DNA from: Sphaerisporangium krabiense
GTDB lineage: Bacteria; Actinomycetota; Actinomycetes; Streptosporangiales; Streptosporangiaceae
Reading direction: 5' to 3'
Length of the DNA stretch: 64,000 nt
NCBI RefSeq assembly: GCF_014200435.1
Contig: NZ_JACHBR010000001.1
Coordinates: 5,398,001-5,462,000, forward strand
Position numbers and translations under genes: made by a program
In this document: positions 1 to 64,000 of the stretch, piece by piece
Position numbering within the stretch: the first letter of the stretch is position 1
Layout of the letters: each line of letters opens with the position of its first letter
The notes under the pieces: generated by a model
What the model was told of the DNA's origin: nothing
The model's database searches: none
Seen by the model: the letters and a program-made list of their open reading frames with translations, nothing else

Positions 1-398
1 GCGTCCAGCGCGGAGGCGATCTGGGAGAACAGCGCGTAGGCGCGGGCCACCGGCAGCGGGCCGCTCGCCTGGATCAGCCTGCGCAGGTCGGACCCCTCGA
101 CGTACCGCATGGCGATGAAGAGCAGCTCGTCGCTCTCGCCCGCCTCGTAGATCGGGATGATGTTGGGGTGGTCGATCCCGGCGACCAGGCGCGACTCGCG
201 CACGAACCTGTCGCGGAAGCGCTGGTCCTGGGAGAGCTGCGGCGCCAGGACCTTCAGCGCGACCGTGCGGCCGAGGCGCTGGTCGCGGGCGCGGAAGACC
301 GTGGCCATGCCGCCGCGGCCGATCACGGCCTCCACGAGGTAGTCGGCCACCTGCCCGCCGACCAGCGGCGGCATCGAGAATGCTGGATCGCTGCTCAT
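1..398 (-). CDS. Serine/threonine protein kinase, N-terminal part (cut by window edge)
   Basis: Reading on the minus strand from the ATG at 398 gives MSSDPAFSMPPLVGGQVADY and then a clear PknB-type kinase N-lobe: glycine loop GRGGMATVF, the ATP-anchoring lysine in TVALKVLAP, the helix-C glutamate region RFVRESRLVAG, and the hinge-side IAMRYVEGSDL. The catalytic loop and everything after it lie outside the window. It starts 22 bases after the stop of the membrane pseudo-protease gene, so the two are probably one transcript. Such Hanks-type kinases phosphorylate Ser/Thr of regulatory partners; the substrate here is unknown. I see no strong ribosome site in front of the ATG, which may mean translational coupling. 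Confidence 0.9.
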   Translation of the reverse strand, partial: MSSDPAFSMPPLVGGQVADYLVEAVIGRGGMATVFRARDQRLGRTVALKVLAPQLSQDQRFRDRFVRESRLVAGIDHPNIIPIYEAGESDELLFIAMRYVEGSDLRRLIQASGPLPVARAYALFSQIASALD

Positions 399-420
399 GC
401 GTTCCCCGGGACTGCCTTTC

Positions 421-1836
421 TCATCGGTCGGACGGGTTGCCGCAGAAGCCGCAGAAGCGGTGCGCCTGGCCGAGGCGCATGCCGCACTGCGTGCAGAACC
501 GCGTCTGCCCGGGGTCGGTCGCGGTGGGAGGGGCCCCCTGCCCCTCGCCCGCGGTGACGTGGATCGCCTGCGTGCCCTGCGCGGGCCGGGCGAAGGCGGC
601 GGTCACGGCGTCCGGCGGCCGTTCCTCCGGCGCGGAGGCGCCCTGCCGTCTGCGGCGCAGCAGCAGGGGCGCGGCCACCGCGACCACCACGCCCACGGCG
701 ACCACGCCGATGGCGGCGGGCAGCATGGGCGGCACGCCGGTGCCGCTCTTGGCGGGCGCGCTCGCGGCCGGGCGGGTGGTGGGCGCGGTGCGGTTGGCGC
801 GGGCGACGCGCAGGTGGTCCTGGGCGACGGCGTGGTCGGGCCGCAACCGCAGCACCTGCTCCAGCACGGGGATCGCCGTGGTGTAGGCCTTGTTGTGGAA
901 GGAGCCGAGCGCGGTCTCGTAGACGGTGTCCACCGGCCCCCTGCGCGCGGTGACGCCCGCGGCGACCAGGGCCGCGCGCACGTCCTCCACGGGCGTCAGC
1001 GTCTGGACGCCGTCGCCGCCGGTGATCAGGCCCACGACCTCGCTCCTGGCGTCGTCGACCACCGCCGCGCCGTTGCCGTCGTCGTCGAGGAAGGCGTCGA
1101 GCTTGTCGCGCTCTGCGGCCTTGAAGGTGCGCCCGCCGGGCGGGTCGAGGTGGGCGGTCTGCAGCTTGGGCGGCGCCTTGGCGCTCGGGCGGGACGGCAG
1201 CCCGGCGACGTCCACGGACTCGACCCCGCTCGCGAGGGTGGTGCCGAGCGGGACCGTCGGCAGCGTGCCGTCCTCGGCGCCCTTGGTGATCTTCAGCACG
1301 GCCGGGGCGCCCGCCGAGGAGCCCGGGTGCAGCAGGTCGGCCGGGTACCCCTCCGGCGCCGGAGGGTCGGCGTACGGGAAGACGGTGATCTTGGTGGTGA
1401 CCGTGGCCAGGCAGATCGAGTCGCGGCCCTGCGGCGGGTAGCAGGCGCGCAGCCGGCCGTCGAGGTCGGGGTCGTCCAGCCGGTGCTTGTCGAAGTCGGC
1501 GGGCACCTTGACCTTGAAGTACTCCGCGAAGACCCGGTTGGCGGCGTAGACCAGCGGGTCGCGGCCGGCCTGGACGACGCCGGTGGCGGTGACCACGACG
1601 CCGTCGGGGGTGACGGTGAAGCCGCTGCCCTCGCCGACCGGGATCTCGTACTCGCGGGCGAAGTTGCGGATCTTGCCGCGGTCGTCGGAGAGGTTGATCG
1701 AGACGCGGGCGCGGGCCTCGACGCGGACCGTTCCTGGGGTCACGCGGTCGGTGGAGCCGCTGGGGTGCGGGTGCATGGTGAGGCCGAGCGACGCGACGAC
1801 GCCTAACCCCGCGAGTAGGTGGTGCGGGCGGGGCAT
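421..1836 (-). CDS. Membrane-anchored trypsin-like pseudo-protease with TPR and zinc ribbon
   Basis: About 471 residues. The ATG at 1836 is preferred over the upstream GTG/ATG options because CAGGAGG lies seven bases before it and the protein then begins with a signal-like segment (MPRPHHLLAGLGVVASLGLT). The exported half resembles a trypsin/DegP-like fold (GSGFTVTPDGVVVTATGVV), but the usual catalytic His is replaced (TATGV instead of TAAHV) and the GNSGGP serine motif reads GNGAA, so it is probably not a protease. A TPR-like stretch (YETALGSFHNKAYTTAIPVLEQVL) follows, then one transmembrane helix near residues 365-390, and a cytoplasmic tail ending in a CTQC...CGFC zinc ribbon. The next gene is a Ser/Thr kinase, so I infer that it passes an outside signal to the kinase or scaffolds it. 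Confidence 0.8.
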   Translation of the reverse strand: MPRPHHLLAGLGVVASLGLTMHPHPSGSTDRVTPGTVRVEARARVSINLSDDRGKIRNFAREYEIPVGEGSGFTVTPDGVVVTATGVVQAGRDPLVYAANRVFAEYFKVKVPADFDKHRLDDPDLDGRLRACYPPQGRDSICLATVTTKITVFPYADPPAPEGYPADLLHPGSSAGAPAVLKITKGAEDGTLPTVPLGTTLASGVESVDVAGLPSRPSAKAPPKLQTAHLDPPGGRTFKAAERDKLDAFLDDDGNGAAVVDDARSEVVGLITGGDGVQTLTPVEDVRAALVAAGVTARRGPVDTVYETALGSFHNKAYTTAIPVLEQVLRLRPDHAVAQDHLRVARANRTAPTTRPAASAPAKSGTGVPPMLPAAIGVVAVGVVVAVAAPLLLRRRRQGASAPEERPPDAVTAAFARPAQGTQAIHVTAGEGQGAPPTATDPGQTRFCTQCGMRLGQAHRFCGFCGNPSDR

Positions 1837-2131
1837 TACCGCCTCCTGATTCAGGACCGTGGGTGACTCCAGGGTCGCAGTGCGGAGGGCGGCGTTCAAG
1901 GCGGATACGGCCCCCGTCACGCACTTGCAATCGCTCGTTGAACGATCTGCGACAGCGCCAATGATCTAGGGGTCACTTGAAGCCCGCTTGTGGACCGCTT
2001 GCGAGGCGGCCGTCCGGCATGGTGGCGGGCGCGAAGGGGCGTTAGGGTCCAGGCCAGGGAGGTGCGGAGCGCCACGGGCCGGAGCCGGGCCCGGCGGGCC
2101 GCGCCGCGGACCCGACCGGAAGGAGCCCCGC

Positions 2132-2800
2132 ATGTCCATCCGCGTCGTCGTGGCCGACGACCAGGCCATGGTGCGCGCCGGGTTGCGCATGGTCCTGGAG
2201 TCCGAGCCGGGCATGCAGGTCGTCGGCGAGGCCGCCGACGGCGCCGAGGCCGTCGCGCTGGCCCGCCGGCTGCGCCCCGACGTCGTCCTCATGGACATCA
2301 CGATGCCCGTCATGGACGGCCTGACCGCCACCGGGCGCATCCTCGCCGCGGCGGACGACCCGCCGAAGGTCGTCGTGCTGACGACCTTCGACACCGACGA
2401 GAACCTGTACGCCGCGCTGCGGGCCGGGGCGAGCGGCTTCCTGCTGAAGGTGTCGCCGCCCGAGCAGCTCGTGGAGGCCGTCCGGGTGGTCGCCGCCGGT
2501 GACGGCCTGCTGGACCCGGCGGTCGTCACCCGCGTCATCGCCACCTTCGCCGGCCGGCCCGAGCCGGTGCGGCCGCCGGCGCTGGACGAGCTGACCCCGA
2601 GGGAGCTGGAGGTCCTGCGCCACCTGGCCCGCGGCCTCACCAACGCCGAGATCGCCGCGGAGCTGTTCGTCGGCGAGGCCACCGTGAAGACCCATGTCGC
2701 CCGCGTCCTGATGAAGCTGCGCCTGCGCGACCGCGCTCAGGCGGTGGTGTTCGCGTACGAGTCGGGCGTGGTGCGGCCGGGCGCGGCCTGGACGGGGTAG
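2132..2800 (+). CDS. NarL/FixJ-family response regulator
   Basis: 222 residues. The receiver domain (about 1-120) has the acidic pair in VVADDQ, the phospho-acceptor Asp in VVLMDITMP, the conserved Thr in VLTTF and the Lys in FLLKVSP. The C-terminal LuxR helix-turn-helix (about 150-212) is intact: LTPRELEVLRHLARG...EATVKTHVARVLMKL. Start ATG 2132 has AAGGAG at 2120-2125. There is no histidine kinase beside it, so it is an orphan regulator here. Its receiver and HTH are closely similar to the C-terminal part of the SARP fusion at 45796-47262. The last 64 bases overlap the convergent membrane-protein gene. Confidence 0.93.
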   Translation: MSIRVVVADDQAMVRAGLRMVLESEPGMQVVGEAADGAEAVALARRLRPDVVLMDITMPVMDGLTATGRILAAADDPPKVVVLTTFDTDENLYAALRAGASGFLLKVSPPEQLVEAVRVVAAGDGLLDPAVVTRVIATFAGRPEPVRPPALDELTPRELEVLRHLARGLTNAEIAAELFVGEATVKTHVARVLMKLRLRDRAQAVVFAYESGVVRPGAAWTG

Positions 2801-3459
2801 TACTCGGCCCAGCGGGCGTCGCCCATGCGCAGCACCTTGAGCCCGAGGTAACCGAGCACGATCAGGTTGCCGCCGCTCCAGAGCAGGCTGATCGGGCCGT
2901 ACTCGGTGATGTACGGGGACCCCCAGGCCACCACGCCCAGCACGAGCGTCCACCAGTGGGCGAACCCGCCGCGCCACAGGGCGACGAGCAGCAGCATCAG
3001 GCCGATCGGGCCGAAGAACACCCACGGCATCTGGAAGGCGAACACGACGCCGGGCAGGTCGTAGACGGCCTCGAACATCTTGCCGGCCTGGTCGGGCGGG
3101 TAGTGCTGCCCGAAGTACCACTCGACGGGGTCGCCCATCAGCAGCGCCGAGATGCTGACGAAGCCGAGGACGGTGAGCGCGCCGGCGATGTGGCCGAGCA
3201 GGACCGCGCGCTTGCGCAGCACGTGCAGCAGGCCGATGACGGCGATCGGGAGCAGCACCCAGCTCCAGTGGTAGAGCGCGGACTGGAGCTGGGCCATGGC
3301 GGGGTTGTCGCCGAAGCTGACGGTCTCGCGGGAGTCGCCCCAGGTGCCGGGGTCGACGAGGGTGGCGGTGAGCTGGAAGGCGCCGGAAAGGATCAGGCCG
3401 GCGCCCGTCGCGAACCTGCGGAAGCCGATCGAGTCGGACAGTCGCGGCATGACGTTCAT
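2737..3459 (-). CDS. Integral membrane protein of unknown function
   Basis: 240 residues with about five or six hydrophobic segments, for example TGAGLILSGAFQLTATLV, WSWVLLPIAVIGLLHVL, IAGALTVLGFVSISALLM, VFFGPIGLMLLLVALW and WTLVLGVVAWGSPYI. No catalytic motif was recognised and I cannot name a family with confidence. Start ATG 3459 (MNVMPRLSD) is chosen because it is the first start that leads directly into the membrane part. The 3' end runs 64 bases into the end of the response-regulator gene on the other strand. A strong GC hairpin lies just upstream of its start (3478-3512). Confidence 0.75.
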   Translation of the reverse strand: MNVMPRLSDSIGFRRFATGAGLILSGAFQLTATLVDPGTWGDSRETVSFGDNPAMAQLQSALYHWSWVLLPIAVIGLLHVLRKRAVLLGHIAGALTVLGFVSISALLMGDPVEWYFGQHYPPDQAGKMFEAVYDLPGVVFAFQMPWVFFGPIGLMLLLVALWRGGFAHWWTLVLGVVAWGSPYITEYGPISLLWSGGNLIVLGYLGLKVLRMGDARWAEYYPVQAAPGRTTPDSYANTTA

Positions 3460-3800
3460 CGTGCTTTCTCGGGCGGTGGGGACGGTGGCCCGATGAAGGG
3501 CCCACCGTCCCCGGGCGGGGGCACGGTGCTCTTCACCGTGTCGGACAGGACGCTACGGGGGCGGCGCCGGGCGGCGCGTCCGCCGGGCGGGTGATCCGCC
3601 GTCCCCCGCGGGGCGGAAAAGTCCGAGCCCGTGCCGTAAGCCGCGAGCCCCGTCGCCGCAGGGGTTTCCGCGCCGGCGGGTCCGGTGGAGAGCGGCCACT
3701 GGGGCGACAGGTTTCCCGCGAGGAGCCATGATGTGTGTATATTTTTCGTATAGATCCCAGCGTTGCTGGAGAAATTACGCTAGCGAAGGGATGGGATGGC
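3460..3800. other. Divergent intergenic region with promoters
   Basis: 341 bases between the membrane-protein gene (minus) and the DUF6421 operon (plus). The left part holds the hairpin at 3478-3512. The right part drops sharply in GC (3725-3790) and contains TATAGA (3749-3754), a good -10 for the operon, followed by the small dyad CCAGC-GTT-GCTGG (3757-3769), which would lie around the transcription start and could be an operator. I see no credible gene. Confidence 0.55.
3478..3512. other. GC-rich hairpin just upstream of a start codon
   Basis: GGGGACGGTGG (3478-3488) pairs with CCACCGTCCCC (3502-3512); three further C-G pairs extend the stem inside, past a one-base bulge. It lies 19 bases upstream of the membrane-protein start at 3459, within its likely 5' leader. 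No U-tract follows in either direction, so it looks more like a leader structure than a terminator. Confidence 0.5.
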
Positions 3801-5873
3801 ATGAGGGCTTTCCCGCGGGTGCTGTTCGACGAGGCGCACAACGAGTCGTGGACGATCCGGCGCGAGGTCGCCGAGACGATGAACCCGGCTCATCCCGACG
3901 ACAACAGCTACGCCCGCGCGGCGGAGGTCCTGCGCCGTCTCGGACACACCGTCGCCGCGCACACCGAGGGCCCGGTCACGCCCGCCCTGCTGGCCGGCCA
4001 CGACGTGTTCGTCATCGCCCACCCCTCCGGCGACCGCTGGGAGCGCACCGTCGGGCGCGGCAGCCCCGCGCTGCCCGTCGAGGAGATCGACGCCATCGAG
4101 CGGTACGTCGCGGGCGGCGGCGGCCTGATCGTCCTGGCCGAGTGCGAGCAGGAGAAGTACGGCAACAACCTCGCCGACCTGCTCGCCCGCTTCGGCGTGG
4201 GGATCGAGCACACCACCGTGCAGGATCCGGCCAACCGCCACAACGGCGTCGCCACCTGGGTGCTCGGCCGCCCGGTCGCTACCGAGGGGGAGGACCTCAC
4301 GGCCGGGGCGCGCGAGGCGTGCTTCTACCGCGCGGGCGTGCTCACCCCGCCCGCCGGCGCCGCCGTCCTGTTCGAGACCTCGCCCGTCGCCGACCCCGCC
4401 GGCCGCCCGCTGGCCGTGGCGCTGCGGCACGGGCAGGGGCGCGTGGTGGTGTTCGCCGACTCCGACCTGTTCGGCGACGACTCCATCGGCGACCTCCGGC
4501 ACGCCCGCCTGTGGGGCAACGTCGTCACCTGGGCGGCCCGCGTCCCCGAGGCCGCCGGCGCGCGCGGCGCCGCGGACCCCGGCGTGGCCGCGCTCACCGA
4601 GGCGCTCAAGCGCGCCGTCGAGGAGCTGCGCCCGCTCACCGCCAAGGACGGCTCCATCGAGGACGCCGCCGCGGCCGCCCCGATCGTGGACCGCGTCGTG
4701 GCAGGGGTCGAGAAGCTCGCCCCGAACTACCCCCACGACGCCGAGTACCTCGCCGCCGTGCTCGCCGACCTGCGCAGGTGGCGGGCGGAGGGCTTCGGCA
4801 AGCCCGACTTCCTCGACTCGCTCAACGCCTTCCACCCCGACGCCCAGCGCGTCGACGGCCTGGAGCACCTGGTCGTCTTCCCGATGTACACCCAGAACGG
4901 CAACCCGAACCGCAACCTGGAGGCGGTCTGGATCCGCACGGTGTGGCCGGGCTGGCTGGCCGACCTGGAGCGCGAGCGCTACGACAACCCCATGTTCGTC
5001 CCGATCGAGTTCGTCGACTTCACCGACGGGTACGACACCAACTCCGCCGTGCTGTTCCCCGAGACCGTCGCCGTGCGGGAGGTCCCGCCGCGGTTCACCT
5101 GGGGCGCCATCTTCTGTGACCGCGAGGCCGCCCGCTTCCGCGCCGTCAGCCGCGCCGCCGCCGACACGCTCAAGCTGGCGCTCCCGCCGGACGCCGCCCG
5201 CCTCCTGGAGAGCCAGGAGCTGGCCCAGGACACCTTCGTGCTCTGGGACCTGGTGCACGACAGGACCCACAGCCACGGCGACCTGCCCTTCGACCCGTTC
5301 ATGATCAAGCAGCGCATGCCGTACTGGCTGTACTCGCTGGAGGAGCTGCGCTGCGACCTGACGGCCTTCGGCGAGGCGGTGAAGCTGGAGGAGGAGGGCG
5401 TGCCGCACGCCCGGTACGTCCAGTACGCCATCCTGTTCGACCGGCTGTTCCGCTTCCCGATCACCGGCGACCGGGTGCGCAACTACGACGGGCTCGGCGG
5501 GCAGCTCCTGTTCGCCTACCTGCACCGCAACGACATCGTGCGCTGGACCGACAACAGGCTCGCCGTCGACTGGGACCGCGTCGCGGACGGCGTCGCCGAC
5601 CTGCGCGGCGAGGTCGAGAAGCTCTACCGCGACGGCATCGACCGCTCCAAGCTGGCGCACTGGCTCGCCGCGCACCAGCTCGTCGCCGCCTACGTCGCCC
5701 CGCACCCGGCCTCGGTGTGGCACCAGGGCGTGGAGGCCCTGCCCGTCGAGGGCTTCCCGAAGGCGGTCGTGGACGCGGTCCTGCCCGACGAGTTCCCCCT
5801 GAGCATGTTCTACGAGGCCCTGCGCCGTAAGCTGTCCGGCGTCGTCGAGGCCACGAAGGGAATCCGCGGGTGA
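3801..5873 (+). CDS. Fusion of an amidotransferase-like domain to a DUF6421-type protein
   Basis: 690 residues. Residues 1 to about 225 look like a class I glutamine-amidotransferase/ThuA-type fold used as a binding domain: VLFDEAHNESW, VAAHTEGPVTPALLAGHDVFVIAHPSG, YVAGGGGLIVLAEC, then DSDLFGDDSIGDL; no nucleophile elbow is obvious. The remainder (about 240-690) resembles the large actinobacterial family I know as DUF6421, including LVHDRTHSHGDLPFD near residue 484, whose His/Asp cluster could bind metal. Start ATG 3801 is chosen for GAAGGGA at 3785-3791; an upstream in-frame ATG at 3735 lacks a site. The stop overlaps the SDR start by four bases (GTGA). The fusion suggests that sensing or binding by the first domain feeds the second. 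The chemistry is unknown. Confidence 0.8.
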   Translation: MRAFPRVLFDEAHNESWTIRREVAETMNPAHPDDNSYARAAEVLRRLGHTVAAHTEGPVTPALLAGHDVFVIAHPSGDRWERTVGRGSPALPVEEIDAIERYVAGGGGLIVLAECEQEKYGNNLADLLARFGVGIEHTTVQDPANRHNGVATWVLGRPVATEGEDLTAGAREACFYRAGVLTPPAGAAVLFETSPVADPAGRPLAVALRHGQGRVVVFADSDLFGDDSIGDLRHARLWGNVVTWAARVPEAAGARGAADPGVAALTEALKRAVEELRPLTAKDGSIEDAAAAAPIVDRVVAGVEKLAPNYPHDAEYLAAVLADLRRWRAEGFGKPDFLDSLNAFHPDAQRVDGLEHLVVFPMYTQNGNPNRNLEAVWIRTVWPGWLADLERERYDNPMFVPIEFVDFTDGYDTNSAVLFPETVAVREVPPRFTWGAIFCDREAARFRAVSRAAADTLKLALPPDAARLLESQELAQDTFVLWDLVHDRTHSHGDLPFDPFMIKQRMPYWLYSLEELRCDLTAFGEAVKLEEEGVPHARYVQYAILFDRLFRFPITGDRVRNYDGLGGQLLFAYLHRNDIVRWTDNRLAVDWDRVADGVADLRGEVEKLYRDGIDRSKLAHWLAAHQLVAAYVAPHPASVWHQGVEALPVEGFPKAVVDAVLPDEFPLSMFYEALRRKLSGVVEATKGIRG

Positions 5874-6580
5874 GCACCACTGAGCAGGCAGGCGCGCAGG
5901 CAGGACCGTACGGACTGCCCGGCACGTCCGGCCGGGTCGTCGTCGTCACGGGCGCGGGCGGCCCCACCGGTGAGGCCGTCGCCGCCCGCCTCGCCGCCCG
6001 CGGCGACACCGTGATCGGCGCCGGGCTGGACGAGGCCCCCGGCGTCCACGCCGTCGACCTCGCCGACCCCGAGGCCGTGCGCGCGTTCGCCGCGCGCGTG
6101 GCCGAGGAGCACGGGCGGGCCGACGGCGTCGTCCACCTGGTCGGCGGCTGGCGGGGGTCCAAGACCTTCGCCGAGACCGACCTCGCCGACTGGGACTTCC
6201 TGCACCGGCAGCTCGTCCGCACCCTCCAGAACGTCACGCTCGCCTTCGAGCCGCTGCTGCGCGACAGCCCCGGCTCCCGGTTCGCCATCGTCTCGGCCAC
6301 GGCCGCCGCGCGCCCCACCCAGGGCAACGCGGCCTACGCCACGGCCAAGGCCGCCGCCGAGGCGTGGACGCTGGCGTTCGCCGACGCGCTGCGCGACACG
6401 CCCGCCGCGGCCACCATCCTGGTGGTCAAGGCCCTGGTGAACGACGCCATGCGCGCCGCGAGCCCCGAACGGAGATTCCCCGGCTTCACCGACGTCAAGG
6501 ACCTGGCCGAGGCCGTCGCCGCCCTGTGGGACCGCCCGGCCGGCGAGGTCAACGGCCTGCGATGGGACCTCACCTCGTGA
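5870..6580 (+). CDS. SDR-family NAD(P)-dependent oxidoreductase
   Basis: 236 residues. It has the Rossmann nucleotide motif VVVVTGAGGPTGEAVAARL near residue 23, the VHLVGGW segment replacing the usual NNAG, a serine in IVSATAAARP, and the catalytic YxxxK pair in AAYATAKAA. The fold is a classical short-chain dehydrogenase; the substrate cannot be told. The GTG start at 5870 overlaps the upstream stop (GTGA), and AAGGGA lies 9-14 bases upstream, so translation is coupled to the DUF6421 fusion gene. It also overlaps the threonine aldolase gene by four bases. I infer that the three proteins act on one pathway, perhaps on a hydroxy-amino acid or its ketone. Confidence 0.88.
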   Translation: MSTTEQAGAQAGPYGLPGTSGRVVVVTGAGGPTGEAVAARLAARGDTVIGAGLDEAPGVHAVDLADPEAVRAFAARVAEEHGRADGVVHLVGGWRGSKTFAETDLADWDFLHRQLVRTLQNVTLAFEPLLRDSPGSRFAIVSATAAARPTQGNAAYATAKAAAEAWTLAFADALRDTPAAATILVVKALVNDAMRAASPERRFPGFTDVKDLAEAVAALWDRPAGEVNGLRWDLTS

Positions 6581-7638
6581 CCCAGGCGCGACGGCACCAC
6601 GATCCCGCGGTCAAGGGCTTCGCCAGCGACAACTACGCGGGCGTCCACCCGGAGGTCCTGGAGGCGCTGGCCCTCGCCAACGGCGGCCACCAGGTCGCCT
6701 ACGGCGAGGACGCCTACACCGCCCACCTGCAGGAGGTCTTCCGGCGGCACTTCGGGGAGCGGGCCGAGGCGTGGCCGGTGTTCAACGGCACCGGCGCCAA
6801 CGTCGTCGGCCTGCGCGCGATGACCGCCCCCTGGGAGGCCGTCGTCTGCGCGGAGACCGCCCACGTCAACACCGACGAGGGCGGGGCGCCCGAGCGCACG
6901 GCCGGGCTCAAGCTGCTCACCGTCCCGACCCCCGACGGCAAGCTCACCCCGGCCCTGATCGACCGCCAGGCGTGGGGCTTCGGCGACGAGCACCGCGCCC
7001 AGCCGCGCGTGGTGTCGATCTCCCAGAGCACCGAGCTCGGCACGCTCTACACGCCCGAGGAGATCGCCGCCGTCGCCGTGCACTGCCACGACCTCGGCAT
7101 GCTGCTCCACCTGGACGGGGCCCGCCTGACCAACGCCGCCGCCGCCCTGGACGTGCCGCTGCGCGCGCTCACCACCGACGCCGGCGTGGACGTGCTGTCC
7201 TTCGGCGGCACCAAGGCCGGCTTGATGTTCGGCGAGGTCGTGGTCGTGCTCGACCCCGCGGCCGTGCGGGGGCTGGTCTACCTGCGCAAGACCGCGATGC
7301 AGCTCGCCTCGAAGATGCGCTTCGTCTCGGTGCAGTTCGAGGCGCTGCTCGCGGGCGACCTGTGGCTGCGCAACGCGAGGAACGCCAACGCCATGGCGGC
7401 CCGGCTGGCGGCGGCCGTGCGCGAGGTGCCCGGGGTGACCGTCACCCGGGAGGTCCGGGCCAACGCCGTCTTCGCCGTGCTGCCGCGCGACGTCGCCGAC
7501 CGCCTGCGCAAGCGCTTCCGCTTCTACACCTGGGACGAGTCCACGGGCGAGGTGCGCTGGATGACCGCCTTCGACACCACCGAGGCGGACGTGGACGCCT
7601 TCGCCGCCGCGCTCGCCGAGGAGATGGCCCAGCGCTGA
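6577..7638 (+). CDS. Low-specificity L-threonine aldolase family (PLP enzyme)
   Basis: About 353 residues. It opens with the family signature FASDNYAGVHPEVLEAL and has HLDGARLTNAA, the aspartate/arginine region around the cofactor, and the PLP-binding lysine in LSFGGTKAGLMFGE. These enzymes split threonine or allo-threonine to glycine and acetaldehyde, or act on other beta-hydroxy amino acids. The GTG at 6577 gives a GTGA overlap with the SDR stop, the same arrangement as the junction before it; an ATG at 6562 is an alternative. It is the last gene of the operon and faces the DUF305 gene. Its partner genes suggest a specialised substrate rather than bulk threonine breakdown. Confidence 0.9.
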   Translation: MTQARRHHDPAVKGFASDNYAGVHPEVLEALALANGGHQVAYGEDAYTAHLQEVFRRHFGERAEAWPVFNGTGANVVGLRAMTAPWEAVVCAETAHVNTDEGGAPERTAGLKLLTVPTPDGKLTPALIDRQAWGFGDEHRAQPRVVSISQSTELGTLYTPEEIAAVAVHCHDLGMLLHLDGARLTNAAAALDVPLRALTTDAGVDVLSFGGTKAGLMFGEVVVVLDPAAVRGLVYLRKTAMQLASKMRFVSVQFEALLAGDLWLRNARNANAMAARLAAAVREVPGVTVTREVRANAVFAVLPRDVADRLRKRFRFYTWDESTGEVRWMTAFDTTEADVDAFAAALAEEMAQR

Positions 7639-7657
7639 GAGCGCCCCCGGCCCGTGG

Positions 7658-8284
7658 TCAGTTGAGGATCGAGGGGTACGGCTTGGCGCCGCGCGCCTGG
7701 AGCAGGTCGGTCATGTAGTTGATCTCGCTGTCCTGGGTGTCCACGATGCTCTGCGCGATCGTGCGGACCTCGGGACGCTTGGACAGGTTCAGCGCGGCCC
7801 TGGCCATCTGCACGCCGCCCTCGTGGTGACGGATCATGAGCTGCAGGAACAGGATCTCGGCGTCCTTGCCCCCGGCGGCCTGCAGCTTCTTCATCTCCTG
7901 GTCGCTCGCCATGCCCGGCATCGTGGCGGGCGTGCCGGGCGCCGCGTGCCCGTGGCCGGCCATCCACGCCATCGACGGCCTGGTGGTCGCCTGGGTCAGG
8001 CCCCACTGCTGGAGCCATCCCATGAAGATGCCGCGCTGGGCCGTCTGCGTGGTGATGATGTCGTAGGTCAGGCCCCGCAGTGCCGTGTCCTTGGTCTTGT
8101 CGTCCACCGCGAAGCTCATCTCCGCCGCCTGCGCGTGGTGGACCGCCATGTCGCGGGCGAACCCCGCCTCGGCGGAGGCGTCTCCGGGGGGGCCGGACCT
8201 GCCCGTGATCAGCAGCATCGCCGCGACCGTGGCGAGGCAGGTGATGACCGCCACGAGGATCACACGCGTTCGTATGGTTGCCAT
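7658..8284 (-). CDS. DUF305 secreted or membrane-anchored protein
   Basis: 208 residues. An N-terminal hydrophobic segment (RVILVAVITCLATVAAMLLI) acts as signal anchor. Two copies of the DUF305 histidine motif follow: FARDMAVHHAQAAEM and LQLMIRHHEGGVQMA, with a methionine- and histidine-rich linker (WMAGHGHAAPGTPATMPGM) between them. Family members are ferritin-like four-helix proteins, often found beside copper or DUF3105 genes; metal binding is plausible from the His/Met content. It is divergent from the DUF3105 gene over a 121-base region with two small palindromes, so the pair is probably co-regulated. Confidence 0.9.
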   Translation of the reverse strand: MATIRTRVILVAVITCLATVAAMLLITGRSGPPGDASAEAGFARDMAVHHAQAAEMSFAVDDKTKDTALRGLTYDIITTQTAQRGIFMGWLQQWGLTQATTRPSMAWMAGHGHAAPGTPATMPGMASDQEMKKLQAAGGKDAEILFLQLMIRHHEGGVQMARAALNLSKRPEVRTIAQSIVDTQDSEINYMTDLLQARGAKPYPSILN

Positions 8285-8310
8285 TGCCAGCCAGAGTAGT
8301 GATTGTCAGG

Positions 8311-8379
8311 GCGCTTGAGCGCAAACCTTATTACCCACCCACTATCCTCCACATAAGTATCGGAGCTTGAGCATTCAAG
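8311..8379. promoter_or_regulatory. Two small palindromes between the divergent DUF305 and DUF3105 genes
   Basis: GCGCT-TG-AGCGC lies at 8311-8322 and CTTGA-GCAT-TCAAG at 8366-8379, within an AT-richer pocket (8322-8365) that should hold both promoters. They are candidate operator sites for a shared regulator, which is not evident nearby. Confidence 0.4.
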
Positions 8380-8405
8380 GGTCATGAACAGCCGTTGGAG
8401 GACTG

Positions 8406-9104
8406 ATGGCCAAGGAGAGGACGCAGGCACGGCGAGAGCAACTCGCCCAGCTGCGTGCCGCGCAGAAGCGCAAGGAGCGGCGCACGGCGACGCTCATGTG
8501 GGGAGCGGGGGCCTTCGTCATCGTCCTGCTGATCGGCCTGGTCGGCTGGTACGTCATCAAGGACCGGGCCGCGACCTCGCTCGACGGCGTCAAGAGCTTC
8601 ACCTACAAGAACGGCGAGCACACGCTGATCAAGGTGAACTACAAGGAGAACCCGCCCGTCGGCGGTGAGCACAACCCGACCTGGCAGCAGTGCGGCGTCT
8701 ACGACGAGACCCTCAACAACGAGAACGCCGTGCACTCCATGGAGCACGGCGCGGTGTGGATCACCTACCGGCCCGACCTCGCCAAGGACCAGGTCGAGAA
8801 GCTCAAGGCCCTGGTCACCACCGACTACCTGCTGCTCAGCCCCTATCCGGGCCTCAAGGCGCCCGTGGTGGCCAGCTCCTGGAACCACCAGCTGGAGCTC
8901 ACGGGCGCCGACGACCCCAAGCTGAGCAGGTACATCACCAAGTACAAGCAGAACCCCGAGACCACGCCCGAGTACGGCGCCACCTGCACCGGCAAGGGCA
9001 GCACCCCCGACACGGCCTCGCAGAACCCGATCCCGACCGTGAGCCCGAGCGCCGCTCCGAGCCCGGGCGCGAGTTCGATGCCGCAGGCGTCGCCCTCCTC
9101 CTGA
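8406..9104 (+). CDS. DUF3105 membrane-anchored protein
   Basis: 232 residues. A charged start ([20 protein letters not shown]) is followed by one transmembrane helix ([22 protein letters not shown], residues 35-57), then the DUF3105 domain outside the cell with [20 protein letters not shown], the histidine motif [17 protein letters not shown] and the C-terminal disulfide-type cysteine in YGATCTGKG. The last 35 residues are a Ser/Pro/Ala tail. Function is unknown; the family regularly sits next to DUF305 genes in actinobacteria, as here. Confidence 0.9.
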
Positions 9105-9125
9105 GTCCCGGGGCCCCGCCCCGCG

Positions 9126-10241
9126 TCAGCGCAGTATGGCGGACGGGTCCACGGCCTCCAGGCCGTGGGCCTCGCCGACGGGAAGGCTGGTGAGGACCCC
9201 CGCGTGCGTGTTCAGCCCGAGCCCGAGCGCCTGGTCGTCGCGCAGCGCGTCCCGCCAGCCCTTGTCGGCGATCGCCAGGACGTAGGGCAGGGTGACGTTG
9301 GTCAGCGCGTACGTGGAGGTCGTCGGCACCGCGCCCGGCATGTTCGCCACGCAGTAGAACACCGTCTCGTGCACCCGGTAGGTCGGGTGCGCGTGCGTGG
9401 TGGGACGGGAGTCCTCGAAGCAGCCGCCCTGGTCGATCGAGATGTCCACCAGCACGGCCCCCTCCTTCATCCGCGAGACGAGGTCGTTGGTGACCAGCTT
9501 CGGCGCCCGTGCCCCCGGCACGAGCACGGCCCCGATGACCATGTCGGCGTCCAGCACGGCGCGCTCGATCTCGTAGGCGTTGGACGCGACGGTCCGCAGG
9601 TGCCCCCGGTAGATCGTGTCGATCTGACGCAGCCGCTCCATGTTCTTGTCCAGCAGCAGCACCTCGGCCTGCATGCCGAGCGCGATGGTCGCCGCGTTCA
9701 TGCCGGTCACCCCGGCGCCCAGCACGACCACCTTGGCCGGGTACACCCCCGGCACGCCCCCCATGAGCACCCCTCTGCCGCCGCCCTGCCGCATCAGGTG
9801 GTAGGCCCCCACCTGCGGGGCGAGGCGCCCGGCCACCTCCGACATGGGCGCGAGCAGCGGCAGCGCGCCGCTCGGGAGCTGCACGGTCTCGTAGGCGATG
9901 CCGGTCACCCCCGACTCCACCATGGCCAGCGTCAGCTTCCGCGACGCGGCCAGGTGCAGGTAGGTGAACAGGACCTGGCCCTCGCGCAGCATCGAGTACT
10001 CGCCGGGGACGGGTTCCTTGACCTTGAGGATGAGGTCGCCCTCGCTCCAGACCTCCTCGGCCGAGCCGAGGATCGTGGCGCCCGCGGCGCGGAAGTCGCC
10101 GTCGTGGATGGACGAGCCCTCGCCCGCGCCCTGCTCGACGAAGACCTGGTGGCCATGCCTGACCAGCTCGTTCGCCCCCGCGGGGGTGAGCGCCACGCGG
10201 TGCTCCTGATCCTTCACCTCTCGGGGAACGCCGACTCTCAT
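9126..10241 (-). CDS. ald: Alanine dehydrogenase
   Basis: 371 residues, the normal family length. It opens with [20 protein letters not shown], has the substrate-side [21 protein letters not shown] and TYLHLAAS, and the NAD-binding [19 protein letters not shown] near residue 170. It converts alanine and NAD+ to pyruvate, ammonia and NADH, and the reverse; in actinomycetes it serves alanine use and redox balance. The start at 10241 is supported by AAGGAGGA five bases upstream. It is a single gene, convergent with the DUF3105 gene. Confidence 0.96.
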
Positions 10242-10635
10242 GAGTCCTCCTTGACTCCGTGGGCGCCCGCGCCGGCGGGACCGGTCGCGCGGCCCGCCGC
10301 CGGGAGCCCTGTCTCCCTGGGGGATTCGTCTGGTGCTGCCCTCGCGACCGCGGCCTCGGGGGGATCCGGCCGCGGCTCGCGCCGTCTTTCCGCCGTGACC
10401 CCGCTGCCACCCGTCCCGGCGGCGCCATGGACGTCCGCGAGGCCGGGGGTGACCCTTTCGGGCCGGTCCTCTCCTACTTTGCGTGCCCTGCCGGGCGCGG
10501 ACCACGGAGCAGGTTGGCAGGAATCCGCCCTGGTACGTGGCAGATTGTCAGGATGCCTCCAGCCTAGAACGGCCTGCGGGATCTCCCGTGCGCGGTTAGC
10601 CCGAACCCGGGACCCTCGATAGGCTCGGCCCTGCG
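10242..10635. other. 394-base divergent intergenic region, ald / excalibur gene
   Basis: No credible coding sequence. The segment 10512-10555 has three spaced copies of a TTGGCAGGA-like word (TTGGCAGGA, GTGGCAGAT, TTGTCAGGA), which could be regulator half-sites; ald genes are often under Lrp-type control, but I see no such regulator here. TAGGCT (10620-10625) ten bases before the next ATG is a likely -10. Confidence 0.4.
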
Positions 10636-12126
10636 ATGTCTGGCACAGAGGTGTGGATGCGTCATCATCCGGCGGCGGGCGATCACGGTGATCGGTCACA
10701 GGGGCCGCCGGATCCTCCCGGCGCGCCCATCGGCGGCGCGGGCGTGCCCGGCGCGGGCGGTCCCCCCGGGGGGTACGGCGCGTCACCGCCGGGCGGGCAC
10801 TCCGGACCCGGCGGGCCCGCCGCGCCCGGCGATCCCTCGCCCCCCGCCGGCCCGCAGGGTCCGCCGCGGGCCTCGCGCTCGACCACCGTCGCCCTGCTCG
10901 CCGGGCTCGTCGTGGTCGTCATCGTCACCGGCGTCGTCGCCACGATCGCCGTGCTCATGACCCGGCAGCCCGACCGTCCTTTAGGCGCGCCCGCGCCGAG
11001 CCGCCTGGCCACCACGATCCACTTCGCCCCGGTGACCGGCACCCGGCCCGCCCCCTGCCCGAGCCCGGGAGGGGACGCCGTGCTCGACGACGCGGGCACC
11101 ACCTGCTACCAGCTCGCCCCCGGCGTCACCGTCACCTCCGTGCTGAAGGTCGAGGCCGTCGCCGACGCCGACGGGTCCTACTCCGTCCGCGTCGTGCCCG
11201 TGCCCGAGAGCCGCGACCGGCTGGCCTCCCTCACCGAGGACTCCTTGAACGAACTGCTCGCCGTCGTGGTGAGCGACCGGGTCGTGACGGCGCCGCGGGT
11301 CGCCCAGAAGCTCACCGGCGACAGCTTCGGCATCTCCGGCCTGACCAAGGACGCCGCCGACGCGATGGTGGCCCGCCTCCTCGGCCATGGCGCCGCCCCC
11401 AGCGCCCCGGCGGCCACATGCCCGCCCGGTTCGACCGGCGTCCCGGACACCGGCCGGCCCTACAACCTGCCCCCGGACGCCCCCGGCCAGACCTCCCCGT
11501 CGGGCGGCACAGGCCAGGTCCCCCCGCCCGGCACCACCGGCCGGCAGGGTTCTCAGAACGGCGCCGGTCAGGGTTCTCAGAACGGCACGGGCCAGGTGCC
11601 TCCGAACGGCACGGGTCAGGGCGCGCAGAACGGCGCCGGTCAGCAGGATCCCCTGAACGGCGCCGGTCAGGGGACGTCCCCGGGGGGCGGGGTCACCGAC
11701 CCCGCGGCGACCGGCGCGCCCGACCCCGCCGCGACGTGCGCCCCCGGCTCGGGGGCCACCGGCGCGCCCACCGGACCGGGCGATCCCGCCGCCTCGCCGG
11801 GGACGACCCCCGGGCAGCCGTCCTCCGGCGGCCGGGCGCCGATCGCGCCGACCTCCGGAGGCACCCCGTACCTCAGCGCGCCGTCCGCGCGGGCCACGGG
11901 CACGCAGCCCGTCGGCGGACCGGCGGCCACGGGCGGGCGGCCGCCGGCCCCGAGCGCCCTCGGCGCCCTCCCGACGAGCCGCCGCACCGCCGACCCGCGC
12001 TTCCCGACCTGCCAGGCCGCCAACGCCGCGGGCTACGGCCCCTACACCAAGGGCGTCCACGAGGAGTACGCCTGGTACCCGGACCGCGACGGTGACGGCG
12101 TCGCCTGCGAGCGCGGCGACGGCTGA
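10636..12126 (+). CDS. Membrane protein with low-complexity linker and C-terminal excalibur domain
   Basis: 496 residues. The order is: a Pro/Gly-rich cytoplasmic start (1-80); one transmembrane helix (TTVALLAGLVVVVIVTGVVATIAVLM, about 82-110); a small extracellular domain with a SecDF-head-like look (LATTIHFAPVTGT...VAQKLTGDSFGISGLTKDAADAMVARLL); a long Gly/Pro/Asn/Gln linker (260-445) with repeats such as GSQNGAGQ and GAQNGAGQ; and a C-terminal excalibur calcium-binding motif (FPTCQAANAAGYGPYTKG...DRDGDGVACE). It probably sits in the membrane and reaches into the cell wall. The -10-like TAGGCT ten bases before ATG 10636 suggests a nearly leaderless mRNA. ATG 10657 is another possible start. 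Confidence 0.82.
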   Translation: MSGTEVWMRHHPAAGDHGDRSQGPPDPPGAPIGGAGVPGAGGPPGGYGASPPGGHSGPGGPAAPGDPSPPAGPQGPPRASRSTTVALLAGLVVVVIVTGVVATIAVLMTRQPDRPLGAPAPSRLATTIHFAPVTGTRPAPCPSPGGDAVLDDAGTTCYQLAPGVTVTSVLKVEAVADADGSYSVRVVPVPESRDRLASLTEDSLNELLAVVVSDRVVTAPRVAQKLTGDSFGISGLTKDAADAMVARLLGHGAAPSAPAATCPPGSTGVPDTGRPYNLPPDAPGQTSPSGGTGQVPPPGTTGRQGSQNGAGQGSQNGTGQVPPNGTGQGAQNGAGQQDPLNGAGQGTSPGGGVTDPAATGAPDPAATCAPGSGATGAPTGPGDPAASPGTTPGQPSSGGRAPIAPTSGGTPYLSAPSARATGTQPVGGPAATGGRPPAPSALGALPTSRRTADPRFPTCQAANAAGYGPYTKGVHEEYAWYPDRDGDGVACERGDG

Positions 12127-12176
12127 CCCCGGACCCGGAAGGCCCGGCCCCGCGGCGATGCCGGGCAGGGGGTCAG
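12123..12176. terminator. Bidirectional terminator-like hairpin
   Basis: CTGACCCC (12123-12130) pairs with GGGGTCAG (12169-12176), and CCGG/GGCC tracts inside can extend the stem. Each arm carries the stop codon of one of the two convergent genes. There is no U-tract, as is common in high-GC actinomycetes. Confidence 0.55.
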
Positions 12177-14413
12177 GACAGGGCGATGTCGTGCGGGCGG
12201 ATCGGGACGCGGGGGAGGGGCAGGCCCGTGGCGGCGCGGACGGCGGCGACGATGGCCGGGGTCGAGGACAGGGTGGGCGGCTCGCCGGCCCCGCGCAGGC
12301 CGTACGGCGCGTGGGGGTCGGGGTTCTCCAGGATCGACAGGCGCATGGGCGGCATGTCCAGGATGGTGGGGATCAGGTAGTCGGTGAAGGACGGGTTGAG
12401 CACCCGCCCGTCGCGGACCTGGATCTCCTCCATGAGCGCGAGCCCGAGCCCCTGGGCCGTCCCGCCGTGGATCTGCCCCTCCAGCGCCGACCGGTTGAGG
12501 ATCTTGCCCACGTCCTGGACGGCGGCCAGCTCCACCACCTTGACCAGCCCCAGCTCCACGTCGACGTCGACCACGGCGCGGTGCGCGCACAGGGCGAGCT
12601 GGGTGTGGGAGTCGCCCCGCCCGGTGACCGGGTCCATGGGGAAGGTGGGCCGGTGGCGGTACTCGCGGGTCTCCTCGATGGGCCCGTACCGCGCGACCAG
12701 CTCCTCCGCCGTGAGCTCGGGACGGCCGGCGCGCAGCGCGTCCAGGCGTTCGCGCACCGCCTCGCACGCGGCCTTGACCGCCCCGCCGGTCACGTACGAC
12801 TGCCGGGAGGCCGAGGTGGAGCCCGCCGAGCCGACCGTGGTGTCGGCCGGGGCGACGGTCACCCGCGCGACGCCGAGCTCGGTGCGGGCGATCTGCGCCT
12901 GCAGCGTCACGAGTCCCTGCCCGACCTCCGCCGCCGCAGTGTGCACATGCACGTGCAGCGAGTCGCCGGCCAGCTCCAGCCGCACCCGGGCGGTCGAGTA
13001 ATCGTCGAAGCCCTCGGAGAAGCAGATGTTCTTGATGCCCACCCCGTACCCGACGCCCCGGCGCACCCCCTCGCCGTGCGTCGTCTGGGCCACCCCGCCG
13101 GGCAGCGCCCGCAGGTCCGCGGGCCGGTCTCCGGCGGGCAGCGGCATCGCGGCCAGCTCGCGCAGCATGGCCGCCAGCGGCGCGGGGGAGTCGATGACCT
13201 GGCCGGTCGCCAGCCTCGACCCCTGGGAGACCGCGTTGCGCACCCGGATCTCCACCGGGTCCAGGCCGCACGCCTCGGCGAGCCTGTCCATCTGCGACTC
13301 GTAGGCGTAGCACGCCTGCACCGCGCCGAACCCGCGCATCGCCCCGCACGGAGGGTTGTTGGTGTAGGCGCCGTAGGCGTCGATCTCGATGTTGGGCACC
13401 TCGTACGGGCCCACGCCGAGCGAGGCGGCGTTGCCGACGACGGCGGGGGAGGAGGAGCGGTACGCGCCCCCGTCCAGGACGATCTCGGCTCTGACGTGCA
13501 CCAGCCTGCCGTCGCGGGTGGCGCCGTGCTCGTAGCGCAGGCGCGCGGGGTGCCGGTGGACGTGCCCGAAGAACGACTCCTCACGGCCGTACACCATCTT
13601 GACCGGCCGGCCGGTGCGCAGGGCCAGCATGGCGGCGTGGACCTGCATGGACAGGTCCTCGCGGGCGCCGAACGCGCCGCCCACCCCGGCGAGCGCCAGC
13701 CGCACCTTCTCCTTGGGCAGCCCCAGGCACGGCGCGATCTGGTCCTGGTCGACGTGCAGCCACTGCGTCGCGACGTAGAGGTCCACCCCGCCGTCCTCGG
13801 CCGGCACGGCGAGCCCGGACTCGGGGCCGAGGAACGCCTGGTCCTGCATGCCGACCTCGTACTCGCCGGTCACCACGACCTCGGCGGCGCCGGGCGTCCC
13901 CGGTTCCGGCACGCGGCCGACCCGCACCGGCTGGTGGCGCACGACGTTGCCGCCCGGCCCCACCACCGGGCAGCCGGGGTCGAACAGCGCGCGCCGCGCG
14001 TCGGTGACGGCCTCGCGCGGCTCGTACTCCACACGGACGGCCGCCGCCGCGCGCCGGGCGGTCTCCGGATGGTCGGCGGCGACGATCACGATGGGTTCGC
14101 CCTGGTGGCGGACCTGGTCGATGGCCAGCACGGGCTGGTCCCTGTGCTCCAGGCCGTAGAACCTGTGCCCGGGGACGTCCTCGTGGGTGAGCACCGCGCG
14201 CACGCCGGGCATGGCCAGCGCGGGGCCGATGTCGACCGCGCGTATCCACGCCGAGGGGTGCGGGGAGCGCAGCGTCGCGCCCCAGAGCATGTCCGCGAGG
14301 TAGAGGTCGGACGCGTAGGCGAACTCGCCGGTGACCTTGAGCGCGCCGTCCGGGCGGGGCGCGCTCGTCCCGATGCCCTGGTCCTGGCCGCGGCCGCTGG
14401 CGGTGTGCGTCAC
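12173..14413 (-). CDS. Xanthine dehydrogenase family, molybdopterin-binding subunit
   Basis: 746 residues. Domains in order are the ald_Xan_dh N-terminal part (VTGEFAYASDLYLADMLWGATLRSPHPSAWI) and the molybdopterin part with GVGGAFGARED, PPCGAMRGFGAVQ, AAAEVGQGLVTLQAQIA and, near the end, YGLRGAGEPP whose Glu is the catalytic residue of the family. It should hydroxylate a purine or other N-heterocycle at a Mo centre. The FAD and 2Fe-2S subunits that normally sit next to it are absent on both sides. The GTG at 14413 is the only usable start before an upstream stop. It is divergent from the PucR regulator, with an inverted repeat between them, so it is probably controlled by it. Confidence 0.92.
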   Translation of the reverse strand: MTHTASGRGQDQGIGTSAPRPDGALKVTGEFAYASDLYLADMLWGATLRSPHPSAWIRAVDIGPALAMPGVRAVLTHEDVPGHRFYGLEHRDQPVLAIDQVRHQGEPIVIVAADHPETARRAAAAVRVEYEPREAVTDARRALFDPGCPVVGPGGNVVRHQPVRVGRVPEPGTPGAAEVVVTGEYEVGMQDQAFLGPESGLAVPAEDGGVDLYVATQWLHVDQDQIAPCLGLPKEKVRLALAGVGGAFGAREDLSMQVHAAMLALRTGRPVKMVYGREESFFGHVHRHPARLRYEHGATRDGRLVHVRAEIVLDGGAYRSSSPAVVGNAASLGVGPYEVPNIEIDAYGAYTNNPPCGAMRGFGAVQACYAYESQMDRLAEACGLDPVEIRVRNAVSQGSRLATGQVIDSPAPLAAMLRELAAMPLPAGDRPADLRALPGGVAQTTHGEGVRRGVGYGVGIKNICFSEGFDDYSTARVRLELAGDSLHVHVHTAAAEVGQGLVTLQAQIARTELGVARVTVAPADTTVGSAGSTSASRQSYVTGGAVKAACEAVRERLDALRAGRPELTAEELVARYGPIEETREYRHRPTFPMDPVTGRGDSHTQLALCAHRAVVDVDVELGLVKVVELAAVQDVGKILNRSALEGQIHGGTAQGLGLALMEEIQVRDGRVLNPSFTDYLIPTILDMPPMRLSILENPDPHAPYGLRGAGEPPTLSSTPAIVAAVRAATGLPLPRVPIRPHDIALS

Positions 14414-14489
14414 ACAGGCAGTACATCAGCCGGGCGATGCCGGACCTATGCACCAGACCGCGAAACGCCCGCGTGCGGGCGCGGGTCAC

Positions 14490-14505
14490 TTGGAGGTTTC
14501 TCCAA
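14490..14505. promoter_or_regulatory. 16-base palindrome, candidate PucR-family operator
   Basis: TTGGAG-GTTT-CTCCAA is a perfect inverted repeat between the divergent xanthine dehydrogenase and pucR-like genes. It lies about 11 bases upstream of the regulator's -10 (TAGCCT, 14517-14522), overlapping the -35 position, a usual place for autoregulation. Confidence 0.6.
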
Positions 14506-14516
14506 AAGCTCCTGGT

Positions 14517-14522
14517 TAGCCT
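14517..14522 (+). promoter_or_regulatory. -10 box of a leaderless promoter
   Basis: TAGCCT is followed by exactly six bases and then the ATG at 14529, so transcription should begin at the start codon. No ribosome site is present, consistent with a leaderless mRNA. Confidence 0.55.
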
Positions 14523-14528
14523 GGACAG

Positions 14529-16214
14529 ATGCGGATACGTGAGCTGATCGCCATGGGGGAGCTGGGGCTGACCCTGCTGTCGGATCCCGCCCATCTGGAC
14601 AGGCCGTTCTCCGGAGTGCACATCACCGACCTGCCCGACCCCGGCAGGTACCTGTCCGGTGGCGAACTGGTGCTCACCGGGCTCATGTGGCGGCGCGAGC
14701 CCGGCGACTCGCGCCGCTTCGTCGAGACCCTCGCCGCCGCCGGGGTCGCCGCGCTCGGCGCCGGGCGTGCGCTGCTCGGCGAGGTGCCGGGGGACCTGGC
14801 CGAGGCGTGCCGCGACCACGACCTTCCGCTGCTCGACGTGCCGGAGGAGACCTCGTTCCGCACGCTGGGGGAGAAGGTGGAGGCGCGCCTCGCCGACCCG
14901 CGCGGCGCGCTCGGCCTGCACCGCCGCATCGTCGCCGCCGTCGCCGAGGGCGGCGGCCTGGAGGAGCTGTGCGCGCTGACCCGCCGTGAGCTGGGCGTCG
15001 AGGGCGCGGTCGTGTCGGCGACCGGCACGGTGGTGGCCGGCGACCTGGACGGCGGGCTCGCGGCGCGGCTGGCCCGCGAGTTCCTCGCCGCGCCCCGGCT
15101 GCCGCACGTGGCCCGCACCCCGGGCGGGCCGTACACGCTGTTCGCGGTGGACCGCGCGCACCGGGCGGCGGGCTGGGCGCTGGTGCTCGGGGCCGACCTG
15201 CTGGACCGGGCGGACGTAGGCTTCGAACTGGCGGCCTGCGCGGCGCTCGCGCGGGGCCGCGCCGAGGAGGGGCGACGGGTGGAACGGCGGCTGGCGGGGC
15301 AGCTCGTCGCGCTCGCCCGCTCCGCGGCGCCCGACGCCGCCGAACTGGCCGCGCGCCTGCGCACCTGTGGCATCGGCGCCGCGGAGCCGTACGTCATGGT
15401 CGCCGCGACGGCGGCGCTCCCCGGCGCGGCGGACGGGCCGGGCCCGGCCGAGCTGGGCGGGCGGGTGGTGGAGGAGTCGCTGGCCCGCCGCGTGGTGGCC
15501 GCCGTGCAGGGCGGGGCCAGGGTGGGGACCATGGCAGGGGACACAGGGGTGGACCTGGCGGGGGCCGTCGCGATCGTTCCGCTGCGGGCGTTCTCCGACT
15601 CCGGGGCGCGGGAGGACGAACCAAGGAAGGCACGAGAGAAGAAAGAAAAAGCGGCGGACAGGCCTGGCGCAGAGGTGCCCGTGCGACTTACCGTGCAATT
15701 GCAAGACCAATCGCATGTGCACCGTAGTGTGCACGCGGTTTTGGGCCTGCTGAGGGACGGAGTGGCGACGCTCCAGGCCGGTGACCGGCAGGTGCGGGTG
15801 TCAGTCGGCGTGAGCGCCGTCCTGACCGGGCCCGGAGCCGTCCGCGGGGGCGCGGAAGAGGCGGCTCACGCGAGGCGTCTTGCGGAGGCGCGAGGTGGAG
15901 GGGTGGTGACCAGCGACGAGATCTACACCTGTGATCTTCTGCTGGCCACCGTGCCCGACGAGGTGCGGCGATCGTTCGCGCAGCGGATCTTGGATCCGCT
16001 TTTCGAGTACGACCGGCGTCACCGGTCGGAGCTGGTCCGTACCCTTGCGGAGTTTCTCGACTGCGCCGGCTCCTGGAACGGGTGCGCGGCGCGGTTGCAC
16101 GTGCATGTCAACACGGTGCGCTACCGCATTCAGCGGGTCGAGGAACTCACAGGACGGAACCTGTCCTCAATGGCGGACAGGGTTGACCTGTTTCTCGCGC
16201 TACGTGCCTGTTGA
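14529..16214 (+). CDS. PucR-family transcriptional regulator
   Basis: 561 residues. The N-terminal PucR purine-catabolism domain (about 1-125, RIRELIAMGELGLTLLSDPAHLDRP...LSGGELVLTGLMW) is followed by a middle region, a CdaR GGDEF-like part (SVGVSAVLTGPGAVRGGAEEAAHARRLAE) and a C-terminal PucR HTH (FLDCAGSWNGCAARLHVHVNTVRYRIQRVEELTGRNL). Family members sense purine-catabolic compounds and control genes such as xanthine dehydrogenase, matching the divergent neighbour. Residues about 361-404 (15610-15740) are odd: Lys/Glu/Gln-rich and coded by clearly AT-richer DNA than the rest. The -10 just before ATG 14529 suggests a leaderless transcript. Its stop lies 8 bases from the stop of the small ORF on the other strand. 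Confidence 0.92.
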   Translation: MRIRELIAMGELGLTLLSDPAHLDRPFSGVHITDLPDPGRYLSGGELVLTGLMWRREPGDSRRFVETLAAAGVAALGAGRALLGEVPGDLAEACRDHDLPLLDVPEETSFRTLGEKVEARLADPRGALGLHRRIVAAVAEGGGLEELCALTRRELGVEGAVVSATGTVVAGDLDGGLAARLAREFLAAPRLPHVARTPGGPYTLFAVDRAHRAAGWALVLGADLLDRADVGFELAACAALARGRAEEGRRVERRLAGQLVALARSAAPDAAELAARLRTCGIGAAEPYVMVAATAALPGAADGPGPAELGGRVVEESLARRVVAAVQGGARVGTMAGDTGVDLAGAVAIVPLRAFSDSGAREDEPRKAREKKEKAADRPGAEVPVRLTVQLQDQSHVHRSVHAVLGLLRDGVATLQAGDRQVRVSVGVSAVLTGPGAVRGGAEEAAHARRLAEARGGGVVTSDEIYTCDLLLATVPDEVRRSFAQRILDPLFEYDRRHRSELVRTLAEFLDCAGSWNGCAARLHVHVNTVRYRIQRVEELTGRNLSSMADRVDLFLALRAC

Positions 16215-16222
16215 GTCACAAA

Positions 16223-16357
16223 TCAGCAGCAAGGGAAGTCGTTTGCCATGAGATGGGAAGACGTGGAAGCTTCGGCAGTCATAGCATTGGCTCCGACGCC
16301 CAGAAGGGCGAGGAAGCATACGCTCAGGGCCGAGAGGGCGAGACGGCGACGACGCAT
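16223..16357 (-). CDS. Small secreted peptide precursor (44 residues), candidate signal peptide of the adjacent regulator
   Basis: The ORF starts with ATG at 16357, six bases after GGGAG (16364-16368), and ends at TGA 16223-16225. The peptide begins MRRRRLALSALSVCFLALLG, a positively charged n-region and hydrophobic core, followed by an Ala-x-Ala cleavage-type site (GVGANAM or AEAS), and ends in HLMANDFPCC. It is divergent from the XRE-TPR regulator, with 54 bases between the two starts, and convergent with pucR. Small exported pro-peptides next to a TPR regulator are the hallmark of RRNPP-type quorum sensing, known mainly in Firmicutes; that link is inference. Third-position GC is lower than in neighbouring genes. 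A TTGACC-N17-GAAGAT promoter can be read on the minus strand, with its -35 inside the regulator's first codons. Confidence 0.55.
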   Translation of the reverse strand: MRRRRLALSALSVCFLALLGVGANAMTAEASTSSHLMANDFPCC

Positions 16358-16423
16358 GGAGAACTCCCGTTCGTGGCAGTTGTCGGGGCTTTACATCTTC
16401 AAGGAGTGCCAGTGACTGGTCAA
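16358..16423. promoter_or_regulatory. Short bidirectional promoter region between peptide ORF and XRE-TPR gene
   Basis: On the minus strand TTGACC (16418-16423) and GAAGAT, 17 bases apart, make a fair promoter for the peptide ORF; its -35 falls within codons 3-4 of the regulator gene. On the plus strand AAGGAG (16401-16406) is the regulator's ribosome site. The overlap means that a regulator binding here would affect both genes. Confidence 0.4.
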
Positions 16424-17707
16424 GATCTCATAGGCCAGCGAATCAAGACGATTCGTCGCCAGCGCGGTCTTTCGCAAGCACAACTGGCGCACCCTGAACT
16501 CTCAGACAGTTATGTGTCACTCATTGAGAGTGGCAAGCGTACGCCGACGGCGGCGGTTCTGGAACTGCTGGCGGCCAAGCTCGATTGCTCCCTGACGTAT
16601 CTGATCAACGGCGTCACCGCCGAGCAGATGCAGGAGCTGGAGCTCGGCCTGCGGTACGCCAGCCTCGCCCTCAACAACGGCGAGGTCACCGAGGCGCGGC
16701 GGCGCTACGCCGAGCTGCTGGAGGACGGCAGCCTCGCCGGCCTCATCTCCCTGCGCCAGGAGGCCGAGTACGGCTACGCCCTGGCCAGCGAGGCGTGCGG
16801 GGACCTCGACGGGGCGATCTCCGTGCTGTGCCGGCTGCGCGAGCCCGGTAGCGACCCGCTGCCTCCGGACCGTTCCATCGCCGTCGCCATCGCGCTCTCC
16901 CGCTGCTACCGCGAGTCGGGCGACCTCGCCGCCGCCGTGCGCGTCGGCGAGGAGGCGATCATCGGCCCGGCCCGCCCGGCCTGGAACGACGACCTCGTCG
17001 AGCTCGGGGCCACGCTGCTCTCCGCCTACGAGCTGCGCAACGACATGCTCAGGGCCGAGCAGTTCGCCGCCGAACTGCTGTCGGCCGCCGAGATGCTCGG
17101 CACCCCCCGTGCCACCGTCGCCGCCTGCTGGAACGCCGCCATCGTCGCCGAGCGCACCGGCCGCATCACCGAGGCCCTCGCCTTCGGCGAACGCGCCCTG
17201 GCCATCCAGTCCGAGAACGGCGCCGAGCCGCGCAACCTCGCCCGGCTGCGGCTGGCCGTCGCCGTCCTGCGGTTCCGGGCCAGCCCGGCGGAGGCCGAGG
17301 CGTGCCGCGACCTGTTCCTGCGCGGCGAGCGCGAGCTGACCGAGAGCTCGGGCAGCATCGCCGACCGCGCCCGCTGCGCCGTCGAGCTGGCCAAGGTCGA
17401 GATGGCGCTCCACAACCCCGACAAGGCCGCCGGGTACGCCCGCAGGGCCAACGAGCTGGCCCAGGAGCGCCCCCGTTCCGTGCGCGCGGACGCCCACCTG
17501 GTGCTCGGCAACGCCCTGCTCTCGCTCGGGCGCACGGAGGAGGCCGCCGCCGAGCTCGTCGCCGCCGAGGACCTGCTGTCCACCTCGCCGGTGACGCGCA
17601 AGACGGCCGAGGGCTGGCTGACCGCCGCGACCGCCCTGGAGCGGATGGAGGACGGCGAGGCCAGTGTGGCCGCCTACCAGCAGGCCCTGGCCTGCGTCGG
17701 CCTGTGA
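16412..17707 (+). CDS. XRE-family HTH regulator with C-terminal TPR domain
   Basis: 431 residues. The HTH_3 domain occupies about residues 5-65 (IGQRIKTIRRQRGLSQAQLA, then SDSYVSLIESGKRTPTAAVLELLAAKL). The rest (75-430) is a helical array of TPR-like repeats, such as YASLALNNGEVTEARRRYAELL and LAFGERALAIQSENGAEPRN. Start GTG 16412 is favoured by AAGGAG five bases upstream; GTG 16406 is in frame but overlaps the ribosome site. The architecture equals that of Rgg/PlcR/NprR-type peptide receptors, where the TPR groove binds a re-imported peptide, but many actinobacterial XRE-TPR proteins have no known ligand. The divergent small ORF is the obvious ligand candidate. A strong terminator follows the gene. 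Confidence 0.9.
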   Translation: MTGQDLIGQRIKTIRRQRGLSQAQLAHPELSDSYVSLIESGKRTPTAAVLELLAAKLDCSLTYLINGVTAEQMQELELGLRYASLALNNGEVTEARRRYAELLEDGSLAGLISLRQEAEYGYALASEACGDLDGAISVLCRLREPGSDPLPPDRSIAVAIALSRCYRESGDLAAAVRVGEEAIIGPARPAWNDDLVELGATLLSAYELRNDMLRAEQFAAELLSAAEMLGTPRATVAACWNAAIVAERTGRITEALAFGERALAIQSENGAEPRNLARLRLAVAVLRFRASPAEAEACRDLFLRGERELTESSGSIADRARCAVELAKVEMALHNPDKAAGYARRANELAQERPRSVRADAHLVLGNALLSLGRTEEAAAELVAAEDLLSTSPVTRKTAEGWLTAATALERMEDGEASVAAYQQALACVGL

Positions 17708-17736
17708 TCCACCGGGCTCTCTGAGCACGTCCTTCA

Positions 17737-17768
17737 CGTCCTCGCGGGGCGCCGTCCCCGCGAGGACG
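17737..17768 (+). terminator. Strong intrinsic-type hairpin after the XRE-TPR gene
   Basis: A 13-base perfect stem, CGTCCTCGCGGGG (17737-17749) with CCCCGCGAGGACG (17756-17768), closes a six-base loop and is followed three bases later by CTTTT. It separates the regulator from the copC operon. Confidence 0.8.
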
Positions 17769-17796
17769 CCGCTTTTCCGGGGCCGACCGGGCCGTG

Positions 17797-17815
17797 CTCC
17801 CCCACTAGGGGTGAG
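17797..17815. promoter_or_regulatory. 19-base dyad upstream of copC, possible copper-responsive operator
   Basis: CTCCCCCACTAGGGGTGAG has CTCnCCC/GGGnGAG arms around ACTA. CsoR sites in actinobacteria are C-tract/G-tract dyads of this sort, and the gene 45 bases downstream is copC; the assignment is inference. The -10 of copC is TAGCCT at 17845-17850. Confidence 0.4.
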
Positions 17816-17859
17816 TTGTGGTAGGGACCGACCTGGTGCCTGGATAGCCTTAGGGCATT

Positions 17860-18453
17860 ATGAGGACTTCTCCGCTCGCCGCCGCGCTCGCGCTCCTCGC
17901 CGCCCTCGTGCTCGGCACCGCCCTGGCCTCGCCGGCGCTGGCGCACACGGCCCTGAAGAGCAGCGACCCCAAGAAGGGCTCCACGGTCGAGACCCTGGAG
18001 GGGGTGACGCTCACCTTCACCGAGAGCGTGAAGTTCCCCGTCGTGCTGGTCCGCGACGCCGACGGCCGCGCCCACCAGGACGGCAAGGCGAAGCTCGACG
18101 GCGCGACGGTCACGCAGAAGGTCTCCGGCGCGCTGCCCTCCGGGAAGTACGTCATCGCCTGGCGCGTGGTCTCGGTCGACGGCCACCCCATCGAGGGGGA
18201 GATCCCCTTCACCGTGAAGGCCCCCGCCGCCTCCCCGACGCCCACGACCTCGGAGTCCTCCACGGCGCCGGCCTCGCCCGAGCAGCCCGCGCCCGTGACG
18301 AGCTCGCCGCCGCCCTTCACCCCGACCCCGGTGGCCGACCAGGCCGCGCAGGACGACAAGGGCTCCGGCGTCCCCGCCTGGCTGTGGATCGCCGTCTTCG
18401 GCGTCGCCGGCGTCGGCATCGGCACGGCGATCAGCCTGCGGAAGAAGTCGTGA
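17860..18453 (+). CDS. copC: CopC-family copper resistance protein
   Basis: 197 residues. A signal peptide (MRTSPLAAALALLAALVLGT...PALA) is cut before HTALKSSDPKKGSTV, placing the copper-ligand His at the mature N terminus. The CopC domain ends with the second His motif WRVVSVDGHPIEGEIPFTV. A Thr/Pro/Ser linker and a C-terminal membrane helix (AWLWIAVFGVAGVGIGTAISL) anchor it outside the membrane. It binds copper for delivery or import together with the CopD-like protein coded next, whose start overlaps its stop by four bases. TAGCCT nine bases before ATG 17860 implies little or no leader. Confidence 0.93.
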   Translation: MRTSPLAAALALLAALVLGTALASPALAHTALKSSDPKKGSTVETLEGVTLTFTESVKFPVVLVRDADGRAHQDGKAKLDGATVTQKVSGALPSGKYVIAWRVVSVDGHPIEGEIPFTVKAPAASPTPTTSESSTAPASPEQPAPVTSSPPPFTPTPVADQAAQDDKGSGVPAWLWIAVFGVAGVGIGTAISLRKKS

Positions 18454-20459
18454 GCAGAGCGGTCCGCCTCGCCGTCGCAGGGGTGTGCGCGGCGCTCGCG
18501 GGCCTGGTCGCCGCCATGGTCGCCGGCGGTGCGGCCACCCCCCGCATCATCCCCGGCCTGCCCGACGAGGGCACCCTCACCCGCTGGGCGCTGCCCGTCT
18601 CCAAGCTGACCATGGACGTCGCCGGCGTGCTGACCGTCGGCCTGCTGCTCACCGCCACCGTCTTCCTGCCCAGCGACAAGGGGCTGCTGAGCAAGCCCGC
18701 CCAGGTCTACGTGCGGGCCGCGGCGTGGACGGCGCTGCTGTGGGCGCTCGCCGCCGCCTCGTCGCTGGTGTTCAGCCTGTCGGAGACCCTCGGCATCCCC
18801 GTCGCCGAGGCGCTCGGCGGCAACGAGCTCACCAGCTACGCCAGCCAGGTCCCACAGGGCATCTCGCTCACGCTCGTGGTGCTGTTCGGCACCGCCATCG
18901 CGTTGTTCTCGCGCGGCGCGATCACCACGGGCGCCTCGGGCGGCCTGCTGGTGCTGGCGCTGGCCACGCTCATGCCCCCCGCGCTCACCGGCCACTCCTC
19001 CTCCGCGCCCAACCACAGCCTCGCCACGACCGGCGTCGCCCTGCACCTGGCGGTGCTGTCGCTGTGGGTGGGCGGGCTGCTGTTGCTGTGCGCCCACGCC
19101 CTGCGCGGCGCGCCGCACCTGGACCTGGCCGCCGGCCGCTTCTCGCGCATGGCGCTGTGGTGCTTCATCGGCACCGGCCTTTCCGGCCTGTTCAGCGCGC
19201 TGGCCCGCCTGACCTCCGTCGCGGAGCTGTTCACCACCTCCTACGGGCTGATCCTCGTGGCCAAGGCCGTCGCCTTCACCGTCCTCGGGGTGCTCGGATG
19301 GTGGCACCGCCGCCGCACGCTGCCCGAGCTGTCCGCGGGCAGGCCCGGCGCCTTCGTCCGGCTCGCGGGGGCCGAGGGCCTGATCATGCTGCTGGCCGTG
19401 GGCCTGGCGGTCGCCCTCTCGCGCACCGCGCCGCCGCCGCTGCTCGACCAGCCTCTGGACCGGGCGTTCGAGCTGCTCGGCTATGTGATGCCGCCGCCGG
19501 TCTCGGTGGCCAATCTCGTGACCCTGTGGTGGTTCGACCTGTTCTTCGCGGTGATCGCCGTCGTGCTGGCGGGGTTGTACGGCGCGGGGGTGGCCCGGCT
19601 GGCCCGCCGCGGCGACCGCTGGCCGGTGGGCCGCACGATCAGCTGGGGCGTGGGCGTGCTCCTGCTGGTGCTGGCCACGCAGAGCGGCGTCGCCCGGTAC
19701 GCGCCGGTGCTGTTCAGCGTGCACATGGCCGAGCACATGGTCCTCTCCATGCTGGTGCCGATCTTCCTGGTGCTCGGAGCCCCGGTGACGCTGGCGCTGC
19801 GCGCGCTGAAGCCCGCCGCGCGGCGCGGCGACCGCGGCCCGCGTGAGTGGATCATGGCGATCCTCCACAGCAGGATCACCAAGGTCGTCACCCATCCGGC
19901 CGTCGCCACGATCCTCTTCGTGACCTCCACCTACATGCTGTACTTCACGCCGCTGTTCACCTCGGCCATGGAGGAGCACCTCGGCCACATCGCGATGACG
20001 CTGCACTTCCTGCTCAGCGGCTGCCTGTTCTTCTGGGTGATCATCGGCGTGGACCCCGCGCCCACCCGGCTGCCCTACGTCGGGCGGCTGCTGCTGCTGT
20101 TCGTGACCATGCCGTTCCACGCGTTCTTCGGCATCGCGCTGATGAACATGGGCACCGTGATCGCCGCCGAGTGGTACGACCAGCTCGGCCGCACCTGGGG
20201 GACGTCGGGGCTGACCGACCAGAGCACGGGCGGCGGCATCGCCTGGGCCTTCGGCGAGATCCCCACGCTGATCGTCCTCATCGCGCTGGCCTTCCAGTGG
20301 TACCGGGACGAGGACCGCACGGCCCGGCGCGCCGACCGCCGCGCCGACGCGCGCGCCGCGAAGGTGGGCGGCACCGGCGACGCCGCGTTGGACGCCTATA
20401 ACGCCTACCTCGCCAAGCTCAATAAAATGGACAGTCTGGACAAGACTGGCAAAGAATGA
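18450..20459 (+). CDS. CopD copper transport domain fused to CtaG cytochrome c oxidase assembly domain
   Basis: 669 residues and about 14 membrane helices. The first half (about 1-330) is CopD-like (TLTRWALPVSKLTMDVAGVLTVGLLL, TGHSSSAPNHSLATTGVALHLAVLSLWVGGL). The second half (about 345-640) is caa3_CtaG-like (FSVHMAEHMVLSMLVPIFLVLGAPVTLALR, HLGHIAMTLHFLLSGCLFFW, MPFHAFFGIALMNMG). His and Met residues in these helices are likely copper ligands. The GTG start at 18450 overlaps the copC stop (GTGA). With CopC it should move copper across the membrane, probably for cytochrome oxidase. This fusion is common in actinobacteria. Confidence 0.93.
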   Translation: MSRAVRLAVAGVCAALAGLVAAMVAGGAATPRIIPGLPDEGTLTRWALPVSKLTMDVAGVLTVGLLLTATVFLPSDKGLLSKPAQVYVRAAAWTALLWALAAASSLVFSLSETLGIPVAEALGGNELTSYASQVPQGISLTLVVLFGTAIALFSRGAITTGASGGLLVLALATLMPPALTGHSSSAPNHSLATTGVALHLAVLSLWVGGLLLLCAHALRGAPHLDLAAGRFSRMALWCFIGTGLSGLFSALARLTSVAELFTTSYGLILVAKAVAFTVLGVLGWWHRRRTLPELSAGRPGAFVRLAGAEGLIMLLAVGLAVALSRTAPPPLLDQPLDRAFELLGYVMPPPVSVANLVTLWWFDLFFAVIAVVLAGLYGAGVARLARRGDRWPVGRTISWGVGVLLLVLATQSGVARYAPVLFSVHMAEHMVLSMLVPIFLVLGAPVTLALRALKPAARRGDRGPREWIMAILHSRITKVVTHPAVATILFVTSTYMLYFTPLFTSAMEEHLGHIAMTLHFLLSGCLFFWVIIGVDPAPTRLPYVGRLLLLFVTMPFHAFFGIALMNMGTVIAAEWYDQLGRTWGTSGLTDQSTGGGIAWAFGEIPTLIVLIALAFQWYRDEDRTARRADRRADARAAKVGGTGDAALDAYNAYLAKLNKMDSLDKTGKE

Positions 20460-20747
20460 CGCTTCACCATATTTTCCATACGGCAATCCCAAGCAAATCA
20501 GGTATCACCCGGCTCCTCGACGCGTCGTCCCCTACCTGCGGGTAGCGTGGCAGTCGAGGGTTTCGGGCATATACACGGTGGGTGGGCTTGGGTCGGACGC
20601 CTCGCCCGGGGTCGTCCCATCACTGTCCCATTCAGGTACAACCGCTCTTCAAGCGCGCGCCGGTAGCGTCGCCCCGATCATCGAGCGGGGCGCACGGGTG
20701 GGGACCGGAATCACGTCGCCGGAGCGGTGCGCCGGGAGGGTGGGAAG

Positions 20748-21143
20748 TTGTACGAAGAGCTGGCCATGCGCGGAAAGCGAAGTCTGGCGCGGGCGATAGA
20801 GGACTACCTGACGGAGTGGTCGGAGCGCACCGGCATCACCGTCGAGGTCTGGGCGATGCCCAAGGACCGCGTCACCGGGCCGGTCGCCGACGCCGTCTAC
20901 GCGGTGGTGATCGAGGCCCTGACCAACGTCGAGCGGCACAGCGGCGCGCACACCGTGTCGATCGCGCTCACCACGGGCGGGTCCGGCCTCCGGCTCACCG
21001 TCAGCGACAACGGCATCGGGTTCCCTCCCGGGCGCACCGGCCGCGGCATGGACCTGATGAAGCTGCGGTTCAGCCAGGTCGGCGGCGTCCTGACGATCAA
21101 CAGCGTGGTGGGCGAGGGCACCACCGTCAGCGGCCAGATCTGA
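20748..21143 (+). CDS. Stand-alone histidine-kinase-like ATPase domain protein
   Basis: 131 residues from a TTG start (LYEELAMRGKRSLARAIEDYL) chosen because GGGAGGG lies nine bases upstream; GTG 20727 is the alternative. The HATPase_c boxes of NarL-type kinases are present: N-box VVIEALTNVERHSGA, D-box VSDNGIGF, G-box GRGMDLMKLRF and the final GEGTTVSGQI. There is no phospho-accepting His, no sensor and no membrane helix, so it cannot be a full kinase. It may act as a partner or inhibitor of other kinases, or its DHp domain may have been lost. It is convergent with the large solute-binding hybrid, 17 bases apart. Confidence 0.82.
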   Translation: MYEELAMRGKRSLARAIEDYLTEWSERTGITVEVWAMPKDRVTGPVADAVYAVVIEALTNVERHSGAHTVSIALTTGGSGLRLTVSDNGIGFPPGRTGRGMDLMKLRFSQVGGVLTINSVVGEGTTVSGQI

Positions 21144-21160
21144 CCACGGCCGGCACGGCG

Positions 21161-23995
21161 TCACGGCTCGGGGCAGTGCGCCGCCGCCGGCTGCTTGGCG
21201 TACAGCTTGCCGCACTGGCGTACCACCACCTGGCGGCCGTCCGGGTCGAGCGCCACCAGCAGGATCGGACGGTCCTTGGCGTGCCGCCGGTCGGCGGCGC
21301 CGTGCAGCTTGACCAGGCCGCTGTCGCCGTCGATCTCCTGGAGGTTCTCCAGCGCCAGCAGCACGCCGCCCCGGTCCACCACGGGAGGCGGGCCGCCCGG
21401 CGCGGCGGTGACGCCCTGCCCGGCGAAGGCCTCCTGAGCGGCGGCCATGAGCGCCACCGCGGCGTCCTGCGCCTGCACCGCGTACTCCGGCGAGGGAAGC
21501 TGCGTCCTCGGAAGGCCGGTCAGGCGCAGCGTGGCGGTGAGCCCGTCCAGCCGCCGGTAGAAGTCCGTCTTGTACTCCGGCGGGAAGATCCGCTGCTGGT
21601 CGCGGGTCGCGCTCGGCGGCGCGAGCGCGACGTACATCACCCGCACGCGCTCGTTGCCGCCCAGTTCGGGGGCGTGGTCGTTGACGTACTGGGTGACGTC
21701 GTCGTTGGCCAGGATGGTCAGTCCGTGGCACTGGGACTGCCCGATCGCCGTGACGAACGCCCCGAACTGCGCCGTACGCCCCGCGTAGTACATCAGGTCG
21801 GGCTGGGTCTTCTGGCCGCACGCCTTGGTGACGAGCGCGGGGAAGTCCCGCGCGTGGTGGTACCGGACGGGCTCGGCCCCCGGTCCGAAGGCGGCGACGA
21901 ACTTCGCGCCGAGGTCCGTGCCGATCAGGTCGGTCGTGGTGCTGTCGATGAACACCTTCGCCGTCCCGGCTCCCCGCACCTTCCGCTCCGGAACGCCCGC
22001 GTGCGCCCAGCCCGCCGCGACGGCGGCGAGCCTGCTGTTGGGCGGGGCCAGCGGGAAGAACGACGGGACGCGCCTGCCGTCCCGCACGCGCAGGTCCAGG
22101 TCGTCGAACGTCGCCGTCGTGCTGATCACGGGCAGTGCCTTCCTGCCCAGCTCCTCGATCGCCGCGCGGACGTGCGTCCTGCTCTCGCCGAGCCCGATCA
22201 CGCCGATGACCGTGGGATCCTCCTCGGCCTTGCGCACCGTCTCGCGGGCGACGTCCTGCGCGTACCGGAAGTCGGCGCCCGCGTTGGCCAGGAGCACCCG
22301 CATCTGCAGCAGGCTCCCGTCGGTGTTGTTCTCGATGAGCCGGCCCTGGGCCAGGGCGATCCCGGCGAGCTCGCCGTGGATGTCGGTCAGCGGATCGTAG
22401 GCGCCGGCCTGCGAGCTGCCCGAGGTCGTCATCTTCCCGAAGTAGACCACGGTCGCGTACGGGTGGCCGGAGGCGAGGATCGTCCGGTTCTGCAGGTCGA
22501 TCAGCCCGAGCACGGGCGCCAGGTGGGGCGCGAAGTCGAACCCGCCCTCGCTCACCCCCACGCACTCGCCCGTGGAGGTCCGCCAGATGCCGGGACCGCA
22601 GGTCGCGGTGGCGGTCGCCAGCACCCGCACCAGCGAGACGGCGATCAGCGCCGTGACCGCGATCCAGGGGATGAGCGGGTGGGCGAGCAGGGGGCGCGGC
22701 CTGCGGTACACGGGGAGGGAGTTGGCCTTGGCCACGGCCTGCTCGTCCTCGGCCTCCAGCTCGATCCGCAGGTCGCGGACGGATCCGAGTGCGCGGTCCC
22801 TGGCCAGCTCGGCGCCCCACCGGTCCCACAACTCCTCGGCGGTGTCGGGACGTCCGGCCAGCACGCCGGGCCGGGGAGCCGATCCGGGCCGCTCGCCCGC
22901 GTCGGTCACGACCACGAGCAGGGGGTCGGCCTGGCGCGTGGCGCCGCGCACCTCCTCGATCCGCGACACCAGGCGGAGGTCGCCGCCGTTCACCAGCATC
23001 ACCGGATAGGACGTGCGGGCCCAGGCGACCCGCCGCCAGACCTGCCACAGCCGCCGCTCGAACCCCTGGCGCAGATCCTCAAGGAAGGCGTTGACCAGGA
23101 GGCGCTCGATCTCGGCGTTCGCCTGCGCGGCCTCGCGGGACCTGCGCGGCTCGGCCGCCGCCGCGCCGTCGCGGGCGGCCAGCAGGCGCACGGCGAAGCC
23201 GGTCAGGTCGCGGGGCTGGTTGCGGCGGTTCTCCGGCATGAGGTACGGCTGGCGCAGGAACCACATGTACCGCCGCCGTCCCGCCCACGTGCGCGACAGC
23301 AACAGGACGTGGAAGGAGCCGATGACCGGGCCCGCCAGCAGGGCGCACAGGCCGAACAAGGTGGTGAGCTGGTCGGCCCAGCCCGCGCTGAGGATCGCCG
23401 TGGCGGCGGCCCACGCCGGCAACGGCCCCTCCGCGTACGCACGGACGTTCTTCCAGAACGACCTGCGCTCCTGCTCGGTGCCCGTCTTGATCTGCCTGCG
23501 CCGCTGGTTCATCGCCCGCCGCACGCCGTCGCGCAGCTCGTGGCCCTCCTCGGTCACGTGCAGGCCGAGCAGCCACTGCACCTGCGCGAACAGCGGGAAG
23601 CGCAGGTGGGCCTCGCCGGGCGCGGCGTGCTCGGCGAGGTGCTTGGTCGCGTCGTAGAGCTGGGACGCCAGCGCGGCGTACGGGGGAGCGGAGCCCTCGC
23701 CGGGCGGGTCCTGGGCCGGGGCCGGCACGGTGTGCGGGGTGCCCGCGCACCGTTCCTCAAGGGCGTCGGCCAGCGCCGAGGTCGCCTCCCAAGGGCCGGT
23801 CACCCACAGGACCGGCAGGGGGATGTCGCCGCCCCGCCGGGTGGGGCGGATCCGGATCCGGTCGAAGACGCGGAGGAACTCCTGCAGGCCCTCGCGCCGC
23901 GACTGCGGGGTGTGGGCGGGCTCGGCGGGGGCCCGGCCGGGCGGCGGCACGGGACGCGGGCCTTCCGGGGTGGCGGAGGGGAGAGCTGAGGTCAC
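21161..23995 (-). CDS. Large membrane protein with NTPase-like N-terminal half and extracellular solute-binding-like half
   Basis: 944 residues. Residues 40-90 and 330-370 resemble strands of a decayed P-loop or STAND-like domain (PVLWVTGPWEATSALADALE; PVMLVNGGDLRLVSRIEEV...LLVVVTDAG) but lack a clear Walker A. Two membrane helices lie near 195-235 and one at about 440-462 (LIPWIAVTALIAVSLVRVLA). After it comes ATCGPGIWRTSTGECVGVSEG and a periplasmic-binding type I fold (IGVIGLGESRTHVRAAIEELGRKALPVISTTATFDD, PDLMYYAGRTAQFGAFVTAI). GTG 23995 has GGAGGAGATCC directly before it. I infer a receptor that binds a small molecule outside and signals inside. Such hybrids occur in actinomycetes, but I know of no function. 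Confidence 0.78.
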   Translation of the reverse strand: MTSALPSATPEGPRPVPPPGRAPAEPAHTPQSRREGLQEFLRVFDRIRIRPTRRGGDIPLPVLWVTGPWEATSALADALEERCAGTPHTVPAPAQDPPGEGSAPPYAALASQLYDATKHLAEHAAPGEAHLRFPLFAQVQWLLGLHVTEEGHELRDGVRRAMNQRRRQIKTGTEQERRSFWKNVRAYAEGPLPAWAAATAILSAGWADQLTTLFGLCALLAGPVIGSFHVLLLSRTWAGRRRYMWFLRQPYLMPENRRNQPRDLTGFAVRLLAARDGAAAAEPRRSREAAQANAEIERLLVNAFLEDLRQGFERRLWQVWRRVAWARTSYPVMLVNGGDLRLVSRIEEVRGATRQADPLLVVVTDAGERPGSAPRPGVLAGRPDTAEELWDRWGAELARDRALGSVRDLRIELEAEDEQAVAKANSLPVYRRPRPLLAHPLIPWIAVTALIAVSLVRVLATATATCGPGIWRTSTGECVGVSEGGFDFAPHLAPVLGLIDLQNRTILASGHPYATVVYFGKMTTSGSSQAGAYDPLTDIHGELAGIALAQGRLIENNTDGSLLQMRVLLANAGADFRYAQDVARETVRKAEEDPTVIGVIGLGESRTHVRAAIEELGRKALPVISTTATFDDLDLRVRDGRRVPSFFPLAPPNSRLAAVAAGWAHAGVPERKVRGAGTAKVFIDSTTTDLIGTDLGAKFVAAFGPGAEPVRYHHARDFPALVTKACGQKTQPDLMYYAGRTAQFGAFVTAIGQSQCHGLTILANDDVTQYVNDHAPELGGNERVRVMYVALAPPSATRDQQRIFPPEYKTDFYRRLDGLTATLRLTGLPRTQLPSPEYAVQAQDAAVALMAAAQEAFAGQGVTAAPGGPPPVVDRGGVLLALENLQEIDGDSGLVKLHGAADRRHAKDRPILLVALDPDGRQVVVRQCGKLYAKQPAAAHCPEP

Positions 23996-24416
23996 GGATC
24001 TCCTCCGGGTCGACGGGAGTGCGCGACGGCGTCGCGGGCGCGCCGGCGGGCGCGCGGACGGCGCCGCGCGGGCCTCCGCGGCCGACCGGCGTTCCCGTCC
24101 TCCCCCGTCGAATGGGAGCCGGTTTCACGGCAGGCGGAGCCCAGGTGTCTCCGGTCCCCATATAAGGGGAACCGGTTTTAGATACGTGACCGTGAACGAT
24201 TTCTCACGGGGTCCAGCATATGCGGCCGGAGCGTGCGGCGCGGGGGTGATCAGGGGCTTTCGCGCGTGAAAAGACGTGCGTGCGGGCGTCGCGCGGTGGG
24301 GGAGTGCCGCCGGTTGCTTATGCGCGGTGGTCGGCGCTCGGGACGGCTCCGGTGCGTGCAGTAATGAAATGGTCTGAAAAGTCGGTATATCGCGGGCTGA
24401 AATCCGGGGTGGTCCA
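23996..24416. other. 421-base gap upstream of the large receptor-like gene
   Basis: No gene seen. GC falls between 24150 and 24420. Two related words, GAGCCGGTTTCACGG (24116-24130) and GAACCGGTTTTAGA (24169-24182), the second containing the palindrome AACCGGTT, bracket CATATAAGG and may be operator repeats for the minus-strand promoter. Confidence 0.35.
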
Positions 24417-24923
24417 TCAAAGATCGCGGCGCATGCACACGCGCGGCCATCGGTCCAGCCCCTGCGCGGCCTCCTGACGGCGCAGCGCCCGCAGGCCGGG
24501 GGTCAGCTCGCCCTCGTCCAGGGACCAGAACCCGCAGCGCTCGTAGTAGGGCGCGTTCCACGGCACCCGCGCGAAGGTGATCAGCGTGAGCGCCGGGAAC
24601 CGCTCGGCCCGCGCGTAGGCGGCGGCGTGGTCGATGAGCGCGCGCCCGAGACCCCGGCGCGCCGCGTCCGGATGGACCGAGACCTGCGCCAGATGCAGGT
24701 TGCCGTCCACGACCTCGGCGATGAGGTAGGCGAGGGGACGATCCTCGGCGTCGGGCCGCACCCACGCCCGCCCCGCCCCCTGGTACCCGGCGAGGACCTC
24801 CAGGGAGAGCGGCTCGTCCTCGGCGACCGACGGCATGCCGATCTCGCGGAAGAGCCGCCCGGCGGCACGCTCGATGTCCTGAAGCACGGGGAGTTCGCCG
24901 ACGGCGGCCACGCGAATGCTCAC
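24417..24923 (-). CDS. GNAT-family N-acetyltransferase
   Basis: 168 residues. It has the acetyl-CoA motif A: LAQVSVHPDAARRGLGRALIDHAA (residues about 84-107) and the C-terminal NAPYYERCGFW typical of the fold. The substrate cannot be inferred. Start GTG 24923 (VSIRVAAVGELPV) is chosen over upstream in-frame starts because the fold begins there and CACAAT lies six bases upstream, which suggests a leaderless message; no ribosome site is visible. It is the last gene before a 1.7 kb region without a sure gene. Confidence 0.85.
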   Translation of the reverse strand: MSIRVAAVGELPVLQDIERAAGRLFREIGMPSVAEDEPLSLEVLAGYQGAGRAWVRPDAEDRPLAYLIAEVVDGNLHLAQVSVHPDAARRGLGRALIDHAAAYARAERFPALTLITFARVPWNAPYYERCGFWSLDEGELTPGLRALRRQEAAQGLDRWPRVCMRRDL

Positions 24924-25140
24924 CGGATCATTGTGGCGGGAGTGAGCCCCGCTGAACAGCGATATATCCACTGCCCCGACCTCCTTTCGGACAGCCACCT
25001 GACCAAGCTTCCCGGCCCCGGCTCCGACAGCCGGGACATGACGACGTACCCGCTCCCCCAAGGGCCGCTCGGCGCCGGCCCGGCGCCGCCCCTGCCCCTG
25101 CCCCCGGCTCGCGGATCCTGGGGATCACCGCGCCCCCACC

Positions 25141-25620
25141 CATGAACTGCGTACCTTCGCCGACAGGCAGCGCGGCGCGGCTGGTGCGGGGGGAGAGTCC
25201 GGGTTCGCGGCGGCGGGATGAGGTTTCCCGCGGGAGGCGGCCGGTGGCGCGCGGCCTGCGGCGATCCCCCCGTGACCTCTTGGAGTTCGTCTTGCATGCA
25301 GGGAGGAGAATCTGCCGGCTGGGGTTGTGTGATCCCACCCGTACCGCGCCGTCGTGGTGGCTCACCGCGCTCCCACCCATGAACTGCCGGCCTCCGGCGA
25401 TCGGAAGGATGGCCCGGTCTGTAAGGGACGAGAGGCCGGGGTTTGCGGCGGCAGGTCGGCGCTTCTCCATGGGAAGTAGCTGGTGGTATGCGCGGCCTGC
25501 GGCGATGCCGCCCGGCGATCTCTGCGAGTTCGTCTTGTGTGGAGGGGGGAGGGTTTGTCGGCTGGGGTTGTGTGATCCCACCCGTACCGCCCCGTCGTGG
25601 TGGCTCACCGCGCTCCCACC
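25141..25620. repeat. Two tandem ~240-base repeat units
   Basis: The word CATGAACTGC recurs at 25141, 25378 and 25621, giving units of 237 and 243 bases. Both units share GCGGCCTGCGGCGAT, GAGTTCGTCTTG and a nearly identical 65-base end (GGCTGGGGTTGTGTGATCCC ... CGCTCCCACC). Divergence is mostly at the centre of each unit. Confidence 0.8.
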
Positions 25621-25641
25621 CATGAACTGCCGGCCTCCGGC

Positions 25642-25880
25642 GATCGGAAGGGCGGCCCGGTCTGCGGCGATGGAAGGACGGCCCGGCCTCCGGCGATGGA
25701 AGGACGGCCCGGTCTGCGGTGATCGGAAGGGCGGCCCGGTCTGCGGCGATGGAAGGACGGCCCGGCCTCCGGCGATGGAAGGACGGCCCGGTCTGCGGTG
25801 ATCGGAAGGGCGGCCCGGTCTGCGGTGATCGGAAGGGCGGCCCGGTCTGCGGCGATGGAAGGGTGGCCCGGCCTGTCCGA
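25642..25880. repeat. Minisatellite of nine 26/27-base units
   Basis: Three unit types alternate: type A starts GATCGGAAGGGCGGCCCGGT (27 bases), types B and C start GATGGAAGGACGGCCCGG (26 bases) and differ in the last eight bases (CCTCCGGC or TCTGCGGT). The order reads A-B-C-A-B-C-A-A-B', so a three-unit block was itself duplicated. The unit begins inside the end of the ~240-base element (CCGGCGATCGGAAGG), so it probably arose from it. Confidence 0.85.
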
Positions 25881-26121
25881 TCGGAGGGGCCGGGCGTGCG
25901 TGGCATGAGCGGTGCTCACGGTCTACGGCGGTGACAGCGGTGCTTGCGCCTGCGGGGACAGAAGTGGCGCTTCTCGGGGTAGGGGGTACTGTGCCCGGCT
26001 GCGGCGTGTGGGGGAGCCCGCTTCCCGATCCTTCGAGCTCGTCTTGGGCTGATCTGCTGACCGCTCGGACCAGGAGGGCGGGAGGAAAGCGACGGGGGCG
26101 GGGCCCGCTGTAGGCGGGGAG

Positions 26122-26236
26122 CCATGGGTGGGAGCGTGGGGTCGGTTCACGCCGGAGGCCGGGAGGCCATGGGTGGGAGCGCGGTGAGTGACCACGACGG
26201 CGTGGTACGGGTGGGTTCACACAACCCCAGCCGATA
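26122..26236. repeat. Inverted copies of the ~240-base element's end
   Basis: Bases 26167-26233 are the reverse complement, with few changes, of the conserved 65-base segment at 25318-25380 and 25560-25623: CCATGGGTGGGAGCGCGGTG ... TCACACAACCCCAGCC. A shorter copy of CCATGGGTGGGAGCG lies at 26122. Together with the direct copies they form inverted repeats about 0.5-0.9 kb apart. Confidence 0.75.
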
Positions 26237-26556
26237 GGCCCTTTCCTTCCGCAGGGTTGAGGCCCTGGCCGGTGCCGTGGCGGTATGCCTGGGGCGGTGC
26301 TGTCGGGGAGGGGCGGGGCGGAGACGAAAAGATAGCTCTCGTCGACGGCGTGATCTGGCGGGTCGGCTGGGCTCTGGTGGCCTTGACTCATGGTCGGGAT
26401 TATCGAGTCAGCGCATGCGGAGCGTAGCCTTTCGTTTCCGGAGCGAATTGGTGCGTTCTAATCACTGTCTTCGTCGTATATCCGCAGGCAGGGGGTGTGG
26501 TGGTGGCTTTGGGGGGTGTCTGTGGTGTGCCGACGGTGAAGGTGAAGGATATCTTA

Positions 26557-26733
26557 ATGGCAACCAAATTCGATGAAATGATGACACGGCAGGGCCCAGT
26601 CAGGAAGGCTCACTCCGGGCCCGATCCTTGCGGGCACCGCGTGTTTCGGCGGCGCCGCAGTCAGTCATGGGAGGACGAGTGTCCGTGCCTCGTTCGCGCT
26701 CCGGGTTCTCGCCGGAGGTCGCCGCGGCGCTGA
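26557..26733 (+). CDS. Possible 58-residue small ORF overlapping the LuxR gene start
   Basis: ATG 26557 is preceded by GAAGGTGAAGGA with seven bases spacing, a very good ribosome site in an AT-rich promoter-like stretch. The peptide begins MATKFDEMMTRQGPVRKAHS and becomes Arg/Pro/Ser-rich where it overlaps, in another frame, the first 55 bases of the LuxR-type gene. Codon use in its own part is unlike the genome average. It could be a leader peptide that couples to the regulator, or chance. No family recognised. Confidence 0.3.
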   Translation: MATKFDEMMTRQGPVRKAHSGPDPCGHRVFRRRRSQSWEDECPCLVRAPGSRRRSPRR

Positions 26734-27686
26734 GCCAGGCCGACCGCGGAATCCGCGCGCGCATGGGCGATCACTATGCGCTGTTCGACTACTGGCGCTT
26801 CGCCATGAGCACGGTCTGCACGGTAGACGCGTTCTATGTTGGCTTTTACCGGGACAACCGGAAAATCGTATATCCTTACACCTTCGACGTGACGCTGCCC
26901 GTGAAGCAGTACGTCCCTCCGGAGGTGTCCGGCTACGGGCCGAAGGGGCAGGCGGCCTGGATTCTCCGGCACCGGCGCGCGTACACCTTCGCCGAGGACA
27001 ACGGCGCCCTGCTGCACAACGGGGCCGCGTTCGGCGACGAGAGGCGCGCCTCGGCGGACGCCGTCACGATCCCCCTCTTCGAACGGCGCGACGGCGGGCT
27101 GGCCGTCATCGGGCTGGCGTCGATGCAGTCGTACAAGGCGGGGGTCTACAGCGGCGAGCACGTGCGCGCGTTCGAGTGGACGGCGCGGTCGGTGGCGACC
27201 GTGCTCGCCCGGGAGCGCGAGGACGCGCTGGACCGCGACGAACTCGCCGTGCCGGGGGCCGGTTCCGAGACGGGGCCGCCCACCGTGATGGACGTGGTGC
27301 AGGACGTGTCGGCCATCCTCGCCGCCCTGCACGCCGGGATCTGCGAGCTGGAGGAGGCCGCCGCGCTGGAGGGGTCGCCGCTGCTCGGCCGGGTCCGCAG
27401 GCTCAGGCGGCGGTGCGAGCAGGGGCAGACCGAGACGATGGACATCATCGCCCGCCCCTCGCTGCACGAGGAGAACCTGCTCAACTCGCTGTCCTCCAAG
27501 GAGCGGGAGATCGCCTTCCTCATCGCCAGGGGAGGGATGACGAACAAGGAGATCGCCGCCCGTGTTTTCGTCACCGAATCGACCATCAAAGGCCACGTCT
27601 CGCGGATACTGCGGAAACTCGGCGTCGAACAGCGGTCGGGCATCGCCGCCAGGCTCGGGCATTTCATCGAAGAACCTCACCGGTAA
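26679..27686 (+). CDS. GAF-domain LuxR-type transcriptional regulator
   Basis: 335 residues. A GAF-like sensor (about 20-190; CTVDAFYVGFYRDNRKIVYPYTFD ... AVTIPLFERRDGGLAVIGLASMQ) is followed by a helical linker and a LuxR HTH near 268-325 (LNSLSSKEREIAFLIARGGMTNKEIAARVFVTESTIKGHVSRIL). It has no receiver domain, so it is a one-component regulator responding to a small molecule or redox state. GTG 26679 has GGGAGGA five bases upstream. A hairpin overlapping its stop codon ends the unit. Confidence 0.88.
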   Translation: MSVPRSRSGFSPEVAAALSQADRGIRARMGDHYALFDYWRFAMSTVCTVDAFYVGFYRDNRKIVYPYTFDVTLPVKQYVPPEVSGYGPKGQAAWILRHRRAYTFAEDNGALLHNGAAFGDERRASADAVTIPLFERRDGGLAVIGLASMQSYKAGVYSGEHVRAFEWTARSVATVLAREREDALDRDELAVPGAGSETGPPTVMDVVQDVSAILAALHAGICELEEAAALEGSPLLGRVRRLRRRCEQGQTETMDIIARPSLHEENLLNSLSSKEREIAFLIARGGMTNKEIAARVFVTESTIKGHVSRILRKLGVEQRSGIAARLGHFIEEPHR

Positions 27687-27699
27687 GGCTTCTTACCGT
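27682..27699 (+). terminator. Small hairpin at the end of the GAF-LuxR gene
   Basis: CGGTAAG-GCTT-CTTACCG forms a perfect seven-base stem with four-base loop that includes the stop codon. No U-tract follows. Confidence 0.5.
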
Positions 27700-27971
27700 C
27701 GGACGCCACGGTCAGGATCCGCCCGGGCCGCCCGGCCCGGCCGCGTTTCCGCACGTTGGGTTCACCGGTGTTCGCGCGCCGGGCGCCGGCAGTACTTAGT
27801 ACTGGGGGCGTCCCCGGAAAACCCGACGCGGATGTGGACGCCGCAGATGATCCGTGGGGATATGGTCCTTATGTCTAAAGGGAGGGTTTGTCCGAACCTG
27901 CCGGTTTTCTTGGCATACGTACGTGCCGTATGCCGGGGCCGGACGGCGCGGACACAGGCAAGGAGCCGGCT

Positions 27972-28526
27972 ATGGAGGGGTTGACCATCGCCATCCTCCT
28001 GGTCACGCTCGTCTTCGGAGTCCTGGTCTCCTGGCTTCACCGCCAGGGGATGGCGGCGCGCGAGCGCGTCTGCGAGGAGTTCCCCCTCGCTCCGGACCGG
28101 GCGATGCGGATCACGTTGGAGGCGGGTCTGACGACGCGGGAAAGGCTGTTGGGGAAGGCCGTGCCCGTCCAGTGCACAGGGAAGGGGATGAAGGTCGCGT
28201 TCGCCTGCCGGGCGGGGGTGATGAGCTTCGAGATCAGCGGGCTCGGTCACGCGGCGGGAAGCCGGGTGCTCGCGCACGCCGAGGATCTGGCCGTCATCCG
28301 GCTGCCCGAGGTGGGGGGCCTCGGGGCGTCGGCGACGAACGTGGTGTACCTGAAGGGAAGCCTGGCGAGGAACCCCGCCAGGCTGCTCCGCCGGCGCGAG
28401 CGCGTCTTCCGCGCGCTGGAGCGGGCGGCGCGACGGCAGGACGACCTCGCCGACGATCGGCGCGTGGGGAGACGCGTCAACGTGGGCGAGGCGGCCGCGG
28501 ATGAGGTGACACCGCGGGCGCGGTGA
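27972..28526 (+). CDS. Small single-helix membrane protein, function unknown
   Basis: 184 residues. ATG 27972 has AAGGAG six bases upstream (27960-27965). An N-terminal helix (LTIAILLVTLVFGVLVSWLH) anchors a cytoplasmic domain of mixed composition (GKAVPVQCTGKGMKVAFACRAGVMSFEISG, LARNPARLLRRRERVFRALERAARRQDD) with a basic end. No family recognised. It sits alone between the GAF-LuxR gene and the convergent ThDP enzyme. Confidence 0.65.
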   Translation: MEGLTIAILLVTLVFGVLVSWLHRQGMAARERVCEEFPLAPDRAMRITLEAGLTTRERLLGKAVPVQCTGKGMKVAFACRAGVMSFEISGLGHAAGSRVLAHAEDLAVIRLPEVGGLGASATNVVYLKGSLARNPARLLRRRERVFRALERAARRQDDLADDRRVGRRVNVGEAAADEVTPRAR

Positions 28527-28664
28527 CACCGATCAGGTGACCCCGTCGTTCCGGTGGCGTTGTCATCGGGCGGCGTTGTCATCGGGTGGCAGCGTCGTCG
28601 AGGTGGCGTTTCGGGGGCGGGGTGCGCGTCCGGGAGTCTCGTCCCGGGCGTGCGCCCCGCCGGC

Positions 28665-30380
28665 CTAGTCGGGCAGGACGCGGACGTCGATCACCGCGGA
28701 GCGGCCCGACTCCACCGACTGCAGCCCCCGGCGCAGCGCGGGGACCAGCTCGGCGAGGGCCGTGACGGTCTCGCCGTGGGCGTGGCAGGCGCGGGCGACC
28801 GCCGCGAAGTCGGGCGGCGCGGCGAACCGGGTGCCCTCGGCGTCGCCCCGGGCGGCGGACAGGCCCTCGGGGAACAGCTCGAAGACCGGCAGCCTGCTCG
28901 CGCGGTACCCGTTGTTGTTCACCACCACGGCCATGATCGGGGCGTTCGCCTCGGCGGCCAGGCACAGCGCCGCCGTGGGCACGCCGAACATGAAGCTGCC
29001 GTCGCCGACCACGGTCACGACCCGGCTGCCCGGCGAGGCCATGCGGACGCCGACCGCCCCGGCCAGGCCCCAGCCCAGGCCGGGCGTCCCCGCGCCGTAC
29101 ATGGTGCCGGGCAGGGTGCGGTGCAGGGTCTCGTGCAGGGCCCCCGCGCTGGTCACGGCCTCCTCGACCACCAGGTCCTGAGGGACGAGCACCTCGTTGA
29201 GCGCGGTGAACACCTCCTCGACGGTGATGTGGCCGCCGGCCGGGCGGGGGGCGGCGGACGGCGGGGGCGCGCCGGCGCCGGAGGAGGCGTCGGCGGCGAG
29301 GCCGGGCCGGTCGTCGGCCGGGGTGAGCCCGAGCTCCTCCAGCCGCACGGCGATCTGGTCGAGGGCGGTGGCGCCGTCGGCGGTCACCGCGAGGTCCACC
29401 GGGAACGTCCACAGCGGCATGTCGGTCTTCAGCGGGTCGGCGTCGATGTGCACGATCGTGGCGTCGTCCCGGGGACGGGTGACCTTGGGGATCCACGGCA
29501 CGTCGGCGTCGGCGACGAGGATGAGGTCGGCCTCCTCGACGGCCCGCCGCGCGTCCGCGGCCGAGAGCACGTTCATCGGATGGGAGGTCGAGATGTTGAC
29601 GCACCCGCTCTCGGCCAGGTCGACGACGCGCACGCCCGCGAGGTCCGCGAGGCGGGTGACGGCGCGGAAGCCGTCGGGGCGCCTGCCGGTCTTGGCGGTG
29701 ATCAGCAGGGGGCGCTCGGCCGCCACCAGCCGCTCGGCGATCCACCGCACGGTCTCGGCGTCGGCCGCGGGAGGCCGGGGGACGGCGTAGCCGGTGGTGC
29801 GGCCGGGCTCGCGGGCGGGCGGGTCCATCAGCACGTCGCGCGAGACCATCAGGTAGGCGGGGCCGGGCAGCCCGCCCGCCGCGACCTGCACGGCGCGCCC
29901 GATCGCCCGGGCCAGCATCTGGGGCCGGGTGATCTCGGTCACCCATTTGGCGTACGCGCGGACGGTCCCGGCCTGGTCGGGCACGTCCTGCAGCCAGTGG
30001 ATCGGGGTGGACCGGCCACCCGGGGCGTCGGGCTCCTCGCCGTAGGGCGTCTTCCCGGCGATGACGATCACACCGGCCCGGTCGCGCAGGGCGTTGTGCA
30101 TCATCGCGCCGAGGTTCTGCGTGCCGACGTCCACGTGGACGAACACGCACTGCGGGCGGCGGGTGACCTGCCAGTACCCGTGCGCGGCCGCCAGCGCGAC
30201 CGACTCGAAGGAGCAGGTGACGATGCCGGGGATCGTCACGCCCGCCTTCTCCAGCGTGGCGGCGGCCTCCTGCAGGGGCGCCGAGTCGGTCCCCGGGTTC
30301 AGGAACAGGTGCTCGACGCCGTGCTGCGCCAGCAGCCACAGCAGGTGCTCCGCGGTCGTCGCCGGCCGGAAGTCGTCCAC
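28665..30380 (-). CDS. Thiamine-diphosphate-dependent enzyme of the acetolactate synthase-like family
   Basis: 571 residues in the three-domain layout. The N-terminal PYR domain has the catalytic Glu in CSFESVALAAAHGYW; the middle domain spans about 195-335; the C-terminal domain has the ThDP/Mg motif VVGDGSFMFGVPTAALCLAAE...VVVNNNGYRASR. It resembles benzoylformate decarboxylase/acetolactate-synthase-like enzymes more than true IlvB, and no regulatory subunit is nearby, so the substrate is open; a 2-oxo acid is likely. GTG 30380 has GGAG ten bases upstream. It is a single gene with its own promoter region before the response regulator. Confidence 0.88.
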   Translation of the reverse strand: MDDFRPATTAEHLLWLLAQHGVEHLFLNPGTDSAPLQEAAATLEKAGVTIPGIVTCSFESVALAAAHGYWQVTRRPQCVFVHVDVGTQNLGAMMHNALRDRAGVIVIAGKTPYGEEPDAPGGRSTPIHWLQDVPDQAGTVRAYAKWVTEITRPQMLARAIGRAVQVAAGGLPGPAYLMVSRDVLMDPPAREPGRTTGYAVPRPPAADAETVRWIAERLVAAERPLLITAKTGRRPDGFRAVTRLADLAGVRVVDLAESGCVNISTSHPMNVLSAADARRAVEEADLILVADADVPWIPKVTRPRDDATIVHIDADPLKTDMPLWTFPVDLAVTADGATALDQIAVRLEELGLTPADDRPGLAADASSGAGAPPPSAAPRPAGGHITVEEVFTALNEVLVPQDLVVEEAVTSAGALHETLHRTLPGTMYGAGTPGLGWGLAGAVGVRMASPGSRVVTVVGDGSFMFGVPTAALCLAAEANAPIMAVVVNNNGYRASRLPVFELFPEGLSAARGDAEGTRFAAPPDFAAVARACHAHGETVTALAELVPALRRGLQSVESGRSAVIDVRVLPD

Positions 30381-30491
30381 GCGGTGTCTCCTCGTGTTGG
30401 GCGGCGTCCGACGCCGGCATCGACATATAGGAAATCCGATCGTATGTGATCGCTCCCTCGGACGTCAGGCCCGGTCGGGGCTTCGGCCCCG

Positions 30492-31136
30492 TCAGGACCC
30501 GAGGAAGCGCAGGACGGCGAGCACCCGGCGGCTGTACCCGGTGACGTGGGAGAGCGCCAGCTTGTCGAAGATCGCGTTGACGTGCTTCTCGACCGCGCTC
30601 TGCGAGACGAACAACTGCGCGGCGATCGAGGCGTTGGTGTAGCCCTGCGCCATGTGCCCGAGCACGTCGCGCTCGCGGGGCGTCAGCGTGGCCAGCGGGT
30701 CGGCGTGCGTGGTGCGGGCCAGCAGCCGCCGCACGACCTCCGGGTCGAACGCCGCGCCCCCGGCCCCGACCCGTTCCAGCGCGTCCAGGAAGTCCGACAC
30801 CTCGGCCACCCGGTCCTTCAGCAGGTAGCCCACGCCCGCCACGTCGCCGCCCATCAGCTCGGCGGCGTACTTGCGCTCGACGTACTGCGACAGCATCAGC
30901 ACCGGCGTGCCCGGCCAGCGCCGCCGGATCTCCAGGGCCGCCCGCAGCCCCTCGTCGGTGTGGGTCGGCGGCATCCGCACGTCGGCCACCACGATGTCGG
31001 GACGGCGCTCGGCGACGGCCGCGAGCAGCGCGGCGGCGTCCCCGACGGCGGCCTGCACCTCGTGGCCCTCCTCGGCGAGCAGGCGCGCCAGCCCCTCGCG
31101 CAACAGGGCCGAGTCCTCGGCCAGGATCACCCGCAT
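30492..31136 (-). CDS. NarL/FixJ-family response regulator (partner of adjacent kinase)
   Basis: 214 residues. The receiver has AEDSALLREGL, the phospho-Asp in IVVADVRMPP and the Lys in YLLKDRVAE. The LuxR HTH (LTPRERDVLGHMAQGYTNASIAAQLFVSQSAVEKHVNAIFDKL) is intact. Its start overlaps the end of the histidine kinase gene by ten bases, so the two are a cognate pair. The operon order is DedA, kinase, regulator. Confidence 0.94.
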   Translation of the reverse strand: MRVILAEDSALLREGLARLLAEEGHEVQAAVGDAAALLAAVAERRPDIVVADVRMPPTHTDEGLRAALEIRRRWPGTPVLMLSQYVERKYAAELMGGDVAGVGYLLKDRVAEVSDFLDALERVGAGGAAFDPEVVRRLLARTTHADPLATLTPRERDVLGHMAQGYTNASIAAQLFVSQSAVEKHVNAIFDKLALSHVTGYSRRVLAVLRFLGS

Positions 31137-32344
31137 GGCAGCTCCGCGGTCACGGTCGTCGGCCCTCCGGAAGGGCTGTGGACGGCGAGACGCCCGTCCA
31201 GCGCCGCCACCCGGCGCGCGAGCCCGGACAGGCCGCCGCCCGCGGGGTCGGCCCCGCCCCGTCCGTCGTCATGGACCCGCACGACCAGCATTGTGCCCGC
31301 ACGGGCCAGGCGGACGGTCACGAGCCCGGCCCCGGCGTGCTTGGCGGCGTTGGTGACCGCCTCGCACGCCACGAAGTACGCGGCCGTCTCCAGGTGCGGC
31401 GCGGGCCGCTCCTGGAGCTCGTAATCGACCGTCACGGGGACGGCCGCGCGCTCGGCGAGCGTCGCCAGCGCCTCCTGCAGACCCAGCGAGTCCAGCCCGC
31501 TCGGGTAGGCGCGCCAGGCCACCTCGCGCAGGTCGCCGATCGCGGCCCGCGCCTCCTGGTGCGCCTGCGCGAGCAGCGCGTCCAGCAGCTCGGGCGAGCG
31601 GCCCCGGCGCGCCCGCCCGATCAGCACCGCGAGGGCGACGAGGCGCTGCTGCAAGCCGTCGTGCAGGTCGCGCTCGATGCGCCGCCGCTCCTGGTCGACG
31701 GCCGCCACCACCCCGGCGCGGGTCTGGGCAAGCTCGGTGATCCGCCGTTCCAGCCGTTCGGTCGGGCTCGGGCCGAGCAGGCGGCCGGCCAGTGCGCGGT
31801 CCAGGTTGAGCACCCCGATCATGCCCATCACGTCCAGGAACAGCAGCAGGGCCGCGGCGGTGCCGAGGTACAGGACGATCCAGGGCTTGGGCGGGATGCC
31901 GTCGAGGGTCCCGCCGGTCAGCCAGGCCACCGCCATCTGCCCCACCGTGGCCGCGCCGAGCACCAGCAACAGCAGCACCGCGCCCCCGAGCAGGCCCACC
32001 GGCCAGCGCGCCGCCACATAGGCCAGCGGCCGGGAGCCCCGGGGCGGCGACTCCGGCAGGCCCCGCGCGCCGCAGAAGCGCAGGCGCCGCAGCTCCAGCG
32101 CGGCCAGCCGCCAAGCCGCGCCCTCCAGCGCCCGCCGGGCCGCGCCCCGTCCTCGCGGCCCTCCCGCGCGGACCGGGACGGCGGCGGCCCCGGCCAGCGC
32201 GCAGGCCAGCTCCGCGGGCGCGGTCACCGTGCCGAGCGCCAGGCCGGCGACCAGCCGCACGGCCCGCCGGGCGGCCCGCAGGACCGCCCGCCGGTCCCGC
32301 GCCGCCCCCGGGTCCGCGCCGTCCGGCTCCTCAGCGAGCCCCAT
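31127..32344 (-). CDS. NarL-type sensor histidine kinase
   Basis: 405 residues. The N-terminal half has a hydrophobic block and two or three membrane helices (VGLLGGAVLLLLVLGAATVGQMAVAWL, WIVLYLGTAAALLLFLDVMGMIGVL). The HisKA_3 phosphorylation site is RRRIERDLHDGLQQRLVALAV, and the ATPase domain has EAVTNAAKHAGAG, HDDGRGGAD and GGGLSGLARRV. The sensor is short and mostly membrane-embedded. ATG 32344 overlaps the DedA gene by 14 bases and the 3' end overlaps the regulator gene by 10, so all three are co-translated. Confidence 0.93.
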   Translation of the reverse strand: MGLAEEPDGADPGAARDRRAVLRAARRAVRLVAGLALGTVTAPAELACALAGAAAVPVRAGGPRGRGAARRALEGAAWRLAALELRRLRFCGARGLPESPPRGSRPLAYVAARWPVGLLGGAVLLLLVLGAATVGQMAVAWLTGGTLDGIPPKPWIVLYLGTAAALLLFLDVMGMIGVLNLDRALAGRLLGPSPTERLERRITELAQTRAGVVAAVDQERRRIERDLHDGLQQRLVALAVLIGRARRGRSPELLDALLAQAHQEARAAIGDLREVAWRAYPSGLDSLGLQEALATLAERAAVPVTVDYELQERPAPHLETAAYFVACEAVTNAAKHAGAGLVTVRLARAGTMLVVRVHDDGRGGADPAGGGLSGLARRVAALDGRLAVHSPSGGPTTVTAELPCG

Positions 32345-32969
32345 GCCTGCCTTTGCGCCGCTCGGCCAGCCGCACCCACACGAACACGGCCACGGTCAGC
32401 GCCACCGCGCCGACGACGACCTTGCTGAGGATCCCCGCGTAGGTCTCCACCAGCGACCAGTTCTCGCCCAGCAGGTACCCGGCGACGACGAACGCGGTGT
32501 TCCAGATCAGGCTCCCCAGGGTGGTGAGCAGGGTGAACGGCACGATGGGCATGCGCTCCACGCCCGCGGGCACCGAGATCAGGCTGCGGAAGATCGGGAT
32601 CATCCGCCCGAAGAACACGGTCTTGCGGCCGTGCCTGGCGAACCACGCCTCGGATCTCTCGATGTCGGACACCTTGACCAGCGGCAGGCGGCACGCGATG
32701 GCCACCACGCGGTCGCGCCCGAGCAGCGCCCCCACGGCGTACAGGGCCAGCGCGCCGATGACCGAGCCCAGCGTCGTCCACACCACCGCGTCCAGCAGGT
32801 CCATGTCGCCCCGGCTCGCGGTGAACCCCGCCAGCGGGAGGATCACCTCGCTCGGCAGCGGGGGGAACAGGTTCTCCAGCGCGATGGCGAGCCCCGCCCC
32901 CGGCGCGCCGAGCTGTTCCATGAGTCCGATCGCCCATCCGGCGACCCCGTCTACGGTCGTCGTGTTCAT
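32331..32969 (-). CDS. DedA-family membrane protein
   Basis: 212 residues from ATG 32969 (MNTTTVDGVAGWAIGLMEQL). DedA/SNARE-associated signatures are ENLFPPLPSEVILPLAGF, then FARHGRKTVFFGRMIPIFRSLISVPAG, with four to five helices. DedA proteins are thought to translocate undecaprenyl phosphate or other polyprenyl lipids. The promoter is readable: TAGCCT (32977-32982 on the minus strand) seven bases before the ATG, giving a leaderless message. It is the first gene of a DedA-kinase-regulator operon, suggesting that the kinase monitors the envelope. Confidence 0.92.
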   Translation of the reverse strand: MNTTTVDGVAGWAIGLMEQLGAPGAGLAIALENLFPPLPSEVILPLAGFTASRGDMDLLDAVVWTTLGSVIGALALYAVGALLGRDRVVAIACRLPLVKVSDIERSEAWFARHGRKTVFFGRMIPIFRSLISVPAGVERMPIVPFTLLTTLGSLIWNTAFVVAGYLLGENWSLVETYAGILSKVVVGAVALTVAVFVWVRLAERRKGRHGAR

Positions 32970-33077
32970 GCCCGAGAGGCTATGCAACACCGGACAAATC
33001 CGGGCATGAGGCGCACCACCCGCGTCCCGACGGTGCTCCACACCCCGGCACTGCGGAAAACCGCACCCCGCGCGGCG

Positions 33078-33926
33078 TCAGGGCAGCGTGAGGATCTCGC
33101 TCCCGCCGTCGGTGACCACGATGGTGTGCTCGAACTGCGCGGTGCGCCTGCGGTCCTTGGTGACGGCGGTCCAGCCGTCCGGCCACAGGTCGTACTCGAT
33201 GGTGCCGAGCGTGAGCATGGGCTCGATCGTGAAGGTCATGCCCGGCACGAGCGTCACGGCCAGCGAGGGATCGTCGTAGTGCGGCACGATGAGGCCGGAG
33301 TGGAACGAGGTCGAGATGCCGTGGCCGGTGAAGTCGCGCACGACGCCGTAGCCGAACCGCTTGGCGTAGGCGGAGATCACCCGGCCGACGATGTTGAGCT
33401 GCCGTCCGGGCGCCACGGCCTTGATCGCGCGCATCATGGCCTCGCGGGTGCGCTCGACCAGCAGCCGGGACTCCTCGTCCACCTCGCCGACCAGGAAGGT
33501 GGCGTCGGTGTCGCCGTGCACGCCGCCGATGTAGGCGGTGATGTCCACGTTGACGATGTCGCCGTCGCGCAGCACGGTGTCGTCGGGGATGCCGTGGCAG
33601 ATCACCTCGTTGATCGAGGTGCACAGGGACTTGGGGTACCCGCGGTACCCGAGCGTGGAGGGGTAGGCGTCGTGGTCGCAGAGGAACTCGTGCCCGACGC
33701 GGTCGAGCTCGTCGGTGCTGACGCCCGGCGCGACGTGCCGGCCCACCTCTTCCAGGGCCTGGGCGGCGATGCGGCCCGCGACGCGCATGCGCTCGATCGT
33801 CTCGGGCGTCTGGACGTCGGTCTCGCCCCGGCGGGGCTGCTTGCGGCCGACGTACTCCGGCCGCTCGATGTGGGCGGGAACCTTGCGGGTGGGCGAGAGC
33901 CGCCCTGGCCGGAGCGTTGTCGTCAT
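33078..33926 (-). CDS. map: Type I methionine aminopeptidase
   Basis: 282 residues, including an N-terminal extension (about 1-35, [21 protein letters not shown]) seen in actinobacterial MetAPs. Metal ligands can be placed: DI in [19 protein letters not shown] (two Asp), His in FTGHGIS, Glu in FTIEPML and Glu in AQFEHTIVV; the substrate-side His is in [11 protein letters not shown]. It removes the initiator Met from new proteins. TAGACT (33933-33938, minus) six bases before ATG 33926 marks a leaderless promoter. A small TGCGG-AAAA-CCGCA hairpin lies just past the stop (33052-33065). Confidence 0.95.
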
Positions 33927-34000
33927 GCGGCAAGTCTAGTTCCGCCCCGGTAGGGCAGGATCTGAGTGGACGGCGGGCGCGCAGCGGCTGAGGAGGGCGT

Positions 34001-34183
34001 ATGAGCGGCGGCCAGTGGTGGTTCTGCCTCAAGCACACGAGGGTCGAGCCGGACAAGGGATGCCCCGACAAGCACCGGATGGGCCCCTACGCCACCGAGG
34101 GGGAGGCGGCCGCGGCGCTGCAGACCGCCGCCGCCCGCAACGCCTCGTGGCGCGAGGACGACAAGGAGTGGAACGGCGACTAG
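34001..34183 (+). CDS. Small conserved actinobacterial protein, SPOR-like
   Basis: 60 residues: MSGGQWWFCLKHTRVEPDKG, then CPDKHRMGPYATEGEAAAAL. The two cysteines and the WWFCLKH / MGPYAT words are typical of a short conserved actinobacterial family without known function; the second half looks like a SPOR-type motif. AGGAGGGC lies three to ten bases before ATG 34001. It is convergent with the membrane gene after it. Confidence 0.8.
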   Translation: MSGGQWWFCLKHTRVEPDKGCPDKHRMGPYATEGEAAAALQTAAARNASWREDDKEWNGD

Positions 34184-34189
34184 AGGGCC

Positions 34190-34208
34190 CCGGGGCGCTC
34201 AGCCCCGG
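34190..34208. terminator. Hairpin between two convergent genes
   Basis: CCGGGGC-GCTCA-GCCCCGG, a perfect seven-base stem, sits between the stop at 34183 and the opposing stop at 34199, and overlaps the latter. Confidence 0.5.
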
Positions 34209-34495
34209 CCTCCCCCCGAGGAGCGCCCCCGCTTCCAGGGCCTGGCCGCGATGATCCGCGTCAGCGCGAGCACGCCGATCCCGCACCAGACCAGGTTGAG
34301 CACGGCCGACGGCCAGGCGAAGTGGTAGGCGGAGTTGACCATCAGCGCGACCGCGCCGCCCAGGTTGATGAGCTGGTAGGCCAGGCCGCCGCCCGACATC
34401 TTCGCCATGGACAGCATCGCGTAGGCGTACAGCAGCGCGGCGGCGCCGAGCATGCCGAACGCGTCGATGAGGTAGGAGACCACCGAGGACTCCAT
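34199..34495 (-). CDS. CBU_0592-like small membrane protein
   Basis: 98 residues with three helices (YLIDAFGMLGAAALLYAYAML, LAYQLINLGGAVALMVNSAYHF, WPSAVLNLVWCGIGVLALTRI). The YQLINLGGA and N..W.. pattern matches the small family named after CBU_0592. Function is unknown. The C terminus is basic and Gly-rich. It stands alone between small genes. Confidence 0.78.
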   Translation of the reverse strand: MESSVVSYLIDAFGMLGAAALLYAYAMLSMAKMSGGGLAYQLINLGGAVALMVNSAYHFAWPSAVLNLVWCGIGVLALTRIIAARPWKRGRSSGGGRG

Positions 34496-34779
34496 CTCAG
34501 GCTTTCCCGAGACGGACGGTCGCCGGCGCCGCGCCGGAGTCGCGGCTTGAGACCCTGCGGTACAACCGAGCTCACCCCAATCAGCGAAGAGGTCGGTTTC
34601 CTGTCGGTCATGCCGCTGACCGGCTCGTTCTCCAGGCTACGCCCCCCGGGGCCCGGGGCCGCGGCGCCGCCGGGGCAGGGATGCGACGCGGGCGGTGAGG
34701 CTTCAGAAGCGAGCGGAACGCATTGCCATTCCGGGTGAGGTTTTGCTCCCGATAAAGCTCGCGATATAGGGACAGATGG

Positions 34780-35373
34780 TCACTCGGGGACCCGCGGGCC
34801 GCTGACGCGCTCGGCCAGGCGGGCCAGCCGGTCCAGGAAGCGGGAGCGCGACCTCGGCGCCTCGCCCGCCGCCATGCTCACCAGATGCTGGGCGGCGTCG
34901 AAGGTGAACAGGCCCTCCTGCGGCGGCACGGCCAGCGCGTCGTGGGCGAGCCCTTCGAGGTCCGGGTCGCCGCCGTCCAGCGACAGGATCGTCGCCCCCG
35001 TGCGCCGCGCGTCGTCCACCCGCTCCAGCAGGGGCGCGGGCGCCTTGTGCTCGGTGACCACGAACAGGGTCTCGCCGCGGCGCGCCGCCTGGATGCGGTC
35101 CACGCCCACGGCCAGGTGCGGCGGCGCGCCGGGGGGCGGGGACCAGCGCACCAGCGTGGGGGCGAGCTGGGCGAGCCCGGACAGCCGGGCCTCGTCGCCG
35201 AGGTGGGCGGTGAGGTGCCAGGGCTCCTCCTCGGGGGTGCCGACCACGAGCAGCCCGCCCGGCGTGCGCGTCGCGCGCAGGGAACGCCCGAACTCGCGGG
35301 TGCGTTCGACCCAGCCGGTGGCGGAGAGCACCTCGCGCAGAAAGGTCACCGACGCAGCGTCCATGGGCTCCAT
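34780..35373 (-). CDS. Conserved actinobacterial protein of unknown function
   Basis: 197 residues, soluble. The centre looks like a sugar-isomerase (SIS) type Rossmann segment: ARRGETLFVVTEHKAPAPLLERVDDARRTGATILSLDGGD, then LAHDALAVP and a C-terminal QHLVSMAAGEAPRSRSRFLDRLARL. No catalytic residues can be assigned. ATG 35373 is used; ATG 35364 (MDAASVTFLREVLS) is equally possible. It is divergent from the F420 reductase gene over about 80 bases. Confidence 0.65.
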   Translation of the reverse strand: MEPMDAASVTFLREVLSATGWVERTREFGRSLRATRTPGGLLVVGTPEEEPWHLTAHLGDEARLSGLAQLAPTLVRWSPPPGAPPHLAVGVDRIQAARRGETLFVVTEHKAPAPLLERVDDARRTGATILSLDGGDPDLEGLAHDALAVPPQEGLFTFDAAQHLVSMAAGEAPRSRSRFLDRLARLAERVSGPRVPE

Positions 35374-35459
35374 GGTGCATCACCGCCCCCGCCGCCGTCC
35401 TGGTTAGCGGCACCTGGCATGATCTGGAGAATCGCACAGCACGTGAGGGGATGAAGATC

Positions 35460-36131
35460 ATGGGGGATGAGGGTCTGGACGTCAGCGGCCTGTCCATCGG
35501 AATCCTCGGCGGCACCGGCCACCAAGGGATGGGCCTCGCGCACCGCTTCGCCGCGGTCGGCCACCAGGTCCTGATCGGGTCGCGCAGCGCCGCGCGCGCC
35601 CACGAGGCGGCCGAGAGCCTCGGCCCCGGGCTGCCGGTGCGCGGCGAGGAGAACGCGGTCGTGGCGGCCGAGTCCGACGTCGTCATCATCGCGGTCCCGT
35701 GGGAGGGGCACCGGCTGACGCTGGAGGCGCTGCGGCCCGTGCTGGCCGGCAAGATCGTCGTGAACTGCGTGAACCCGCTGGGCTTCGACAAGCAGGGCGC
35801 CTACCCCCTGGACGTCGAGGAGGGCAGCGCGGCCCAGCAGGCGGCCGCCATCCTGCCGGAGAGCCGGGTGGTCGCGGCGTTCCACCACGTCTCGGCGGTG
35901 CTGCTGCTCGACCCCGAGGTGTCCGAGATCGACCTGGACGTGCTCGTGCTCGGCGACGACCGGCAGGCCACCGACACCGTGCAGGCGCTGGCGGCCCGCA
36001 TCCCGGGCATGCGCGGCGTCTACGGCGGGCGGCTGCGCAACGCCCATCAGGTCGAGGCGTTCACGGCGAACCTGATCTCCATCAACCGCCGGTACAAGGC
36101 GCACGCCGGGATCCGCGTCACGGACGTCTGA
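35460..36131 (+). CDS. npdG: NADPH-dependent F420 reductase
   Basis: 223 residues. The dinucleotide motif IGILGGTGHQGMGLAHRFAAVGHQVLIGSRSAARA, VIIAVPWEGH, VNCVNPLGF and AFHHVSAVLLLDP are typical of F420H2:NADP oxidoreductases. It transfers hydride between NADPH and cofactor F420, supplying F420H2 to F420-dependent enzymes. ATG 35460 is preferred because GTGAGGGG ends nine bases upstream; ATG 35451 in the same frame is immediately next to it. It is a single gene. Confidence 0.93.
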   Translation: MGDEGLDVSGLSIGILGGTGHQGMGLAHRFAAVGHQVLIGSRSAARAHEAAESLGPGLPVRGEENAVVAAESDVVIIAVPWEGHRLTLEALRPVLAGKIVVNCVNPLGFDKQGAYPLDVEEGSAAQQAAAILPESRVVAAFHHVSAVLLLDPEVSEIDLDVLVLGDDRQATDTVQALAARIPGMRGVYGGRLRNAHQVEAFTANLISINRRYKAHAGIRVTDV

Positions 36132-36153
36132 CCCGCGGCCGGGCGATATCAAA

Positions 36154-36181
36154 CTGACAAATCCGGCTTGAGCCGTACATC
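36154..36181 (+). promoter_or_regulatory. Promoter of the trans-sulfuration-type operon
   Basis: CTGACA (36154-36159), 16 bases, TACATC (36176-36181); the ATG follows nine bases later, so the leader is at most two or three bases and no ribosome site is seen. Confidence 0.5.
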
Positions 36182-36190
36182 CTTGACAGC

Positions 36191-37378
36191 ATGAGCGACC
36201 TCCACCCGGATACCCGCGCCGTCCACGTGCCGCGGCCGTCCCTGGACGGCAGCACCCCGATCGCGACACCCATCTACCAGACCTCGGGCTTCGCCTTCGA
36301 CGACCCGGCCGTCTTCGCCGACGGCATGACCAGACCGGACGGCGCCTTCGTGTACGGGCGGCTCACCAACCCGACGGTCCGGGCGCTGGAGGACGCGGTG
36401 GCCGGCCTGGAGGGCGGCGTGTCCGCCGTGGCCGCGGGGTCGGGGATGGGGGCGATCAACTGCGTGCTGCTCGGCCTGCTCACCCCCGGCGACCACCTGA
36501 TCGCCCAGCGGGCCCTGTACGGCGGGACCGCGTCCATGATCGCCGACCTGGCCCACCGGTTCGGCGTCGAGGTCACCTACGTCGACCAGGACGACCCGGC
36601 GGCGGTGCGCGCGGCCGTGCGGCCCCGCACCCGCCTGCTGTACCTGGAGACGATCGCCAACCCGATGACCCAGGTCGCCGACCTGCCCGGCATGTGCGCC
36701 GCCGCCCGCGAGGCGGGCCTGGTGTCGGTGGTCGACAACACCTTCGCCTCCCCGGTGCTGTGCCGCCCGCTGGAGCACGGGGCCGACATCGTCGTCCACT
36801 CCGTGACCAAGTACCTCAGCGGGCACAGCGACGTCCTCGGCGGGGTGGCCGTCTTCGCCGACGAGGCCCTGCGCCGCAGGGTGTGGTCCTTCGCCATCGA
36901 GCTCGGCGCCACGCTCGACCCCTTCGCCGCGTGGCTGACCCTGCGCGGCGTCCAGACCCTTCCGCTGCGCATGGCCCGGCACTGCGAGAACACCCGCGTG
37001 CTCGCCACCCGCCTCGACGAGCACCCCGCCGTCACGGCCGTCCACTGGCCGGGACTGCCCTCCCACCCCTCCCACGCCCTGGCCGCCAAGCTCCTGCCCG
37101 ACTTCGGCGGGGTCTTCTCCTTCGACCTGGCCGGCGGGCGCGCGGCGGGGGAGCGGTTCATGGCCGCCCTGGAGCTGGCGCTGCTCGCGCCCTCGCTCGG
37201 CGGGGTCGAGACCCTCGTCCTGCACCCGGCCACCACCTCGCACCGCGCGCAGACGCCCGAGGAACTGGCCCGCTCGGGGATCGGCGAGGGCACCGTGCGC
37301 GTGGCCGTCGGCATCGAGCACGCCGAGGACCTGTGGGCCGACTTCACCCAGGCCCTCCGCCGGACGGAGACCCCGTGA
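36191..37378 (+). CDS. Cys/Met metabolism PLP enzyme (cystathionine gamma-synthase/lyase family)
   Basis: 395 residues. Family landmarks are TPIYQTSGFAF, VYGRLTNPTVRALEDAVAGLEGG, LYLETIANPMTQVADL, VVDNTFASPV, and the PLP lysine in VVHSVTKYLSGHSDVLGG; the end carries LHPATTSHR and VRVAVGIEHAEDL. This group includes cystathionine gamma-synthase, gamma-lyase and methionine gamma-lyase, and the sequence alone does not separate them. The threonine/serine dehydratase gene overlaps its end by four bases. A lyase producing 2-oxobutyrate, or general hydroxy/thio amino acid breakdown, would fit the pair. Confidence 0.88.
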   Translation: MSDLHPDTRAVHVPRPSLDGSTPIATPIYQTSGFAFDDPAVFADGMTRPDGAFVYGRLTNPTVRALEDAVAGLEGGVSAVAAGSGMGAINCVLLGLLTPGDHLIAQRALYGGTASMIADLAHRFGVEVTYVDQDDPAAVRAAVRPRTRLLYLETIANPMTQVADLPGMCAAAREAGLVSVVDNTFASPVLCRPLEHGADIVVHSVTKYLSGHSDVLGGVAVFADEALRRRVWSFAIELGATLDPFAAWLTLRGVQTLPLRMARHCENTRVLATRLDEHPAVTAVHWPGLPSHPSHALAAKLLPDFGGVFSFDLAGGRAAGERFMAALELALLAPSLGGVETLVLHPATTSHRAQTPEELARSGIGEGTVRVAVGIEHAEDLWADFTQALRRTETP

Positions 37379-38304
37379 TCATGACGCGGGCGGAGGTGGA
37401 GCGGGCCGCCTCCCGGATCGCCGGGCACGTCCGGCGCACCCCGGTGGCCGAGGCCGCGCCGGGTCTGCTGCTCAAGCTGGAGTCCCTGCAGCACTCCGGG
37501 TCGTTCAAGGTCCGGGGCGCCTTCAACCGCGTCCTGGCCGCCGGGACCGTGCCCGAGGCGGGGGTCATCGCGGCGAGCGGCGGCAACCACGGCGTCGCGG
37601 TCGCGTACGCGGCCCGCGCGCTCGGCGTCCGGGCGGAGATCTTCGTGCCCGAGGTGTGCGCGCCGGTCAAGGTGGCCGGGCTGCGGGCGCTCGGCGCGCA
37701 CGTCACCCAGACCGGCGCGATCTTCGCCGACGCCTACGAGGCGTCCGCCAAGCGGGCGGCCGAGACCGGCGCCCTGGAGGTCCACGCCTACGACCAGGCC
37801 GACGTGGTCGCCGGGCAGGGCACGCTCGGCCTCGAACTGCTGGAACAGGCGCGCCCTCTCGGAGGACTGGACACGGTGCTGGTCGCGGTGGGCGGCGGCG
37901 GGCTGGTCGCGGGCGTCGCGGCGGCCCTGGCGGGCGAGGAGCGGGGGCCGCGGGTCGTCGCGGTGGAGCCCGAACGCATCCCGACCCTGCACGAGGCGCT
38001 GGCGCGGGGAGGCCCGGTGCCGGTGGAGGTCGGCGGGGTCGGCGCCGACGCGCTCGGCGCGACCAGGGCCGGGCGCATCGCCTTCGACACCGCCCGCGCC
38101 CTCGGCGTGGAGGTCGTGCTGGTGGGGGAGGAGGCGATCGTCGAGGCGCGGCGCGCGCTGTGGCGGGACCACCGGGTGGCCGCCGAGCACGCGGGGGCGG
38201 CCGCGCTGGCCGCGCTGCGCGCCGGCGCCTACGTCCCCGGGCCGGGCGAGCGCGTCGCGGTCGTGGTCTGCGGCGGCAACACCGACCCGTCCACCCTGGC
38301 CTGA
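37375..38304 (+). CDS. Threonine/serine dehydratase-like PLP enzyme
   Basis: 309 residues. The PLP lysine is in LQHSGSFKVRGAFNRV; ASGGNHGVAVAYAARALG binds the substrate carboxylate and VAVGGGGLVAGVAAAL holds the cofactor phosphate. There is no C-terminal ACT domain, so it is a short, catabolic-type or serine racemase-like enzyme without isoleucine feedback. GTG 37375 gives a GTGA overlap with the upstream stop; ATG 37381 is the alternative. It deaminates threonine to 2-oxobutyrate or serine to pyruvate. Confidence 0.88.
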   Translation: MIMTRAEVERAASRIAGHVRRTPVAEAAPGLLLKLESLQHSGSFKVRGAFNRVLAAGTVPEAGVIAASGGNHGVAVAYAARALGVRAEIFVPEVCAPVKVAGLRALGAHVTQTGAIFADAYEASAKRAAETGALEVHAYDQADVVAGQGTLGLELLEQARPLGGLDTVLVAVGGGGLVAGVAAALAGEERGPRVVAVEPERIPTLHEALARGGPVPVEVGGVGADALGATRAGRIAFDTARALGVEVVLVGEEAIVEARRALWRDHRVAAEHAGAAALAALRAGAYVPGPGERVAVVVCGGNTDPSTLA

Positions 38305-38353
38305 CCCGGCGGGGACGCCGCCCGTCCCGTACGGGTGGCTGAGTGACCTGGCG

Positions 38354-38380
38354 ACGGCCGTGCCGGGTGGGCACGGCCGT
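38354..38380. terminator. Bidirectional hairpin between dehydratase gene and panB
   Basis: ACGGCCGTGCC (38354-38364) pairs perfectly with GGCACGGCCGT (38370-38380) around a five-base loop. It lies between two convergent genes. Confidence 0.75.
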
Positions 38381-38396
38381 GCGCGGGGCGACGGGG

Positions 38397-39251
38397 TCAG
38401 CTGTAGCTGTGCTCCGGGGCCGGGAAGACGCCGGAGACGACGTCGTGGGCGAACGCGCGGACCGCGTGGTCCATCTCGCCTGCCAGGTCGGCGTACTTCT
38501 TCACGAACTTCGCCGGGTGCGGCGTGAGGCCCATGAGGTCCTGCCACACCAGGACCTGGGCGTCACAGGAGGGCCCGGCGCCGATGCCGATCGTGGGGAC
38601 CGACAGGGCCGCGGTGACCCGTGCGGCCAGGTCGGCCGGGACGCATTCGAGCACGACGGCGAACGCGCCCGCGTGCTCCAAAGCCTTGGCGTCGGCCATG
38701 AGCTCGTCGCCCGACTGGCCCCGGCCCTGCACCCGGTAGCCGCCGAAGGCGTTGACCGACTGCGGGGTGAGCCCGAGGTGCCCGATGACCGGGATGCCCG
38801 CCGAGACGAGCAGCTCGATCTGCGGGAGCACGCGGCGGCCGCCCTCCAGCTTGACCGCGTGCGCGCCGGCCTCCTTCATGAAGCGCGCCGCCGTGGCGAG
38901 GGCCTGCTCCGGAGACGCCTGGTAGGAGCCGAACGGAAGGTCCGCGACGACCAGCGCGCGGGAGGAGCCGCGGACGACGGCGGCGGTCAGCGGCAGGAGA
39001 TCGTCCACCGAGACCGGCAGCGTGGAGTCGTAGCCGTACACGACCATCGCGGCCGAATCTCCGACGAGCATGACCGGAATCCCCGCCTCGTCGAACACCT
39101 TGGCGGTCATGGCGTCGTAGGCGGTGACCATGGGCCACTTCTCGCCGCGTTCCTTGGCGGCGGCGATGTCGCGGACGGTCACCCTTCGCCCAGCCTGGCC
39201 GCCGTAGAGCGTGGTCGGCGAGCTGGGAATTCTCGACGTAGAGGACATCAT
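38397..39251 (-). CDS. panB: 3-methyl-2-oxobutanoate hydroxymethyltransferase
   Basis: 284 residues. Typical PanB: TAYDAMTAKVFDEAGIPVMLVGDSAAMVVYGYDSTLPVS (Mg-binding Asp), GAHAVKLEGG, IPVIGHLGLTPQSVNAFGGYRVQG and the catalytic Glu in FAVVLECVP, then IGIGAGPSCDAQVLVWQDLMG. It makes ketopantoate for pantothenate and coenzyme A, using 5,10-methylene-THF. The start at 39251 (MMSSTS) has GGAGGTATCC upstream. panC/panD are not beside it. Confidence 0.96.
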   Translation of the reverse strand: MMSSTSRIPSSPTTLYGGQAGRRVTVRDIAAAKERGEKWPMVTAYDAMTAKVFDEAGIPVMLVGDSAAMVVYGYDSTLPVSVDDLLPLTAAVVRGSSRALVVADLPFGSYQASPEQALATAARFMKEAGAHAVKLEGGRRVLPQIELLVSAGIPVIGHLGLTPQSVNAFGGYRVQGRGQSGDELMADAKALEHAGAFAVVLECVPADLAARVTAALSVPTIGIGAGPSCDAQVLVWQDLMGLTPHPAKFVKKYADLAGEMDHAVRAFAHDVVSGVFPAPEHSYS

Positions 39252-39576
39252 GGATACCTCCAGGTCTCGAGGCGCCCCTGTGGCGTCCCCGGACGGTCAG
39301 ATCATCGCACGGCTGACCGTTATGACAACACCCGGGCTGCCCACTACTCATCCCTCCACTCCCCGAGGGACGTCCTTTACCCGCGCCGGGGCCGTGCGCG
39401 GTGACCCCCTACGCCTCCCCAGGGCGCCCAGAGGGAACCGCCGGCGCCGCGATCCCGGCGCCCGTCGGCGCTAGCATTACGAAACGGGACTGTTGCGTAT
39501 CGAATCGGGACCTTGTAGCGTGGCCCAGCGAAACGCATCCGTATCGAATTTCGTCTTACGTGTACTTGGGGGATTC
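39252..39576. other. 325-base divergent region with candidate TetR operators
   Basis: No gene is seen. The half next to panB is featureless. The half next to the exporter contains TACGAAAC-N6-GTTGCGTA (39478-39499) and two direct copies of CGTATCGAAT (39496 and 39539), in AT-richer DNA that should hold the exporter promoter. Confidence 0.5.
39478..39499. promoter_or_regulatory. Imperfect palindrome, candidate operator of the exporter-TetR operon
   Basis: TACGAAAC and GTTGCGTA match as inverted repeats in seven of eight positions around GGGACT. It lies about 80 bases upstream of the exporter start and overlaps the first CGTATCGAAT word. Confidence 0.45.
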
Positions 39577-41136
39577 GTGGAACACCCGACAGGTCACCCA
39601 CGCCGCTGGCAGATCCTCGGCGTGATGGTGTTCAGCCTGCTGGCCGTGGTTCTCGACAACACCATTCTCAACGTGGCCCTGAAGGTCATCTCCGACCCCG
39701 ACGCGGGGCTCGGGGCGTCGCAGAGCCAGCTCGAATGGGCCATCAACAGCTACACCCTTGTGTTCGCGGGGCTTCTGTTCACCTTCGGGGTACTGGGTGA
39801 CAGATTCGGACGCAAGCGCATGTTGCAGATCGGGATGGTGCTGTTCGGCCTGGCGTCCCTGGCCAGCGCCTACGCACAGGATCCCGGCCAGCTGATCGCC
39901 GCGCGGGCGGCCATGGGCCTCGGCGGCGCCGCCGTCATGCCCGCGACGCTCGCGATCATCTCCAACGTCTTCGCGCCCCGCGAGCGCGCCAAGGCGATCG
40001 GCGTCTGGGCCGGCGGGGTGGGCCTCGCCGTCGCCATCGGCCCGATCGCCGGCGGCCTGCTCCTCGAGCACTTCTGGTGGGGCTCGGTCTTCCTGGTCAA
40101 CGTGCCCATCGTGATCGTCAGCTCGATCCTGATCGCGCTGATCGTGCCCGACTCGCGCAACCCCGACAAGGCGCAGCTCGACCCGCTCGGCGTGCTGCTG
40201 TCCATCATCGGCCTGGTGGGCGTCGTGTACGGCATCATCAAGATCGGCGAGCTGGGCACCGTCGCCGACCCGCAGGTCTGGGCGCCCGCCCTCGGCGGCA
40301 TCGCCGTCCTGGTGGCGTTCGTGCTGCACGAGCGCAGGACGGCGCACCCCGCGTTCGACGTGCGCTACTTCACCGTCCCCCGCTTCTCCACGGCCGTGGC
40401 GAGCGTCGGCCTGGTCTTCTTCGCCATGATGGGCGTGATGTTCTTCCTGGCGTTCTACCTGCAGCTCGTCCGGGGATACTCCCCGCTCGCCGCGGGCGCG
40501 CTCATGCTGCCGTTCGCGGCGGCCCAGCTCATCTTCTCGCCGCTCAGCGCCGGCATGGTCAGGCGCTTCGGCGGCAAGATCGTCGCCACCGTCAGCATGC
40601 TCCTGGTCGCGGCCTCGCTCAGCGCCTACCTGCTCGTGGGGGTGGACAGCCCGATCCTGGTGTTCGAGGTCATCGCCTTCGTCCAGGGCGCGGCGATGGC
40701 CAACATCGGATCCCCGGCCACCGAGGCCGTGATGTCCTCGCTGCCCCGCGAGAAGGCCGGCGTGGGCTCGGCCATGACGAACACCATCCGGCAGGTCGGC
40801 GGCGCGCTCGGCGTGGCGCTGCTCGGCTCGGTGCTCTCGGCGACCTACCGCGAGAACGTCGCCGGCACGCTGACCGTCCTGCCCGAGGGGGTGCGGCACG
40901 CCGCGGGCGAGTCGATCACCGCCACCCTCGGCGTCGCCGAGTCCCTCGGCGCGCGCGGCGCCGCGCTCATCGGGCCCGCCAAGGAGGCGTTCGTCGACGG
41001 CATGCACGTGACGGCCCTGTGCTCCGCCGCCATCGCGCTCGTCGGCGCGGCGGTGGTGGCCAGATGGCTGCCCGGCAAGGAGAAGCCCGTGCCGCCGGTG
41101 GCGCGGCCCGAGAAACCGGAACCGGCAGTAGTGTGA
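39577..41136 (+). CDS. DHA2-family MFS drug exporter
   Basis: 519 residues with 14 predicted helices. Signatures are [15 protein letters not shown] (helix 1 motif D1), the helix 2-3 loop [13 protein letters not shown], and motif C in [36 protein letters not shown]. The proton-driven DHA2/EmrB group exports drugs or dyes. GTG 39577 with GGGGGA upstream is preferred; the frame is open further upstream but reads through the operator region. Its TetR regulator gene follows seven bases later, so the operon is probably self-repressing and induced by its substrate. Confidence 0.9.
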
Positions 41137-41143
41137 TCGCACC

Positions 41144-41758
41144 ATGGTGACGCAGCAGACGGGGCAGGCGGGACCGGTCCGCGCGCCGGGCCGCCCCCGC
41201 AGCGAGAGGGCCGAGCGGTCGATCATCGACGCGACGATCGACCTGCTGGCCGAGGGCACGAGCGTGGCGGAGCTGTCCATCGAGGCCGTGGCGGCGCGCG
41301 CGGGGGTCGGCAAGACCACCATCTACCGGCGCTGGTCCAACAAGGAGGACCTCGTCGTGGACGCGCTGGCCACCCTCAAGCCGCCGCTGCCCGAGCCGCT
41401 CGGCAGGTCGGCGCGCGAGGACATCGTCCGCCATCTGGGCGCGATGCTGCAGGAGACCCATGACCGGCGTCTGCGCTGCATCATGACCGTCGCGCTGAAC
41501 GAGTCCGACCGCTTCCCGCACCTGGCCGAGCGGTTCCACGAGATCGCGGTCAAGCCCCGTCGCGACCTGCTGCGTTCCATCATCCAGCGCGGCGTCGACA
41601 CCGGCGAGTTCCGCGCCGGCGTCGACGTCGAGGTGGCGATGGCCGCCCTCAGCGGCGCGATGCTGTTCTTCAGCAAGTGGCGCGGCAGCGGTGAGGAACT
41701 CCCCGACGACCTGGCCGAGCGCATCACCGGCCAGGTCCTGGAGGGGCTCTACGCCTAG
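41144..41758 (+). CDS. TetR-family repressor of the exporter operon
   Basis: 204 residues. The N-terminal HTH (about 22-68) reads RSIIDATIDLLAEGTSVAELSIEAVAARAGVGKTTIYRRWSNKEDLV; the rest is a TetR_C-type ligand domain (DIVRHLGAMLQET...MAALSGAMLFFSKW). It follows the exporter by seven bases. Its stop overlaps the nadE stop on the other strand by four bases. Confidence 0.92.
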   Translation: MVTQQTGQAGPVRAPGRPRSERAERSIIDATIDLLAEGTSVAELSIEAVAARAGVGKTTIYRRWSNKEDLVVDALATLKPPLPEPLGRSAREDIVRHLGAMLQETHDRRLRCIMTVALNESDRFPHLAERFHEIAVKPRRDLLRSIIQRGVDTGEFRAGVDVEVAMAALSGAMLFFSKWRGSGEELPDDLAERITGQVLEGLYA

Positions 41759-43545
41759 GTGGCGGGCGTCTCGCGCCAGCGGTTGGTGATGGGCAGCCGG
41801 CGGTCGCGCCCGAAGTTCTTCGGGGTGATCTTCGGGCCCGGGGGGTACTGGCGGCGCTTGTACTCGGCCAGGTCCACCAGCCGGATCACCCGCGCCACCA
41901 GCTCGGCGTCGTGCCCGGCCGCCACCAGCTCGCCCTTGCCCATGTCCCGCTCGACGTAGTCGGCCAGCAGCCGGTCCAGCAGGTCGTACGGCGGCAGCGA
42001 GTCGGTGTCGCGCTGGCCGGGGCGCAGCTCGGCGCTCGGCTCCTTGGTGATCGAGTTCTCCGGGATGGGCGGCACGGCGAAGGGGTGCAGCAACTCGCCG
42101 CCCCGGCCCGCCTGGGCGTTGCGCCACCGCGACAGCTCCCACACCGTCGTCTTCAGCACGTCCTTGATCGGGGCGAACCCGCCCGCGGAGTCGCCGTAGA
42201 GGGTGGAGTAGCCGGTGGCGAGCTCGCTCTTGTTGCCGGTGGTCAGCACCAGGTGGCCGTGCTCGTTGGACAGGCTCATCAGCAGCATGCCCCGCACCCG
42301 CGCCTGCAGGTTCTCCGCGGCGAGCCCGTGGACGTCGATCTCCTTCTCGAAGGCGTCGACGATCCCCTCGATGGGCACCAGCCGGGAGTGCAGCCCCTGC
42401 CGCTCGACCAGCTCGCGGGCGTCGCCCACCGAGTGGTCGGAGGAGTGGCGCGAGGGCATGAGCACGACGTGGACGCGGTCCGGGCCCACCGCGTCGGCGG
42501 CGATGGTGGCGGTCAGCGCGGAGTCGATGCCGCCGGACAGGCCGAGGATCACCGAGCCGAAGCCGTTCTTGGTGACGTAGTCGCGCACGCCGAGCACCAG
42601 CGCCGAGTACACCTCCTCCAGGTCGTCCAGGCGCGGGGCCACGACGGGCGGCTCGGGGGTGTAGGCGGGCAGGGGCCCGGCCGAGAGCTCCAGCCGCTCG
42701 ACGGTGATCGTGGTGCCGTCCTTGGCGTCCACCGGGAAGGCGCCCGGGCGGGCCGCGGGGTCGGCGGCGGGCAGCTCCAGATCGGTGACCAGCAGCTCTT
42801 CGCGGAACTGGTCGGCGCGCGCGACGAGCCCGCCGTCCGGGCCGACCACGATCGAGTCGCCGTCGAAGATCAGCTCGTCCTGGCCGCCGACCTGGTTGAC
42901 GTACGCCAGCGCGCACCCGGCCTCGCGGGCGCGGTCGGCGCACAGCGCCAGGCGCACGTCGTCCTTCTCGCGCTCGTACGGCGAGGCGTTCGGCACCACC
43001 AGCAGGCCGGCGCCCGCCTCGGCCGCGGCCGACACCGGGCCGCCGTCCTGCCACAGGTCCTCGCAGACGGCGATCGCGACGTCGACGCCGTGCAGGCGGA
43101 AGATCGGCATGCGGTCGCCGCGCACGAAGTAGCGGTACTCGTCGAACACGCCGTAGTTGGGCAGGTGGTGCTTGGCCGTGCGGGCGACGATCCGGCCCCG
43201 GTGCAGCAGCGCGGCGGCGTCGAGCGGCGCACCCTTGGGCTGGCCCGGCCGGGGCGCCACGCCGGCGCGGTCGACGTAGCCGACGACGACCGGCAGCTCG
43301 CCGAGCCCTTCCTCGGCCAGCCGCGCGGCCACGGCCTCAAGGGTCGTGATCGAGGCGTCCACGAACGACGCGCGCAGCACCAGGTCCTCGACGGGGTACC
43401 CGGTCAGGAACATCTCGGTGAACACGACCAGGTGCGCGCCGCGGTCCGCGGCGCGGCGCGTCCACTCCAGCAGGGTGGCGGCGTTGGCGGAAAGGTCGCC
43501 GACCGCCGGGTTGGTCTGGGCGAGGGCTATACGCAGTTGTGGCAC
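41755..43545 (-). CDS. nadE: Glutamine-dependent NAD+ synthetase
   Basis: 596 residues, two domains. The N-terminal nitrilase-type glutaminase has its triad: Glu in VVFTEMFLTGYPVED, Lys in TAKHHLPNYGVFDEYRYF and Cys in VDVAIAVCEDLWQDGG. The C-terminal synthetase has the P-loop VILGLSGGIDSALTATIA and LMPSRHSSDHSVGDARELV, TTGNKSELATGYSTLYGDSAGGFAPIKD. It forms NAD+ from deamido-NAD+, ATP and glutamine. GTG 43545 (VPQLRIALAQ) has AAGGTGGAGG upstream; the longer frame to 44172 is the TetR gene in another frame. Confidence 0.96.
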   Translation of the reverse strand: MPQLRIALAQTNPAVGDLSANAATLLEWTRRAADRGAHLVVFTEMFLTGYPVEDLVLRASFVDASITTLEAVAARLAEEGLGELPVVVGYVDRAGVAPRPGQPKGAPLDAAALLHRGRIVARTAKHHLPNYGVFDEYRYFVRGDRMPIFRLHGVDVAIAVCEDLWQDGGPVSAAAEAGAGLLVVPNASPYEREKDDVRLALCADRAREAGCALAYVNQVGGQDELIFDGDSIVVGPDGGLVARADQFREELLVTDLELPAADPAARPGAFPVDAKDGTTITVERLELSAGPLPAYTPEPPVVAPRLDDLEEVYSALVLGVRDYVTKNGFGSVILGLSGGIDSALTATIAADAVGPDRVHVVLMPSRHSSDHSVGDARELVERQGLHSRLVPIEGIVDAFEKEIDVHGLAAENLQARVRGMLLMSLSNEHGHLVLTTGNKSELATGYSTLYGDSAGGFAPIKDVLKTTVWELSRWRNAQAGRGGELLHPFAVPPIPENSITKEPSAELRPGQRDTDSLPPYDLLDRLLADYVERDMGKGELVAAGHDAELVARVIRLVDLAEYKRRQYPPGPKITPKNFGRDRRLPITNRWRETPAT

Positions 43546-43589
43546 GACCTCCACCTTACGCGCGGCACTCCCGTGGCCCCGGGCGAGGA

Positions 43590-44159
43590 TCAGCGCTGGG
43601 GGCGCAGGCCGTCCATCATGATCGTGAGCAGCAGTTCGCCGCTCTCCGGCGAGCGCTCGGTCGCCACCGCGACCGCGTGGCCCATGCGCAGCAGCTCCAG
43701 GCCGTCGAGGCCGTCGCGTACCTCCCCGGCCGCCACGGCGCGGGCCAGCAGGGTGTCCGCCGCCTGGCGCATGTAGGTGTGGCAGGCGGAGAAGACCTCG
43801 GAGCGGCCGTCCAGCGTGGACTTCAGCGCCTCGACCAGCCCGCGCTTGGTGTGGCTGTGGGCGACCAGGGCGCGCAGCCACTCGCGTACCGCCTCGCGTG
43901 GCGGGAGGCGGTCGGCGAACTCCGCGGCCTGCCCGGCCAGGCCCACCACGTGGTCGTGGTAGACGGCCTCCTGGAGGGCGAGGCGGGTGGGGAAGTGGCG
44001 GTAGAGCGTGCCGATGCCCACGCCGGCGCGGCGCGCGATCTCCTCCAGCGGAGCGTCCGGGCCCAGCTCGGCGAACGCCGCGTGCGCCTCGGCGAGCAGC
44101 CGCTCGTAGTTGCGGCGCGCGTCGGCGCGCATGGGGCGGGGTGCCGAGGTGGTGCTCAT
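43590..44159 (-). CDS. TetR-family repressor, divergent from an MFS exporter
   Basis: 189 residues from ATG 44159 (MSTTSAPRPMRADARRNYER). HTH: APLEEIARRAGVGIGTLYRHFPTRLALQEAVYHD (about 35-68). The C-terminal part has the SHTKRGLVEAL pattern seen in actinobacterial TetR repressors with a SbtR-like C domain. It faces the exporter at 44364 across a 204-base region with two matching 15-base palindromes, so it very probably represses that gene and itself. Confidence 0.92.
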   Translation of the reverse strand: MSTTSAPRPMRADARRNYERLLAEAHAAFAELGPDAPLEEIARRAGVGIGTLYRHFPTRLALQEAVYHDHVVGLAGQAAEFADRLPPREAVREWLRALVAHSHTKRGLVEALKSTLDGRSEVFSACHTYMRQAADTLLARAVAAGEVRDGLDGLELLRMGHAVAVATERSPESGELLLTIMMDGLRPQR

Positions 44160-44221
44160 GGCTCTCTCGCAATGCGGACGGGTGGGCGAGGATCGCGCGC
44201 CCACATCACGACCTTAACCGA

Positions 44222-44250
44222 TTGCCAACCGGAGGCAGCCTCCGTATAGT
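44222..44250 (+). promoter_or_regulatory. Exporter promoter with operator in the spacer
   Basis: -35 TTGCCA (44222-44227), a 17-base spacer, -10 TATAGT (44245-44250). The spacer contains the first palindrome in full, so bound repressor would block polymerase. Confidence 0.7.
44230..44244. promoter_or_regulatory. TetR operator 1
   Basis: CGGAGGCAGCCTCCG, a perfect 15-base palindrome lying between the -35 and -10 of the exporter promoter. It matches operator 2 at all arm positions. Confidence 0.75.
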
Positions 44251-44256
44251 CACAAG

Positions 44257-44271
44257 CGGAGGAACCCTCCG
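44257..44271. promoter_or_regulatory. TetR operator 2
   Basis: CGGAGGAACCCTCCG, with the same CGGAGG-N3-CCTCCG arms as operator 1, 27 bases further on, at the expected transcription start of the exporter gene. Confidence 0.75.
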
Positions 44272-44363
44272 ATTGTCGCACGGGGTCGTTTTCCGCGTGC
44301 CCGTCGTTTCCGTCTTTTCCGTCTTTTCCTTTTCCCGACTTCCCGTCGTTTCGTGGAGCGTCC

Positions 44364-45788
44364 ATGTTGACTTCGACCACTTTACGTGACCATGCGGATA
44401 CGAAAGCGGCACGGCCGGGCGTCGCCCTGGCCGTCGTCGCCGGCACCCAGCTCATGATCGCGCTCGACGCCACCGTCGTGACCATCGCCCTGCCGCGCAT
44501 CCAGGCCGACCTCGGCTTCTCCGCGACCGCCCTGTCCTGGGTGCAGAACGCCTACATGCTCGCCTTCGGCGGCCTGCTGCTGCTCGGCGGGCGCGCCGGG
44601 GACATCCTCGGGCGCAGGCGCGCCTTCCTGGGCGGCGTCGTGCTGTTCACGCTGGCCTCCCTGCTCGCCGGGCTCGCCACCGCCCCCTGGTGGCTGCTCG
44701 CGGCGCGCGCCCTGCAAGGCGTCGGCGCCGCCGTGGCCGGGCCGAGCGTGCTCGCGCTCATCGCCACCACGTTCACCGAGACCCGGGCCCGCGCCCGCGC
44801 CCTGTCCATCTATTCGGCCGTCGCCGGCGCCGGGGCGGCGGTCGGGCTCATCGGCGGCGGCCTGCTCACCGGCACCACCTCCTGGCGGTGGGTGTTCTTC
44901 GTCAACCTCCCGATCGGGGCGCTCGTCCTGCTGCTCGCGCCGCGGTTCATCCCCGAGACCGACCGCAGGCCGGGACGCTTCGACCTCGCCGGCGCGCTCA
45001 CCTGCACCACCGGCATGACCGCCCTGGTCTACGGCTTCATCTCCGTCGCCGAGCACGGCTGGGGCGACCCGGTCTCGCTCGGCGCCTTCGCCCTCGCCGC
45101 CGTCGCGCTGGGAGGCTTCGTCGCGGTCGAGCGCCGCGCCCGCCAGCCGATCATGCCGCTGCGCCTGTTCCGCGCGCGCGACCGCGCCGCCGCCTACCTG
45201 GCCCAGCTCGTGCTCGCCGCCGCCATGTTCGGGGTGTTCTTCTTCCTCACCCAGTTCTTCCAGGCGGTGCTGCGCCTGGAGCCGCTCGCGGCGGGCCTCG
45301 CCTTCCTGCCCATGGCGGGCACGCAGTTCGCGCTGGTGCGCGTCGTCCCCTCGCTGATCCCGCGTCTCGGCGCCAAGACCCTCATGGTGACCGGCGCGGC
45401 CCTGGCCGCCGTCGCGATGGTCCTGCTCACCCGGCTCTCCGCGGACACCGCGTACTTCCCCGGCATCTTCGTCCCGCTGCTGCTGCTGGGCATGGGCGGG
45501 GCGCTCGCCTTCCTGCCCCTCAACATGACGATCCTGTCCGGCGTCGCGCCCGCCGACTCCGGCGCCGCCTCCGGCCTCGCCCAGACCATGGTCTGGGCGG
45601 GCGGCTCCCTCGGCTCCGCCGTCCTGGTCACCATCCTCGCCTCCTCGTTCCGGCACGCCGCCGCCGCGCCGCGCGAGGTCCTGGCCGCCGGCATCGCGCA
45701 CTCCTTCGCCGGCGGCACCGCCTTCGCCGTCTGCGGCCTCCTGGTGACGCTCCTGCTGAGCCGCCGCCCGCGCGCGACGGACGGCTGA
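44364..45788 (+). CDS. MFS (EmrB/DHA2-type) drug exporter
   Basis: 474 residues. Signatures are ALDATVVTIALPRIQADLGFS (helix 1), GRAGDILGRRRAFLGG (motif A), and VAGAGAAVGLIGGGLLTGTTSWRWVFFVNLPIG (motif C). It should export hydrophobic drugs with proton exchange. GTGGAGCG lies a few bases before ATG 44364. The leader of about 107 bases after the predicted start site contains operator 2 and a long pyrimidine tract. It is regulated by the divergent TetR gene. It ends seven bases from the convergent SARP fusion gene. Confidence 0.92.
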   Translation: MLTSTTLRDHADTKAARPGVALAVVAGTQLMIALDATVVTIALPRIQADLGFSATALSWVQNAYMLAFGGLLLLGGRAGDILGRRRAFLGGVVLFTLASLLAGLATAPWWLLAARALQGVGAAVAGPSVLALIATTFTETRARARALSIYSAVAGAGAAVGLIGGGLLTGTTSWRWVFFVNLPIGALVLLLAPRFIPETDRRPGRFDLAGALTCTTGMTALVYGFISVAEHGWGDPVSLGAFALAAVALGGFVAVERRARQPIMPLRLFRARDRAAAYLAQLVLAAAMFGVFFFLTQFFQAVLRLEPLAAGLAFLPMAGTQFALVRVVPSLIPRLGAKTLMVTGAALAAVAMVLLTRLSADTAYFPGIFVPLLLLGMGGALAFLPLNMTILSGVAPADSGAASGLAQTMVWAGGSLGSAVLVTILASSFRHAAAAPREVLAAGIAHSFAGGTAFAVCGLLVTLLLSRRPRATDG

Positions 45789-45795
45789 CGCCGGG

Positions 45796-47262
45796 CTAGG
45801 CGCCGAGATGGGTGCCGGGGCTGATCAGGCCGGACTCGTAGGCCAGGATGACGAGCTGGGCCCGGTCGAGCAGGGCCAGGCAGTCGAGGATGACGGCCAG
45901 GGACGTGGCCACGTCGGACTCGGGGACGGCCAGCGTCGTGGCGATCTCCTGGTTGGTGAGACCGCGGGCCACGAGCTTGACCAGGTCGAGGTCGCCGTCG
46001 GACAGGCCCTTCAGCCCCGGCGGGACGGCCGGGTCGCCGCGCCCGGCGAACCCGGCGATCAGGCGGGTGGTGACCGCCGGGTCGATCAGCGCGTCGCCGT
46101 CCGCCGCCGCGCGGATCGCGGCCAGCAACTGCTCGGGGGGCGAGGTCTTCAGGATGAAACCGCTGACGCCCGCCCGCAGCGCCGCGTACAGGTTCTCGTC
46201 GGTGCCGAAGGTGGTCATCATGATCACCTTCGGCGGGGCGGCGTCGGAGAGGATCCGGCGGGCGGCGGCCAGGCCGTCCAGCCGGGGCATGGAGATGTCC
46301 ATCAGCACCAGGTCCGGGCGGGTGCGCCGGATCAGCGCGATCGCCTGCTCGCCGTCCTGCGCCTCGCCCACCATCTCCAGGCCCGGCTCGTTCTCCATGA
46401 TCACCCGCAGGCCGGTGCGGACGAGGGCCTGGTCGTCGGCCACCACCACGCGCAGAACCGAGGTCTCCGGCGCCGGCGCCTCCACGGGGGCGGCGTCCGG
46501 CGCCGGGGTGTTCAGGTGGGACGCCTGGGCGAGGATGTCACGTTCCAGCCGCTGGAGGGTCGGGCCGAGGTCCAAGCCGAGTTCCTCGCGCAGCAACGCG
46601 CGCGCCCGGCGCAACGCCCCGAGCGCGTCGCCCTGCCGTCCCGCCCGGTACAGGGCCAGGGCCAGCAGGCGCCACGCCTCCTCGCGCAGCGGGTGCGCCG
46701 AGGCGTGCGACTCCAGGTCCGGGATCAGCGCCGAGGCCCTGCCGAGCCGCAGCGCCGCCTCGGCGCGCTGCTCGATGGCGAGCAGGCGCAGCTCGTCCAG
46801 GCGCATCGCCTCGGCGGCGGCCCAGGGGAGGTCGGCGAACTCGGCCAGCGCCGGGCCGCGCCACAGCCCGAGCGCCCGCTCCATCCGGTCCAGCACCGCG
46901 GTGGGGTCGCCGCCCTGCTCGGCGCGGACCAGGTTCTCGAACAGCCAGCTGTCCACCGTGTCCGGGTCGGTGCGCAGCGCGTACCCCGGGGGAGCCGAGA
47001 CCAGCACCGCGGCCTCCTCGCGCGGCGCCCGGTCCGGCTCCAGCGCGCGGCGCAGCCGCGAGACGTAACCCTGGATCGTCGAGAGGGCCTGGGACGGCGG
47101 GTCGCCCGGCCACAACTCGTCGATCAGCACGCTCATGGGCACGGACCGCCCGCCCGCCACCAGCAGCCGCGCCAGCACGGCCTGCTGGCGTTGCCCGCCC
47201 AGGTCCAGCACTGAATCATGATGAAGTACCTGAAAGGGCCCAAGAGCACGAAATTTCAACAT
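45796..47262 (-). CDS. SARP-type regulator fused to a NarL-type receiver with a degenerate LuxR domain
   Basis: 488 residues. Order: OmpR-type winged helix (1-95; LGPFQVLHHDSVLDLGGQRQQAVLARLL, LIDELWPGDPPSQALSTIQGYVSRLRRAL), bacterial transcriptional activation domain BTAD (about 95-245; DSWLFENLVRAEQGGD...REELGLDLGPTLQRLERDIL), a linker, a receiver (about 268-385) with all key residues (VVADDQ, Asp in LVLMDISMP, MTT, ILKTSP), and a LuxR-like end (about 416-475) whose recognition helix reads ESDVATSLAVILDCL instead of EATVKTHVARVLMKL. DNA binding has therefore probably moved to the SARP part, with phosphorylation as the switch. ATG 47262 starts the SARP fold; TACGCT ten bases upstream suggests a near-leaderless mRNA. 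No kinase is adjacent; two lie 2 kb away. Confidence 0.9.
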   Translation of the reverse strand: MLKFRALGPFQVLHHDSVLDLGGQRQQAVLARLLVAGGRSVPMSVLIDELWPGDPPSQALSTIQGYVSRLRRALEPDRAPREEAAVLVSAPPGYALRTDPDTVDSWLFENLVRAEQGGDPTAVLDRMERALGLWRGPALAEFADLPWAAAEAMRLDELRLLAIEQRAEAALRLGRASALIPDLESHASAHPLREEAWRLLALALYRAGRQGDALGALRRARALLREELGLDLGPTLQRLERDILAQASHLNTPAPDAAPVEAPAPETSVLRVVVADDQALVRTGLRVIMENEPGLEMVGEAQDGEQAIALIRRTRPDLVLMDISMPRLDGLAAARRILSDAAPPKVIMMTTFGTDENLYAALRAGVSGFILKTSPPEQLLAAIRAAADGDALIDPAVTTRLIAGFAGRGDPAVPPGLKGLSDGDLDLVKLVARGLTNQEIATTLAVPESDVATSLAVILDCLALLDRAQLVILAYESGLISPGTHLGA

Positions 47263-47630
47263 CGCAGCGCATAGCGTAGGGCCAAACCCCCCTCCCCGTA
47301 CGCCACCACCCCATGCCGTTGCCCATCCGTGAGCTTCCCTCACAATTCCCCGGCCGCCGTCGGCCCATCCGAGAGTGCGCATCGGCGGGACGGCGGGGGA
47401 TGAGCCGGCGTGTCGGCGGCTCGCACTGACAAGCGTTCGGTTCGATCGACCAGAGCTGCTGGGTGGGCCGACGGCGGCTGACCACGACGGACCCGCACGG
47501 TGGGTCTCTGACCTCCTTGATTACAATCCTGGACCATCGACTTCTCTGTGCCGCACCTCAAGGTGCATGGCGACGAGGCCGGACTTTCTCCGACGCCACC
47601 GACATCTCTTCCGAAAGACGGCGATTCGTG
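47263..47630. other. 368-base divergent region between SARP fusion and acetyltransferase
   Basis: No gene seen. On the plus strand TACAAT (47522-47527) is a good -10 for the acetyltransferase gene, giving a leader of about 97 bases. On the minus strand TACGCT lies near the SARP start. Confidence 0.4.
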
Positions 47631-48275
47631 ATGCCCGTTCCTCCCGATCCGACCGTGGTGCACCCCATGCCCGGGCAGCCCCGGGTCGTGCTGCTCAAGC
47701 CGCTGGTCACCTCGCCGCTGATCGAGGTCGGAGAGTTCTCGTACTACGACGACCCCGATGATCCGACCGCCTTCGAGACCCGTAACGTGCTGTACCACTA
47801 CGGGCCGGAGAAGCTGGTGATCGGGAAGTTCTGCGCGCTCGGCGAGGGCGTGCGGTTCCTCATGAACGGCGCCAACCACCGCATGGACGGCCCCTCGACG
47901 TTCCCCTTCCCGATCATGGGTGGCTCGTGGGCCGAGCACTTCGACCTCATCACCGGCCTGCCCGGACGGGGTGACACCGTGGTGGGCAACGACGTCTGGC
48001 TCGGCTACCGGTCCATGGTGATGCCCGGCGTCCGCATCGGCCATGGCGCGATCGTCGCCTCGGGTGCCGTCGTCGTCGAGGACGTGCCCGACTACGGCAT
48101 CGTGGGCGGCAACCCGGCCCGGCTCATCCGCCGCCGCCACAGCGACGCCGACATCGAGCGCCTCCTGGCCCTGGCCTGGTGGGACTGGCCGCTGGAGCTC
48201 GTCACCGAGCACCTCCGCACGATCATGTCCGGCACCGTCGACGAACTGGAGAGGGCGGCCGCCGCGCAGCGGTGA
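47631..48275 (+). CDS. CatB/Vat-type xenobiotic acetyltransferase (left-handed beta-helix)
   Basis: 214 residues. Hexapeptide-repeat enzyme: VLYHYGPEKLVIGKFCALGEGVRFLMNGANHRMDG with the catalytic His, the insertion loop GGSWAEHFDLI, then GNDVWLGYRSMVMPGVRIGHGAIVASGAVVVEDVPDYGIVGGNPARLIRRR. The group acetylates chloramphenicol or streptogramin A; in environmental actinomycetes the true acceptor is often unknown. ATG 47631 is used; the ribosome site is weak (GAAAGACGG). A P-loop kinase gene follows after 160 bases. Confidence 0.9.
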   Translation: MPVPPDPTVVHPMPGQPRVVLLKPLVTSPLIEVGEFSYYDDPDDPTAFETRNVLYHYGPEKLVIGKFCALGEGVRFLMNGANHRMDGPSTFPFPIMGGSWAEHFDLITGLPGRGDTVVGNDVWLGYRSMVMPGVRIGHGAIVASGAVVVEDVPDYGIVGGNPARLIRRRHSDADIERLLALAWWDWPLELVTEHLRTIMSGTVDELERAAAAQR

Positions 48276-48435
48276 GGCGGTGCGCCGTCGTCCGTTCGCC
48301 TTCGACACCAGAATCGAGTCGTCAGCATGCCGGTTCCGTCCCACCCCACCACGTTCGCCGGCATCCTCACCATCCCGGCCTCCACCGTCGCCGACCTCTG
48401 AGAACCGAGACCCGACCCATCCGGGAGGACATCTG

Positions 48436-49131
48436 ATGACCGGCCATGACTCCCTCGCGGACGGCGAAGTCCGGGATCCGTTCGGCACGTTGCGCCGGGC
48501 ATTGTGGATCGGCGGTGGTCAATGGGCCGGGAAGTCGACCGTGGCCCGGCTCCTGGCCGTCCGGCACGGCGTCACCGTCTACAACTACGACTACCACGAC
48601 GCCCGCGGTCACAACGCTCGCCGGATCGCCCGTCGCGTCGGCCTCGGCGAGCCCGCCGCCGAGCCCGACCCGGACGAGGTGTGGGTCCACACCACCCCGG
48701 AAGAGATGGCCACCGCGACCCTGGCCGGTTTCCCGGACCGGTTCGAGTGGGCCCTGGACGACCTGCGCGCGCTCGTCTCAGGCCACCCGATCATCGCCGA
48801 AGGCTGGGGACTGCGCCCCGAACTCGTCGCCCCCATCATCGACTCACCGCGCCGGATGGTCGTCATGGTGCCCACGCCGGAGTTCCGCCGGCACCAAGTG
48901 CGAGAACTACCGCGCGCCGCCTCCCTCGGGCACCGCCTCAGCGATCCGGCCCGCGCGCAGGCCAACCGCCTCGCCCGGGATCGCCTCGTCGCGGAGGACG
49001 CCGTCCGCGCCGCCCACCGGCTCGGCGTCCGCGTGATCGAAGTCGACGGTTCCCGCGACGCCGCCGCCATCGCGGGGATCGTGGCCGACCATTTCAGCCC
49101 CTACCTCCCAGAGCGAGATTCCCGGTCCTGA
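48436..49131 (+). CDS. P-loop nucleotide kinase-like protein
   Basis: 231 residues. Walker A is LWIGGGQWAGKSTVARLLA near residue 24; the fold resembles cytidylate/shikimate-type kinases or zeta-like NTPases (YNYDYHDARGHNARR, HPIIAEGWGLRPELV, a lid-like Arg cluster, VIEVDGSRDAAAIAGIV). The phosphate acceptor is unknown; small-molecule phosphorylation is plausible. GGGAGGA lies seven bases before ATG 48436. The neighbouring acetyltransferase hints at a role in modifying or detoxifying compounds, but that is inference. Confidence 0.8.
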   Translation: MTGHDSLADGEVRDPFGTLRRALWIGGGQWAGKSTVARLLAVRHGVTVYNYDYHDARGHNARRIARRVGLGEPAAEPDPDEVWVHTTPEEMATATLAGFPDRFEWALDDLRALVSGHPIIAEGWGLRPELVAPIIDSPRRMVVMVPTPEFRRHQVRELPRAASLGHRLSDPARAQANRLARDRLVAEDAVRAAHRLGVRVIEVDGSRDAAAIAGIVADHFSPYLPERDSRS

Positions 49132-49219
49132 TCGACAGAGGCATCCCGGCACGTCACCATGACCGGCCGCTGCCGATCTCGAGGATTCGGCGGGGTGGGT
49201 GTTCTCCAGGGGCGGTCGG

Positions 49220-51184
49220 TCACAGGGGGAGGACCGCTTCGACGACGGTGCCGCCGCCGGGGGCGGGGGAGGTGGTGCAGGTGCCGCCGAGTTCGGCGGC
49301 GCGTTCGCGCATGGAGTGGAGGCCCACGCCGGCGCGGAGGCGGTCGGGGAGGCCGGCGCCGTCGTCGGTGACGCGGAGGCGCAGGGCGTCGGCGCGGTCG
49401 AGGGTGATGACGGCGTGGGCGGCGCGGGCGTGCCTGCGCACGTTGGTGAGGGCCTCCTGGACGATGCGGTACGCGGCGACCTCCACGGCGGCGGGCAGGG
49501 TGGCGAGGTCGCCTGAGGTCTCCACGAGGGTGGGGGGCGGGCCCTCGGCGGCCAGGGCGCGCACGGCGCCGGCGAGGCCGAGGTCGTCGAGCGCGGGCGG
49601 GCGCAGGCCGTAGACGAGCTGGCGGATGTCGCCGGACACCGCGTCCATGCCGGTGCGCAGGTCCCGCAGGAGCGTGTCGGCCGAGTCGGGGGACTTCCTC
49701 AGGCTGCTGCGCGCCATGTTGATCGTCATCGCCATCGTGGACAGGGTCTGCCCGAGGCCGTCGTGCAGGTCGCGGCGCAGGCGGCGGCGCTCCTCCTCAC
49801 GGGCGGTGAGGATCTGGTGGCGGGAGCGTTGCAGGTCGGCGGCCATGCGGACGGCGTGGGCCACGTCGGCCGCGTACGGCGCGAGCGTGCCGATCACCCG
49901 CTCGTCGTGGGCGGCGGCGAACCGGCGCGGTCCCGGCGGCCCGAGCAGCAGGCGGCCGACGGTCTCGCCGTGCCAGACCAGCGGGATCCGCCGCGGCGCG
50001 TCCCCGACGTGGCCGCTCTCGACGTACGCGGGCCTGCCGCCCACGACCTCGATGGCGGCGCCCTGGACGGCGAGGCCGTCGCGCAGGACGGTGACCACCG
50101 AGGACAGCGCGTTGGCGGGGTCGGCGCTGCTCACCTCCTGGGTGAGCCGGTCGGCCAGCAGCCGGGGGTCGCCGACCTGGCCGTACATCGCCCGGTCCAC
50201 GAGGCGCTGGAAGGTCCGCCGCAGCGGCTGGAAGAACGCGCCCGCGAACAGGGCGGCGACCAGCCCGCCGATCTGGTGCCGTCCGGACACCACGAGGCCG
50301 GCGAGGCCGCCCACCCCGAAGTAGATGCCGCTGACCACGGCGATGATGCCACCGGCGACGACCGTGCGGCTGACGATCGTGTCGATGCCGTACAGGCGGT
50401 AGCGCATCACGGAGAACGCGATCGCGACGGGCACGAGCGCCGCCCACATCACGGCGAGGAACCACACGCGCTCGCCTACCAGCAGGAAGACGACGTACCC
50501 GGTGAGCGCGACCAGGGGCCAGGCGATCTGGCGCCGGGTCACCGGGTCGGCGTGCCGGAAGCGGAGGGCCAGGGAGAGCAGGGCGAGGACCACCGCGGCG
50601 TAGATGCAGATCCAGGCGACCTGGCTGATCACCGCCTGGTACGGCCGCAGCGCCTCGATCGCGAGGGGGTTGGGGATCAGGGCCGGCAGCCGGGTGGTGA
50701 TCGGCGCGGGCCTGGTGAACGCGCGGAACAACTCCGTGAAGGTGGCGAGCAGCCCGAGTGCCACGACCGCCCGCCAGCGGCGCGAGGGCAGCCGTCCGTC
50801 GGGGGAGAGAAGCGGCAGCAGGACCGCCAGGGAGAAGCCGGCCACGAACCACCCGGCGACGGAGACGTACCGCACGTACCCGGCGAGGACGAGTTCGCCG
50901 TCGGCGGCCAGGCGGTAGGTCATCATGCCGAAGAAATGGTCGATCGCCGCGCCGAACCCGCCGCCGCACATCAGCCACGCCATGATCAGCCGGGGCCGGT
51001 GGAAGACGAGGAACGCGCCGACGGGAGGGATCGCGAGCCCGGCGGCGAAGTCGGGGGTCGCGGGGACGGCGGGCCGCCATGCCAGGGGGAGGCCGGCATA
51101 GAGGATCAGCCCGGCGACGACCATGAGCGGGGACGCCACCGCCGTGACGACGGCCACCGCGCGCGCCGTCGTGATCCTGACCAT
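49220..51184 (-). CDS. NarL-type sensor histidine kinase, paralogue A
   Basis: 654 residues from ATG 51184 (MVRITTARAVAVVTAV) with GGGGGAAAGG upstream. About ten membrane helices fill residues 10-330, followed by a GAF-like segment (SSVVTVLRDGLAVQGAAIEVVGGRPAYVES...LVWHGETVGRLLLGPPGPRRF), the HisKA_3 site EERRRLRRDLHDGLGQTLSTMAM near 470, and the ATPase (EALTNVRRHARAA, TDDGAGLPD, AGVGLHSMRERAAELGG, GGGTVVEAVLPL). The membrane part is a sensor of unknown signal. It lies 124 bases downstream of a close paralogue in the same orientation; no response regulator is adjacent. Confidence 0.92.
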   Translation of the reverse strand: MVRITTARAVAVVTAVASPLMVVAGLILYAGLPLAWRPAVPATPDFAAGLAIPPVGAFLVFHRPRLIMAWLMCGGGFGAAIDHFFGMMTYRLAADGELVLAGYVRYVSVAGWFVAGFSLAVLLPLLSPDGRLPSRRWRAVVALGLLATFTELFRAFTRPAPITTRLPALIPNPLAIEALRPYQAVISQVAWICIYAAVVLALLSLALRFRHADPVTRRQIAWPLVALTGYVVFLLVGERVWFLAVMWAALVPVAIAFSVMRYRLYGIDTIVSRTVVAGGIIAVVSGIYFGVGGLAGLVVSGRHQIGGLVAALFAGAFFQPLRRTFQRLVDRAMYGQVGDPRLLADRLTQEVSSADPANALSSVVTVLRDGLAVQGAAIEVVGGRPAYVESGHVGDAPRRIPLVWHGETVGRLLLGPPGPRRFAAAHDERVIGTLAPYAADVAHAVRMAADLQRSRHQILTAREEERRRLRRDLHDGLGQTLSTMAMTINMARSSLRKSPDSADTLLRDLRTGMDAVSGDIRQLVYGLRPPALDDLGLAGAVRALAAEGPPPTLVETSGDLATLPAAVEVAAYRIVQEALTNVRRHARAAHAVITLDRADALRLRVTDDGAGLPDRLRAGVGLHSMRERAAELGGTCTTSPAPGGGTVVEAVLPL

Positions 51185-51308
51185 CCCGTGCACCTTTCCC
51201 CCTGGGCCGGGACCGCGTCGCGCGATCTCCGGCCTCACCGAATTATGGTCCGACAAAGAGCGATATTTCGCGCATTGAGCATTGCCGGGTCGTCCCGGCC
51301 GTCCGGCG

Positions 51309-53402
51309 TCACGCCCGGCCGAGGGCCTCCAGCCCCGCGGCCTGGAGGAACGTCTCCGGCCGCCGGGGCGCCTCAGGTGGCGGCGGCGCCTCGGGTGGCG
51401 GCGGCGCCTCGGGTGGCGGCGGCGCCGTGGGCCCGCCGGGCCCGGGGGCGGGGGCCGGGTCCTCGGACACGGGGAGCACGATCTCGACCACGGTCCCCTC
51501 GCCGGGCGCGGAGGTGACCGCGCAGGTCCCGCCCAGTTCCGCCGCGCGTTCGCGCATGGACGCCAGGCCCACCCCCGCCCGCGCGTCCGGCGGGAGCCCG
51601 GCCCCGTCGTCGCGGACGCGCAGGCACAGCGCCTCGGGGGAGCGGGACAGCTCCACCAGGATCGAGGACGCCCGGGCGTGGCGGCGGGCGTTGGTCAGCG
51701 CCTCCTGCGCGATCCGGTAGGCCGCCACCTCGACCGCCGCGGGCAGCACGCCGAGGTCGCCGCGCGTCTCCACCCGCGCGTCCGGCTCGGCCAGGCGTCC
51801 CACGGCCAGGGCGAGGCCGAGGTCGTCCAGCGCGGGCGGGCGCAGGCCGTAGACCAGCTCGCGGATCTCCTGCGTGATCCGGTCCATGCCGCCGCGCAGC
51901 CGGGCGAGCAGCGGCTCGGCGGACTCCGGCGAGTCGCGCAGCAGCTTCCTGGCGACGGTGACCGACATGGACATGTCGCCGAGGGCCTGGCCGAGCCCGT
52001 CGTGCAGGTCGCGGCGCAGGCGGCGGCGCTCCTCCTCGCGCGCGGCGAGGATGCGCTCGCGCGAGCGCTGCAGGTCGGCGGCCATGCGCGCGGCGTGCGC
52101 CACGTCGGCCGCGAACGGCGTGAGCGTCGCGATCATCCGCTCGTCGTAGGCGCGGGGGAACCGGCGCGGCCCGGGGCGGCCGATGAGCATGCGGCCGACG
52201 GGTTCGCCGTGCCAGACAAGCGGCACCTCGCGGGGCGCGGCGCCGACCGTCCCGATCGCCACCCGCCCGGGACGCCCGCCGGCCACCTCCACGATCACGC
52301 CGGACACGTTCAGGCTCTCGCGCGCGGTCGCGACCACGGACGCCAGCGCGCCCGCGGGGTCGGCGCTGTGCACCTCCATGGTGAGCCGCTCGGCCAGGCG
52401 GCGCGGGTCGCCGCTGTACCCGTAGAAGGCCAGGTCGACCAGCCGCCGCAGCGCGCGCCGCAGCGGCTGGAACGCCGCGCCCGCGAACAGGGCGGCGGCC
52501 AGCCCGGCGAGTTGCCCGAGCCCGGCGGCGACCAGCCCGAGCGTGCTGACCGCGAAGTAGACGGCGCCGACCGCGCCGACCAGCCCGGCCGCGATCAGCG
52601 TGCGGCTGACCAGCGTGTCGATGCCGTACAGCCGGTAGCGGGTCACGGCGACCGCCACGGCGACCGGGATCGCGGCCGTGGTCAGCATCGCGGCCACGGA
52701 GAACGGCATCCAGCTCTCCATCGCCCAGTTGGCGGCGACCGCGTACAGCAGCCAGCCGATCTGGCGCCGGCCCGCGGCGTCCGTGGTCCTGAAACGGTCC
52801 ACCAGGGACAGCAGGCACAGGCCCTCGGCGATGAGGTACCAGTCCACGTCCGACGCGGCGGCGAGTTCGGCGAGCGGCGCGAGGACGGGGACCGCGAGGG
52901 GGTTGGGGGCGCCGGGCGCCGAGGGCCGCACGACGTGCAGGAACGCCAGAACGACGATCGTCCCGACGGCGAACACGGCCACCGGACGCCAGCGGCGGGA
53001 GGGCAGGCGGCCGTCCGGGAACAGCAGGGGGATCAGCAGGTCGACGCAGACGATGCACACCGCGCCCATCGCGGCGTTGTAGTCGCCGATGAGCGCCACG
53101 GTCGTCCGGTCGCCCGCGAGGTGCGCCCGCTCGTAGAAGCCCTGGGACAGGCAGAGCGTCGCGGTGGCGAGGCCGCCGCCGAGCATGAGCCACGCCGGCA
53201 GCAGGCGCGGCCTGCGCAGTGTCAGCAGCAGGCCCAGCAACGGGTAGGCCAGGCCCACCACGTCGTCGCCGGACACCACGCCGGGGCGTATCCGGTCCTG
53301 CGCCGGAATCTGCAGGCGCATCGCCAGCCCCGCGGCGACGATCGCCGCCGACGCCGTCGCGACCGCCACCGCGGTCCAGCCCATCCGTCCAAGCCGCCGC
53401 AT
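51309..53402 (-). CDS. NarL-type sensor histidine kinase, paralogue B
   Basis: 697 residues from ATG 53402 (MRRLGRMGWTAVAVATASA) with GAGGGGGA upstream. It has the same layout as paralogue A: many helices, GAF-like segment (LVWHGEPVGRMLIGRPGPRRFPRAYDERM), HisKA_3 site EERRRLRRDLHDGLGQALGDMSM near 467, ATPase with EALTNARRHARASS, RDDGAGLPPDARAGVGLASMRERAAELGG and GEGTVVEIVLPV. It differs by a C-terminal tail with three APPPPE-type repeats. The pair arose by duplication; both may talk to one regulator. The SARP-receiver fusion 4 kb away and the orphan regulator at 2132 are candidates. Confidence 0.92.
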   Translation of the reverse strand: MRRLGRMGWTAVAVATASAAIVAAGLAMRLQIPAQDRIRPGVVSGDDVVGLAYPLLGLLLTLRRPRLLPAWLMLGGGLATATLCLSQGFYERAHLAGDRTTVALIGDYNAAMGAVCIVCVDLLIPLLFPDGRLPSRRWRPVAVFAVGTIVVLAFLHVVRPSAPGAPNPLAVPVLAPLAELAAASDVDWYLIAEGLCLLSLVDRFRTTDAAGRRQIGWLLYAVAANWAMESWMPFSVAAMLTTAAIPVAVAVAVTRYRLYGIDTLVSRTLIAAGLVGAVGAVYFAVSTLGLVAAGLGQLAGLAAALFAGAAFQPLRRALRRLVDLAFYGYSGDPRRLAERLTMEVHSADPAGALASVVATARESLNVSGVIVEVAGGRPGRVAIGTVGAAPREVPLVWHGEPVGRMLIGRPGPRRFPRAYDERMIATLTPFAADVAHAARMAADLQRSRERILAAREEERRRLRRDLHDGLGQALGDMSMSVTVARKLLRDSPESAEPLLARLRGGMDRITQEIRELVYGLRPPALDDLGLALAVGRLAEPDARVETRGDLGVLPAAVEVAAYRIAQEALTNARRHARASSILVELSRSPEALCLRVRDDGAGLPPDARAGVGLASMRERAAELGGTCAVTSAPGEGTVVEIVLPVSEDPAPAPGPGGPTAPPPPEAPPPPEAPPPPEAPRRPETFLQAAGLEALGRA
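51370..51425. repeat. 18-base tandem repeats coding a Pro-Glu tail
   Basis: GGCGGCGGCGCCTCGGGT recurs three times with minor change; on the minus strand it codes APPPPE repeats in the C-terminal tail of the histidine kinase. Confidence 0.8.
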
Positions 53403-53595
53403 GCCCCGTCCCCCTCTGCGCTCCCAGGTCCGTGCGGGAGGCATCCGGAAAGTATGGGACTTCGTATAACGCCCGATCAACGACCGCTTGATATCGCATT
53501 TCAACTGATACGCGCTGCTTAATGGGAGGTGACGGCTTTGTCGGGTCGAACCGGGTCAGGCGGGACGGGCCTGGCGGAACCGGAAGGCGGCTGGG

Positions 53596-54807
53596 TCAGG
53601 CGGCGGAACGGCGCCGGATCGCGGGCGCGATCGCGAGCTGGCCCGCGGCGGCGACCAGTCCCACCGCGCCCACCGAGACCCACAGCACCTCATGGCCGAC
53701 CGCCAGCAGGCGGGTGCCCGCCAGCGGCGCGAGCAGCCCGCCCGCCGACCACGCGAACCCGAACAGCCCGCTGTAGCGCCCCCGCAGGTGCGGCGGGGCG
53801 AGCGCCGCCACCACCGCGCCCGCCATGCCCGCCGTGACCACCTCGCCGAGCGTCCAGACCGCGACGGCCGCCGCGTACCCCGCCGTCGTCGACACCAGCG
53901 CCGTCAGCGCGAACCCCGCCCCCACCACGGCCATGCCCACCGCCAGCGTGCGCCCGGGATCGTGCCTGTTCAGCCACGGCCCCACCAGCGGCTGCACCAG
54001 CACGATCAGGATGCCGTTGACCGAGATCGCCAGCCCGTAGGCGGTGGTGGACAGCCCCTGTCCGGTGATCGCCAGCGGCAGCGTCGTGTACGCCTGGAGG
54101 TAGACGAACGCGTACAGCAGCGAGGTCACCACGAACACGACCATCAGCCGGTCCTTCAGCGCCTCGCGGAACCCGCCCGCCTGCGCGGAGCGCGCGGGCC
54201 TGGTCTCCGGCACCGCCCGCCACACCAGGAACCCGAAGATCAGCGAGGACACCGCGTCGATCCAGAACAGCCAGACGAACCCCTCTCGGGCCAGCGACCC
54301 CCCGGCGACCATGGCCACCGCGAACCCGAGGTTGATGGCCCAGAACAGCAGACCGAACGCGCGCGGCCGGTCGTGCGCCGGGATCAGGTCGGCCACCAGC
54401 GCCTGCGAGGCCGGCCGGTAGGCGTCCACGACCAGGCCCAGCACCGCCATCACGGCCACGATCGCCGGAAGCGACGTGCTGTACCCGAGGAGGATCATGC
54501 ACGCGGCCGTCGCCACCATGCCGCCGGCGAGGGTCGCCCTGCGTCCCACATGGTCGGCCAGCCAGCCCGCGACGAGCTGGGAGAACAGCGACCCCACCCC
54601 GAACACCGCCATGACCAGGCCGGCCGTGGCCAGCGACATGCCGCGCGCCTGGGTCAGGTAGACGCCGATGAACGGCTCGACCATGGTGCCGAGCCGGTTG
54701 ACGAAGGTGCCGCCGAACAGGACCCAGAAGGCGCGCGGGAACCCTCCGATCCTGGATCCGAGCAGGGACGACGGCTTACCGCGAGGGCTGTGGGTTCGGG
54801 TGGTCAC
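53596..54807 (-). CDS. MFS transporter (MdtH/YdeR-like, 12 helices)
   Basis: 403 residues. Helix 1 FWVLFGGTFVNRLGTMVEPFIGVYL, motif A GWLADHVGRRATLAGG and the second-half motif-A-like GPWLNRHDPGRTLAVG are visible. Small-molecule efflux is likely. GTG 54807 is the start. It is divergent from the DUF5937/ArsR regulator over 78 bases that contain an 18-base palindrome, so control by that regulator is likely. Confidence 0.9.
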   Translation of the reverse strand: MTTRTHSPRGKPSSLLGSRIGGFPRAFWVLFGGTFVNRLGTMVEPFIGVYLTQARGMSLATAGLVMAVFGVGSLFSQLVAGWLADHVGRRATLAGGMVATAACMILLGYSTSLPAIVAVMAVLGLVVDAYRPASQALVADLIPAHDRPRAFGLLFWAINLGFAVAMVAGGSLAREGFVWLFWIDAVSSLIFGFLVWRAVPETRPARSAQAGGFREALKDRLMVVFVVTSLLYAFVYLQAYTTLPLAITGQGLSTTAYGLAISVNGILIVLVQPLVGPWLNRHDPGRTLAVGMAVVGAGFALTALVSTTAGYAAAVAVWTLGEVVTAGMAGAVVAALAPPHLRGRYSGLFGFAWSAGGLLAPLAGTRLLAVGHEVLWVSVGAVGLVAAAGQLAIAPAIRRRSAA

Positions 54808-54847
54808 GCGGACAAGCGTTGAGCCTCGGGCGTGTGCCGTGCCAATC

Positions 54848-54865
54848 TTTTAGCGCACACTAAAA
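54848..54865. promoter_or_regulatory. 18-base palindrome, candidate ArsR-type operator
   Basis: TTTTAGCGCACACTAAAA has perfect six-base arms (TTTTAG/CTAAAA) around six bases. It is the only AT-rich word in the region between the divergent MFS and regulator genes and lies 20 bases before the regulator start. Confidence 0.7.
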
Positions 54866-54885
54866 CGTCGGGGGGCGGTGCCGTA

Positions 54886-55851
54886 ATGAGCGTCCAGTGG
54901 CGGTTCGCGGCCGATGATCTGGCGCGCCTGCGGTTCGCCTTCTCCCCGATGTGGGAGCTCGTGGCCAGCCTGCGCGTGCTGCACGCCCCCGCCCGCCACT
55001 CCGTGCACCTGCCCTGGCTGCGCGCGGTACGGCCTCGGCTCGGCGCGCTCGACCTGGCCGAGCTGCTCGCCCTGGTGCCCGCGCACGGCTACATGGCCGA
55101 CTTCCTCACCCCGCCCCCGGACACCCCCCTTCCCGACTTCGCCGCCGAACTGGACCGCGTCCGCCAGGCCGTCCCGGAGATGGCCGCCGAGGAGGCGGGG
55201 CGGGTCGACACCCCCGATCGGCAGGCCATCGCGCGGTTCCGGGACGACCCGGTCGCCGGGGTCCGCCGGGTGGCCGGCACGCTCGCCGCGTACTGGGAAC
55301 TGGCCCTCGCCGAGTTCTGGCCCCGCGTGTACGGCCTGCTGGAGGCCGACGTGATGTGGCGGTCGCGGCGGCTCGCCACCGGCGGCGCGCACGAGCTGTT
55401 CGCCGACCTGCACCCCGGCGTCCACTGGCACGGCGACCGCCTGACCACCACCACCGGCGGCTGTGGCCACTCCGGCGGGCTCGGCGGCGACGGCCTGCTG
55501 CTCGTGCCGAGCGCGTTCCGCTGGCCGGACATCGCCACCATGACCGAGCCCTACCAGGCCATGCTCGTCTACCCGGCCCGCGGGATCGGCACCCTCTGGG
55601 ACGACGGCCCGCCGCCCGCGCCCGAGGCCCTGGCCTCCCTCATCGGCAGGACCCGCGCCCAGCTCCTGCTCTCCCTGCGCGACCCGGCGTCCACGACGGC
55701 GCTGGCCCGGCGCATGTCGCTCACGCCCGGCGCCGTCTCGCAGCACCTGTCCGTGCTCAGCGGCAACGGCCTGGTCGCCCGCCGCCGCCTCGGCCGCGAG
55801 GTCCTCTACCGCCGCACCCCCACCGGCGACGCCCTGGTCTGCGGCTCCTGA
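54886..55851 (+). CDS. DUF5937 protein with C-terminal ArsR-type HTH
   Basis: 321 residues from ATG 54886 (MSVQWRFAADDLARLRFAFS) with GGGGGCGG upstream. The large N-terminal part is the DUF5937 ligand-type domain (FSPMWELVASLRVLHAPARHSVHLPWL). The winged helix at the end (about 255-315) reads LLLSLRDPASTTALARRMSLTPGAVSQHLSVLSGNGLVARRRLGREVLYRRT. Such proteins are one-component repressors; the neighbouring MFS gene and shared palindrome suggest that it controls efflux and itself. Confidence 0.9.
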   Translation: MSVQWRFAADDLARLRFAFSPMWELVASLRVLHAPARHSVHLPWLRAVRPRLGALDLAELLALVPAHGYMADFLTPPPDTPLPDFAAELDRVRQAVPEMAAEEAGRVDTPDRQAIARFRDDPVAGVRRVAGTLAAYWELALAEFWPRVYGLLEADVMWRSRRLATGGAHELFADLHPGVHWHGDRLTTTTGGCGHSGGLGGDGLLLVPSAFRWPDIATMTEPYQAMLVYPARGIGTLWDDGPPPAPEALASLIGRTRAQLLLSLRDPASTTALARRMSLTPGAVSQHLSVLSGNGLVARRRLGREVLYRRTPTGDALVCGS

Positions 55852-55920
55852 GAGGGGCGGCGGAAGGGGAGCGCGGAGCAGAGGAACGGCGGGGCGCGCA
55901 GCAAAGGAAGGTCGGGGCGC

Positions 55921-57375
55921 TCAGCAGAAGAACGGCGGCGCGGACGGCAGCGCCGCCAGCGGCGCCGGACCGCCGGACGAGACCGTCCCCGGCCGTCGCG
56001 GGTCGTCCGGACGGCCGGTCGGGGGAAACGGCGCGGTGCCGTCCGCCGTGCCGTCCATGCCGCCCGCGCCGCCGTACAGGTCGCCGCCCGCGCCGCCGTC
56101 GAAAGCCCCGCCCCGCGCCCGGCCGCCGGACCCGCGCGGGTAGGGGGCCGACGCCGCCGGGAGCGGACGGCCCTCCTGCCCTGGGGAGACCGCGCCGGGC
56201 CCCTGAGAGCCCACGCCGGGCCCGTGGGCGACCGCGCCGGACCCTTGAGACGGCCCGCGGGGTCCCTGTGCGGGTGCGCCGGGCGCGGACTCTCCCGAGG
56301 TCGCCCGGGAGCCGGGGTCATGCGGGACCCCGCGGGTCCCGGTCGCCGGGGAGCCCGTGGTGTCCCGCGGCGCCGCCGTGCCATCGCCTGCCGCCGTGCC
56401 ATGACCCGTCGCCGTGCCGTCGCCCGCGGCCGGGAGCGGGACCGGCGACGGCCGGGATGGAGGGACCGGTGCCGCGCGCCTGCCCGTCGCCGTGCGCGCG
56501 GGAGGAGGCGGCGACGCCTCCGCCGGGGCGTACAGCCGGTACGGGGTGCGCTGCAGCCCGCCGCCGGTCAGGCGGATGCCGGAGGCCGTGAGCCGCTGGC
56601 CGTACACGTCGGTGACCCGCACGACGAACGGGCCGGGACCCGCGCCGTGCTCGGCCACCCAGTAGTTGCCCGCGTCCCGCGACAGTTCCGCCCAGCGGCC
56701 GTCGCGCATGACCTCCAGCCCCACCAGCGGGTTGCCGTGGTCGACCACCTGGATCGACAGCCGGTGCGCCGAGGACCCCGGCCTGAGCCGGAACGCCACC
56801 GGCATCGCCACCGCCGGGTTGCGCACCGTGCGGTACCCGACCGGCACCGCGCGCCGCCCCGGATAGGCGATGCGCGCGTACGCCGGGCCGCTCAGGTCCA
56901 CCTCGCCCGGCGCGCACGCCCGGCATCGGCCCACCACCTGGACGCGCACCACCCCCAGCGGCCCCGCGACGTCCAGGTAGGCGCCGCAGGCGGCCGAGCC
57001 CGCGTACTCCTCCGCCGACACCGCCGCGAGCAGGTCGTCCCTGACCGCGCCCGCCAGGGAGCACTCGTCCCCGGGCCGGGCTCGCGGTGGCAGGGACCCC
57101 GCCGCGAGCCCGCGCACCGCGCCGCCCCCGCCGCCGTACGGCCCGGTGAGCGTGGTCGCGCAGGCGGCGTTCCTGCCGGTCTGCGCGCCGAGCGCGACCA
57201 GCGCGAGCGCCGCGGCCGACGAGACGGCCCAGGCCAGCCGCCGCGCCACGGCCGTGTGCCGGAGGGCGGGCGCGCGCCGCCCGAGGCCCGCCCGCAGGCG
57301 CCGCAGGGCGGGCGGACGCCGCCTCAGGAGAGCCCGTGGGGCCGGACCCCGGACGTGCCGTCGATCCGCGTTCAT
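55921..57375 (-). CDS. Secreted expansin-like protein with long disordered tail
   Basis: 484 residues. A twin-Arg-rich start and hydrophobic segment (WAVSSAAALALVALGAQ, about 49-66) act as signal. The double-psi beta-barrel domain (about 72-170) has CATTLTGPYGGGGGAV, the cysteine pattern ...ACGAYLDVAGPLGVVRVQVVGRCRACAPGEVDLSGPAYARI, where the Asp in VDLS is the expansin catalytic position. A CBM63-like domain follows (RLSIQVVDHGNPLVGLEVMRDGRWAELSRDAGNYWVAEHG). The last 190 residues are Gly/Pro/Thr/Ala-rich and end in PSAPPFFC. Bacterial expansins loosen cellulose or cell-wall networks without cutting. GAGGAG lies about eight bases before ATG 57375. Confidence 0.88.
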   Translation of the reverse strand: MNADRRHVRGPAPRALLRRRPPALRRLRAGLGRRAPALRHTAVARRLAWAVSSAAALALVALGAQTGRNAACATTLTGPYGGGGGAVRGLAAGSLPPRARPGDECSLAGAVRDDLLAAVSAEEYAGSAACGAYLDVAGPLGVVRVQVVGRCRACAPGEVDLSGPAYARIAYPGRRAVPVGYRTVRNPAVAMPVAFRLRPGSSAHRLSIQVVDHGNPLVGLEVMRDGRWAELSRDAGNYWVAEHGAGPGPFVVRVTDVYGQRLTASGIRLTGGGLQRTPYRLYAPAEASPPPPARTATGRRAAPVPPSRPSPVPLPAAGDGTATGHGTAAGDGTAAPRDTTGSPATGTRGVPHDPGSRATSGESAPGAPAQGPRGPSQGSGAVAHGPGVGSQGPGAVSPGQEGRPLPAASAPYPRGSGGRARGGAFDGGAGGDLYGGAGGMDGTADGTAPFPPTGRPDDPRRPGTVSSGGPAPLAALPSAPPFFC

Positions 57376-57699
57376 TGCCGACTCCTCGCGCCGAGGTCAC
57401 CCTTGACGAATGCAGAACGAGACCATGCGGTCACATTACGTGATGGCGGCCGGTATCCGTGATACACCCGCCGATGGCGTTCCGCCGCCCGGTCGCGCGG
57501 GCCGTGTCCAGAACCGGAAAGCACGGGGAACACGGGTCACGGGCCGGAGCGGGGCACGCCGCGCCGGGCCCTCGTAACGTGTCCGAAATCTCAAGCGGGC
57601 AGACTGGGAGATGACCAGACATGTCTTCCGCCGACTCAGCAATTGGCTCAGCGCGACGACGATGGTGTTCACGATCACCGTCCGGCAGAAGGGGATGCC
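57376..57699. other. 324-base divergent region, expansin / glnA2
   Basis: No sure gene. It contains GTAAC-N6-GAAAT (57574-57589), matching one half of the actinomycete GlnR box (gTnAC-N6-GAAAc), 110 bases upstream of glnA2. A short frame from ATG 57611 runs into glnA2 in another frame and is probably chance. Confidence 0.4.
57574..57589 (+). promoter_or_regulatory. GlnR-box-like site upstream of glnA2
   Basis: GTAAC, six bases, GAAAT. Only one a/b pair is present, the second pair of the full box is not seen, and the final base deviates from the consensus, so this is tentative. Confidence 0.3.
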
Positions 57700-59061
57700 T
57701 TGGACCGCCAGCAGGAGTTCGTGCTCCGCACGCTCGAAGAACGCGACATCCGGTTCATCCGGCTGTGGTTCACCGACGTCCTCGGGTTCCTCAAATCGGT
57801 GGCCATAGCGCCCGCCGAGCTCGAAGGGGCGTTCGCCGAGGGCATCGGCTTCGACGGCTCGGCGATCGAGGGCTTCGCCCGCGTGTACGAGTCCGACATG
57901 CTGGCCAAGCCGGACCCGTCGACGTTCCAGATCCTGCCGTGGCGCAGCGAGACGCCGGGCGCCGCCCGCATGTTCTGCGACATCCTCATGCCGGACGGCT
58001 CACCCTCGCACGCCGACCCGCGCTGGGTGCTCAAGCGCACGCTGGCCAAGGCCGCCGACATGGGCTTCACCTTCTACACCCACCCCGAGGTGGAGTTCTT
58101 CCTGCTGAAGGACCGCCCCGAGGACGGCCGCAGGCCGGTGCCCAACGACTCGGGCGGCTACTTCGACCACACCCCGCACAGCTCGGGCCACGACTTCCGC
58201 CGCAACGCGATCATGATGCTGGAGGCCATGGGCATCTCGGTGGAGTTCAGCCACCACGAGGGCGCCCCCGGCCAGCAGGAGATCGACCTGCGGTACGCCG
58301 ACGCGCTCACCACCGCCGACAACATCATGACCTTCCGGCTGGTCATGAAGGAGGTCGCGCTGGAGCAGGGCATCTGGGCCTCCTTCATGCCCAAGCCCTT
58401 CACCGAGTACCCCGGCTCGGGCATGCACACCCACATGTCCCTGTTCGAGGGCGACCGCAACGCCTTCTACGAGCCCGGCGCCGAGTACCAGCTGTCCAAG
58501 ATCGGCCGCTCCTTCATCGGGGGGCTGCTGCGCCACGCCGCCGAGATCACCGCGGTGTGCAACCAGTGGGTGAACTCCTACAAGCGGCTGTGGGGCGGGT
58601 CGGAGGCCATCGCCGGCCAGGGCGGCGAGGCGCCGAGCTACATCAGCTGGGGCCACAACAACCGGTCCGCGCTCGTGCGCGTCCCCATGTACAAGCCGCA
58701 CAAGGGCAACTCCACCCGCGTGGAGTTCCGCTCCCTCGACTCCGCCTGCAACCCCTACCTCGCCTACGCGGTCATCCTCGCCGCCGGCCTGAAGGGCATC
58801 GAGGGCGGCTACGAGATGCCGCCCGGCGCCGAGGACGACGTCTGGGCCCTCACCACGGCAGAACGCCGCGCCCTCGGCATCGCCCCCCTCCCGCAGAGCC
58901 TCGACGAGGCCATCACCACCATGGAACACAGCGAACTCGTCGCGGAGACCCTGGGCGAACACGTCTTCGACTTCTTCCTCCGCAACAAGCGCGACGAATG
59001 GAGCGACTACCGCCGCCAGGTCACCGAGTTCGAACTCGGCCGCTACCTGCCCGTGCTGTAG
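57700..59061 (+). CDS. glnA2: GlnA2-type glutamine synthetase-like ligase
   Basis: 453 residues from the TTG at 57700, which gives the conserved start MDRQQEFVLRTLEERDIRF and has AAGGGGA five bases upstream; the earlier in-frame ATG has no such support. Glutamine synthetase fold: beta-grasp FDGSAIEGFARVYESDM, metal/ATP residues in YTHPEVEFFLL, PGQQEIDLRYADAL, GSGMHTHMSLF, NSYKRLWGG, and STRVEFRSLDSACNPYLAYAVILAAGL. Actinomycetes carry several GlnA-like proteins; the GlnA2 group has been linked to gamma-glutamylation of polyamines rather than glutamine synthesis. The usual adenylylation loop tyrosine motif is not evident. A hairpin overlaps its stop. Confidence 0.92.
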   Translation: MDRQQEFVLRTLEERDIRFIRLWFTDVLGFLKSVAIAPAELEGAFAEGIGFDGSAIEGFARVYESDMLAKPDPSTFQILPWRSETPGAARMFCDILMPDGSPSHADPRWVLKRTLAKAADMGFTFYTHPEVEFFLLKDRPEDGRRPVPNDSGGYFDHTPHSSGHDFRRNAIMMLEAMGISVEFSHHEGAPGQQEIDLRYADALTTADNIMTFRLVMKEVALEQGIWASFMPKPFTEYPGSGMHTHMSLFEGDRNAFYEPGAEYQLSKIGRSFIGGLLRHAAEITAVCNQWVNSYKRLWGGSEAIAGQGGEAPSYISWGHNNRSALVRVPMYKPHKGNSTRVEFRSLDSACNPYLAYAVILAAGLKGIEGGYEMPPGAEDDVWALTTAERRALGIAPLPQSLDEAITTMEHSELVAETLGEHVFDFFLRNKRDEWSDYRRQVTEFELGRYLPVL

Positions 59062-59093
59062 CCGCGGCGACCGGTGAAGGCCCGCCGCGGCTA
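59059..59093 (+). terminator. Hairpin at the end of glnA2
   Basis: TAGCCGCGGCG (59059-59069, including the stop codon) pairs perfectly with CGCCGCGGCTA (59083-59093) around a 13-base loop; GGGTTT follows. Confidence 0.65.
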
Positions 59094-60266
59094 CGGGTTT
59101 CCTGCGATGAAGGCTCTTTCATCAGGGCGGACAGCTGGAAAAGCGGGAGGATCCGCCTGATCTTCCCGCATCAGGAAAGCCGGGTCGGCGGCAACGGTCG
59201 CCAAGGGCGGGCCCATCACACCCGTATCACCTCTTCGGGGTGCTGACGCTCTCGCGGTCGACGGTCTGAGTGAAGGGTGTTGTAAACGAACGGGCCGGTC
59301 CTCGTGAGGCGCATCTCGCCGTCGCCGGGGGATCCGGTGGGCGTGGCACCTTTTCGGCTCGACGCCCTGGCGGATGACGCCCGGCGTCACGTCGACCGGC
59401 TCGGGGAAGGCGGGTTGCCTCGCAGGTCCTTGACGGCGCCGGCGCTGATGGTGAAGACGCCGATGGGCGGAAGCGGTTGGTAGGCGATATGTCCTGTCGG
59501 TGCTGAGCCGCTCCTGTCGTCCGCGCTGCCTATGGGATTGTCGGTCGAGCATGCTGTCAGCGAGATCGGGCAGGGCGGAAATGGGTGGCAATGCCCGGCG
59601 AATCGGCGCGTTGGACCGCCTTGACGCGCCGGAATGATCATCATGCAATTTCCCGCGCCGGGCAGGATCGCCAGGTTTTCCCGCCCCCTGTAGTGCGCTG
59701 GCAATTCATGCGCGGCAGGCCTATCCGAATTCGACACGAATCTTCCCCCGCGGGCCATCTCTGGCATCCGGAAAGGCCGAACGCCGTTTCCGGTCGCCTG
59801 TTCCTCCGTCCCCGCCGTACCGGTCCCGTCCCGCGTCCCGTACGCGGGGCAGGCCGCGCCCTGGCGGGCTTCGCGCCGGCGGGTTCGGGCATGTGCCAGG
59901 TCGTTCGCGGGGCGCGGCGACTCCTCGTGTGCGGGTTTCGGGTCGCCGGGAATGGGCACAGGGGTCGCCGTGGTTGCGCCTATCGGTGCCTTTGCGGTCT
60001 TCCGGCCGGGCGTCGTCCGGTCGTCCGGTCCCGGCGGGTGCGTACCGATGCGGTCCTTCGCCGCGCGTCACGCCTCCGTCACCGGGGGCTAACGGTGCCG
60101 TCATCGGGCCCTGCTTCGATGGGGGGGCCGATGGGGTGGATTAAAATGGAACGGTATAGAGGTTTTTCGCGGCATAAGCCGCATGTGAGCTGATTCACGG
60201 CATTGGTGGTTTGAATATATGCGAGCTTGCGCTCCGGGTCCTGGGGAGCAGTGGGGGGTGCCCGGT
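59094..60266. other. 1.17 kb stretch without a convincing gene
   Basis: Frames up to about 200 codons are open on both strands but have poor composition, no domains and no ribosome sites. GC is lower than in coding DNA around it. One minus-strand frame near 59400-59640 contains ISLTACSTDNPIGS, which resembles a lipobox followed by a lipoprotein start, so a decayed lipoprotein gene is possible. Otherwise nothing is seen. Confidence 0.4.
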
Positions 60267-61007
60267 ATGACGACGTCCGCGGGTTTGGAGACCGGTCTCA
60301 CGGTCGCGGCCCGCTTCCGAGGCCCTGAGGGGATGGCCAACGGCGGCTGGATCGCCGGAACGCTCGCCGGGACCTTCGCGGAAACGCTGAACGGCCCGCA
60401 CGCGGTCGAGGTCACGCTGCGCCGGCCCGTCCCCCTGTCCACGCCCCTCGACGTGTCCCACGTCGCCAACTTCGCCTCGCTCTCCCACGAGGGGCAGGTC
60501 CTCGCCGAGGCGATCCCCGTCGCCGAGGACGTCGCGCCCCCGCCGTTCGTGCCCTTCGCCGACGCCGCCCGTGCCGAGGCGGGCTTCGCCGGGTTCTCCG
60601 GTGAGCACCCCGTCCCGGGCTGCTTCGTCTGCGGCCTGCGCCACCCCGGCGACGGCCTGCGCCTGTTCCCCGGCCCGGTCGAGGGGACCGGCGTCGTCGC
60701 GGCCGGCTGGCGCGTCCCGGTGACCGTCACCGACGGCGAGGGCGTCGTGCCCGACGCGGTCGTGTGGGCGGCGCTGGACTGCCCGTCCGGCTGGGCGCAC
60801 GCGGGCGACGGCGGCCCCGGCCTGCTCGGCCGCATCACCGCGCAGGTGTTCCGGCGCGTGTACCCGAACGGCACGTACTCGGTGGTGGCCCGCGCCACGG
60901 GCCGCGACGGCCGCAAGCTCTTCGGCGAGAGCGCCGTCTACGAGCTGGACGGCACCCTGGTCGCCGCCGCCAGGACCACCTGGATCATCCCCGCCCCGGC
61001 CGCCTGA
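60267..61007 (+). CDS. Hotdog-fold/thioesterase-like protein
   Basis: 246 residues from ATG 60267 (MTTSAGLETGLTVAARFRGP), with a GTGGGGGG run upstream. The GPEGMANGGWIAGTLAGTFAETLNG segment looks like the hotdog helix of acyl-CoA thioesterase-like proteins; VEVTLRRPVPLSTPLDV and the second half (VVPDAVVWAALDCPSGWAHAG...TYSVVARATGRDGRKLFGESAVYELDG) look like a second hotdog. A CFVCGLRHPGDGLRLF motif joins the halves. Catalytic residues cannot be fixed; the substrate is unknown. Confidence 0.75.
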   Translation: MTTSAGLETGLTVAARFRGPEGMANGGWIAGTLAGTFAETLNGPHAVEVTLRRPVPLSTPLDVSHVANFASLSHEGQVLAEAIPVAEDVAPPPFVPFADAARAEAGFAGFSGEHPVPGCFVCGLRHPGDGLRLFPGPVEGTGVVAAGWRVPVTVTDGEGVVPDAVVWAALDCPSGWAHAGDGGPGLLGRITAQVFRRVYPNGTYSVVARATGRDGRKLFGESAVYELDGTLVAAARTTWIIPAPAA

Positions 61008-61022
61008 CCGGCCGGCTGCGTC

Positions 61023-61047
61023 CCCGGCGGGCCCCGCGCCCGCCGGG
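61023..61047. terminator. Bidirectional hairpin between convergent genes
   Basis: CCCGGCGGG (61023-61031) and CCCGCCGGG (61039-61047) form a perfect nine-base stem around a seven-base loop, extendable by GTCC/GGAC. It lies between the hotdog gene and the GTPase gene stops. Confidence 0.7.
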
Positions 61048-61052
61048 ACCGG

Positions 61053-62948
61053 TCATGAGGCGATCACGATCGCGCCGAGCAGCGACCACACCCACGCGGC
61101 CAGGAACGCCAGCGTGGCCGCGCACAGCAGCAGCGACGCGCCGAACAGCGACCGGCGGAACAGCCGGTAGCCCAGCGGCGCCCGCCCCGCGGCGGCCCTG
61201 GCCGGGTTCCACGGGCGCCGCAGGTCCGTCAGCGTCAGCTCCTCCTCGGCCGCGCCGCCCTCCCCGCCGGCGTCCTTCTCCGGCGACGCGTGCGGGGAGG
61301 CGTCCGGTGGGACGCCGGGCCCTTCGACCGGCAGGCCGGTGAGCCAGGCCAGCAGGCGCCCGATCGCGGCGGTGTCGGCGGGCAGCCCGGAGGACAGGTA
61401 CCGCACCTCCGCTGGGACGCCGGGCCCTTCGACCGGCAGGCCGGTGAGCCAGGCCAGCAGGCGCCCGATCGCGGCGGTGTCGGCGGGCAGCCCGGAGGAC
61501 AGGTACCGCACCTCCGCGGCCGTCCTCGCCAGATCCCGCACCATGTTGCCGAGCCCGACGCCGTCGAACCACGCGGGAAGGTCGTCCGCGTCGTGGCCGA
61601 CGGCCGTGCGGCGCAGCAGGTCGGCCTTGGTGACCACCACCGCGACCCGCTTCTGCCGCCCCCCGTCCGCCCGCGCGGCCAGCTCGTTGCGCACCCGCTG
61701 GAAGGTGTCGGACGGATCCTCCTGGGACAGCACGACCCCGGCGTCCTTGAGCGTCCGCCGCTCGGCCTCCGACAGGCCGCGCTGCACCAGCGGCAGCGCG
61801 AACGGGTCCACGACGATGAGCATCGCCTCGCCGTGGGCCAGGTAGCTCATCGCCTCCACCTGGGCCGCTCCGGTGAACCCCTCGCCCGACGGGTCGAACA
61901 GGTACAGGATGCGGTTGCCGCTGCGGGGCGTGGCGCCGGGCAGCGTGATGTCGACCATGGTCGCCGACGGCGCCTGCGTCGTGGTCTTGGACACCTTCCC
62001 GAGCCGCAGCTCCTGCCGCAGCCGCGAGAACGCCGCCTCGTCCCCTTGGACGACGAACCCCGCCCGGCCGCGCGCCTCCCGCACCACCCCGTGCAGGGCG
62101 TTGACGGCGAGCACCATGAACGTCGTCTTGCCCGCGTCCGGGCCGCCGACGAACGGCAGCGGCTCGATCCGCGCCCGGCCGATGCGGTGCGGCAGCGCCC
62201 GGTCGCATTCGGGGCAGTACGCCTGCAGGCGGAACCGGCCGAGCACGATGGCCGTGGGCAGCCGGGTGCCGCACCGGCACACGTGCCGGAACGCGCCGTC
62301 CCGGTTCGGCACCAGGCGCCGGTGGCGCTCGCCGCAGGACGGGCAGGCGTACTCGGGCAGGGGGAAGCGGGCGTAGCACTGCGGGTGCGGGCAGGTCTGC
62401 AGGATGCGCCGGGCCAGCATGAGGACGCCCTCGAGGCCGCGCACGAGCAGGACGCCCGCCGCCCACAGCAGCACGCCCGCCCCGCACACCGCGGCGTACG
62501 CGGCCGCCACCGCGGCGGCGGCGGCCCCCAGCGGCACCGCGGCGACCGCGACGCCGACCACGACGGCCAGCCACACCGGCACCAGGAAGAAGCCCTGCGT
62601 GTTGCTCATCAGCCACCGGGTGAGGGTGGTGAGGGACCTGCGCACCGTCCTCCAGACCGCCGGGACGGCGAAGCCCGCGATACGCCACCAGTCCTGGCCC
62701 GCCTGCCCGAACAGGTAGTGGCGGAACGCCGGGTCCCGCGTCCCGCCCGCCTCGCCCGGCACGGCGGGGGACGGGCCGCCCGCCGTCGCCGGGAGCAGCA
62801 CCTCCCCGGCGCGCACGTGGTAGTGGACGGCGCCGGTGAGCGTGGCGGCGACCACGCTGAGCGCGCACACCACCGGGAACGCGTAGAGGAAGCCGAAGTA
62901 CATGCAGGCGGCCCACAGCGCGACCAGGAACACCACGACGAGCGGCAT
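61053..62948 (-). CDS. Membrane GTPase with zinc ribbons (TRAFAC / double-GTPase-like)
   Basis: 631 residues. Two N-terminal helices and another hydrophobic block (about 115-175) are followed by three zinc-ribbon-like clusters (183-250; CPHPQC, CPSCGERH, CRCGT, CPECD). The P-loop GTPase domain has Walker A PFVGGPDAGKTTFM near 264, the DxxG switch in LYLFDPSGEGF near 349 and a TKxD motif in VVVTKADLLRR near 437. One helix closes the C terminus (ASLLLCAATLAFLAAWVW). Residues about 477-547 are two identical 35-residue copies. It resembles GTPases of actinobacterial NTP-dependent conflict systems with GTPase-associated proteins. ATG 62948 overlaps the upstream stop by one base. Confidence 0.82.
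   Translation of the reverse strand: MPLVVVFLVALWAACMYFGFLYAFPVVCALSVVAATLTGAVHYHVRAGEVLLPATAGGPSPAVPGEAGGTRDPAFRHYLFGQAGQDWWRIAGFAVPAVWRTVRRSLTTLTRWLMSNTQGFFLVPVWLAVVVGVAVAAVPLGAAAAAVAAAYAAVCGAGVLLWAAGVLLVRGLEGVLMLARRILQTCPHPQCYARFPLPEYACPSCGERHRRLVPNRDGAFRHVCRCGTRLPTAIVLGRFRLQAYCPECDRALPHRIGRARIEPLPFVGGPDAGKTTFMVLAVNALHGVVREARGRAGFVVQGDEAAFSRLRQELRLGKVSKTTTQAPSATMVDITLPGATPRSGNRILYLFDPSGEGFTGAAQVEAMSYLAHGEAMLIVVDPFALPLVQRGLSEAERRTLKDAGVVLSQEDPSDTFQRVRNELAARADGGRQKRVAVVVTKADLLRRTAVGHDADDLPAWFDGVGLGNMVRDLARTAAEVRYLSSGLPADTAAIGRLLAWLTGLPVEGPGVPAEVRYLSSGLPADTAAIGRLLAWLTGLPVEGPGVPPDASPHASPEKDAGGEGGAAEEELTLTDLRRPWNPARAAAGRAPLGYRLFRRSLFGASLLLCAATLAFLAAWVWSLLGAIVIAS
61308..61517. repeat. Exact 105-base tandem duplication inside the GTPase gene
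   Basis: Bases 61308-61412 and 61413-61517 are identical. The unit is 35 codons, so the frame is kept; on the minus strand each copy encodes AEVRYLSSGLPADTAAIGRL and the 15 residues after it. Confidence 0.92.
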
Positions 62949-64000
62949 CAGCGGTCCCCGCGCTTCCGCCCCCGGCGGCCCCGCGCCGCGTCCCGCAGCT
63001 CGCGCAGCCCCGCCAGCAGCTCGGCGTCCCGCCGGAACCGGGCCTCGACCGAGCCGAACATCGACCAGCCGCCCAGCCGGGACCGCGCCCAGGAGTCCAG
63101 CTCGGGCACCGTCTCACCGGCCAGGTGCAGCCGCACGGCGACCTCCAGCAGGGCGGGCTCCTCCTCGCGGGGAGTCCGGGCCGCGATCCAGGCGCGCGCC
63201 AGCACGGCCCGCGCCTCGTCCGGGAGCCGCCTGACCACCTCGGCCCTGAACCGCGGGTCCAGTTCGGCCACCGCCGCCGCCGCGACCGCCCACGCCGCGG
63301 CGTGCAGCTCCTCGTGCGTCTCGCGGGCCAGCTCCTCCAGCCGCAGGAGTATCGCGGCCGCGTCCGGCGGTTCCGCCGCCTCGCGCGTCCCCGCGGCGAG
63401 CAGCACGGCCTCGGCGTCCTTGGCGGGATAGCCGGGGACGGCCTGGCGCACCTGGTGCGCCAGGCGCACGGTCTCGGGATCCTCCAGCCCGGCCGCGAGG
63501 AACGCCCGGGCCGGGACGTCGCCGAGCACGGCCACCTCCCCGAGCACGGCCCCCACCCCGTCGACCAGCGCCGCCGCCTCCGCGACCCCCGGCACTTCCT
63601 CCCAGATCTCGGCGATCCCCGCATCCCGCGCGGCCGCCGCCCCGCCGCCCCGCCCGCCCGTATCGTCGCCGGCCCCGGCCTCCTCGGTCCCCGTCGCGGC
63701 GCGGTCCCGTGCGGTGGGACCGTCCGGGGGGACCAGGCGGAGGAGTTCTCTGGTCGCCTCCACGCGGGACAGTCGCCGCAGGCGGGCCAGCGACCGCACC
63801 ACGGCGGTCCCGGTGCGCGGGGCGTGCGCGAGGTCGTGGGCCCATAAGCGCTCGGACACCTCGTCGGTGAGCATCCGCGTCCGCACCTCGTCGTCCGACT
63901 CCTCCAGGCCGAGCACGACGCCGGTCACCGCGGGCTCGCCGAGCCGCGCGGGGAGGCGGTCCAGCAGCCGGGCGAGGTCGCCGAGGCCGTCGCGGACCAG
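62948..64000 (-). CDS. C-terminal part of a GTPase-associated protein (cut by window edge)
   Basis: 351 codons remain open to the window end, so the true start lies beyond 64000; the internal GTG at 63928 is not needed. The visible part is almost all helical, Ala/Glu/Arg/Leu-rich, with no catalytic motif (SERLWAHDLAHAPRTGTAVVRSLARLRRLSRVEATRELL; RLPDEARAVLARAWIAARTPREEEPALLEVAVRLHL), and a basic end (RRGRKRG). Its stop overlaps the GTPase start by one base (TGATG). Its place before the zinc-ribbon GTPase suggests the large GTPase-associated protein known from such loci; this is inference. Confidence 0.7.
   Translation of the reverse strand: MVRDGLGDLARLLDRLPARLGEPAVTGVVLGLEESDDEVRTRMLTDEVSERLWAHDLAHAPRTGTAVVRSLARLRRLSRVEATRELLRLVPPDGPTARDRAATGTEEAGAGDDTGGRGGGAAAARDAGIAEIWEEVPGVAEAAALVDGVGAVLGEVAVLGDVPARAFLAAGLEDPETVRLAHQVRQAVPGYPAKDAEAVLLAAGTREAAEPPDAAAILLRLEELARETHEELHAAAWAVAAAAVAELDPRFRAEVVRRLPDEARAVLARAWIAARTPREEEPALLEVAVRLHLAGETVPELDSWARSRLGGWSMFGSVEARFRRDAELLAGLRELRDAARGRRGRKRGDR

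Follow-up and report, generated by a model that had tools for sequence, protein, structure and literature searches.

Whether members of the Actinomycetota sense secreted peptides inside the cell, in the manner of RRNPP quorum sensing, is the question raised by a locus of Sphaerisporangium krabiense in which a gene for a regulator with an XRE-type helix-turn-helix (HTH) domain and TPR repeats stands back to back with an ORF for a 44-residue peptide. RRNPP peptide signalling has been described mainly from Firmicutes (Bacillus-type bacteria). The locus was analysed in a stretch of 64,000 nucleotides (contig NZ_JACHBR010000001.1, positions 5,398,001 to 5,462,000), referred to below as the window, and coordinates are given as positions in this stretch. 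In our estimate, the probability that the two genes form a cognate peptide-signal and receptor module working like RRNPP quorum sensing is about three in four. The pair, its conservation and breadth, the evolution of the peptide tail, the duplication of the module and the predicted fold of the receptor were all established at the level of sequence. An earlier sequence-only reading had proposed an RRNPP-like signalling pair, a proposal supported here by the constant presence of the ORF in orthologous loci, its variable C terminus, the duplication of the unit and precursors with repeated motifs in Streptomyces. That reading had the gene pair right and overlooked the C-terminal Cys-Cys, the clade with W-x-x-P and other tails, and the spread outside Streptosporangiales.

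Regulator and peptide gene

The putative receptor gene (16412..17707, plus strand) encodes 431 residues, and its assignment as an XRE HTH and TPR protein was borne out by Pfam, in which HTH_3 was matched (E 3.3e-11) besides TPR families. In the AlphaFold model (pLDDT 90.3) helical pairs follow the HTH domain; the cytosolic-receptor layout that is a feature of RRNPP proteins, an XRE-type HTH domain with a TPR superhelix, was thus found with both Pfam and AlphaFold. Among PDB sequences PlcR was the best natural match (2qfc, E 2.5e-14, residues 5-192), followed by NprR, and Rap was matched as well. With Foldseek, the PlcR-PapR7-DNA structure ranked fourth, and eukaryotic TPR proteins gave structural scores equal to or above those of the PlcR-, NprR- and Rap-type matches. 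The resemblance may stem from common ancestry with Rap, Rgg, NprR, PlcR and PrgX or from the widespread HTH and TPR folds. The TPR region scored 19.0 bits against the NsdA family, below the NCBIfam cut-off of 75. On the receptor tree, the nearest named rows to the regulator were from Sphaerisporangium. The genome of the window has 8.5 Mb; a PucR-type regulator is encoded upstream of the pair and CopC downstream.

The propeptide gene (16223..16357, minus strand) was defined by its translation, MRRRRLALSALSVCFLALLGVGANAMTAEASTSSHLMANDFPCC, by conservation of the orthologous loci and by pN/pS. The product is composed of a basic n-region (MRRRR), a hydrophobic core, a c-region of the Ala-x-Ala type, a variable tail and a C-terminal Cys-Cys. 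The putative secreted tail (about STSSHLMANDFPCC; 16223..16267 with the stop codon, minus strand) was delimited from C-terminal position counts and pN/pS, the cleavage site being a presumed one; apart from the CC, it is the most variable part of the propeptide. A ribosome site, GGGAG, precedes the ATG, as had been read before. Peptides were called signal-like by rule, on a basic n-region and a hydrophobic core, and the Ala-x-Ala site was judged by eye. No Pfam match was obtained for the peptide of the window, the sole peptide submitted to Pfam, and a search of NCBIfam with seven peptides returned either nothing or matches below the cut-off.

Conservation in Streptosporangiaceae

Named genomes were scanned with aligned receptor orthologues, and of the 447 loci obtained the best 80, which all belong to genera of the Streptosporangiaceae, were retained (L049-L128). 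These loci overlap with the genomes of the class-wide search described below, and the two sets of counts are not additive. A short ORF was found in all 80, on the strand opposite the receptor and 50 to 63 bases before its first matched base. The leaders were alike throughout, and the adjacent short propeptide gene with an export leader, a further RRNPP feature, was thus present in 80/80 loci by the rule-based leader test. The conservation check that the sequence-only reading had called for was thereby carried out: the ORF is real, open and in position in each of the fetched loci, its C-terminal piece varies, and the exported-peptide architecture recurs. Cys-Cys formed the final two residues in 67 of the 80, the peptide of each locus being the top-scoring short ORF chosen by a script in which CC raised the score, and all remaining tail positions varied.

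The 13 loci without CC belong to a single clade on the receptor tree, made up of Streptosporangium, Planomonospora and Planobispora, and the change from CC to other tails occurred once (support 100/100). Eleven of these tails bear W-x-x-P near the end (GWNHPD, GWGYPD, GWGWPG, GPWNGPA); GPLNNAE and GPAPHAE are the ends of the other two. Among the 12 receptor sites most diagnostic of this clade, four lie in helix A of TPR5, compared with none in five other clades, a comparison made post hoc. Across A helices generally, enrichment of diagnostic sites was not higher than in other clades.

Selection was estimated from 78 pairs of equal-length CC peptides with receptor identities of 72-98 %. The pN/pS ratio was 0.60 for the leader, 1.00 for the ten codons before CC, 0.00 for the CC itself and 0.29 for the receptor; at the CC codons pN was 0 despite synonymous changes there. 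A leader that is conserved, a tail free to vary and an invariant end together suit the precursor of a rapidly diversifying product. Partial conservation of the bases around the two starts as DNA might be taken to indicate a regulatory DNA or RNA element, the small ORF itself being untranslated. This is scarcely credible, since the frame, the hydrophobicity of the leader and the CC persist as the bases change, pN is 0 at the CC codons in the presence of synonymous changes, and relatives of the peptide occur in protein collections, several as hypothetical protein.

Distances between tails and receptors were compared in the 66 rows that remained after exclusion of those with identical receptors, those lacking CC and those lacking a CopD match. 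With CopD controlled, tail distance was correlated with TPR distance (partial r 0.18, p 0.0005, partial Mantel test), and the leader was correlated with the TPR region too (0.27). Close linkage may therefore explain part of the correlation between tail and TPR, and a plain claim of co-evolution of the two is weakened by this leader control. The values were p 0.10 for tail and HTH, p 0.06 for tail and CopD given TPR, and p 0.024 for the last four tail positions and CopD.

These data also bear on the alternative of a secreted effector peptide, antimicrobial or redox-active through its Cys-Cys, whose gene is simply regulated by the XRE-TPR protein. A CC in most loci, a leader typical of exported peptides and relaxed or diversifying selection on the tail, as in some toxins, would all agree with an effector. 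One clade, however, has lost the CC yet kept the leader and the position, and the tail tracks the TPR region and not clearly the HTH domain; we regard an effector as quite unlikely.

Intergenic region and possible transcript end

The divergent arrangement with 54 bases between the starts, noted previously, was confirmed from the sequence. In this intergenic region (16358..16411), delimited from the sequence and by aligning 21 orthologous regions with MAFFT, lie the ribosome sites of the two genes and the hexamer likely to serve as -10 for the peptide gene (CATCTT on the plus strand, 16394-16399). The likely -35, TTGACC, lies at 16418..16423 inside regulator codons 3-4 and was assigned from a bias in Gln codons; on the minus strand, TTGACC (16423-16418) is followed by an 18 nt spacer and AAGATG (16399-16394). 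Gln is encoded at codons 2-4 of the regulator in 55 of 81 rows, in every case by CAA, as against 142 of 1404 later Gln codons. Of these CAA rows, 45 keep GTCAA (TTGAC on the opposite strand) and ten have CGCAA; the remaining 26 rows, mostly from Nonomuraea, have no Gln at codons 2-4. A strict sigma-70 scan of 16150-17900 did not reveal a promoter. The placing of the -35 inside the regulator gene by the earlier reading is thus favoured by the CAA bias and by TTGAC in most lineages other than Nonomuraea and finds no echo in the strict scan; a peptide promoter of this kind is plausible. The conserved element ACATCTTSAAGGRGT, tried as an operator candidate, gave 68 matches in the genome with up to two mismatches, compared with 37 for the reversed pattern; it overlaps a ribosome site, is uninformative and was discarded.

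Downstream of the regulator and before copC, RNA folding of 17708-17790 (z -2.83) yielded a 12-bp hairpin (17738..17767, plus strand) that is possibly a transcript end. It was not flagged by a scan of 16150-17900 for terminators with a T run, which returned nothing. The hairpin suggests that copC is outside the transcript of the regulator.

The hairpin is one of several observations that speak against the CC tail as a copper or mercury ligand, with the unit as part of copper handling together with copC and copD. The two genes were matched downstream of the regulator in 78/80 (copC) and 79/80 (copD) Streptosporangiaceae loci, and in a passage of PMC13188914 a possible role as metal-ligand protein is considered for SaoC, which has a C-terminal Cys-Sec or Cys-Cys. 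Yet the clade without CC retains copC and copD, and in 18 loci of other families, examined over at most 20 kb (L198-L214, L217), copC was absent and copD was represented by one weak partial match (L205, 34 %, E 1e-8), whereas both Streptosporangiaceae loci in that comparison set have the two genes. A metal ligand is very improbable; the notion of a copper-handling unit was set aside, as the pair and copC/copD do not stay together in the loci examined from outside Streptosporangiaceae.

Tandem duplication in Spongiactinospora

Receptor and peptide have been duplicated together, as one tandem unit, in two Spongiactinospora loci. The copies are 95.7 and 97.1 % identical in the HTH domain and only 83.5 and 73.3 % identical in the TPR region, and the paired tails differ (KDIFCC and DAPRCC; KDIACC and GEPLCC). 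Duplicates of this kind would suit signal-receptor pairs that share a DNA target and diverge in their ligand.

Distribution in Actinomycetota

When the class was searched with the receptor alignment, matches were obtained at 111 places in 81 of 394 genomes. Both flanks were examined at 67 places, within limits set by contigs and fetched stretches and with unequal lengths on the two sides in some loci. The 44 places left out were 21 lower-scoring second matches in Streptosporangiaceae, five in Jiangellaceae, two fragments at contig ends (G413) and 16 distant places (13 from Streptomyces, three others), which were assessed separately. The 67 receptor loci comprised 46 with a leader-bearing peptide ending in CC, four in which one to five residues follow the CC, seven with tails as in the non-CC clade and ten in which no peptide was found, two of these at contig ends. 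The tally had been corrected by inspection, as the ribosome-site filter alone scored 18 loci as lacking CC: in G130 and G100 a CC peptide is present and fails the filter, and G190, G403, G343, G015, G025 and G095 have tails of the non-CC clade type. One locus scored as a CC extension, L148, was also reassigned, the ORF in question being due to chance and the true peptide ending WGYPI. The extensions after CC and its loss in one clade indicate that CC is not essential everywhere.

In Jiangellaceae, a CC peptide was found in 15 of 16 loci, the sixteenth being truncated by a contig end. CC peptides also adjoin XRE-TPR relatives in Nocardioides, in further families and on one Streptomyces plasmid. 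Seven of the eight Nocardioides peptides lie downstream of the receptor in convergent orientation instead of upstream, and two of five in family f16 are likewise downstream; adjacency is therefore kept while gene order changes.

The window together with the 80 named and 20 distant loci comprises 1.18 Mb, in which 124 short ORFs passed the leader and ribosome-site filter. CC formed the end of 84, all beside an XRE-TPR gene, and one more ended in a single C; the loci had been chosen for holding XRE-TPR genes, so these figures describe a local background only. A search of 60 relatives with a peptide profile, whose alignment draws in part on these genomes, gave 18 matches with E < 1e-7, each beside a receptor. 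Leader-like ORFs with a near-terminal CC were not found on either side at any of 18 paralogous or other XRE-TPR loci (L031-L048, one of them truncated by a contig end; L036 lacks the upstream part). CC frames occur upstream in several of these loci and none bears a leader, which rules out that every XRE-TPR gene has such a peptide. Among 17 distant loci (L238-L254), scanned together with three more, leader-bearing short ORFs were present near the receptor in nine.

Clustering of the neighbouring proteins of 20 distant loci and the window gave generic ABC-transporter ATPases as the widest non-receptor cluster (8 of 21 sets); all other clusters span at most four sets. This outcome argues against the secreted effector discussed above. 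It bears equally on a RiPP-type pheromone whose CC or other end would be enzymatically modified (disulfide ring, thioether or lipidation) before being sensed, for which two unchanged terminal Cys residues against a changing tail would be a suitable site. The clustering, which was a general one, showed no enzyme family common to the pair across families, and some lineages carry the short extensions after CC; a modified pheromone is judged unlikely, although its enzyme might be encoded elsewhere in the genome.

Sister systems in Streptomyces

A distant receptor (L249) was traced in 150 Streptomyces genomes, with a match in 28; places in G537 and G522 agree with NZ_CP107797.1 and NZ_CP106799.1. 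A short ORF with the motif [IL][DEGS]WP was present within 1.2 kb upstream in 21 of 30 loci, compared with one of the 80 Streptosporangiaceae control loci. At the very C terminus the motif was found in 15/30 and 0/80, respectively, and shuffled motif orders, used as a control, occurred in 0, 3 and 0 of the 30 Streptomyces loci. By eye, a leader is present in fourteen of the 21 motif ORFs and absent from seven; two or three copies of the motif occur in six (L249, L256, L260, L261, L267, L274). Streptomyces sp. NBC_00158 carries a plasmid (L286) on which a precursor with three copies, listed at NCBI as a hypothetical protein, is encoded beside the receptor and near an adenylation-domain (NRPS) gene. 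The repeated motif in these seven loci reads I[D/E/S]WP, in two or three copies.

The repetition of short motifs within a secreted precursor suggests that a released peptide is the product, and the Streptomyces precursors look as would be expected of pheromone precursors. As short, partly repeated motifs free of Cys, they are a further argument against an effector that acts through its cysteines.

A precursor of the CC type, ending in KDIPLCC and annotated as a hypothetical protein, was found on a plasmid of Streptomyces goshikiensis (L285:4601-4816), just downstream of a receptor relative and with a gene for a BTAD-domain regulator beyond. Evenly balanced, in our judgement, is the wider proposal that Actinomycetota own an ancient class of peptide pheromones that are sensed inside the cell, with a Cys-Cys branch, possibly disulfide-closed or modified, and an IDWP branch in Streptomyces, often multi-copy, and that some plasmid-borne Streptomyces pairs, neighbours of an NRPS gene or of a gene for a BTAD (SARP-type) regulator, may activate the synthesis of natural products. 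If so, a short synthetic peptide would be a simple handle on the laboratory-silent gene clusters of antibiotic-producing actinomycetes.

Other arrangements were seen besides. In L240, L242, L245 and L246 (Streptomyces), divergent secreted short ORFs have a leader of the ANAGPA type and variable tails with neither CC nor IDWP, and in L252 (family f5) a receptor relative is divergent from a secreted precursor in which TGNWPDPM occurs twice.

Proposed mechanism and comparison with known systems

As a cognate signalling module, the pair would work as follows. The leader would export the 44-residue propeptide, and processing would release a C-terminal piece of about 5-14 residues ending in -CC. The piece would be re-imported, most likely through permeases of the Opp/Dpp type; the genome of the window has 21 matches to SBP_bac_5 (Opp/Dpp-type), which would allow for import. 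Once inside, the piece may bind in the TPR groove and thereby alter how the XRE domain binds DNA. As operator, the 54-base region between the two genes is the likeliest candidate, which makes the peptide gene itself a likely target, that is, autoregulation with a presumed feedback. The fast-changing tail would provide lineage-specific signals, and the CC may be retained as a constant handle, whether for processing, import, redox state, binding or modification.

The anatomy of the pair appears to be that of RRNPP systems in another phylum. Closest are PlcR-PapR and NprR-NprX of Bacillus, with which it shares a cytosolic HTH and TPR regulator encoded next to a short exported propeptide, as well as matches in sequence and fold. 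In PapR and NprX, the C-terminal end of the propeptide is the signal. The actinobacterial pairs differ from these in phylum, in the Cys-Cys end and in the divergent or convergent gene order. To our knowledge, signal ends like theirs are not known from RRNPP systems, and a Cys-Cys end would be chemically novel among such signals. Rgg-SHP and ComRS of Streptococcus (Firmicutes) are likewise compact modules of a short peptide and an XRE-type regulator.

The seven leaderless motif ORFs of Streptomyces recall the leaderless communication peptides of Streptococcus (PMC10518010). Repeated signal units, as in the IDWP precursors, have a parallel in the tandemly duplicated RRNPPA propeptides of Bacillota (PMC11343458); unlike these, CC precursors of the type found in the window hold one copy. 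Gamma-butyrolactone signalling in Streptomyces is also cell-cell signalling in actinomycetes and differs in that its signals are enzyme-made small molecules; gamma-butyrolactones are named for Streptomyces in a passage of a 2026 review (PMC13220807). In a portion of PMC10075063, RRNPP_detector is applied to Firmicutes and viruses, and actinobacterial signals are called typically small molecules. Among the titles and abstract openings listed from open-licence PMC papers, none describes an actinobacterial XRE-TPR/peptide pair.

Further relatives and neighbouring genes

A partial XRE-TPR relative with 36 % identity is present in a record from a phage collection (MT836207.1, human faeces, unverified; L287), in which the leader scan gave zero peptides. 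The genome of the window encodes an XRE-TPR paralogue of 33 % identity (G000:C1:2382454-2383737, L031), which has kin in several relatives and stands without a leader peptide of the CC type alongside. Behind the regulator, copC and copD (17860-20459) show strong synteny across Streptosporangiaceae. On the other side of the pair, the PucR-type regulator occupies 14529-16214, and nearby is a large minus-strand ORF (12173-14413) whose product we take to resemble a molybdenum hydroxylase or xanthine dehydrogenase subunit.
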